Source: a virus
Reading direction: 5' to 3' (one strand)
DNA length: 29,791 nucleotides
IMG/VR virus record: IMGVR_UViG_3300008450_000305
Coordinates: 1-29,791 of that record
The notes under the pieces are model-generated. The model searched no databases. It was given only the letters and a program-made list of their open reading frames with translations, and was not told the DNA's origin. The number at the start of each line of letters is the position of its first letter. Positions within the stretch are counted from its first letter, which is position 1. Both the position numbers and the translations under genes were made by a program. This document shows, piece after piece, positions 1 to 29,791 of the stretch.

Positions 1-2
1 TC

Positions 3-113
3 TTAAATGAAATTTCTTCAAGTAGTGATGCAGTAGCACAACGTTTTAGAACCACTGCTACAGATGATGTTGTAGGATCATTATTAACAGGATTTAATAA
101 CGGAGGGTTTTAA
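3..113 (+). CDS. Partial beta-solenoid tail fibre/adhesin-like protein, C-terminal 36 residues
   Basis: The reading frame is open from the window edge to a TAA at 111-113. The peptide ends in SLLTGFNNGGF. This matches the end of the next gene (TLLTSFNNGG) and resembles the end of the third copy (NLLTAFKK), so it is the tail of a paralogue whose body lies upstream. The final Asn-Asn-Gly-Gly codons contain GGAGG about 10 bases before the next ATG, so the coding end may also act as a ribosome binding site. The gap to the next gene is two bases. Function is inferred only from the intact paralogues: probably a surface-exposed virion protein. Confidence 0.7.
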   Translation, partial: LNEISSSSDAVAQRFRTTATDDVVGSLLTGFNNGGF

Positions 114-115
114 TT

Positions 116-1357
116 ATGCCAAATAGATGGCCAATAGCATCAGGAAACTGGAGTAACCCGGCAATATGGAGTGGTAGTTTAATACCTACTGCTAGTGATG
201 ATGTATTTGCTAATGCTTTTACTATAAATGTTGATACAAATTTTCAAGTACTTTCTTTAAGAAACACTTCGGGAACTGGTATTACTGTTGGAGGATCTTT
301 TAATTTTAATACCCCTAATATTTCAGGAAGTTGTACAAATACAACTGCCAATACTGCTATAGTACCTGGGGGAAATAATTTAATACAAGTAACTGCTAAT
401 ACAGGTTCAATAACATTAAATGTAAGTAGTAGTGTAAGTGGATTTACTACTTTTAGTTCAAATGTAATATTATACACAGGTTTCTGTGATTTTAATTTAA
501 ACGGAATAAGTTTCACTGGTGGATCAACAAATACAAACAATGTTTACATAAATAAAACCTCCCCAGGAACTTTAACTGTAGTCGGAAATATAAACGGAGG
601 ATCACAGAATAGTGCTCATTGTATAATTTCAACTAGAGGAAATACAGTAATAATAGGAAATGTTATAGGAGGAACAAATGGTTCTGCTCAAGGAATCAAT
701 CAAACAAATGGTGAATTAACAATACTAGGTAATGTAGATGGTGGAACAACAGGTAACGCTAGTGCTGTAGGGGTATCTTTTATAGATGGAAATAAAATAA
801 CAATAGTAGGAAATGTAACAGGAGGAGGACTTGCTGCTGGGGTAACAACTACTACATTATGTGAAATTAATATAACAGGAAACACCACCGCTTCAGCTAA
901 TGCTAATGCTGTATCATCAACTAATGCTTCTGGGGTTGTTATTTTAAACGGTAATATGTTTAATAGTGGTAGTAGACAAGCTATTTATTGTCAAAATTTA
1001 TTTTTAAGTGATACTGGAACAACACAAGCTAGATTCTTCACCTCAGGAAGTCTACAGGATAGAACATTATATTCTCCAAATACTTTTCCTGATTTACCTT
1101 CCGGATCAAATGTAAGATCTACAACTTCATATGGTCCTGGAAATGAATTATTAGGATCACTTATTATGCCTGATCCTAAAAATGTAAGGTATGGAATAAT
1201 AACCGATAATACAACAGGTTCAGCTTTATTAAGTGCTCAAAATTTATTTGATGAAATAGCTACAAACCAACATGCTGTACCAACAAGACTTAGAAAAATA
1301 TCTACTATAGATACTGTAGGAACACTATTAACAAGTTTTAATAACGGAGGAAATTAA
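116..1357 (+). CDS. Beta-solenoid tail fibre/adhesin-like structural protein, copy 2
   Basis: Not assigned to a named family. The 413-aa protein is rich in Gly, Asn, Thr and Ser. It begins with a block (GNWSNPAIWSGSLIPTASDD) that recurs in the next gene; this W...W.G..PT..DDV pattern is common at the start of phage and Bacteroidetes beta-helical surface proteins. Residues of about 150-290 contain imperfect repeats of roughly 25 residues of the form I.GNV.GG....A.GI..T.G, as expected for a parallel beta-solenoid. The C-terminal 130 residues are nearly identical to those of the next copy. No signal peptide is seen. Its place ahead of the tail genes suggests a virion fibre or decoration protein. 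A GGAGG lies just upstream of the start. The role in receptor binding is inferred. Confidence 0.6.
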   Translation: MPNRWPIASGNWSNPAIWSGSLIPTASDDVFANAFTINVDTNFQVLSLRNTSGTGITVGGSFNFNTPNISGSCTNTTANTAIVPGGNNLIQVTANTGSITLNVSSSVSGFTTFSSNVILYTGFCDFNLNGISFTGGSTNTNNVYINKTSPGTLTVVGNINGGSQNSAHCIISTRGNTVIIGNVIGGTNGSAQGINQTNGELTILGNVDGGTTGNASAVGVSFIDGNKITIVGNVTGGGLAAGVTTTTLCEINITGNTTASANANAVSSTNASGVVILNGNMFNSGSRQAIYCQNLFLSDTGTTQARFFTSGSLQDRTLYSPNTFPDLPSGSNVRSTTSYGPGNELLGSLIMPDPKNVRYGIITDNTTGSALLSAQNLFDEIATNQHAVPTRLRKISTIDTVGTLLTSFNNGGN

Positions 1358-1360
1358 TAT

Positions 1361-2707
1361 ATGCCAAATAGATGGGCTGTACAAAACGGAAACTGGAGTA
1401 GTGCTTCAACTTGGAGCGGTAGTTTAATACCTACTGCTAGTGATGATGTGTTTGCAAACAACTTTACTGTAAATATAGATACAAGTTTTCAAGTTCTATC
1501 ACTAAGTAATGAAGCTTCTGCTAGTGCTATAGTAGCCGGAGGTACTTTTAATTTTAATAGTGGAAGTATATCAGGAAGCTGTACAAGTAATACACCAGTT
1601 GTTATTAGAGCAGCTAACCTAATAACAGTAACAGCTACTTCAGGAAGTGTTTCTCTAACATTAAATGGTCCTATAAATACCCCAACTACTAGTGTTACTA
1701 ATTTAGTAAGAATAGCTCACACAGGTAATTGTGATTTTACTATAACAGCAACTCTAATACAAGCAAATTTATTAGGAGGAGGTAATCCTACTATAAATAA
1801 AACATCAACTGGAACTATCTACATAAACAGTAACTTATTAGGATTATCTAATTCATCACCTTTTTTCTCATCCGCAGGAAATACCATAATAGTAGGAGAT
1901 ATTATAGCTGGAGCAAGTTCTGGAAACTTTGCAGGTATATCACAAACCGGAGGAAATCTAACTATTACAGGAAGTATTAGAGGAGGGAGCGGAAATTCAT
2001 CAGCTAGAGGAGTTAACTTTACAGGAACTAACCTGTACATAACAGGTAGTGTAACATCGGGAATAACAGGAGCGGAAGGAATAGTAACAACTGGTAATAT
2101 AATAGTAAACGGAAATATATTAGGATTTGGAAATAACGGTATATTAACCTCAGGACCTGTTAATATTATTAACGGTAATGTAATAGCAGGTTCATCTGCC
2201 GGTATTGCATCAACATCAGCCAATCAAATTAACATAAATGGAGATGTAATTGCCTCTGCAACTGCTGTAGGAGTTTCATCAACTGCAGCTACAGGAATAG
2301 TAATACTAAATGGAAATATGTTTAATAATGCCGGTAAACAAGCCATTTACTGTCAAAACTTATTTTTAAGTGATACCGGAACAACACAAGCACGATTCTT
2401 TACTTCCGGTTCACAAGATAGAACATTATATTCTGCAAATACTTTTCCAAATCTACCATCCGGTTCAAATGTTAGATCAACAACTTCTTATGGTCCTGGT
2501 AATGAATTATCCGGTTCATTAATCATGCCTGATCCGGCAAATGTAAGATATGGAGTACCTACAGATAATACGACAGGTTCTGCTTTACTAAGTGCTGAGA
2601 ATTTATTCAATGAAATAGCTACAAGTAATAATACTGTAGCTGTAAGATTAAGAGAGGCATCAACAACAAATACGGTAGGAAATTTACTTACAGCTTTTAA
2701 GAAATAA
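1361..2707 (+). CDS. Beta-solenoid tail fibre/adhesin-like structural protein, copy 3
   Basis: The 448-aa paralogue of the preceding gene starts three bases after its stop. The N-terminal block (residues 1-50) and the C-terminal block from NGNMFN to the end are strongly conserved with copy 2, whereas the central solenoid differs in sequence and is longer, with more I.GN(V/I) turns. Conserved ends with a divergent middle fit exchange or diversification of an exposed binding region. This copy ends in FKK instead of NNGG and so lacks the terminal GGAGG carried by copies 1 and 2; no paralogue follows it. GGAGG precedes its own ATG by about 10 bases within copy 2's last codons. Structural role inferred. 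Confidence 0.6.
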   Translation: MPNRWAVQNGNWSSASTWSGSLIPTASDDVFANNFTVNIDTSFQVLSLSNEASASAIVAGGTFNFNSGSISGSCTSNTPVVIRAANLITVTATSGSVSLTLNGPINTPTTSVTNLVRIAHTGNCDFTITATLIQANLLGGGNPTINKTSTGTIYINSNLLGLSNSSPFFSSAGNTIIVGDIIAGASSGNFAGISQTGGNLTITGSIRGGSGNSSARGVNFTGTNLYITGSVTSGITGAEGIVTTGNIIVNGNILGFGNNGILTSGPVNIINGNVIAGSSAGIASTSANQININGDVIASATAVGVSSTAATGIVILNGNMFNNAGKQAIYCQNLFLSDTGTTQARFFTSGSQDRTLYSANTFPNLPSGSNVRSTTSYGPGNELSGSLIMPDPANVRYGVPTDNTTGSALLSAENLFNEIATSNNTVAVRLREASTTNTVGNLLTAFKK

Positions 2708-2717
2708 TAAATAAAAA

Positions 2718-2963
2718 ATGAAAAAATTAACACAACAGCAGTTACAAGAAGTATTAGATTTGAATAATACTAAAAATCAAATCACCCAGCAGTTAGGTCA
2801 AATTGAATTACAAAAACTACAACTCTCCAATACAAAACAAGAACTTCTTGAATTGTACAAACAACTCATTGAACAAGAAAAACTCCTAGGAGAGCAATTA
2901 CAGGAAGAATATGGGGAGGGAACCATAAATATAGAGACAGGAGAGTTTACACCGAGTTCATAA
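2718..2963 (+). CDS. Small coiled-coil phage protein of unknown function
   Basis: The 81-aa protein has a long Gln/Leu/Glu-rich helix (residues about 3-65) with heptad-like hydrophobic spacing, then a short tail with YGEGTINIETGEF. From memory, small proteins with this plan (helix followed by YG...INI.TGE) recur in T4-like phages of marine bacteria without known function. The gene follows the fibre-like array by 10 bases and precedes the sheath gene, so a virion or tail-assembly role is plausible but unproven. The leader is A-rich with no Shine-Dalgarno sequence. Confidence 0.6.
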   Translation: MKKLTQQQLQEVLDLNNTKNQITQQLGQIELQKLQLSNTKQELLELYKQLIEQEKLLGEQLQEEYGEGTINIETGEFTPSS

Positions 2964-2990
2964 ATACAGAAAGGTTTCGATGGACTGATA

Positions 2991-3003
2991 CTATTTATTA
3001 AAA
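2991..3003 (+). promoter_or_regulatory. Candidate late-type promoter (CTATTTAT motif) for tail sheath
   Basis: CTATTTATTAAAA lies 49 bases before the sheath ATG. The same core recurs before the tape-measure gene, the 9609 gene, nrdB and all four homing endonucleases, with a close variant before the tube gene. There is no TTG 20 bases upstream, which fits a phage late promoter needing only a -10 element. Assignment rests on recurrence and position. Confidence 0.4.
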
Positions 3004-3039
3004 AAAAAGTTAATTAACAAAAACACATAAACAAAAAAC

Positions 3040-4806
3040 ATGGCAGAATCAATTATATCTCCAGGAGTGTTAACAAGAGAAAATGATATTTCTTTTGTAC
3101 AACCAGCACCAGTTCAAGCAGGAGCAGCATTCATTGGACCAACAGTTAAAGGACCAGATAATCAGCCTACAATTGTTACTTCATATAACGACTATGTAAG
3201 AAGATTTGGTGAGACTTTCACTTCAGGATCTTCAAATTATGAATTCTTAACATCACTTGCAGTAAAGAATTATTTCTCTCAAGGAGGAGGAACAGCTTTA
3301 ATTACAAGAATTGTATCAGGAACATATAGTCCGGCAGCCAATACATTTGTATCAGCTTCAGCAAAAGGAAGTACTCAACCATTTACTCTTGCTACTTTAG
3401 GAAAAGGAGTAACATATAATAATGCAGCAGCATTAACAAGTGCTTTAACAGGAGGAGCTTCTTATATTAACTCTGACGGGTCTTTAGTATCTGGATCAGC
3501 TGATAATTTAAGATGGGAGATTCAAAATGTTAATAATGCTCAAGGAACATTTACATTACTTGTAAGACAAGGAAACGATAGTACAAACAATCCTATCATT
3601 CTTGAAACATTTAATAATGTATCCTTAGATCCAAATTCTCCAAACTATATTGAAGCAGTAATTGGTAACCAATACACTACAGTAGGAACAGATGGTTCTA
3701 CATCATACATTTACAAACAAGGAACATATCCAAATAGATCTAATTACCTTAGAGTAAGTGGTGTAAACCTAACAACTCCTAACTATCTTTCAACTAACGG
3801 AATCTCAGTTAATACAGATGCAGGAAATACTTCATACTCAGCTTCATTACCAGTAGCAGCATCAGGATCATTCTACAATGCATCAGGAGATGTTAAATCA
3901 GGAGCTACATATTTTGCAAGTATTGTAAACGGATCAACAGATATTCAAGGTACAGTAGCAGCTAACTATTCAACAGCAATTTCATTATTATCTAATCAAG
4001 ATGAATATGTGTTCAATATAGTATCTGCACCAGGTATGATACATTCAAATACAATTGGACAAAGTGTTAATACATCTATTATATCTTTAGCAGAAACAAG
4101 AGGGGATTGTATTGCAGTAGTAGACTTAGTACCAACAGGATCTATCCTTTCAGATGTAACAACTCAAGCAGCTACACTTAATAGTTCATATGCAGCAACT
4201 TACTGGCCTTGGGTACAAGTACAATCAGCTACAGGTAAAAACGAATATGTACCAGCAGGAACAGTAATTCCAGGAGTATATGCATTTACAGATAATGCTT
4301 CAGCACCATGGTTTGCCCCAGCAGGACTTGTAAGAGGAGGAGTAGCAGGAGTTATCCAAACAGAAAGAAAATTAACAAAAGGAGATAGAGATACATTATA
4401 CTTAGGAAAAGTAAATCCAATTGCTACATTCCCAGGAACAGGTATTTCAGTATTCGGACAAAAAACATTACAAACAAAAGCTTCAGCTTTAGATAGAGTA
4501 AATGTTAGAAGATTATTAATTGAACTTAAGAAGTTTATTGGTGACCAAGCAAGAAATTTAGTATTCGAACAGAATACTATTGCAACTAGAAATAGGTTCT
4601 TAGCCACGGTAAATCCATACTTAGAATCAGTAGTTCAAAGACAAGGTCTTTATGCATATAGAGTGGTAATGGATGATACAAACAACACAGCAGATGTTGT
4701 AGATAGAAATCAATTAGTAGGTCAAATCTTTATTCAACCAACTAAAACAATTGAATTTGTAGTATTAGACTTTACAATTGAACCAACAGGAGCTACATTT
4801 GCATAA
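3040..4806 (+). CDS. gp18: Contractile tail sheath protein
   Basis: The 588-aa protein polymerises around the tail tube and contracts on infection. The N-terminus (MAESIISPGVLTRENDIS) is the usual sheath opening, with a Pro-Gly followed by a polar strand. Residues of about 25-110 (GAAFIGPTVKGP, then FLTSLAVKNYFSQGG and ALITRIVSG) match the conserved sheath core. The C-terminal third (KFIGDQARNLVFEQN, then VVMDDTNNTADVVDRN and FIQPTKTIEFVVLDF) is the typical domain that makes inter-subunit contacts. Length is a little under T4 gp18 (659 aa). It is immediately followed by the tube gene, the standard order in contractile phages. The start follows an A-rich leader lacking a Shine-Dalgarno sequence. 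Confidence 0.95.
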   Translation: MAESIISPGVLTRENDISFVQPAPVQAGAAFIGPTVKGPDNQPTIVTSYNDYVRRFGETFTSGSSNYEFLTSLAVKNYFSQGGGTALITRIVSGTYSPAANTFVSASAKGSTQPFTLATLGKGVTYNNAAALTSALTGGASYINSDGSLVSGSADNLRWEIQNVNNAQGTFTLLVRQGNDSTNNPIILETFNNVSLDPNSPNYIEAVIGNQYTTVGTDGSTSYIYKQGTYPNRSNYLRVSGVNLTTPNYLSTNGISVNTDAGNTSYSASLPVAASGSFYNASGDVKSGATYFASIVNGSTDIQGTVAANYSTAISLLSNQDEYVFNIVSAPGMIHSNTIGQSVNTSIISLAETRGDCIAVVDLVPTGSILSDVTTQAATLNSSYAATYWPWVQVQSATGKNEYVPAGTVIPGVYAFTDNASAPWFAPAGLVRGGVAGVIQTERKLTKGDRDTLYLGKVNPIATFPGTGISVFGQKTLQTKASALDRVNVRRLLIELKKFIGDQARNLVFEQNTIATRNRFLATVNPYLESVVQRQGLYAYRVVMDDTNNTADVVDRNQLVGQIFIQPTKTIEFVVLDFTIEPTGATFA

Positions 4807-4820
4807 GAATCTAAACAGTA

Positions 4821-4833
4821 GATATTTATAATT
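4821..4833 (+). promoter_or_regulatory. Candidate late-type promoter (ATATTTATAAT motif) for tail tube
   Basis: GATATTTATAATT lies 31 bases ahead of the tube ATG in the 45-base sheath-tube gap. It is a one-base variant of the CTATTTAT core seen before other late genes. No -33 TTG is seen at 20-base spacing. Confidence 0.35.
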
Positions 4834-4851
4834 AAATAATAAGAAAACAAA

Positions 4852-5340
4852 ATGGCAGTATTAGATCCTAATGAAATAATGTTTAGAGCTTTTGAACCAA
4901 TGGTTCAACATAGGTTCGTAATGTATATCGATAACATTCCAGCATTCATGGTTAAGAATGTTAAAGCTCCAACATTCCAAGATAACGCAATTAAACTTGA
5001 TCATATTAACTCTTACAGAAAGATAAGAGGAAAAAGAGAGTGGCAAGATATGTCCATGGTACTTTATTCACCAATCACACCTTCAGGAGCTCAAGCAGTA
5101 ATGGAATGGGCTCGTCTAGGATACGAATCAGTAACTGGTAGAGCTGGATACTCAGATTTCTACAAAAAAGACTTAACATTGAATATTTTAGGCCCTGTTG
5201 GAGATATTGTAGGAGAGTGGATTATCAAAGGAGCTTTCTTAACAAACGGAGACTTCGGACAGTTTGACTGGACATCAGCAGATGGATTAGTGGAGATTAA
5301 TATTTCAGTAGCAATGGATTATTGTGTCCTAAATTATTGA
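4852..5340 (+). CDS. gp19: Tail tube protein
   Basis: The 162-aa protein belongs to the T4 gp19 / phage tail tube family and would stack as hexameric rings inside the sheath. Matching features include the early strand HRFVMYIDNIPAFMVK, the APTF turn, the basic stretch YRKIRGKREWQDM, the helix GAQAVMEWAR and the C-terminal strands ending VEINISVAMDYCVLNY. The length equals the T4 tube protein (163 aa). It lies 45 bases after the sheath gene and is followed by a strong terminator, so sheath and tube form a transcription unit. The leader is A-rich (AAGAAAACAAA) without a Shine-Dalgarno sequence. Confidence 0.93.
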   Translation: MAVLDPNEIMFRAFEPMVQHRFVMYIDNIPAFMVKNVKAPTFQDNAIKLDHINSYRKIRGKREWQDMSMVLYSPITPSGAQAVMEWARLGYESVTGRAGYSDFYKKDLTLNILGPVGDIVGEWIIKGAFLTNGDFGQFDWTSADGLVEINISVAMDYCVLNY

Positions 5341-5373
5341 TACCGTGTAATTAACTATTACTTTTTAAAACTT

Positions 5374-5408
5374 ATGCCTATTTATAATAAAGTAAATAGG
5401 CATTTTTT
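5374..5408 (+). terminator. Intrinsic terminator of sheath-tube unit, with embedded CTATTTAT motif
   Basis: An 11-bp perfect stem (ATGCCTATTTA at 5374-5384 with TAAATAGGCAT at 5393-5403) with an 8-base loop runs into a T-tract at 5403-5408. The next base is the A of the HNH gene's ATG. The left arm and loop contain CTATTTATAATAA (5378-5390), the candidate late-promoter core, so the site may both end the tube transcript and start a new one. Confidence 0.8.
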
Positions 5409-6050
5409 ATGGAACAATATTTTAGAATAATTAGACAAATTCTACAAGAGAATAGAAAAAAGAATGAAGGAGTCTATTATGAGGCACATCATATTATTCC
5501 TCAAAGTTTTGGAAAGAGATCAACAACAGTATTACTGACACCAGAAGAACATTTTACAGTTCATAAAATACTAGCAGAGTACTGGAAAGAACATTCAATT
5601 TACGGAAAGAAGATGTTATGGGCTTTTCACAGAATTTCCTATGATGGAAAGAGAAAGCTAACAAAAGAGGAGTATGGGGAAGCTAGAAGATTGTTACAAG
5701 ATTTATGGAAAAGCGAAAAAAGTATTTCACATAAAGAAAAAATAGCAATTGCACTAAAAGGCAATACAAACAACTCCACAAGAGTATTTAAAGGAATGAA
5801 ATCCGACATGACAGAAGAAGGTAGAGCTTCTTTATCAAAAAAAACAATTGAACGACTAACAGGAAGTAAACAGTGGTCAGGAGGTCCCTATACTGTTGAA
5901 TTCGAAACAGGAAAACTGTTTACAGAAGCAAGCTACCCAGCCCTATCAAAAGCTACAGGAATAAAGTGGACAACTCTGCAGAAGAGGTTGGTAGAATCTA
6001 AAAACCCTGGCAAATTCGTAAGAGGTTGGAAAATCTATAGAGGAGAGTAG
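5409..6050 (+). CDS. HNH homing endonuclease (free-standing)
   Basis: The 213-aa protein has an N-terminal HNH-like site: EAHHIIPQSF (His27-His28) and TPEEHFTVH (His48, His52). The middle residue, Asn in the two related proteins of this window (GG...NL.RL), is Thr here and the intervening loop is shorter, so cleavage activity may be altered. Residues of about 105-160 are basic linker resembling NUMOD-type DNA-binding modules. The C-terminal part (ASYPALSKATGIKWTTLQKRL) looks like an intron-endonuclease helix-turn-helix repeat. The ATG directly abuts the T-tract of the tube terminator, and a promoter follows the stop, so the gene is a self-contained insertion between transcription units. Confidence 0.85.
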   Translation: MEQYFRIIRQILQENRKKNEGVYYEAHHIIPQSFGKRSTTVLLTPEEHFTVHKILAEYWKEHSIYGKKMLWAFHRISYDGKRKLTKEEYGEARRLLQDLWKSEKSISHKEKIAIALKGNTNNSTRVFKGMKSDMTEEGRASLSKKTIERLTGSKQWSGGPYTVEFETGKLFTEASYPALSKATGIKWTTLQKRLVESKNPGKFVRGWKIYRGE

Positions 6051-6056
6051 GCTTTG

Positions 6057-6085
6057 TTGTTTTAAAAAAGTTTTTTTCATATATT
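6057..6085 (+). promoter_or_regulatory. Bacteroidetes-like promoter for gp26 and tape-measure genes
   Basis: TTG at 6057-6059, exactly 20 bases, then TATATT at 6080-6085, 35 bases before the ATG at 6120. The -7 region reads TATATTTATATATAG and so also contains the TATTTATA core of the late-type motif. The same spacing is seen at five other sites in the window. Confidence 0.55.
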
Positions 6086-6119
6086 TATATATAGAACTAG
6101 TTATTAACAAATAAAATTT

Positions 6120-6860
6120 ATGGAACAAAAATTTGAATTTCCTACTGAAATAGTAGAACTTCCTTCAAAAGGATTAATTTACCCAGAAGATTCTGCTTTA
6201 AGATCAGGTAAAATCGAGATGAAGTATATGACTGCAAAAGAAGAAGATATACTTACCAATCAAAACTACATAAAACAAGGAGTAGTAATTGATAAACTAT
6301 TAAAATCTTTAATTGTATCTAAGGTAGATTATGACGACTTAATACTCGGAGATAAGAATGCTATACTGGTAGCAGCACGTATATTAGGGTATGGGAAAGA
6401 CTATAACTTTATGTATAAAGGAGAAGAAGTAGTAGTAGACTTGACAGAATGTCCGCTAAGATTTATAGATGAAAAAACTATAACCCCTGGTAAAAATGAG
6501 TTTAAATTTAAGCTACCTGCAACAGGAGCAGAGCTTACTTATAAGATTTTAACAAATAAAGACGAAAAACTAATACAGGCAGAAATAGAAGGATTAAAAA
6601 AATTAGATAAAGATTCTTCTACTGAATTATCTACTAGGTTAAAATATGCAATACAGGCAGTTGATGGTATAGAAGATAAAAAAGTGATTAGAGATTTTGT
6701 AGATAATAGATTTTTAGCTAGAGATTCTAGAGCATTTAGAGAACACTTAACAAATACTCAACCAGATATAGTTATGGAAGCTAAGATAAACACTTCAACA
6801 GGCATAGAGGAGGGTGTCACTATCCCGGTAACTGCTAACTTTTTTTGGCCTGACCTATAA
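6120..6860 (+). CDS. gp26: gp26-like baseplate hub / tail assembly chaperone (short form)
   Basis: The 246-aa protein resembles the T4 gp26 baseplate protein family: the N-terminal ELPSKGLIYP (residues 13-22) and MKYMTAKEEDIL are typical. It lies two open frames ahead of the tape-measure gene, the place occupied by tail assembly chaperones (G in lambda) in long-tailed phages. The last codons (TANFFWPDL) include a run of seven T at 6840-6846. The +1 frame opens only at 6832 and stays open through 7134, so this protein probably also exists as a longer frameshifted form of about 337 aa. Family assignment is fairly firm; the chaperone role is inferred from position and frameshift. Confidence 0.75.
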   Translation: MEQKFEFPTEIVELPSKGLIYPEDSALRSGKIEMKYMTAKEEDILTNQNYIKQGVVIDKLLKSLIVSKVDYDDLILGDKNAILVAARILGYGKDYNFMYKGEEVVVDLTECPLRFIDEKTITPGKNEFKFKLPATGAELTYKILTNKDEKLIQAEIEGLKKLDKDSSTELSTRLKYAIQAVDGIEDKKVIRDFVDNRFLARDSRAFREHLTNTQPDIVMEAKINTSTGIEEGVTIPVTANFFWPDL

Positions 6861-7134
6861 ATACAGAGCAGATCTTTTCAGAATAATTACAGAGATCTGT
6901 TATTTCGGAAAAGGAGGGTATACATTTGATATAGTCTATAATATGCCTATATGGATGAGGAGACTTACATATAATCTACTGATAGAGTTTCAACAAAAAG
7001 AAGCACAGGCTACTAATCAAAATAATACCCCACAAGGACAAACCACTGTTGATCTAAATAATCTAGAACAAGCAAAAAGGTTAATGAATTCGGAAAATTC
7101 CCCGGCATACATAGCAAAGGCATCTAAGAAATGA
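6832..7134 (+). CDS. Frameshift extension of gp26-like protein (GT-type tail assembly chaperone)
   Basis: This frame is +1 relative to the upstream gene. A TAA at 6829-6831 closes it upstream and it then runs without a stop to TGA at 7132-7134. An ATG exists at 6943 (63 aa), but the 37 codons before it read as natural protein (YRADLFRIITEICYFGKGG, then YTFDIVYNMPIWMRR) and join smoothly to the rest. The crossing window 6832-6857 contains seven consecutive T, where Phe-tRNA on TTT could re-pair after a +1 or -2 slip. The extension ends in a Gln/Asn-rich region (NLEQAKRLMNSENSP). Position between gp26 and the tape measure matches the G/GT chaperone arrangement. Confidence 0.7.
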   Translation: MLTFFGLTYKYRADLFRIITEICYFGKGGYTFDIVYNMPIWMRRLTYNLLIEFQQKEAQATNQNNTPQGQTTVDLNNLEQAKRLMNSENSPAYIAKASKK

Positions 7135-7142
7135 TGCCTTTA

Positions 7143-7158
7143 CTATTTATTATAAAAT
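7143..7158 (+). promoter_or_regulatory. Candidate late-type promoter for tape-measure gene
   Basis: CTATTTATTATAAAAT lies 23 bases ahead of the tape-measure ATG, in the 31-base gap after the frameshift ORF. Same core as before the sheath and 9609 genes. Confidence 0.4.
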
Positions 7159-7165
7159 ATTAAAA

Positions 7166-9583
7166 ATGGCATTAGATCCAAAAGACAAAAAAAATATAGA
7201 CGAAGCTAGACTCTATATACAAGATACACTACTTACTATAGGTTCAAAAATCTCCGAATCTATTAGAGAATCTATACAAGATGCAGTAGACGGGGTTGAT
7301 GCTAAAGTTACAGAAAAATTAGGAAAAGATTTAGCAAGATCCTTCTCTACATTAGCAAAATTCTCAGACGATACTGCAAATAATACCTTTAAGATAAACC
7401 AAGGACTTATAAAATCCTCGGATATCACCAAACAGATAAACAACCTAGAACAGAAAAGACTTTCTTTAGAGAGATTAAAGAACCTAGCACAGCTTCAAGG
7501 ATTAAAATTTAATGAAGAAGACTATCAAGCAGCACAGGATTCATTAAAGGTTCAAAGAGAGTTACTAGATATAGAGCGTCAAAAAGTCGAAGTTATAGAA
7601 AATGCATCTGGCCTTGCAGGAAGTAGCGCAGAAGCACTTTCAGGAATTCTAGGTAAATTTGGAGCAGGAGGACTAGCAGAAAGGTTAGGAATAAATGATG
7701 CAGTACAGCAAAGTAAACAGTATGCTCTGTCTCTTACAGACGGAGGTAATAAAGCTGCAACGCTAGGAGATAAGTTTAAAGTAGCAGGAAATTTAGCAAA
7801 AAATTTAGGAGGAAATTTACTAAAATCTTTAGGACCTCTTTCTCTTATTGTTATAGCTGTGGATCAGTTAATAGATGCTTTTAAACTGGTAGATTCAGCA
7901 GCAGGAGATACTGCAAAAGAATTAGGAGTTTCTTACAGTTCGGCACTAGGACTTGTAAACAGTATGACAGATGTAGCTACAGCTTCTAATGATATCATGC
8001 TAAATACTGGAAACCTAGTAAAATCCCAAGGAACATTGAATAGTATGTTTGGGACAGCAGTTCAATTTAGCGGGCAAATGGTGGAGGAGTTTACATCTGT
8101 TCAAGAACGTTTAGGATTATCAGCAGAGACTATGGAAACCTTTACTAAGATGGGATTAGTAAACGGAAAATCTCTAAAAACTAATTTAGATGTAGTAAAC
8201 AAAACAGTACTTGCATATAATGCTCAAAATAAAACAGGGTTTAGTTTTAAACAGATTCAAGAAAGTATAGGAAAAACCTCTAAAGCTATAAGTCTTACAT
8301 TAGGAAATAATCCAGAAAAGCTTACAAAAGCAGTTTTAGAAGCAAAAAAGTTAGGAATAGAGCTTAACGACTTAAATAAGACAGCAGATTCTCTATTAAA
8401 TTTTGAAGATTCTATTTCAAGTGAATTAGAAGCAGAGTTGTTAACAGGTAGAGAACTTAACCTAGAAAGAGCTAGAGCAGCTGCCCTTACAGGAGATTCT
8501 GTTAAATTAGGAGAAGAGGTCAACAGACTGGTAAAAGAAGCAGGCCCAGACTTTCAAAAAAACGTACTAGCTCAAGAAGCTGTAGCAAAAACATTGGGAA
8601 TATCTAAGGAAGAACTGGCAGATATGGTAACTCAACAGAAAGCTTTAGAGTCTGTAAAATCTGCAGGATTTAGATCAGTTGAAGCAGCTCAAGAAGAGTA
8701 TAACAGGTTAGTAAAAGAAGGAGCTTCACAAGCTGAATTAGATGCAAAATTTAAAGATAAAGCATTACAATCACAGTTACAGTCAGTTTCTCAACAACAA
8801 AGAATGGAAGCAATCGTTACAAGACTTAAAGAAGTATTTGTATCACTTATAGAGCCTCTAATGCCAGTTTTAGATGTCATACAGGACATTTTTGAGGGAA
8901 TTGTAAAACCTTTAATGCAAGTTGTAGGACCTTTAGTTAAAGAGTTATCTTCTGGATTATTAGAAGCGTTTTCTCCTATTAAAGAAATTTTCACCTCTCT
9001 TAAAGGATTAATGGAAGATATTTTTGGAAAAAGCACCGATATGTCCAAAGTATTCTCAGGGATAGGAAAAGTATTAGGAACCTTACTCACCGTAGTATTT
9101 GTTCCTCTTAAAGCAGCAATTAGTTTTGTCGTACAGGGAATAAAATCTGCAATAGATATAGTAGGAGGTTTTGTAGATATTTTTCAAGGAAACTTCGGAG
9201 AAGGACTAGCTAAAATTGCAAAAGGAGTTATAGGATTTATTCTTAGACCTTTTCAGTTTTTAGTAGATATCGTACAAGGAACTTTAAACGCAGTAATAAA
9301 GGGAATCAACAAAATACTTCCAGAAGGAAGTGAGATTAATACCCTTGATATTAATCTTGCAGATACAGTGACAGGTCTACTACCAATGGCAAAAGGAGGA
9401 ATCGTAACAGGACCAACTAAAGCACTTGTAGGAGAAGCAGGTCCAGAAGCTGTAGTGCCTTTGAGAGAATTCTACGCAAAAATGGATGAACTAATACAAG
9501 CAGTAAAACAAGGTCAGAATATCTACATCGGACCAAACAAATTAAACGAATCAATTGGTTTAAACCTACATTCAGTAGGATAA
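7166..9583 (+). CDS. Tail tape-measure protein
   Basis: The 805-aa protein sets tail length and sits inside the tube. The first 200 residues are helical and charged with long amphipathic stretches (NNLEQKRLSLERLKNLAQ). Hydrophobic segments occur near residues 222-240 (GPLSLIVIAVDQLIDAF) and about 635-690 (LGTLLTVVFVPLKAAISFVV and following), as usual in tape measures. The C-terminal motif MAKGGIVTGPTKALVGEAGP followed by EAVVPL is a hallmark of phage tape-measure proteins. It corresponds by position to T4 gp29, which is 590 aa, so a somewhat longer tail can be inferred. It follows the two-frame chaperone region. Confidence 0.85.
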   Translation: MALDPKDKKNIDEARLYIQDTLLTIGSKISESIRESIQDAVDGVDAKVTEKLGKDLARSFSTLAKFSDDTANNTFKINQGLIKSSDITKQINNLEQKRLSLERLKNLAQLQGLKFNEEDYQAAQDSLKVQRELLDIERQKVEVIENASGLAGSSAEALSGILGKFGAGGLAERLGINDAVQQSKQYALSLTDGGNKAATLGDKFKVAGNLAKNLGGNLLKSLGPLSLIVIAVDQLIDAFKLVDSAAGDTAKELGVSYSSALGLVNSMTDVATASNDIMLNTGNLVKSQGTLNSMFGTAVQFSGQMVEEFTSVQERLGLSAETMETFTKMGLVNGKSLKTNLDVVNKTVLAYNAQNKTGFSFKQIQESIGKTSKAISLTLGNNPEKLTKAVLEAKKLGIELNDLNKTADSLLNFEDSISSELEAELLTGRELNLERARAAALTGDSVKLGEEVNRLVKEAGPDFQKNVLAQEAVAKTLGISKEELADMVTQQKALESVKSAGFRSVEAAQEEYNRLVKEGASQAELDAKFKDKALQSQLQSVSQQQRMEAIVTRLKEVFVSLIEPLMPVLDVIQDIFEGIVKPLMQVVGPLVKELSSGLLEAFSPIKEIFTSLKGLMEDIFGKSTDMSKVFSGIGKVLGTLLTVVFVPLKAAISFVVQGIKSAIDIVGGFVDIFQGNFGEGLAKIAKGVIGFILRPFQFLVDIVQGTLNAVIKGINKILPEGSEINTLDINLADTVTGLLPMAKGGIVTGPTKALVGEAGPEAVVPLREFYAKMDELIQAVKQGQNIYIGPNKLNESIGLNLHSVG

Positions 9584-9584
9584 G

Positions 9585-9600
9585 CTATTTATAATAAAAA
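9585..9600 (+). promoter_or_regulatory. Candidate late-type promoter for baseplate operon
   Basis: CTATTTATAATAAAAA starts two bases after the tape-measure stop and 24 bases before the ATG at 9609. The genes from 9609 to 15302 are packed with gaps of at most 13 bases or 1-base overlaps, so this motif could drive all of them. Confidence 0.4.
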
Positions 9601-9608
9601 CAAATAAT

Positions 9609-9818
9609 ATGGGACTATTAGACTTATTACCAACAAGTAATTTAGGATTGGATGGAGTAACACCTTCACAAATACCAAGTGCAAACAGGAATTCTACTTT
9701 ACATTATCAATCCTCAATTAATAACAATCCAGTATTAACAGGAGGATTTCCAGCACCATCAGAATTGGATTTAGATGGAGCAACACCTCCAAAATATTTA
9801 GACAACCCTCCAGGATAA
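9609..9818 (+). CDS. Small Pro/Asn-rich protein of unknown function
   Basis: Not recognised. The 69-aa protein contains two imperfect copies of a short motif, NLGLDGVTPSQIP near the start and ELDLDGATPPKYL near the end, joined by a polar linker. It has no transmembrane segment or cysteine. It stands 25 bases after the tape measure and 13 bases before a baseplate gene, so it is probably expressed with the baseplate set; a minor virion or linker protein is the simplest guess. The start follows AACAAATAAT, without a Shine-Dalgarno sequence. Confidence 0.55.
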   Translation: MGLLDLLPTSNLGLDGVTPSQIPSANRNSTLHYQSSINNNPVLTGGFPAPSELDLDGATPPKYLDNPPG

Positions 9819-9831
9819 TAAATAAACTTAT

Positions 9832-11337
9832 ATGGCAGGAGTAAGACTTATAGATCTCCGAACGGACTTAAAGAGTCTTCGTTACGGAAACGATAAACCC
9901 TATGTTACGAAGGACATAAACAATCCTCCGACAAATAACCAGACGGGAATGCAAATATTAAAGCGTGTAGATGATGTATCTAGAATCGCCCAAATGCTTG
10001 TTGACCGTCCTGGATTAAAATTCATAGGAAACCAAGCCTTACTACAGCAAACAGATACTGTTGAGAAATTACAAAAAGCAAGTTCTAAAGGAGCAAAAGC
10101 TCTAGGAAGAGAGGCTTTAAGTATTGTAAAAAACACAGTAATAGGTACAGCTAAGATTGTAGGATCAACCCTTGCCCAAGTTCCTGTAAACGGAACAGGT
10201 ACACATTTTGTATACGGATTTAGAACAGATACTTATTTACAACCATCAGGAGATGATAATAGATCTGCTTTTGCTCAATTCTTTGGTGCAGGAGGAGTAG
10301 AAGGAGCACCGCTTGCATTAAGGGGAGAAAAAATAGAAGGAACAGTACAATCAAACTTCCCAACAGGAGACGTAACTCAACCAGTAGACAGTTTCACAAC
10401 ATATTCAGAAAGTTCAAGTTACTCCCAAGCTAAGACACCAGAAGGACAAGCAAACCCGGTATTAATAACTTCTCCTATCCAGGGAAGTGTAAATCACCAG
10501 ACAGCAACAGGCTCTTACATAGGGCCTGATGGACTTTTTACAGAACCTGCAACAGAATACACACCGGATAATACATATACTACAGAACAGAAAAAAAGAT
10601 TTAGTAAAAACTTTGATATAAGAAAGGAAAATAGAATTCTTTTAGGAGACCAAGGAGGAAGAAGGGATGAAGCTAAAAGTAAAAATCAATACTGGGTTAC
10701 AGGAAGTAACGGTACAGAGCTTGATAAAATAAACATGCTACTTCCTGTTACACAAAAAGTAGATGGAGAAACAGAAGGAAGAGATATTGTAAAATTTAGA
10801 TTTCACATAGTAACTCCTGATGAAACAAGAATTTTATACTTTAGAGCTTTTCTTGACAACTTCTCAGATAATTACACAGGACAGTGGAATCCAACTAAAT
10901 ACTTAGGTAGAGCAGAAGATTTTCAAGTTTATGGTGGCTTTCAAAGAAAAATTAACTTATCTTTTAAAATAGCTGCTGCTACAAGATCTGAGATGAAGCC
11001 TATATATCAAAAAATGGTATACCTAGCATCTTCAACAGCTCCAACATATACAGATAATGGACAGTTTATGAGAGGAACTATTGTTAAGATGACAGTAGGG
11101 GATTATGTGTATGAATTACCAGGAGTGATGAATAGTGTAACTTATAATTGGAATGCAGACTACCCTTGGGAGATAGCAATGACAGAACCAGAAGGAATAG
11201 GAGATACTACAATGCAAGAACTTCCAATGGTAATGGATTGTAGTATAGACTTTACACCAATACATACATTTACACCTGAAACAGGTCTTAAGAAATATAT
11301 TACAGCAGGTACAAACGGAACTAATAGCTTTATATAA
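9832..11337 (+). CDS. Baseplate protein, probable tail-tube initiator (gp48/gp54-like)
   Basis: The 501-aa protein has a variable N-terminal half and a C-terminal half of about 200 residues with a recognisable tube-initiator pattern: FRAFLDNFSDNYTGQWNPTK, then YLGRAEDFQVYGGFQRKINL, a helix (MKPIYQKMVYLAS), MRGTIVKMTVGDYVYELPGV and a final YPWEIAMTEPEGI...LPMVMDCSIDFTPI. This order (W..TKY.GR.e....Y.G..R....F, helix, gdyi...G, lP....cs..F.pI) is typical of baseplate proteins that share the tube fold and cap the baseplate for tube polymerisation. Its stop codon overlaps the next ATG by one base (TAATG), suggesting translational coupling. The exact T4 counterpart is uncertain. Confidence 0.6.
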   Translation: MAGVRLIDLRTDLKSLRYGNDKPYVTKDINNPPTNNQTGMQILKRVDDVSRIAQMLVDRPGLKFIGNQALLQQTDTVEKLQKASSKGAKALGREALSIVKNTVIGTAKIVGSTLAQVPVNGTGTHFVYGFRTDTYLQPSGDDNRSAFAQFFGAGGVEGAPLALRGEKIEGTVQSNFPTGDVTQPVDSFTTYSESSSYSQAKTPEGQANPVLITSPIQGSVNHQTATGSYIGPDGLFTEPATEYTPDNTYTTEQKKRFSKNFDIRKENRILLGDQGGRRDEAKSKNQYWVTGSNGTELDKINMLLPVTQKVDGETEGRDIVKFRFHIVTPDETRILYFRAFLDNFSDNYTGQWNPTKYLGRAEDFQVYGGFQRKINLSFKIAAATRSEMKPIYQKMVYLASSTAPTYTDNGQFMRGTIVKMTVGDYVYELPGVMNSVTYNWNADYPWEIAMTEPEGIGDTTMQELPMVMDCSIDFTPIHTFTPETGLKKYITAGTNGTNSFI

Positions 11338-11633
11338 TGAAAAGATACGATACAGTACCTTTAACAAAATCACCCACAGGAAAACAGTATAGGAGAACAG
11401 TTCTATACCCAGAAATACCACCTACCTCGGAAGATTTCTATATAATTACAACAGCAGGAGATAGGTATGATAGATTAGCACAACAGTTCTATCAAGACAG
11501 TTCTTTATGGTGGATTATTGCATCTGCAAATAATTCAGAAAGAGCCTCTTTAATTGTACAACCAGGTGTTCAGATTAGAATACCTGCCGATAAAGCTACA
11601 GCAATAAACAACTTCGTAAATCTTAATAGATAA
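11337..11633 (+). CDS. Small baseplate protein, LysM-like (gp53 / tail protein X type)
   Basis: The 98-aa protein has a central LysM-like core: DFYIITTAGDRYDRLAQQFY, then QDSSLWWIIASANN, and PGVQIRIP. This matches the pattern of small baseplate wedge or tail X proteins, where a LysM-like fold bridges hub and wedge (in T4, gp53 has such a domain). The start overlaps the stop of the preceding baseplate gene and the next gene begins five bases after its own stop, so the three are tightly coupled. Assignment to gp53 specifically is tentative. Confidence 0.65.
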   Translation: MKRYDTVPLTKSPTGKQYRRTVLYPEIPPTSEDFYIITTAGDRYDRLAQQFYQDSSLWWIIASANNSERASLIVQPGVQIRIPADKATAINNFVNLNR

Positions 11634-11637
11634 ATAA

Positions 11638-14352
11638 ATGCCAAGTAGTAAAGTTATAGGAGGACCTTTCGATAAGGAAGTATTAAATCAATTAAATTTG
11701 AGAAGTACTGTCTATTCAAAAAAACAAGATAGAACTGATCAAAATATACAATATCTTAATAGTAAGATAGGGTGGGTAAAATTAACCTCTTCTGTAAATG
11801 CAGGAGGTACAAGCACTTTAGCAAACAAGTACGTATTCATTGCAGGAACAAAAGGAAGATTTGGAGATAATACCTATAGTAATTTTACAGGAGAAGGATT
11901 AGGATTTAGACCTATGCCGGGTATTACTGGAGTACAGATACGTGCTATTAATAGATTTGGGGTATTAAAAGAAGCTACAATAACATTTAACTGCTGGGAT
12001 GTTTCTCAATTACAAGAATTAGAACTTCTCTATATGAGACCAGGATTTTCAGCTTTACTAGAATGGGGACATAGTGTTTATTATAAAGATATTGACAATT
12101 TTATAACAACACCAAATACAGTATCTTCAATGTTTACAGAAGGTACAACAAAAGAAAATCTATATAAAGAAATAGACAAATTAAAAGCATCTTCCGGGTA
12201 CAACTACGATGGAATTTTTGGATTTATTAAAAACTTTTCCTGGAAATACAGACAAGATGGAGGGTACGACTGTACAACAACCTTAATATCTATAGGAGAA
12301 ATCATAGAATCTTTAACAGTCGATGTAGGATCAAGCACATTCTCAGACAGTAAAGTATCTCCAAACGAGGAATTAAAACCTACTATGTTAGAAGAAGTTT
12401 TTAACACAATTATAAAAACATCAAATGAATCGGGGATAGGTAACGTATGGAGTACATTAAAAGATAAATACAAATCTTTTACAGATACTTATACAAGAAT
12501 TAACGGAGTATCAGGAATAAATATTGCAAGTACGCCAGTTACAACTAAAGTCCCAGTAGATGATAAGTCCAATGTAAAAACAGGAGATGCAAAGAAATTT
12601 GTATATATGAAGTTAGATAGTTTTTGTGCACTTGTTAATACAATTTTGCCAAAAGATGAAAAAAGTAAAAATCCTGTAATAAAAATAAATACAAAAATAG
12701 CTAAAATAGGAGAGGATTCAGACATACCTCTTTGCAGGTATAGAACATACGACTTTCATGTATCGAGCGATCCAGGAGTTTGTTTACTAATATCACCCTC
12801 TACAAAAAAATGGGCATCTGGACAGTTATATCCGACTATTATACAGAACTTAAGAGAAACATTAAACGAAACAGCTTCTGATGAAATATTAAATATATGG
12901 GTTAATATAAACGTATTAGGAGAAGTAGTAGCTACTTTGGTAGCTAATCCAGAGAAAGAAAAAAGAACTTTAATAAATTTATTTGATCCAATTTTAAAAA
13001 AAATTAATAGTGTAATAGGGGGAGACTATAATGACCTAGCTCTACATTACGAGGAAAGTACACTTACCTACTACATTGTAGATAGAAAAGTTAGAGCAGC
13101 AGAATCAGAGGAAGAAACTCCTATGTTAAATATAACAGGACTAAGATCCACAGTATCGAATTTTGACTTTACAACAAAATTATCTCCTGCTTTAAGTACA
13201 ATGGTAGCTATTTCTGCTCAAAATAATGGATCTGATGTTGGAGTGGAAGCAGAAGCTTTATTTAGATGGAACGAAGGATTAACCGACAGAATACTGGGAA
13301 ATAAATTTATTAATCAAACACAGGATACTTCTAAAAAAGAGAGTGTAGAAGAAGAGAGAAAAAAGCAACAATCCCAAAGGTATAATAATGTATTTGCAGC
13401 ATTAAAGGAATTTTACAACCATACCTACGATCCAGTTAAATTTGAAAAAGCAAAAGTAGAATATGCAGATTTTACTAGAACCTATATACAGACCTACACA
13501 GAGGAATCAGCAGCATCAAGTGCTAAAGCCGGTCCTGCAGGAATAGTTCCTTTTGAAGTAAGTATAGACATGGAAGGAATATCAGGTATAAAAATAGGAC
13601 AAGCCTTTAGGATTAATAAAGGAATAATGCCAGGTAAGTATGACGAAGTTTTAGGATTTATTGTAACAGGAGTAGATCACACCATCGGAGGTAATAGATG
13701 GACAACCCAGTTAAAAGCACAGACAATAGTACTAAAACCAGGAGATAAATTAACAACAAATCCTGAATTTGATCAAGGGCAGGCTGCAGATGGAACTTCT
13801 ACAACAGAAAGACAAGGTATAGGATCTTCTGCACCAATTAAAGGAAGTCCTCTACTTAAAACAGTATTAGAAAAAGCAGGCTATAAACCAGGTACTTTTG
13901 AATACGAATTTGCACTTGTAATCGGAACAAAAGAAGGATGGTTACCAAATGCTAACGGAGGAAGAGGGTCAAGATCTTATAGAAACAATAACCCGGGTAA
14001 TCTAGATTATAGTAAATCGTTAAAAGCAATAGATCCAGGCGTAACTCTTCCAGAAGGAGAAAGATTTGCTAGATTTACTACTGCTGAATTAGGAGCAAAA
14101 GCATTAGTAGAAAAGAAAATAAAAAAATGGAGTAGAGGAGATATGCCAGTTACAGAAGGTAATCAAAAATTATTACCAGCTAATAAGAAGTATAAACAAG
14201 GAACTCCTCCTACCATAGAGCAGTTTATGTACACTTATGCACCACCTAATGAAAATAATACAGAAGGGTATATTGGAAGTGTAGTAGCAAGTTTGCAAAA
14301 AAATTACCCAAAAGTAACAAGAATTACAAAACCTAAAGAGTATTTATCATAA
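11638..14352 (+). CDS. Large baseplate hub protein with C-terminal muralytic-like domain
   Basis: The 904-aa protein is probably a fused hub and cell-puncturing protein. The N-terminal half includes GLGFRPMPGITGVQIRAINR and LYMRPGFSALLEWGHSVYY, reminiscent of hub proteins of the gp27 type. Residues about 650-700 (IPFEVSIDMEG-like strand, then GKYDEVLGFIVTGVDHTIGG) resemble the end of a hub domain. From about residue 740 there is a separate domain with VIGTKEGW (Glu766), SYRNNNPGNL (782-789), FARFTTAELGAKAL and a YAPPNENNT segment. This RNNNPGN-type fold is found in phage tail proteins and predicted cell-wall lytic enzymes, so local peptidoglycan digestion during injection is likely. No catalytic residue is proven. 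Stop overlaps next ATG by one base. Confidence 0.65.
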   Translation: MPSSKVIGGPFDKEVLNQLNLRSTVYSKKQDRTDQNIQYLNSKIGWVKLTSSVNAGGTSTLANKYVFIAGTKGRFGDNTYSNFTGEGLGFRPMPGITGVQIRAINRFGVLKEATITFNCWDVSQLQELELLYMRPGFSALLEWGHSVYYKDIDNFITTPNTVSSMFTEGTTKENLYKEIDKLKASSGYNYDGIFGFIKNFSWKYRQDGGYDCTTTLISIGEIIESLTVDVGSSTFSDSKVSPNEELKPTMLEEVFNTIIKTSNESGIGNVWSTLKDKYKSFTDTYTRINGVSGINIASTPVTTKVPVDDKSNVKTGDAKKFVYMKLDSFCALVNTILPKDEKSKNPVIKINTKIAKIGEDSDIPLCRYRTYDFHVSSDPGVCLLISPSTKKWASGQLYPTIIQNLRETLNETASDEILNIWVNINVLGEVVATLVANPEKEKRTLINLFDPILKKINSVIGGDYNDLALHYEESTLTYYIVDRKVRAAESEEETPMLNITGLRSTVSNFDFTTKLSPALSTMVAISAQNNGSDVGVEAEALFRWNEGLTDRILGNKFINQTQDTSKKESVEEERKKQQSQRYNNVFAALKEFYNHTYDPVKFEKAKVEYADFTRTYIQTYTEESAASSAKAGPAGIVPFEVSIDMEGISGIKIGQAFRINKGIMPGKYDEVLGFIVTGVDHTIGGNRWTTQLKAQTIVLKPGDKLTTNPEFDQGQAADGTSTTERQGIGSSAPIKGSPLLKTVLEKAGYKPGTFEYEFALVIGTKEGWLPNANGGRGSRSYRNNNPGNLDYSKSLKAIDPGVTLPEGERFARFTTAELGAKALVEKKIKKWSRGDMPVTEGNQKLLPANKKYKQGTPPTIEQFMYTYAPPNENNTEGYIGSVVASLQKNYPKVTRITKPKEYLS

Positions 14353-15302
14353 TGGCAGATATAACCGTATCGACATTTACAATAAAATCAGCAGTAAATC
14401 TAGACACCATAATAGTCAGTACTTATGGTGATGGTAATTTTATACGAGAAGATCTTTATAGCTTAAAAGCATTTACAGTATCTCAAGCTGAAACAGATGC
14501 ATTATTTGCAGCAGATGCTTTTGGGATATTAGATAAAGGAAATCAAAATTTTTATAAGAAACAACAACCACAGCAACCAATAACACAACCAGAACCGCCT
14601 CCGCCTGCACCTACCCCGGTTACTAAGAATGTAAGATTTAAAAGATATATACCTAAAAGTAAATATACAGAACCAAAATACACACCAGGGGGAGAATTTG
14701 TAAATAAAAATACTCAACAGGACTATACAGGGTACTATATTGAAACATATAGAGATAGATTCTACGCAGGAAAATCCCCGCAACAAGCAGGAGATGAAAT
14801 TGAAAAAATTAAAAGTGAAGGAATTGTAAATAAAGGTGCAGTAGCAAGTTTATTTCCTTTATTAATAGCCTTGTCAAAAGGATTTTTTAAACCAAGTGCA
14901 TCTTCGGTAGATAAAGATAATGGATTTACTACAAGGTATTTTGTTCAAGATAAAAATAATAATAAGATAACAGAAACAGACAAAAGCACATACTTACAAG
15001 CACAGGATCAAATACCTAATCAGAGATTTGCAACAGCAGACTGGATTATAAAAGGACCGGCTGAGAATAAAATAATAAATGGATATCCTTTTGAAGGAGC
15101 AGCTTCAAAGAATAAAAAGACAATACAAGCATTAGAAACTCAGATGCCAGGAATTTCTACTTTTGTAACAGACTATTCGCTATTGGTAGAAGAACCGGTT
15201 GATCCTAAACAAAACCAGTTATATTCAGATACAGTAAGAGTTGAAGATCCAATCATAGAATTAGAAAATTCTCGAAAGGCAAATTTTGATCAAAGAAAGT
15301 AA
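14352..15302 (+). CDS. Structural protein of unknown function with Pro-rich linker
   Basis: Not recognised. The 316-aa protein starts with a compact domain of about 75 residues (VSTFTIKSAVNLDTIIVSTY, then GDGNFIREDLYSLKAFTVS). A low-complexity linker (QQPQQPITQPEPPPPAPTP) joins it to a charged C-terminal part rich in Lys, Asp and Tyr. It overlaps the hub gene by one base and ends the baseplate operon at a terminator. A virion role, perhaps a flexible connector at the baseplate, follows from position only. Confidence 0.55.
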   Translation: MADITVSTFTIKSAVNLDTIIVSTYGDGNFIREDLYSLKAFTVSQAETDALFAADAFGILDKGNQNFYKKQQPQQPITQPEPPPPAPTPVTKNVRFKRYIPKSKYTEPKYTPGGEFVNKNTQQDYTGYYIETYRDRFYAGKSPQQAGDEIEKIKSEGIVNKGAVASLFPLLIALSKGFFKPSASSVDKDNGFTTRYFVQDKNNNKITETDKSTYLQAQDQIPNQRFATADWIIKGPAENKIINGYPFEGAASKNKKTIQALETQMPGISTFVTDYSLLVEEPVDPKQNQLYSDTVRVEDPIIELENSRKANFDQRK

Positions 15303-15305
15303 AAT

Positions 15306-15332
15306 AAGGCTTGCTTCGGTAAGCCTTTTTTC
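15306..15332 (+). terminator. Intrinsic terminator of baseplate operon, UUCG loop
   Basis: The stem AAGGCTTGC (15306-15314) pairs with GTAAGCCTT (15319-15327), one G-T pair included, around a TTCG tetraloop, followed by T-tract 15326-15331. A promoter -33 TTG (15311-15313) is embedded in its left arm. Confidence 0.85.
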
Positions 15333-15339
15333 TTATATT
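15311..15339 (+). promoter_or_regulatory. Bacteroidetes-like promoter for DNA polymerase, nested in terminator
   Basis: TTG at 15311-15313, exactly 20 bases, TATATT at 15334-15339 (continuing AAATAA), 22 bases before the polymerase ATG. The spacer is made of the terminator's loop, right arm and T-tract. Confidence 0.6.
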
Positions 15340-15360
15340 AAATAAAAAGGTTTTTATTAA

Positions 15361-16686
15361 ATGTTTTATATAGTTGAATCACAAGATCAAATTGATCGAT
15401 TGAAAGGTTATGCAAATCAAGGAGCTTATGTTGAAGTAATTTCCTCGAATGATAACTACCACCCCATTCTTACCTATACCGTTGCAGTTTACATAAGACC
15501 TTTAGATTGTATTGAAGGATTTATTATTCCTATAAATCATACAGAAGGATTAAATGTAGATAAGGACCGTGTCTATGAACTGTTAAAGCAATTTGAAACA
15601 CTTTATACCTATGACAAAAAACAATTACTCTACCACTTTGTATTACCGGGAGTTATAGATATTTCATTACTAAATACAATGACCAATTTTGATAGAAAGG
15701 ATCTTCCTAAAACAAATTCTACATATAATTGGTTCTATAATAGAATGTCTGAATATAAAGACTTGAATGCAATTATTCCAATTGTAAAGCTGTATGAAAA
15801 ATGTGAGGATAATTACAAGCATTTAGATTGTATATTGGAATATGAAATACCGGAAGGATTTAATTTTTATAATAAAACTGCAACAACCGTTTTCTTTATG
15901 ATTGAGAGAGCAGGATTGAGAATTACTTATCAATCCTTCCTTGAATTATTCAAACCAAACAATCCAGTTTTTAGTATTCAAGACAGTATTATTTATACTT
16001 CTTATAATCTTAATAATAATACATCTCGTCCAACAAATGCTTTTAATTCTGTAAATTTTGCAGCCATTCCAAAAGCACCTGAATTTAGAAAAACAATTAT
16101 TCCTCAGAATGATTATTTTGTAGCATACGATTATGACGGTTATCATCTTAGGTTATTATGTGAACAAATAGGGTATAACTTAACAAATGAATCAGCACAT
16201 GCGCAATTGGCTAGACTTTATTTTGGTAAAGATGAAATAGCTGAAGAAGATTATGCAAAAGCAAAACAAATTAACTTTCATGCAATTTATGGAAAGATTC
16301 CGCCTGAGTATGCTTTTTTAGAGGTTTTTGAAAAGATGGAAAGGTATACATCATTACTGTGGAAGCAATTTAAAGAACAGGGATATGTACAGGATCCAAT
16401 ATCAGGTAAGAGGTTTACACAAGAACTGCCAGAAATGCATCCACAGAAGCTACTAAACTACCTTATGCAAAGTTTAGAGACAAGTAGAAATATTTTAATA
16501 CTAAAAGAATTATTAAAGTATCTTGAAGGAAAGAAAACCAGAATAGCCCTATATGTATACGATGCAATAATATTCGACTTTAGCAAAGAAGATGGAAAAG
16601 AGACGTTGGAAGAAATTCAAAGAATAATGGAATCGGAAGGAAGGTATCCGACAAAGGTAGAGTACGCAAGATCATTAGATTTTTAA
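15361..16686 (+). CDS. polA: Compact family A DNA polymerase
   Basis: The 441-aa protein carries the three pol-A motifs in order. Motif A is AYDYDGYHLRLL (Asp257 matches E. coli Pol I Asp705). It is followed by AHAQLARLYFG, matching the O-helix approach. Motif B is KQINFHAIYG (Lys302, Phe306, Tyr310 match K758, F762, Y766). Motif C is YVYDAIIFDF (Asp401 matches Asp882). Oddities: the steric-gate Glu710 position is His262, Arg754 aligns with Tyr298, and motif C reads YDA rather than HDE. The N-terminal 180 residues resemble an exonuclease-like fold but lack a DxE motif, so proofreading is probably absent or encoded elsewhere. It is far shorter than Pol I (928 aa), and the next gene is a homing endonuclease. 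It probably replicates the phage genome with the downstream replisome genes. Confidence 0.8.
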   Translation: MFYIVESQDQIDRLKGYANQGAYVEVISSNDNYHPILTYTVAVYIRPLDCIEGFIIPINHTEGLNVDKDRVYELLKQFETLYTYDKKQLLYHFVLPGVIDISLLNTMTNFDRKDLPKTNSTYNWFYNRMSEYKDLNAIIPIVKLYEKCEDNYKHLDCILEYEIPEGFNFYNKTATTVFFMIERAGLRITYQSFLELFKPNNPVFSIQDSIIYTSYNLNNNTSRPTNAFNSVNFAAIPKAPEFRKTIIPQNDYFVAYDYDGYHLRLLCEQIGYNLTNESAHAQLARLYFGKDEIAEEDYAKAKQINFHAIYGKIPPEYAFLEVFEKMERYTSLLWKQFKEQGYVQDPISGKRFTQELPEMHPQKLLNYLMQSLETSRNILILKELLKYLEGKKTRIALYVYDAIIFDFSKEDGKETLEEIQRIMESEGRYPTKVEYARSLDF

Positions 16687-16699
16687 GGGTTTTCTACAA

Positions 16700-16806
16700 A
16701 AAGTTGCTATTTATATATGTAGAGTAGAGGCTACAGATATAACTAAAACACCAATTAAAGCTTATGGCGAGTAAGGACCTCTACCCTGAAAGCCTAAGCT
16801 TTTTTT
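16700..16806 (+). ncRNA. Structured RNA element A: two hairpins joined by loop-loop pairing, ending in terminator
   Basis: Hairpin 1 is TGTAG (16718-16722) with CTACA (16731-16735) around an 8-base loop. Hairpin 2 is AAAGCTTA-T-GGC (16757-16768) with GCC-TAAGCTTT (16792-16802), ending in a T-tract (16800-16806). Loop 1 GTAGAGG (16724-16730) is complementary to CCTCTAC (16778-16784) in loop 2. Element B (26490-26598) has the same layout with changed but still complementary sequences in both helices, while unpaired segments (TAAA, AGTA, GAAA) are conserved. The element follows the polymerase stop and ends three bases before the GIY-YIG ATG. It may be a small RNA, a cis-regulatory leader or a structured terminator. 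It matches no family I know. Confidence 0.7.
16707..16722 (+). promoter_or_regulatory. Candidate promoter (CTATTTATATA) of structured RNA A
   Basis: CTATTTATATATGTAG sits at the start of RNA element A and is identical in element B (26498-26513). If active, transcription would begin near the first hairpin of the element. Confidence 0.35.
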
Positions 16807-16809
16807 ATT

Positions 16810-17493
16810 ATGATAGGAATTTATAAAATCACAAATCCAAAAGGTAAAATATATATAGGACAAAGTACTCTAATAGAAAAGAGGTGGAGTTGTTATAAAG
16901 CTCTTAACTGTGAAAATCAAGTTAGATTGTACCGTTCACTGCTAAAGCACGGTATTTCTGAGCATATATTTGAAGTGATAGAAGAATGTAATATTGAAGA
17001 ACTGAATACAAAAGAAAGATATTGGCAAGATTATTACCAAGTATTAGGAGAAGGTGGACTGAATTGTAAATTAACAAGAACAACAGATAAATCAGGAAAA
17101 CACTCAGAAGCATCTAAACAAAAGATGACAGAAACAAGAACAGGTCAAAAAAGAGGTCCACAAACAGCAGAACATATTGCAAAACGAACAGCACATGTAA
17201 AAGGAAAAACCTATGAAGAAATCCATGGAATTGAAAAAGCCAGAGAGCTTAAAGAAAATAAAAGACTGAAAATGACAGGAATTAGGAAAGGTCCTTTACC
17301 TGAAGAGTGGCGAAACAATATTAGCAAAGCAAGGGTAGGAAACTTCAGAGAAGGAACACACCACTCAGAAGCAACTATCCAGAAAATGAAAAAACCTAAA
17401 GAGAGAGTAGAATGTCCACACTGTAAGCAAATTGGAGGAAATTCCCAAATGACTAGATGGCATTTTGAAAATTGCAAAAATAAAGAGTTGTAA
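16810..17493 (+). CDS. GIY-YIG homing endonuclease with NUMOD3-like repeats and C-terminal zinc finger
   Basis: The 227-aa protein opens with the catalytic GIY-YIG module: GIYKITNPKGKIYIG (residues 3-17), Arg25 and Glu69 (NTKERYW) in the expected order. Residues about 95-190 carry repeats of the type HSEASKQKMTETRTG and HSEATIQKMKK, matching NUMOD3 DNA-binding elements. The C-terminus has CPHC, then after about 14 residues H...C, a plausible zinc finger. The architecture resembles T4 Seg or I-TevI-like enzymes. It starts directly after the terminator of RNA element A and a promoter overlaps its stop, so it is an independent insertion between polymerase and SSB genes. Its target is unknown. 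Confidence 0.9.
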   Translation: MIGIYKITNPKGKIYIGQSTLIEKRWSCYKALNCENQVRLYRSLLKHGISEHIFEVIEECNIEELNTKERYWQDYYQVLGEGGLNCKLTRTTDKSGKHSEASKQKMTETRTGQKRGPQTAEHIAKRTAHVKGKTYEEIHGIEKARELKENKRLKMTGIRKGPLPEEWRNNISKARVGNFREGTHHSEATIQKMKKPKERVECPHCKQIGGNSQMTRWHFENCKNKEL

Positions 17494-17516
17494 ACTCGGT
17501 AAAATTTACATATATT
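17488..17516 (+). promoter_or_regulatory. Bacteroidetes-like promoter for 17558 gene
   Basis: TTG at 17488-17490 (last sense codon of the endonuclease gene), exactly 20 bases, TATATT at 17511-17516, continuing AAATAAAA; 42 bases before the next ATG. Confidence 0.6.
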
Positions 17517-17557
17517 AAATAAAAATTTAGTTTTATAAAATAAAATCATATTTATAG

Positions 17558-18013
17558 ATGATACACAATGAATTAATGCCGATAAAATTCGATTTCGATA
17601 TCGAATCACTTTACACACTAGGAGATATGAGTAATAAGCTATTTTGTACCTTTTCTACTGAAGAAAATTTAGAAGAAGTATTAAGTACTGTACGCACAAA
17701 ATATAAAATCATTTATAATAAAATATTTATACTTTACTCAAAGAGTCAAGATGAATATATCTGTACATATAATGTAGATTTTGGAAACATTTCTAATTTC
17801 TTACCAAACACTATTCTTGTTCACAGAAAGAAAGAATCAAACACTCTATATACAATCAACTCTCTTAATAGATTAATTGAATCTTTAAATGGAGGAGTAC
17901 TGGATACTAATTATAAAGTTAATTGGATAGATTATCAGAACTGTATTCTATTAACAAAAGGACCAGAACTAAAAAGAGTAAATACAAAATTGTATAAGAT
18001 TATAGAATTATAG
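17558..18013 (+). CDS. Conserved-looking protein of unknown function
   Basis: Not recognised. The 151-aa protein is a mix of predicted strands and helices (KYKIIYNKIFILYSK, ICTYNVDFGNI, YKVNWIDYQNCILLTKGPEL). No membrane segment or cysteine cluster is seen. An in-frame ATG at 17576 could be the true start. It lies alone between a promoter and a terminator just ahead of the SSB gene, so it is probably expressed with the replication genes. A role in DNA metabolism is a guess from context only. Confidence 0.6.
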   Translation: MIHNELMPIKFDFDIESLYTLGDMSNKLFCTFSTEENLEEVLSTVRTKYKIIYNKIFILYSKSQDEYICTYNVDFGNISNFLPNTILVHRKKESNTLYTINSLNRLIESLNGGVLDTNYKVNWIDYQNCILLTKGPELKRVNTKLYKIIEL

Positions 18014-18034
18014 TTGCATCATTGCAACTTTTTT
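18012..18034 (+). terminator. Intrinsic terminator after 17558 gene
   Basis: AGTTGCA (18012-18018) pairs with TGCAACT (18023-18029) around TCAT, followed by T at 18029-18034. The stem contains the TTG (18014-18016) of the next promoter. Confidence 0.85.
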
Positions 18035-18042
18035 CTTATATT
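18014..18042 (+). promoter_or_regulatory. Bacteroidetes-like promoter for SSB/UvsX operon, nested in terminator
   Basis: TTG at 18014-18016, exactly 20 bases, TATATT at 18037-18042, 35 bases before the SSB ATG. Same terminator-promoter overlap as at 15306-15339. Confidence 0.6.
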
Positions 18043-18077
18043 ATAAAATAAGAGTTTTAATTTAAAAAGTTATATTT

Positions 18078-18917
18078 ATGAACATTGATGCTATTAAGGC
18101 CAAGCTTGCAGCTTTAAACAACAACGGTAATTCGGAAAAAGAAAAAGTAGATTACGAGAAAATTTTCTGGAAACCAACAAACGGAAAACATACAGTAAGA
18201 ATTGTTCCGTCAGTACACGAACCTTCCTTCCCTTTCAAAGAACTTAAATTCCATTACGGAGTAGGGAAGTATCCTATGCTTGCTTTATCAAATTTTGGTA
18301 AACAAGATCCAATCGAAGATTTTGTAAAAGAGTTGAGAAAGACTTCAGATAAAGATAATTGGTCTTTATCAGGAAAATTATCTCCAAAAACTCGTATCTT
18401 TGCTCCTGTAATTGTTAGAGGAGAGGAAGAAAAAGGAGTTCGTTTATGGGGATTTGGAACAACTATATACAAAGCATTACTTGCTTTAGCAGAAGATGAA
18501 GATGTAGGAGATTATACAGATGTAATGAACGGATGGGATATGGTTGTTGAACAAACACCAGCTGCAGGAGCAGGACAATATCCAGCTACTACAGTACGTA
18601 TTAAACCAAAACAAACACCTTTATCAGAAGATAATGCAAAAGTTGAGTTATGGTTAAAAGAACAACCAAATGCTTTAGAAGCGTTTACAGAATACGATTA
18701 TGAGTTCATCAAAAAACAATTACAAAGTTATTTAAACCCAGGAGAGGAAACAACTCAAGCACCAGCAGAGCCTACAGAACCTTCAGAACCGGCAGTTACT
18801 ACTCCATCTCCAATACCAGGTACAGGTATTATGGAAGACAAAGCATATTCTTTAGAAACTGCTACAGTAGGGAAACAGAACAGTGTAAGTAAATTTGATG
18901 ACTTATTTAACGAATAG
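18078..18917 (+). CDS. gp32: gp32-like single-stranded DNA-binding protein
   Basis: The 279-aa protein coats ssDNA in replication and recombination and recruits other replisome proteins. It matches the gp32 plan: a basic N-terminus for cooperative binding, an OB-fold core with the KHTVRIVPS strand, FPFKELKFHYG and VRLWGFGTTIYKALLAL, then a Pro/Thr/Glu-rich linker and an acidic tail ending KFDDLFNE, the usual protein-interaction tip. T4 gp32 binds zinc through three cysteines and a histidine; this protein contains no cysteine at all, so the zinc site is missing. It is followed after three bases by uvsX, forming a recombination-replication operon. Confidence 0.88.
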   Translation: MNIDAIKAKLAALNNNGNSEKEKVDYEKIFWKPTNGKHTVRIVPSVHEPSFPFKELKFHYGVGKYPMLALSNFGKQDPIEDFVKELRKTSDKDNWSLSGKLSPKTRIFAPVIVRGEEEKGVRLWGFGTTIYKALLALAEDEDVGDYTDVMNGWDMVVEQTPAAGAGQYPATTVRIKPKQTPLSEDNAKVELWLKEQPNALEAFTEYDYEFIKKQLQSYLNPGEETTQAPAEPTEPSEPAVTTPSPIPGTGIMEDKAYSLETATVGKQNSVSKFDDLFNE

Positions 18918-18920
18918 TAA

Positions 18921-20000
18921 ATGGCACTAAAGAAAAAAAGTACAGCTGAAACCGCAGGAGAGATAATCAAAAGCGGTTTTAGTTTAGAAAAATTTAAAAA
19001 GAATAAGGGGTTTAGCTCACAATCTGTGAAGTTCAAAACCCAAGACTGGATTCCAGTTTCTAAAGCTTTTCAAGACATTGTATCTCTTCCAGGTATTCCA
19101 ACCGGACATATTACTCTTTTAAGAGGTCATTCCGATACAGGAAAAACAACATTATTACTTGAAGCTGCTGTCTCTGCACAAAAAAGAGGCATTCTACCGG
19201 TATTCATCATTACTGAGATGAAATGGTCATGGCCACATGCTCAGACTATGGGACTTGAGGTGAATGAAGTAATAGACCAAGAGACAGGAGAGATTACTGA
19301 CTATGAAGGATTCTTTTTATATGCCGATAGAGGAAGCTTAAATACTATTGAAGATGTAGCAGCATATATTTTAGACTTAATTGACGAACAAAAGAAAGGA
19401 AATCTTCCTTATGACTTATGTTTCTTCTGGGACTCAGTAGGATCTGTTCCATGTGACTTATCTGTTAGATCAAATAAGAATAATAACGAATGGAATGCTG
19501 GAGCAATGTCCACACAATTTGGTAATAACTTAAATCAAAAGATCTTATTATCAAGAAAAGAAGGAAGTAAGTATACAAATACTTTAGTTGCAATTAACAA
19601 AGTATGGACTATGAAACCTGAACATCCAATGGGACAACCAAAGCTTCAGAATAAGGGCGGTATGGCAATGTGGTATGATGCAACCTTAATTGTTACTTTT
19701 GGTAATATTACAAATTCAGGTACTTCTAAAATCAAAGCAATTGCAAAAGGTAAGGAGTATGAGTTTGCTAAAAAGACTAAAGTACAGGTTGAGAAGAATC
19801 ACATCAACGGTATTCAATCCAGAGGAGCAATTGTAATGACCCAGCATGGTTTCATCGAAGACGAGAAAAAATCCATTGATGCTTATAAGGATCAATACAA
19901 AGGAACTTGGTCAGGTATTTTAGGATCAACAGACTTTGAAGTAGCAGTAGAAGCAGAAGTAGGAGAAGATATTAGAGATATAGGATTAAACGATGAGTAA
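18921..20000 (+). CDS. uvsX: UvsX/RecA-like recombinase
   Basis: The 359-aa ATPase would form filaments on ssDNA for strand exchange and recombination-dependent replication. The Walker A motif is GHSDTGKTT (residues 69-77, Lys75), the Walker B strand is DLCFFWDSVGS, and later segments (GAMSTQFGNNLNQKI, then LVAINKVW and NKGGMAMWYDATLIV) match UvsX loops. Length is close to T4 UvsX (about 390 aa). It starts three bases after the SSB gene and its end overlaps the exonuclease gene by eight bases, so the three are probably translated from one message. Confidence 0.92.
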   Translation: MALKKKSTAETAGEIIKSGFSLEKFKKNKGFSSQSVKFKTQDWIPVSKAFQDIVSLPGIPTGHITLLRGHSDTGKTTLLLEAAVSAQKRGILPVFIITEMKWSWPHAQTMGLEVNEVIDQETGEITDYEGFFLYADRGSLNTIEDVAAYILDLIDEQKKGNLPYDLCFFWDSVGSVPCDLSVRSNKNNNEWNAGAMSTQFGNNLNQKILLSRKEGSKYTNTLVAINKVWTMKPEHPMGQPKLQNKGGMAMWYDATLIVTFGNITNSGTSKIKAIAKGKEYEFAKKTKVQVEKNHINGIQSRGAIVMTQHGFIEDEKKSIDAYKDQYKGTWSGILGSTDFEVAVEAEVGEDIRDIGLNDE

Positions 20001-21015
20001 TTATTTAGATATACTAAATAACATCGAACAAAAACCAGAGAGAAAGCTTAATGACCATGTTTTAATTGTAGATAGCATGAATACCTTTATAAGGAGTTTT
20101 GCAATGCTACAATCAATGAATCCCCAAGGCCATCACACCGGTGGTCTTGTTGGTTTCTTGAGATCATTAGGATTCTTAGTACGTACGATTGAACCTACAA
20201 GAGTTATTTGTGTATTTGATGGACAGGGATCTTCCACAAATAGGAAGAGTATGAACTCAGACTACAAAGCCAATCGTAATATTAAGAGAATTACCAATTG
20301 GGAATTGTTTGATAATAAAGAAGATGAATATGCTTCTATGACTATGCAAATGCATAGACTAGTTGAATATTTACAATGTTTACCTCTATCTTTAATCTCT
20401 ATCGATAAAGTAGAAGCAGATGATGTTATTTCATATCTAGCCCAGCAATTTGATAAAGCAAACAAAAAAGTAACAATAGTTTCTTCGGATAAAGACTTCT
20501 TACAAATTATTACCGACAATATTGAAGTATATTCTCCTATTGAGAAAAAAACATACGGAATAAAACAGGTAATAGAAAAAGTAGGTATGATTCCTGAGAA
20601 TTATTTAATACTGAAAGCACTTCTAGGAGATAATTCAGATAACCTGTCAGGTGTGAAAGGATTAGGAGAGAAGACAGTATTGAAAGAGTTTCCTGAGATT
20701 CAAAACAATCCAGAATTTTCTTTGGAAAATGTTTATAATATTTGTGAAGAAAAGTTGCAAACTAAAAAAATTTTCGCTAATATTATATATAATTGGGAGA
20801 GAGTTAAGCTGAACTATGAAATGATGAATCTTCTAGAACCTAGAGTATCGGAAGAAGAAATTGAGATTATAAGACACAAGCTATCCCAAGGAGTACCAAG
20901 TCTTCAATCAGGCCCTTTCCTCCATATGCTTGAGATGGATCAAATAGAAGCACTGAATAAAAATGTAGAGGGTTGGTTGGAGATTTTTAGACCTTTAACA
21001 ACCTACCAAAAATAA
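19993..21015 (+). CDS. rnh: 5'-3' exonuclease / RNase H (FEN-like)
   Basis: The 340-aa protein belongs to the T4 RNase H / FEN family that removes RNA primers and 5' flaps from lagging-strand fragments. The metal-binding acidic residues appear in order: LIVDSMN, VICVFDGQG, KVEADDVISYL, VSSDKDFLQ and LLGDNSDNLSGVKGLGEKT, the last being the helix-hairpin-helix region. The length is slightly over T4 RNase H (305 aa). Its start lies inside the end of uvsX (8-base overlap) and the helicase gene follows after 19 bases, consistent with a replication operon. The family A polymerase in this window lacks its own 5' nuclease, so this gene would supply it. Confidence 0.9.
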   Translation: MSNYLDILNNIEQKPERKLNDHVLIVDSMNTFIRSFAMLQSMNPQGHHTGGLVGFLRSLGFLVRTIEPTRVICVFDGQGSSTNRKSMNSDYKANRNIKRITNWELFDNKEDEYASMTMQMHRLVEYLQCLPLSLISIDKVEADDVISYLAQQFDKANKKVTIVSSDKDFLQIITDNIEVYSPIEKKTYGIKQVIEKVGMIPENYLILKALLGDNSDNLSGVKGLGEKTVLKEFPEIQNNPEFSLENVYNICEEKLQTKKIFANIIYNWERVKLNYEMMNLLEPRVSEEEIEIIRHKLSQGVPSLQSGPFLHMLEMDQIEALNKNVEGWLEIFRPLTTYQK

Positions 21016-21034
21016 GTTTTAATTAATTAGTTAT

Positions 21035-22384
21035 ATGACAAGCCTAGCAAAATTATCACAGTACGGAAAAGCCTTTCAACTAAAAGTTTTAGGAGCATTA
21101 CTAACAGATAAGAAATTTTTATTGAACACACGAGATCTTCTAAGGACCGAATACTTAGACTCGGATGCACATAAGTGGATATTGGAAAGTATTGTAAAGT
21201 ACTTTGATAAATACCATACGACAATTTCAATGGAAACATTGAGAATTGAATTAGCAAAAGTAGAGAATGATATTCTACAAACAGCTGTAAAAGCAGAGTT
21301 AAGAGGATGTTACGAATCTACTCAAGAAGACTTAGTATATGTTCAAGAAGAATTTACAACCTTTGCTAAGAATCAAGAACTAAAATCAGCATTATTAAAT
21401 TCAGCTGATTTATTAAATCAAGGAGATTTCGACGGAATTCGAAATATGATTGAAAGAGCCATGAGAGCTGGGATGGATAAGAATATAGGCCATGAATACA
21501 ATAAAGATATTGAAAGCAGATATAGACAAGATTATAGACCAACCATCCCTACACCTTGGCCAATATTAAACGAAGGAATTCAAGGAGGATGGGGACCTGG
21601 AGATTTAGTAATTGTATTTGGTAATCCAGGAGGAGGTAAATCCTGGACAATGGTTGCTGCAGCAGCACATGCAGTACAATTAGGATTTAATGTTAATTAT
21701 TATACCTTAGAGCTTGGAGAGGATTATGTAGGAAAAAGATTTGACTGTTATTTTACAGGATACGGAATTGAAGAAGTAAACAAGCATAGAAAAGAAGTTG
21801 AGAAGATTGTAAATAATTTACCTGGAAAGCTTATCATCAGAGAGTATCCTCCAAAAGGAGCTTCAATTAATACAATTAAATCACATATTCAAAAATGTAT
21901 TGACATGGATCACAAACCAGATTTAATCGTTATTGACTATGTAGATTATTTAAAAGCACCTTCAAAAGGAAAATTCTCAGAAAGAAAAGATGAAATTGAT
22001 GATGTGTTTATTGCAACAAAAGGATTAGCTAAGGAATTAAAAATACCAGTTCTAACACCTTCTCAAGTAAATAGAATGGGGGCAAAGGATGATGTTATTG
22101 AAGGAGATAAAGCAGCTGGTTCGTACGATAAGATGATGGTAGCAGATATTTGTTTATCTCTATCAAGAAAGAAAGAAGATAAAGTATTAGGTACAGGAAG
22201 AATTCACGTAATGAAAAATCGATATGGAATGGACGGAATGACATACGATGCTAAAGTAGATACAAATAACGGACATATAGAGATTTTAGGTAAGATGTCT
22301 TTGGATTTAGATGAGAATGCACCTAAAGGAAACTATAAAGAAATTGCCAATAAATTCTTCGAATTAGAGAGTTCAAAAGCATAA
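21035..22384 (+). CDS. gp41: Replicative DNA helicase, DnaB/gp41 type
   Basis: The 449-aa protein is a hexameric 5'-3' helicase for fork unwinding. An N-terminal helical domain (residues about 1-150) precedes a RecA-like motor. Walker A is GNPGGGKSW (residues 196-204, Lys202), preceded by the DnaB-type PTPWPILNEGIQGGWGPGDL. Walker B is LIVIDYVDYL (Asp301). The conserved TPSQVNRMG and AGSYDKMMVADICLSL follow, and NRYGMDG lies near the end. The size is near T4 gp41 (475 aa). It ends the SSB-UvsX-exonuclease-helicase cluster. No primase (gp61-like) gene is in the window. Confidence 0.92.
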   Translation: MTSLAKLSQYGKAFQLKVLGALLTDKKFLLNTRDLLRTEYLDSDAHKWILESIVKYFDKYHTTISMETLRIELAKVENDILQTAVKAELRGCYESTQEDLVYVQEEFTTFAKNQELKSALLNSADLLNQGDFDGIRNMIERAMRAGMDKNIGHEYNKDIESRYRQDYRPTIPTPWPILNEGIQGGWGPGDLVIVFGNPGGGKSWTMVAAAAHAVQLGFNVNYYTLELGEDYVGKRFDCYFTGYGIEEVNKHRKEVEKIVNNLPGKLIIREYPPKGASINTIKSHIQKCIDMDHKPDLIVIDYVDYLKAPSKGKFSERKDEIDDVFIATKGLAKELKIPVLTPSQVNRMGAKDDVIEGDKAAGSYDKMMVADICLSLSRKKEDKVLGTGRIHVMKNRYGMDGMTYDAKVDTNNGHIEILGKMSLDLDENAPKGNYKEIANKFFELESSKA

Positions 22385-22392
22385 TATATAAG

Positions 22393-22400
22393 CTATTTAT
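22393..22400 (+). promoter_or_regulatory. CTATTTAT motif upstream of nrdB
   Basis: CTATTTAT begins nine bases after the helicase stop and 57 bases before the nrdB ATG. A second possible site in the same gap is TTG (22409-22411), 20 bases, TAATTA (22432-22437), a weak match to the TTG-N20 class. It is unclear which, if either, is used. Confidence 0.3.
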
Positions 22401-22449
22401 TTCTACATTTGTAAAATTTTTGTATAACCCTTAATTAAGAAAAAGCGAT

Positions 22450-23433
22450 ATGAGTCTAAAAGACGAACGCGTAGTTTATAAGCCTTTTGAATATGCAAAA
22501 GCATATGAATACTGGCTAAAAGCCCACCAAGCTCACTGGTTACATACAGAAGTTCCGATGTCACAAGACGTATCAGATTGGAACTCAAATTTAAAAGATC
22601 ACGAAAAAAATGTTATAGGGGGTATCCTAAAAGGTTTTGCACAAACAGAAACAGTTGTAAACGATTACTGGACATCTCTTGTCACAAAATGGTTTAGAAA
22701 ACCAGAAATTATTATGATGGCTACCACATTCGGAGCCTTTGAAACAATCCACGCAGAAGCGTATTCTTTATTAAACGAGCAATTAGGATTGGATAATTTT
22801 GCAGAATTCCTAGAAGATGAGTCAACTGCAGATAAAATTCAAGCTCTAATGGATGTTCGTGATGGAAACTCTGGAGAAACAGACTGGCATGAAGTAGCTA
22901 GATCTCTGGCAATATTCTCAGCATTTACTGAGGGAGTAAATCTATTCTCATCATTTGCAGTTCTTCTTTCTTTTAAAATGAGAAACAAATTAAAAGGAGT
23001 AGGTCAAATAGTTGAATGGTCTGTAAGAGATGAATCACTACATTCAGATGCAGGATGTTGGTTATTCAAACAGTTAATGAAAGAATATCCTGAACTAAAA
23101 ACAGAAAGACTTATTAAAGATATTGAAGATGCTGCTAGACTTGCTTTAGAGTTAGAATTTAACTTTATTGACAGAGTATTTGAAATGGGAGATTTAGAGA
23201 ATTTAACTAAAGATGAGTTAAAGAATTTTATCAAACACAGAGTTAATACAAAAATGGGAGACTTAGGATTAAAACCTTTAATCCCTTCAGAGCAAATTGA
23301 TAAAGGAGCTCTAAAACAAATGCTATGGTTTGATAGTTTGACAGGAGGGAAAATGCATTCAGATTTCTTCGCAGTCAGGGTTACTTCTTACAGCAAGGGC
23401 CATATGGATTGGGATACAGCTAGCGTTTTCTAA
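22450..23433 (+). CDS. nrdB: Aerobic ribonucleotide reductase, small (radical) subunit
   Basis: The 327-aa ferritin-like protein holds the diiron site and tyrosyl radical for dNTP synthesis. Ligands are visible: Glu67 (at the E. coli Asp84 position), Glu98 and His101 (FETIHAEAY), Glu161 (FTEGVNLF) and Glu195/His198 (RDESLH). Tyr105 falls at the radical Tyr122 position, seven residues after Glu98, so a class I enzyme with a tyrosyl radical is expected. The C-terminus (TSYSKGHMDWDTASVF) would dock to the large subunit. It is unusual that the small subunit gene comes first and is separated from nrdA by a homing endonuclease gene. Confidence 0.92.
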   Translation: MSLKDERVVYKPFEYAKAYEYWLKAHQAHWLHTEVPMSQDVSDWNSNLKDHEKNVIGGILKGFAQTETVVNDYWTSLVTKWFRKPEIIMMATTFGAFETIHAEAYSLLNEQLGLDNFAEFLEDESTADKIQALMDVRDGNSGETDWHEVARSLAIFSAFTEGVNLFSSFAVLLSFKMRNKLKGVGQIVEWSVRDESLHSDAGCWLFKQLMKEYPELKTERLIKDIEDAARLALELEFNFIDRVFEMGDLENLTKDELKNFIKHRVNTKMGDLGLKPLIPSEQIDKGALKQMLWFDSLTGGKMHSDFFAVRVTSYSKGHMDWDTASVF

Positions 23434-23467
23434 TGATACTCGAATAGTAAAAAAATCTTTTTCTTGC

Positions 23468-23487
23468 CTATTTATTATAAATAAATA
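23468..23487 (+). promoter_or_regulatory. CTATTTAT motif in AT palindrome before HNH gene
   Basis: CTATTTATTATAAATAAATA starts 22 bases before the ATG at 23490. The arms TATTTATT (23469-23476) and AATAAATA (23480-23487) are complementary. It is a candidate late-type promoter; a weak hairpin is also possible. Confidence 0.35.
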
Positions 23488-23489
23488 CT

Positions 23490-24296
23490 ATGATAGATTG
23501 GCAAGAAATTTATAAAAAGTTCTTATTAGAAAGAAAAACAGATAAGCTAGAAGAAGTTACACATCGACATCATATTGTGCCGAGATACGAAGGAGGTAGC
23601 GATGATGAGAGTAATTTAATAAGACTATCTATTAAGGATCACGCAACAGCCCATTGGCTACGGTACAAGTGGTTGGGAAAACTACAAGATAAGGTAGCAT
23701 GGCTTATGATATCGGGAAAGACAAAGGAAGGTGAGAGGTTAAGAATATTGCTTGCATTTGAAAAATACACTACTGAAGATAGAAGACAGGTAATGAAAAC
23801 TCAGAATCCAATGCATATTCCTGGAAATATAGAAAAAGCTTTAGAAACCAAAAGACAGAGGTATGAAGGAAATTATCACTCTAAACAAGGACTTGAGAGA
23901 ATAAGAACACTAAACAATACAGGAGGACAACATACACCAGAGGCTATTGAGAAACGCAAACAATCACAGAAACGTACCTTAGATGAGTTAGGAACAGAGG
24001 GAAGAAGGGAAAAATATGCAAGAGTAGGTGAATCAAATGGTAATTTTGGAACAAAAAGACCAGGGGAATTAGCAGGTAACTACGGCAAATCAAAAGGAAA
24101 GTATATAATAATACATCCAGACACAAGTCAAGAAATATTTGATAACTTAAAAGAAGCACTAAAAGTCTATGATGAAGGAACCCTAAAGAGAAATAGGAAT
24201 ACAAGAATACCAGTAAAAGGAGGAAAATTAAAAGGATGTTTAATTACATACGAAGAAAATATAAATTACGGAAACAACAAAAACCAAACTAAATGA
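23490..24296 (+). CDS. HNH homing endonuclease between nrdB and nrdA
   Basis: The 268-aa protein has a full HNH site: HRHHIVPRY (His27-His28), EGGSDDESNLIRL (Asn42) and KDHATAHWL (His51, His55). The middle is basic with short repeats (HTPEAIEKRKQSQK, GNFGTKRPGELAGNYGKSKG) typical of NUMOD-like DNA-binding linkers. The C-terminal segment (HPDTSQEIFDNLKEALKVYD) resembles a small helix-turn-helix module. Its stop overlaps the nrdA start as ATGA, so nrdA translation may depend on ribosomes finishing this gene. The gene interrupts the RNR operon without breaking either subunit. Confidence 0.88.
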   Translation: MIDWQEIYKKFLLERKTDKLEEVTHRHHIVPRYEGGSDDESNLIRLSIKDHATAHWLRYKWLGKLQDKVAWLMISGKTKEGERLRILLAFEKYTTEDRRQVMKTQNPMHIPGNIEKALETKRQRYEGNYHSKQGLERIRTLNNTGGQHTPEAIEKRKQSQKRTLDELGTEGRREKYARVGESNGNFGTKRPGELAGNYGKSKGKYIIIHPDTSQEIFDNLKEALKVYDEGTLKRNRNTRIPVKGGKLKGCLITYEENINYGNNKNQTK

Positions 24297-26002
24297 ACAT
24301 AGATTACAGTAAATGGGAGCCAGAGAAGGACTACCCTTCTTGGATGAATGAGATTTCTTTAGCAACGATTTCAAAAGGATATTTACTTCCTGATGAAACA
24401 CCAAAGAAAGCTTATAGAAGAGTTGCAGACGCAGTAGCAAAGAGATTAGATCGTCCAGATCTAGCAAACAAATTTTACAAATACATGTGGAAGGGTTGGT
24501 TGAATCTAGCCTCTCCGGTATTATCAAACACAGGAACAGATCGTGGCTTACCTATTTCTTGTTTCGGAATAGATACTCCTGACTCAATCAGAGGAATTGG
24601 TCTTACAAACGCTGAATTAATGAGATTAACATCTCTAGGAGGAGGAGTAGGAATAGGATTAGGAAGAGTTAGAGGAAGAGGAGCTAAAATAGGAAATGGA
24701 GAAACAGGACAGTCAGAAGGAATTGTACCTTGGGCTAAAATTTATGATTCAACAATTATTGCTACAAATCAAGGAGCAGTAAGAAGAGGAGCGGCTTCTG
24801 TAAACCTAGATATCAATCACCCAGATATAAAAGAGTTTTTACAAATTAGAAGACCAAAAGGAGATCCAAACCGTCAGTGTTTGAATTTACATCAATGTGT
24901 TTCTGTTGATGATAAATTTATGCAAAGACTGGAGCATAGAGATCCTGAAGCAATGGAGTTATGGGTTGAGATTTTAAAATCAAGAGTTGAAACAGGAGAA
25001 CCTTACATTATGTTTAAGGATAATGTTAATAATGCAAATCCTCCAGCATATGTTAAGAATAACCTAGATGTTACAATGACAAACATCTGTTCAGAGATTG
25101 CCTTACATACTGACGAAGAGCATTCATTTGTATGTTGTTTATCTTCTTTGAATTTAACAAAATACGACGAATGGAAAGATACTGATTTAGTTGAGACAGC
25201 AATTTATTTCTTAGATGGAGTATTAGAAGAATTCTTAGTTAAAACAAATGGTAAAGATTCTTTAATTAGAGCACACCGTTCTGCTAAGAAAGGAAGAGCA
25301 TTAGGATTGGGAGTTTTAGGATGGCATTCATTCCTACAGCAAAAAGGAATTCCATTTAATTCAATTGCATCAACTTCTTGGACAAATAAGATCTTCTCAC
25401 AGATTAAAAATCAAGCAGAAGATGCTTCTAGAAAATTAGCTGAAGAATATGGAGAGCCGGTTTGGTGTAAAGGAACAGGAATGAGAAATACACATTTAAT
25501 TGCTATTGCTCCTACAGTTTCTAATTCAACAATCTCAGGAGGAGTGTCAGCAGGTATTGAACCAATTCCGGCCAATGTATATACTTTTAATTCATCTAAA
25601 GGAACTTTTATTAGAAAGAATCCAATCTTAGAAAAATACTTAGAAGAGAAAGGACATAATTCAGAAGAAGTATGGCAACAAATTCTTAAGGATAGAGGAT
25701 CAATTGCAAATCTACCAGAAGATGTAATGCCAGTTGAAGATAAAGAAGTATTTTTAACATTTGCAGAAATAAATCAACTAGGCTTAGTAGAACAAGCAGC
25801 AATTAGAGGAAAGTATATAGATCAAGCACAATCATTGAATTTAGCATTCGATCCAGGAGATAGTCCTAAATTCATAAACCTAGTTCACCAGACAGCTTGG
25901 AAACTTGGATTAAAAACGTTATATTATTTAAGAACTGATAGCGTAATTCGGGGGGATATTGGAAGTAGAACTTCTGAAAGCTGTTTGAGCTGCGATGGTT
26001 GA
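24293..26002 (+). CDS. nrdA: Aerobic ribonucleotide reductase, large (catalytic) subunit
   Basis: The 569-aa protein reduces ribonucleoside diphosphates. Active-site residues are present: Cys90 (PISCFG), Asn264-Cys266-Glu268 (TNICSE), Cys281 (VCCLSSLNL, partner of Cys90), the radical-transfer pair Tyr544-Tyr545, and C-terminal redox cysteines 564 and 567 (SCLSCDG). It is shorter than T4 NrdA (754 aa) and has no N-terminal ATP-cone, so dATP activity control is probably missing. After the UGA stop the frame continues with Cys-Cys-Asp-Gly and a TAA at 26015-26017, a near copy of the annotated end. The start overlaps the HNH stop. Confidence 0.92.
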   Translation: MNIDYSKWEPEKDYPSWMNEISLATISKGYLLPDETPKKAYRRVADAVAKRLDRPDLANKFYKYMWKGWLNLASPVLSNTGTDRGLPISCFGIDTPDSIRGIGLTNAELMRLTSLGGGVGIGLGRVRGRGAKIGNGETGQSEGIVPWAKIYDSTIIATNQGAVRRGAASVNLDINHPDIKEFLQIRRPKGDPNRQCLNLHQCVSVDDKFMQRLEHRDPEAMELWVEILKSRVETGEPYIMFKDNVNNANPPAYVKNNLDVTMTNICSEIALHTDEEHSFVCCLSSLNLTKYDEWKDTDLVETAIYFLDGVLEEFLVKTNGKDSLIRAHRSAKKGRALGLGVLGWHSFLQQKGIPFNSIASTSWTNKIFSQIKNQAEDASRKLAEEYGEPVWCKGTGMRNTHLIAIAPTVSNSTISGGVSAGIEPIPANVYTFNSSKGTFIRKNPILEKYLEEKGHNSEEVWQQILKDRGSIANLPEDVMPVEDKEVFLTFAEINQLGLVEQAAIRGKYIDQAQSLNLAFDPGDSPKFINLVHQTAWKLGLKTLYYLRTDSVIRGDIGSRTSESCLSCDG

Positions 26003-26028
26003 TGCTGTGATGGATAAAAACTAAAAAC

Positions 26029-26478
26029 ATGATAATAACTATTTTAATAGGAGTATGTACTATACTATCAATAGTACTAGTCATACAAGGAAATCACTTT
26101 AAAGAGGAAATTACTAAGCTAAAACTTGAACTAGAGGAAAAAGATGCTTCTCATATAATAGAGAAAGCAAAAATACATAAAAACTCTAAGTTTAAATCAT
26201 CAGCAGTGAATTGGGGCTTTACGGTTGAAAATTTTGTACCCTTTATCGACACATTCCCAATTCCACCTGAGGATGTAAATTTTTTAGGAAAACCTATCGA
26301 TTATGTAGGATTTACAGATACAGATAGCAAAAGTGCTTGTAACGTACATTTTATAGAGGTAAAAAGTGGTAAATCGTTTTTATCTCAAAAACAAAAAAAT
26401 ATAAAATTAGCAATTGAAGAAGGAAGAGTACAGTGGCATGAAGTAAGAGTAGCAGCTAATACTGTTAAGTCTGAGTAG
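26029..26478 (+). CDS. Membrane-anchored Holliday-junction-resolvase-like nuclease
   Basis: The 149-aa protein starts with one hydrophobic helix (residues 1-20, IITILIGVCTILSIVLVI) and a short coiled coil (22-45). It then has a PD-(D/E)XK-like core: Glu67 (TVENFVPF), Asp91 (PIDYVGF) and Glu110-Val-Lys112 (FIEVKSGKSFLS), ending in a predicted strand (VQWHEVRVAA). This plan matches the 'endonuclease related to archaeal Holliday junction resolvase' family (Endonuc_Holl), which commonly has an N-terminal membrane helix. It may resolve branched phage DNA; a T4 endonuclease VII gene is not seen here. It follows nrdA by 26 bases. Confidence 0.75.
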   Translation: MIITILIGVCTILSIVLVIQGNHFKEEITKLKLELEEKDASHIIEKAKIHKNSKFKSSAVNWGFTVENFVPFIDTFPIPPEDVNFLGKPIDYVGFTDTDSKSACNVHFIEVKSGKSFLSQKQKNIKLAIEEGRVQWHEVRVAANTVKSE

Positions 26479-26489
26479 AGTTTTTTATA

Positions 26490-26598
26490 AAAAGTTGCTA
26501 TTTATATATGTAGAGTCGTAGCTACAAATATAAGTAAAAACATTAACTAAAGCTATAGGCAAGTAGAGACTACGACCTCGAAAGCCATAGCTTTTTTT
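26490..26598 (+). ncRNA. Structured RNA element B: paralogue of element A
   Basis: Hairpin 1 is TGTAG (26509-26513) with CTACA (26522-26526). Its loop segment GTCGTAG (26515-26521) pairs with CTACGAC (26570-26576). Hairpin 2 is AAAGCTAT-A-GGC (26549-26560) with GCC-ATAGCTTT (26584-26594), then a T-tract to 26598. Compared with element A, three of the seven loop-loop pairs and two hairpin-2 pairs differ and remain complementary. It follows the resolvase-like gene and ends three bases before an HNH gene ATG. It matches no RNA family I know; the topology recalls the pistol ribozyme but lacks its third stem. Confidence 0.7.
26498..26513 (+). promoter_or_regulatory. Candidate promoter (CTATTTATATA) of structured RNA B
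   Basis: CTATTTATATATGTAG is identical to the copy at 16707-16722 in element A, and lies at the start of RNA element B. Confidence 0.35.
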
Positions 26599-26601
26599 AT
26601 T

Positions 26602-27276
26602 ATGAATTATCAAAGAATTTATGACCAAATAATTGATCGAGCAAGAAATAGAGAATTGCAAGGATATAGCGAGAGGCATCATATTGTTCCAAAATGTATG
26701 GGAGGTTCTAATCAAAAAGAGAACCTTGTACGATTAAAAGCAAGAGAGCATTTTATCTGTCACCAACTATTAGTTTTTATACACCCTACAAATAAACAAA
26801 TAGCATATGCTTTTTGGGGAATGTGTAATCAATTAGGAAGTAAAAATAACAAAAGAGATTATAAAATATCAGCAAGAACTTATGAAACGGGAAGAGAATT
26901 TTTTGTACAAGCAATAAAAGGAAGAAAATGTACTTGGGGAGGTAAAATATCAGACAAGAAAAAAGGAGTGAGCCAAGGTAAAAGAACAGCAGAATCTATA
27001 ACAAAGCAAAAAGCAACAATAGCAAACAGTCCATATAAACATTCAAAACAAGCAAAGCAATTAATATCCCAAAAATTATCCAAGTATAAAAAAACAGAAA
27101 TACATAAACAAGCTATTTCAGCTACAATAAAAGCAAAAGGAATTAGACCTCCTTCGCAAGCAAAACAAGTTGAAATAGAAGGAAAAATTTACCCAAGTAT
27201 TAAAATAGCTTGTGAGCAGTTAGGACAGCCTAGACATAAAGTAAATAAAATAATAAAGAAAGTAGGTAACAGCTAA
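26602..27276 (+). CDS. HNH homing endonuclease
   Basis: The 224-aa protein has the HNH site SERHHIVPK (His26-His27), CMGGSNQKENLVRL (Asn41) and REHFICH (His50, His54). The middle is very basic (NUMOD-like, with TAESITKQKATIANS). The C-terminus KIYPSIKIACEQLGQPRHKV fits an intron-endonuclease repeat DNA-binding helix-turn-helix. It is clearly related to the HNH gene at 23490. The ATG follows the T-tract of RNA element B by three bases, and a degenerate promoter lies after its stop. The insertion separates the resolvase-like gene from the thioredoxin cluster. Confidence 0.88.
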   Translation: MNYQRIYDQIIDRARNRELQGYSERHHIVPKCMGGSNQKENLVRLKAREHFICHQLLVFIHPTNKQIAYAFWGMCNQLGSKNNKRDYKISARTYETGREFFVQAIKGRKCTWGGKISDKKKGVSQGKRTAESITKQKATIANSPYKHSKQAKQLISQKLSKYKKTEIHKQAISATIKAKGIRPPSQAKQVEIEGKIYPSIKIACEQLGQPRHKVNKIIKKVGNS

Positions 27277-27291
27277 TTTTCTTCATATATT
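27263..27291 (+). promoter_or_regulatory. Weak TTG-N20-type promoter before 27299 gene
   Basis: TATATT at 27286-27291 is preceded at the usual 20-base spacing by TAG instead of TTG. The ATG at 27299 is only 8 bases downstream, so the transcript would be nearly leaderless. Low support. Confidence 0.25.
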
Positions 27292-27298
27292 AAGGTAT

Positions 27299-27511
27299 AT
27301 GAAAGGTACTAAAGCACTTACATTTAAGTATAGAGGAAAGACTTATGAATTCACAGATCAGTGGGCAGAGACATGCTTGGCTGAATCTGCTGCTTTCCAA
27401 TTGGAGCAATTCAAATACTTAGTTAAAATAAAGGATTTTAATACTCTAACAAATCGAATAAATAATCAAATTAAATTTGGATTTCTGAAAGAAATTTCAT
27501 ATATTAAATAA
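27299..27511 (+). CDS. Small protein of unknown function
   Basis: Not recognised. The 70-aa protein has a beta-hairpin-like start (LTFKYRGKTYEFTDQW) followed by two helices (AESAAFQLEQFKYLV and FNTLTNRINNQI). No membrane segment. It is the first gene of a cluster of short, closely packed genes that includes thioredoxin. A promoter for the next gene lies within its last codons. Confidence 0.55.
   Translation: MKGTKALTFKYRGKTYEFTDQWAETCLAESAAFQLEQFKYLVKIKDFNTLTNRINNQIKFGFLKEISYIK
27477..27505 (+). promoter_or_regulatory. Bacteroidetes-like promoter for 27531 gene and thioredoxin
   Basis: TTG at 27477-27479, exactly 20 bases, TATATT at 27500-27505, continuing AAATAATAA; 25 bases before the ATG at 27531. 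The promoter is inside the coding end of the 70-aa gene. Confidence 0.55.
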
Positions 27512-27530
27512 TAATCAAAAATAGAAGAAT

Positions 27531-27689
27531 ATGTCAAAAAATTCAGCAAAGAGACTTTACACTCAATTAATGGAATGGATTCCTACCCTAGGAAGAACTA
27601 CAGTTCCTAAGAAAGAACAATCACAAAGCAAATTCAGCAAAGCTGACCATTACAAATCAAAAGGAGCATATGGCAAAGCAAGTAATTAA
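27531..27689 (+). CDS. Small basic protein (52 aa) overlapping thioredoxin
   Basis: Not recognised. ATG at 27531 after A-rich sequence gives a 52-aa frame ending TAA at 27687-27689. The product is basic (MSKNSAKRLYTQLMEW, then VPKKEQSQSKFSKADHYKSK) without a membrane helix. It fills the otherwise empty space between a promoter and the thioredoxin start and overlaps the thioredoxin frame by 20 bases, a pattern seen also at 28390-28408. Coding is likely but not certain because of its size; a DNA- or RNA-binding accessory role is only a guess from charge. Confidence 0.5.
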   Translation: MSKNSAKRLYTQLMEWIPTLGRTTVPKKEQSQSKFSKADHYKSKGAYGKASN

Positions 27690-27933
27690 GTTCTATGCAA
27701 ATTGGTGTGGACCATGTAAAGTATATGGACCAGCATTCAATAGAGTAAAAGAAGATCTACAAGATATTGTAGAATTTGTAGAAGTGAATGTAGAGGATGA
27801 TCCTGAAAATCTATCAGGTAAATATAAAGTAAGAGGAATTCCTCTTACAGTACTGGTAGAAGATGGAGAAGAAGTAAAACAACATTCAGGAAGAATGTCA
27901 GAAGATCAACTAAAACAATTTATATTAAACTAA
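27670..27933 (+). CDS. Thioredoxin-like protein
   Basis: The 87-aa thioredoxin-fold protein has the redox motif NWCGPCK (Cys13, Cys16) after a short strand (VIKFYA) and a cis-proline loop RGIPLTVL (Pro58). It lacks the N-terminal strand and helix of standard thioredoxins (about 105 aa), so it is a minimal form as in many phages. It probably re-reduces the C-terminal cysteines of the phage ribonucleotide reductase, in place of the T4 glutaredoxin-like NrdC. AAGGAG precedes the start, one of few Shine-Dalgarno-like sites here. The start overlaps the 52-aa gene. Confidence 0.9.
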   Translation: MAKQVIKFYANWCGPCKVYGPAFNRVKEDLQDIVEFVEVNVEDDPENLSGKYKVRGIPLTVLVEDGEEVKQHSGRMSEDQLKQFILN

Positions 27934-27947
27934 AAACAAAAACAGTT

Positions 27948-28256
27948 ATGTTAAGAAAGCCAGATTCAATTTCACCTACCGATACTCTTATAGAAGATCC
28001 AGTTATGGAACCTTTCTTTATTGTTAAATCTTCTGCAGGAGGATATGTAGTATATGAAAGAGTTACTAAAGGAGAGAATAGTACAGAATATATTAAGACT
28101 CATGGATATCCAAGTAACTTTAATAATGCTTTAAAAATGGTATCAAGAGAACTTTTGTACCAAGAGAATAACAAACACTATACCTCTATTAAAGAGTATA
28201 TCCAGACTTTTGAGCAATTGGAGAAAAAAATGAGAACATTAACTGCAATTGATTAG
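27948..28256 (+). CDS. Protein of unknown function
   Basis: Not recognised. The 102-aa protein begins with a polar segment, then a strand pair (MEPFFIVKSSAGGYVVYERV), and ends in helices (NNALKMVSRELLYQ and IKEYIQTFEQLEKK). The central part resembles small strand-rich phage proteins but shows no diagnostic motif. It lies 14 bases after thioredoxin and two bases before a tiny membrane protein gene, probably in the same transcript. Confidence 0.6.
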   Translation: MLRKPDSISPTDTLIEDPVMEPFFIVKSSAGGYVVYERVTKGENSTEYIKTHGYPSNFNNALKMVSRELLYQENNKHYTSIKEYIQTFEQLEKKMRTLTAID

Positions 28257-28258
28257 AA

Positions 28259-28408
28259 ATGGGAGAAGCATTAAGACATGCATTAGGAATTTGTGGTGAC
28301 CATTGGCATCCAAGTCTTTTAAATATTTCTGCATTTTTTCTTGCAGTTGGAGGAAGTATTTCGTATATTAAGTATAAAATAAAATCGTTATGGAAGAAAG
28401 AGGATTAA
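28259..28408 (+). CDS. Tiny membrane protein (49 aa)
   Basis: Frame from ATG 28259 to TAA 28406-28408. The N-terminal part has LGICGDHWHP with a Cys and two His close together, followed by one hydrophobic helix (LLNISAFFLAVGGSISYI, residues 20-37) and a basic tail (KYKIKSLWKK), which predicts a cytoplasmic C-terminus. I recall similar small proteins with a CG.HWHP segment in T4-like phages of marine bacteria, without a known role. It begins two bases after the upstream stop and overlaps the next gene by 19 bases. The start codon follows GATTAGAA. Confidence 0.6.
   Translation: MGEALRHALGICGDHWHPSLLNISAFFLAVGGSISYIKYKIKSLWKKED
28341..28369 (+). promoter_or_regulatory. Bacteroidetes-like promoter for 28390 gene and queC
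   Basis: TTG at 28341-28343, exactly 20 bases, TATATT at 28364-28369, 20 bases before the ATG at 28390. It lies within the 49-aa gene. Confidence 0.5.
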
Positions 28409-28635
28409 TATCGTTATATGATTATTTAGGTTATGCAGCTGGTTCTGAATTAGGAAAACAAGTAGCAAATGCAGCTACTGAAGCTAAAGAGGAAATTGGT
28501 AGAAGATTTGTTACTAACACTCGTTATAAAGGAGAAGTACTACTTTACAGAAGAGAATTCTTAGAAGAGTATTTTAAAGTAAAACAAGCAGATTATGAAC
28601 CTTCTTTAGGAGATCGTCAAAATTATACACTATAA
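28390..28635 (+). CDS. Small protein of unknown function
   Basis: Not recognised. The 81-aa protein is mostly charged helix (LISLYDYLGYAAGSELGKQV, ANAATEAKEEIGRRF) followed by TRYKGEVLLYRREFLEEYF. No membrane segment. It overlaps the upstream 49-aa gene by 19 bases in another frame and precedes queC by 54 bases. Expressed probably from the promoter at 28341. Confidence 0.6.
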   Translation: MEERGLISLYDYLGYAAGSELGKQVANAATEAKEEIGRRFVTNTRYKGEVLLYRREFLEEYFKVKQADYEPSLGDRQNYTL

Positions 28636-28689
28636 AAATAGCGTTTGCCTATACGCTTAAAATACCTGGCTTATTTAAAATTATAAATT

Positions 28690-29547
28690 ATGTCTAAAAA
28701 ACATGTTGTTGTTAGCCTCAGCGGCGGGATGGACTCAAGTACTTTATTACTTAGATGTCTAAAAGAATATGACACAGTTACTGCTATCAGCTTTGACTAT
28801 GGTCAAAAACACAGAGTAGAGCTAGAGAGAGCTCAATCATTGGTAGATTATATTAATCAAGAAGGTGATAACGAAACGTTGTTAGAGTATAAAAGCCCTT
28901 TTCCTGAAATTAACTACCATCAAATTCAATTAAACGGATTAGTTGATTTATTAGATTCAGCTTTAGTGACAGGAGGAGAAGATGTACCGGAAGGTCACTA
29001 TGCAGAAGATAATATGAAAGCGACAGTTGTTCCTAACAGAAACAAAATATTTGCTTCTATTACTCAAGCAGTAGCTTTATCAGTTGCAAATCGTACAGGA
29101 GAGACTTGTGATATTGCAATGGGAATCCACAGTGGTGATCATGCAATCTATCCAGACTGTAGACAAGAATTCAGAGATGCTGATGATCATGCTTTTAGAA
29201 TGGGTAACTGGGAAGCAGAAAGAGTAGGATATTTTACACCTTACTTAGAAGGAGATAAATTTACTATCTTGCAAGACGGAGAAGTATTATGTGAGGAATT
29301 AGGATTAGATTTTGATGAAGTTTATTCAAGAACTAATACTTCTTATAAACCAATATTACTAGCACATTTTGTCGAGGGTTTCACCTGGTACTCAGATTAT
29401 AAATCAGCTTCATCAGTTGAAAGAGTAGAAGCATTTATTAAGTTAGGAAGAAAAGATCCAGTAGAATACGCAGACGAAACAGGCCCAGTAACATGGGAAC
29501 ATGTAGTAAAAGAAGTAACAAAAGTATTAGATAATCATAACAAATAA
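28690..29547 (+). CDS. queC: QueC-like 7-cyano-7-deazaguanine synthase, zinc site replaced
   Basis: The 285-aa protein resembles QueC, which converts 7-carboxy-7-deazaguanine to preQ0 using ATP and ammonia. The ATP pyrophosphatase loop is SLSGGMDSSTLL (residues 9-20), followed by SFDYGQKH, VPNRNKIF and AMGIHSGDH, all QueC signatures, and ends with VERVEAF..LGRKDPVEY. The four zinc cysteines of QueC (SCY...CxxCxxCxxR) align here with Ser218, Asp236, Ser239 and Ser242, so the zinc site appears lost. Phage preQ0 genes serve DNA modification or tRNA queuosine; no other pathway gene is in the window. It could have an altered substrate. Confidence 0.85.
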   Translation: MSKKHVVVSLSGGMDSSTLLLRCLKEYDTVTAISFDYGQKHRVELERAQSLVDYINQEGDNETLLEYKSPFPEINYHQIQLNGLVDLLDSALVTGGEDVPEGHYAEDNMKATVVPNRNKIFASITQAVALSVANRTGETCDIAMGIHSGDHAIYPDCRQEFRDADDHAFRMGNWEAERVGYFTPYLEGDKFTILQDGEVLCEELGLDFDEVYSRTNTSYKPILLAHFVEGFTWYSDYKSASSVERVEAFIKLGRKDPVEYADETGPVTWEHVVKEVTKVLDNHNK

Positions 29548-29551
29548 AATT

Positions 29552-29791
29552 ATGTTTGAAGCAACAGGAACATCAGTAGGGTATTCAGGAACTACAACAA
29601 CAATTAATGGAGGTACAGGAACCTTCCTTTCAGCAACAAATAATTTAGGCCTATCAATGGCTGTAACAAATCAAAACAACATGGTAAGACAAGTAAGAGT
29701 AGCTGTATTTACAGTAAAGAGAAACAAAGAGAATAAAATAGTATCTGCAGAATTCACTAAAGAATTATGGGTAGAAATAAAAAATGGTTCT
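29552..29791 (+). CDS. Partial protein of unknown function, N-terminal 80 residues
   Basis: Not recognised and cut by the window end. ATG at 29552 lies four bases after queC. The visible part is Gly/Thr-rich at the start (GTSVGYSGTTTTINGGTGTF) and then has strands with charged residues (RQVRVAVFTVKRNKENKIV). No stop is seen to 29791. Its placement after queC and the Gly/Thr-rich start do not define a function. Confidence 0.55.
   Translation, partial: MFEATGTSVGYSGTTTTINGGTGTFLSATNNLGLSMAVTNQNNMVRQVRVAVFTVKRNKENKIVSAEFTKELWVEIKNGS

Follow-up and report, generated by a model that had tools for sequence, protein, structure and literature searches.

Background

What is the role of a folded RNA that occurs twice, with covarying sequences, in one viral contig? 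The window, i.e., the whole analysed stretch of 29,791 nucleotides of viral DNA, carries two such copies, A and B. An earlier note, made from the sequence alone, described each of them as two hairpins joined through their loops and proposed a free small RNA. On sequence comparison, A and B are members of a recurring set of folded RNA leaders, about 100-120 bases long from the putative promoter to the start codon of a homing endonuclease gene, a selfish gene whose product cuts DNA; we show on the same grounds their layout, the conservation of RNA structure and the position ahead of different endonuclease families. The leaders probably restrain the timing and the amount of endonuclease made.

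Results

Both copies were confirmed by a sequence check at the positions where the earlier note had placed them, and the folds match its description (Table 1). The P1 hairpin of 5 bp with an 8-nt loop, the P2 stem of 11 bp with one bulge and the T tract are present in A and B; RNAfold, run independently, agrees and returns P1 and P2 for both (z -2.3 and -2.8). The 7-base complementarity between the loops was located (GTAGAGG/CCTCTAC in A and GTCGTAG/CTACGAC in B), and the five pairs reported as compensated between the copies were recovered, three in the loop-loop helix and two in P2. Two more are found in P3, which had been overlooked together with the RAGUA/GAAA loop and the endonuclease start codons directly following (16810 and 26602). 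By its sequence, the AGUA/GAAA internal loop may be a structural, loop-E-like motif of the sarcin-ricin type. P2 and P3 form in the predictions even without P1. A further helix, P0, between upstream AGTTG..TATTT and AAATA..CAACT of the linker was not supported (75% paired; covariation 0.148 against 0.118 in shuffled data, 52/500).

Table 1. Features of copies A and B and of the genes behind them, in window positions
Feature	Position	Strand	Details or basis
Copy A probable late-type phage promoter, TATTTATA	16708..16715	+	octamer enriched at phage gene starts
Copy A P1 hairpin	16718..16735	+	arms 16718-16722/16731-16735, TGTAG/CTACA, 5 bp
Copy A P1 loop	16723-16730	+	8 nt, A+GTAGAGG
Copy A kissing strand 1	16724..16730	+	GTAGAGG, partner 16778-16784
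Copy A linker	16736..16756	+	A-rich, single-stranded, by sequence
Copy A P2	16757..16802	+	arms 16757-16768/16792-16802, 11 bp, T16765 bulged
Copy A internal loop inside P2	16769-16773/16788-16791	+	RAGUA/GAAA
Copy A P3	16774-16776/16785-16787	+	3 bp, AGG/CCT
Copy A P3 hairpin loop	16777-16784	+	A+CCTCTAC
Copy A kissing strand 2	16778..16784	+	CCTCTAC, partner 16724-16730
Copy A T7 tract 3' of P2	16800..16806	+	intrinsic-terminator-like end, by sequence
GIY-YIG homing endonuclease gene behind copy A	16810..17493	+	PF01541 E 1.9e-5; phrog_314 E 7.4e-28
Copy B probable promoter, TATTTATA	26499..26506	+	as for copy A
Copy B P1 hairpin	26509..26526	+	arms 26509-26513/26522-26526; loop A+GTCGTAG
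Copy B kissing helix	26515-26521 with 26570-26576	+	GTCGTAG/CTACGAC
Copy B P2	26549..26594	+	arms 26549-26560/26584-26594, 11 bp, A26557 bulged
Copy B internal loop inside P2	26561-26565/26580-26583	+	AAGUA/GAAA
Copy B P3	26566-26568/26577-26579	+	GAG/CTC
Copy B P3 hairpin loop	26569-26576	+	A+CTACGAC
Copy B T7 tract	26592..26598	+	sequence
HNH-type homing endonuclease gene behind copy B	26602..27276	+	phrog_655 homing endonuclease E 4e-49

The covariance-model search proposed earlier was productive: pattern scans of viral contigs together with a model from 20 sequences gave 32 unique copies of the same kind (class I), a count that is not a frequency, since members of this class, as of class II below, were mostly fetched by motif from metagenomic contigs, many of them only fragments. 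In the alignment of 20 rows (A2), mostly obtained by patterns in which the seven loop positions were free or the partner strand was not included, the 7-bp kissing helix is Watson-Crick in 20/20 rows and has two-sided changes at 6/7 pairs. Such changes occur also at 4/5 pairs of P1, 5/11 of P2 and 2/3 of P3; AGUA and GAAA do not vary across the 20 sequences. Pairing cells are paired in 95% of cases vs 82% after shuffling, pairs with two-sided changes number 17 vs 7.7, and the covariation score is 0.389 vs 0.151 (0/500 shuffles), with slid controls at or below 0.104. The excess of G-U over A-C cells in the stems (42 vs 22 in the three class alignments together) modestly favours the plus strand as the RNA. 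We believe that selection on RNA structure, suggested earlier from two copies and including the long-range loop-loop helix, is well supported by this alignment and by the chimera comparison below.

Three matches (L050, L053 and L054) were discarded as chance pattern matches inside coding sequence, and antisense cmsearch matches (about 20-31 bits) that overlap forward elements were set aside. A weak class I match at 1494-1585 of L055 (41 bits; loops paired over 6 bp; TATTTATA absent) is followed by a gene lacking a Pfam or PHROG match and could be a true outlier or chance. In bacterial genomes the first pattern gave 0 loci and a looser one 43 loci, 0 of which passed the structural scan; BLASTN against a collection of cultured phages gave no usable match for class I, II or III. 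None of the three class models (R1, R2 and R3) finds a convincing match in the complete genome of the related phage immuto: the best hit of R1 has E 0.8 in 150 kb, and R2 and R3 give none in 160 kb.

Genes for relatives of the copy-B endonuclease, collected on the protein only, carry further leaders of identical layout. These relatives and a generic kissing-loop scan (70 matches, several of them in coding sequence, vs 17 in a single shuffled set without de-duplication) served to define class II, with 14 unique copies, and class III, with 19 including the divergent L173, L196, L207 and L371, which were placed there by layout. Each class is recognised through its own consensus; the class III model picks up class II weakly (E 0.001-0.07). 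The common layout consists of TATTTAT(A/T), a hairpin, an A-rich linker and a long stem, at the top of which a hairpin loop pairs with the first loop, and then of a T-rich tract and the start codon; classes II and III retain it without the AGUA/GAAA internal loop. Most members of classes I and II have a tract of T7-8; in some others it is T4-6 or interrupted.

The two loops are complementary over 6 bp or more, as assigned by a detection script (for L207 the loop pair so chosen differs from that assigned by eye), in 65/65 unique leaders of the three classes, and the distance from promoter to start codon is 98-119 nt. Pairing of at least 7 bp is found in 59/61 re-located leaders vs 32/1238 within-class chimeras, in which the left half of one leader was joined to a right half taken from a leader with another loop. 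Class models in which the loop pairing is not encoded still retrieve members that have it. Several leaders can occur together: class III occurs six times in one 52.7-kb record, and one 102-kb record contains four copies each of classes I and II. Loops within a record are not significantly kept distinct against cross-talk (0 identical pairs vs 0.61 expected, P 0.53).

The octamer TATTTATA was counted in the immuto_3-5A genome, where it occurs 28 times on the coding strand in 150 kb and its reverse complement 14 times; the ATG of an ORF of at least 60 aa lies within 40 nt 3' of 22/28 sites vs 7/14 for the reverse complement. It also stands there ahead of terminase, portal-like, sheath and tube genes. 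We presume that TATTTATA is probably a phage late promoter, the assignment being statistical, which agrees with the proposal that the CTATTTATATA motif marks the 5' end of the element. The A five nucleotides past the octamer, conserved in 20/22 sites, may be the transcription start; class I P1, which begins 3-7 nt past TATTTATA, would then lose 2-3 nt, and class II P1, about 11 nt past the promoter, none.

The complete genes downstream of the leaders are of homing-endonuclease type (GIY-YIG, HNH, NUMOD, endonuclease VII or DUF723); the exceptions are L032 and L108, which are truncated, and L055, the gene of which has no family match. Matches to phrog_314 were obtained for 34 and to phrog_655 for 28 of 58 downstream proteins; both are homing endonuclease families, and the two sets overlap. 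Others have matches to HNH, endonuclease VII or DUF723-type families. Some 7-15 nt separate the start codon from the base of P2, and this spacing is nearly constant within a class.

At the site of copy A, insert-free relatives join the end of a polymerase gene directly to the next gene. Their polymerase 3' sequence is found in the window downstream of the endonuclease gene, so that the leader and the gene together lie within the inserted stretch. The polymerase C-terminus at 16650-16690 of the window is unlike that of the insert-free relatives, the version of which persists at 17525-17557, as if the flank had been co-converted on homing. The same polymerase site has a class II leader in L104, L106 and L114, and an endonuclease gene without such a leader in L130 and L131. 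A Flavobacterium host is suggested only by relatedness to one phage group, which matches 22% of the queried stretch at about 80% DNA identity. The window further contains a QueC-type gene (28690-29547, PF06508), as does immuto, the annotation of which includes 7-deazaguanine and DpdA genes.

Leaders of another type were observed in the same phages. At 5373-5411 of the window, ATGCCTATTTATAATAAAGTAAATAGGCATTTTTTATG precedes a homing endonuclease gene at 5409; the presumed late promoter provides the 5' arm of a hairpin that resembles a terminator, with T6 behind it, and that late transcripts would lack. At 23460-23515, upstream TTTCTTGCC pairs with GGCAAGAAA, which lies in the coding region of the gene at 23490, and the promoter and start codon of this gene are enclosed between them. 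In L174, L180 and L170 (each at 2890-3003), the sequence 5' of TATTTATA pairs beside the start codon in the T4 style. Predicted openness of the start region rises from read-through to late transcripts from 0.27 to 0.71 at 5409 and from 0.43 to 0.67 at 23490; in kissing-loop leaders it changes little (0.40 to 0.48 and 0.35 to 0.46). The predictions thus have the ribosome-binding site covered only in read-through transcripts at 5409 and 23490 and not in the kissing-loop leaders, which do have, as T4-type leaders do, a homing endonuclease gene directly downstream.

Discussion

We consider it probable that the element serves a mobile homing endonuclease cassette as its 5' leader and, as an attenuator, lowers or delays expression. 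By sequence, the leaders have the composition of an intrinsic terminator or attenuator, a stable stem with a U tract right after it. With TATTTATA as a late promoter, we infer that the transcript would begin at, or slightly within, P1. The kissing loop would link the transcript's 5' end to the P2 tip, helping the terminator-like hairpin to fold and to remain folded. Most transcripts, whether from the own promoter or from upstream read-through, would end at the T tract or be translated poorly, the latter because the start codon is so close to the base of P2; a minority would read past the T tract and give the endonuclease at a low level and late. The role would equal that of the Shine-Dalgarno-sequestering hairpins and weak terminators of T4 endonuclease genes. 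Against this reading speak the poor T tracts (T4C, T3C) in some members, the possible loss of 2-3 nt of class I P1 with a start at the conserved A, and the small difference in predicted start-region openness between read-through and late transcripts; the requirement for a kissing loop is left unexplained because P2 is predicted to fold without P1.

It is tempting to propose, instead, a conditional terminator that senses the promoter used: read-through transcripts with full P1 would kiss and stop, and late transcripts starting inside P1 would escape. The logic is that of T4 I-TevI, with termination replacing Shine-Dalgarno sequestration. Class I P1 does lie in the expected start region, 3-7 nt past TATTTATA, and in further endonuclease genes of these phages (5409, 23490, L170 and L174) the promoter is part of an inhibitory hairpin, within its 5' arm. 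However, class II P1 would survive in late transcripts, and P2 with P3 is predicted without P1, so we consider this mechanism rather unlikely. The location of the promoter ahead of the structure and the prediction of P2 in both transcripts favour an attenuator within the leader itself.

The free small RNA of 80-90 nt proposed by the earlier note has become less supported: the 3' end abuts the endonuclease start codon at a near-constant spacing, and this recurs in three leader classes. As a trans-acting main product of 90-100 nt, with the endonuclease gene a mere neighbour, it would account for the promoter-like start, the compact fold and the terminator-like end; however, the 65 leaders stand ahead of an endonuclease-type gene wherever this can be judged, the start-codon spacing is nearly fixed per class, and the free, compensated variation of the loops does not suggest a fixed outside target. 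We regard it as improbable; a terminated RNA of 90-100 nt could be a by-product of the leader. Protection of the 5' end, i.e., a kissing loop that guards the endonuclease mRNA against decay with attenuation absent, fits the position of P1 at the presumed 5' end but leaves the T-rich tract behind P2 and the near-constant start-codon spacing unexplained, and seems quite improbable. A riboswitch or self-cleaving ribozyme, to which the pseudoknotted fold and the unvarying AGUA/GAAA internal loop of class I might point, is highly improbable: that loop reads as a structural motif and is absent from classes II and III despite the same layout, no aptamer-like conserved core was seen, and the statement that no known riboswitch or ribozyme is matched holds for Rfam 15, where no family reached its gathering score and only sub-threshold matches appeared. 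Pistol, the closest ribozyme, likewise pairs a hairpin loop with a strand further downstream but is built with a third stem and a conserved core of its own, and is absent among the Rfam matches at E up to 10.

The attenuating leader would mean that restraint of a selfish nuclease can be independent of hiding the Shine-Dalgarno sequence. We offer tentatively the broader view that kissing-loop leaders arose or diversified as sequence-unrelated classes, and that a tertiary contact, not Shine-Dalgarno sequestration, gates free-standing endonuclease genes in phages of hosts that rarely use Shine-Dalgarno. The work yields three covariance models for structured RNAs without an Rfam match, all linked to mobile endonuclease genes, and the covariation of the loops makes the regulatory idea directly testable with break-and-restore mutants. 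No description of such leaders was found in open-licence papers; they appear to be undescribed so far, in relatives of a Flavobacterium phage.

That leader RNA can hold back the expression of an endonuclease is itself a known theme, as follows from the late promoters with leader hairpins at T4 endonuclease genes and from the internal terminator of T4 mobE, which stops about 30% of transcripts (PMC2988022). The leaders of I-TevI/II/III, segB and Aeh1 mobE similarly combine a homing endonuclease gene with an RNA structure at the start codon, and have a late-type promoter nearby, of which TATTTATA would be the putative counterpart; their hairpins sequester the Shine-Dalgarno sequence and are missing from late transcripts (PMC2988022), whereas the leaders described here fold as two hairpins with kissing loops, lack an evident Shine-Dalgarno sequence and have a T-rich tract, and P2 is predicted to stay in late transcripts. 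The intrinsic terminator of mobE resembles the putative one of these leaders in its position early in the transcript of an endonuclease gene, but lies within the coding region, and a kissing loop is not described for it (PMC2988022). In seg43(25) of Aeromonas phage 25, a stable hairpin likewise stands just upstream of the start region and leaves the start uncovered; it is given as a hairpin upstream of the RBS, and loop-loop pairing is not described (PMC2988022). We presume that the kissing-loop leaders are analogous to the T4 leader hairpins and not homologous to them.
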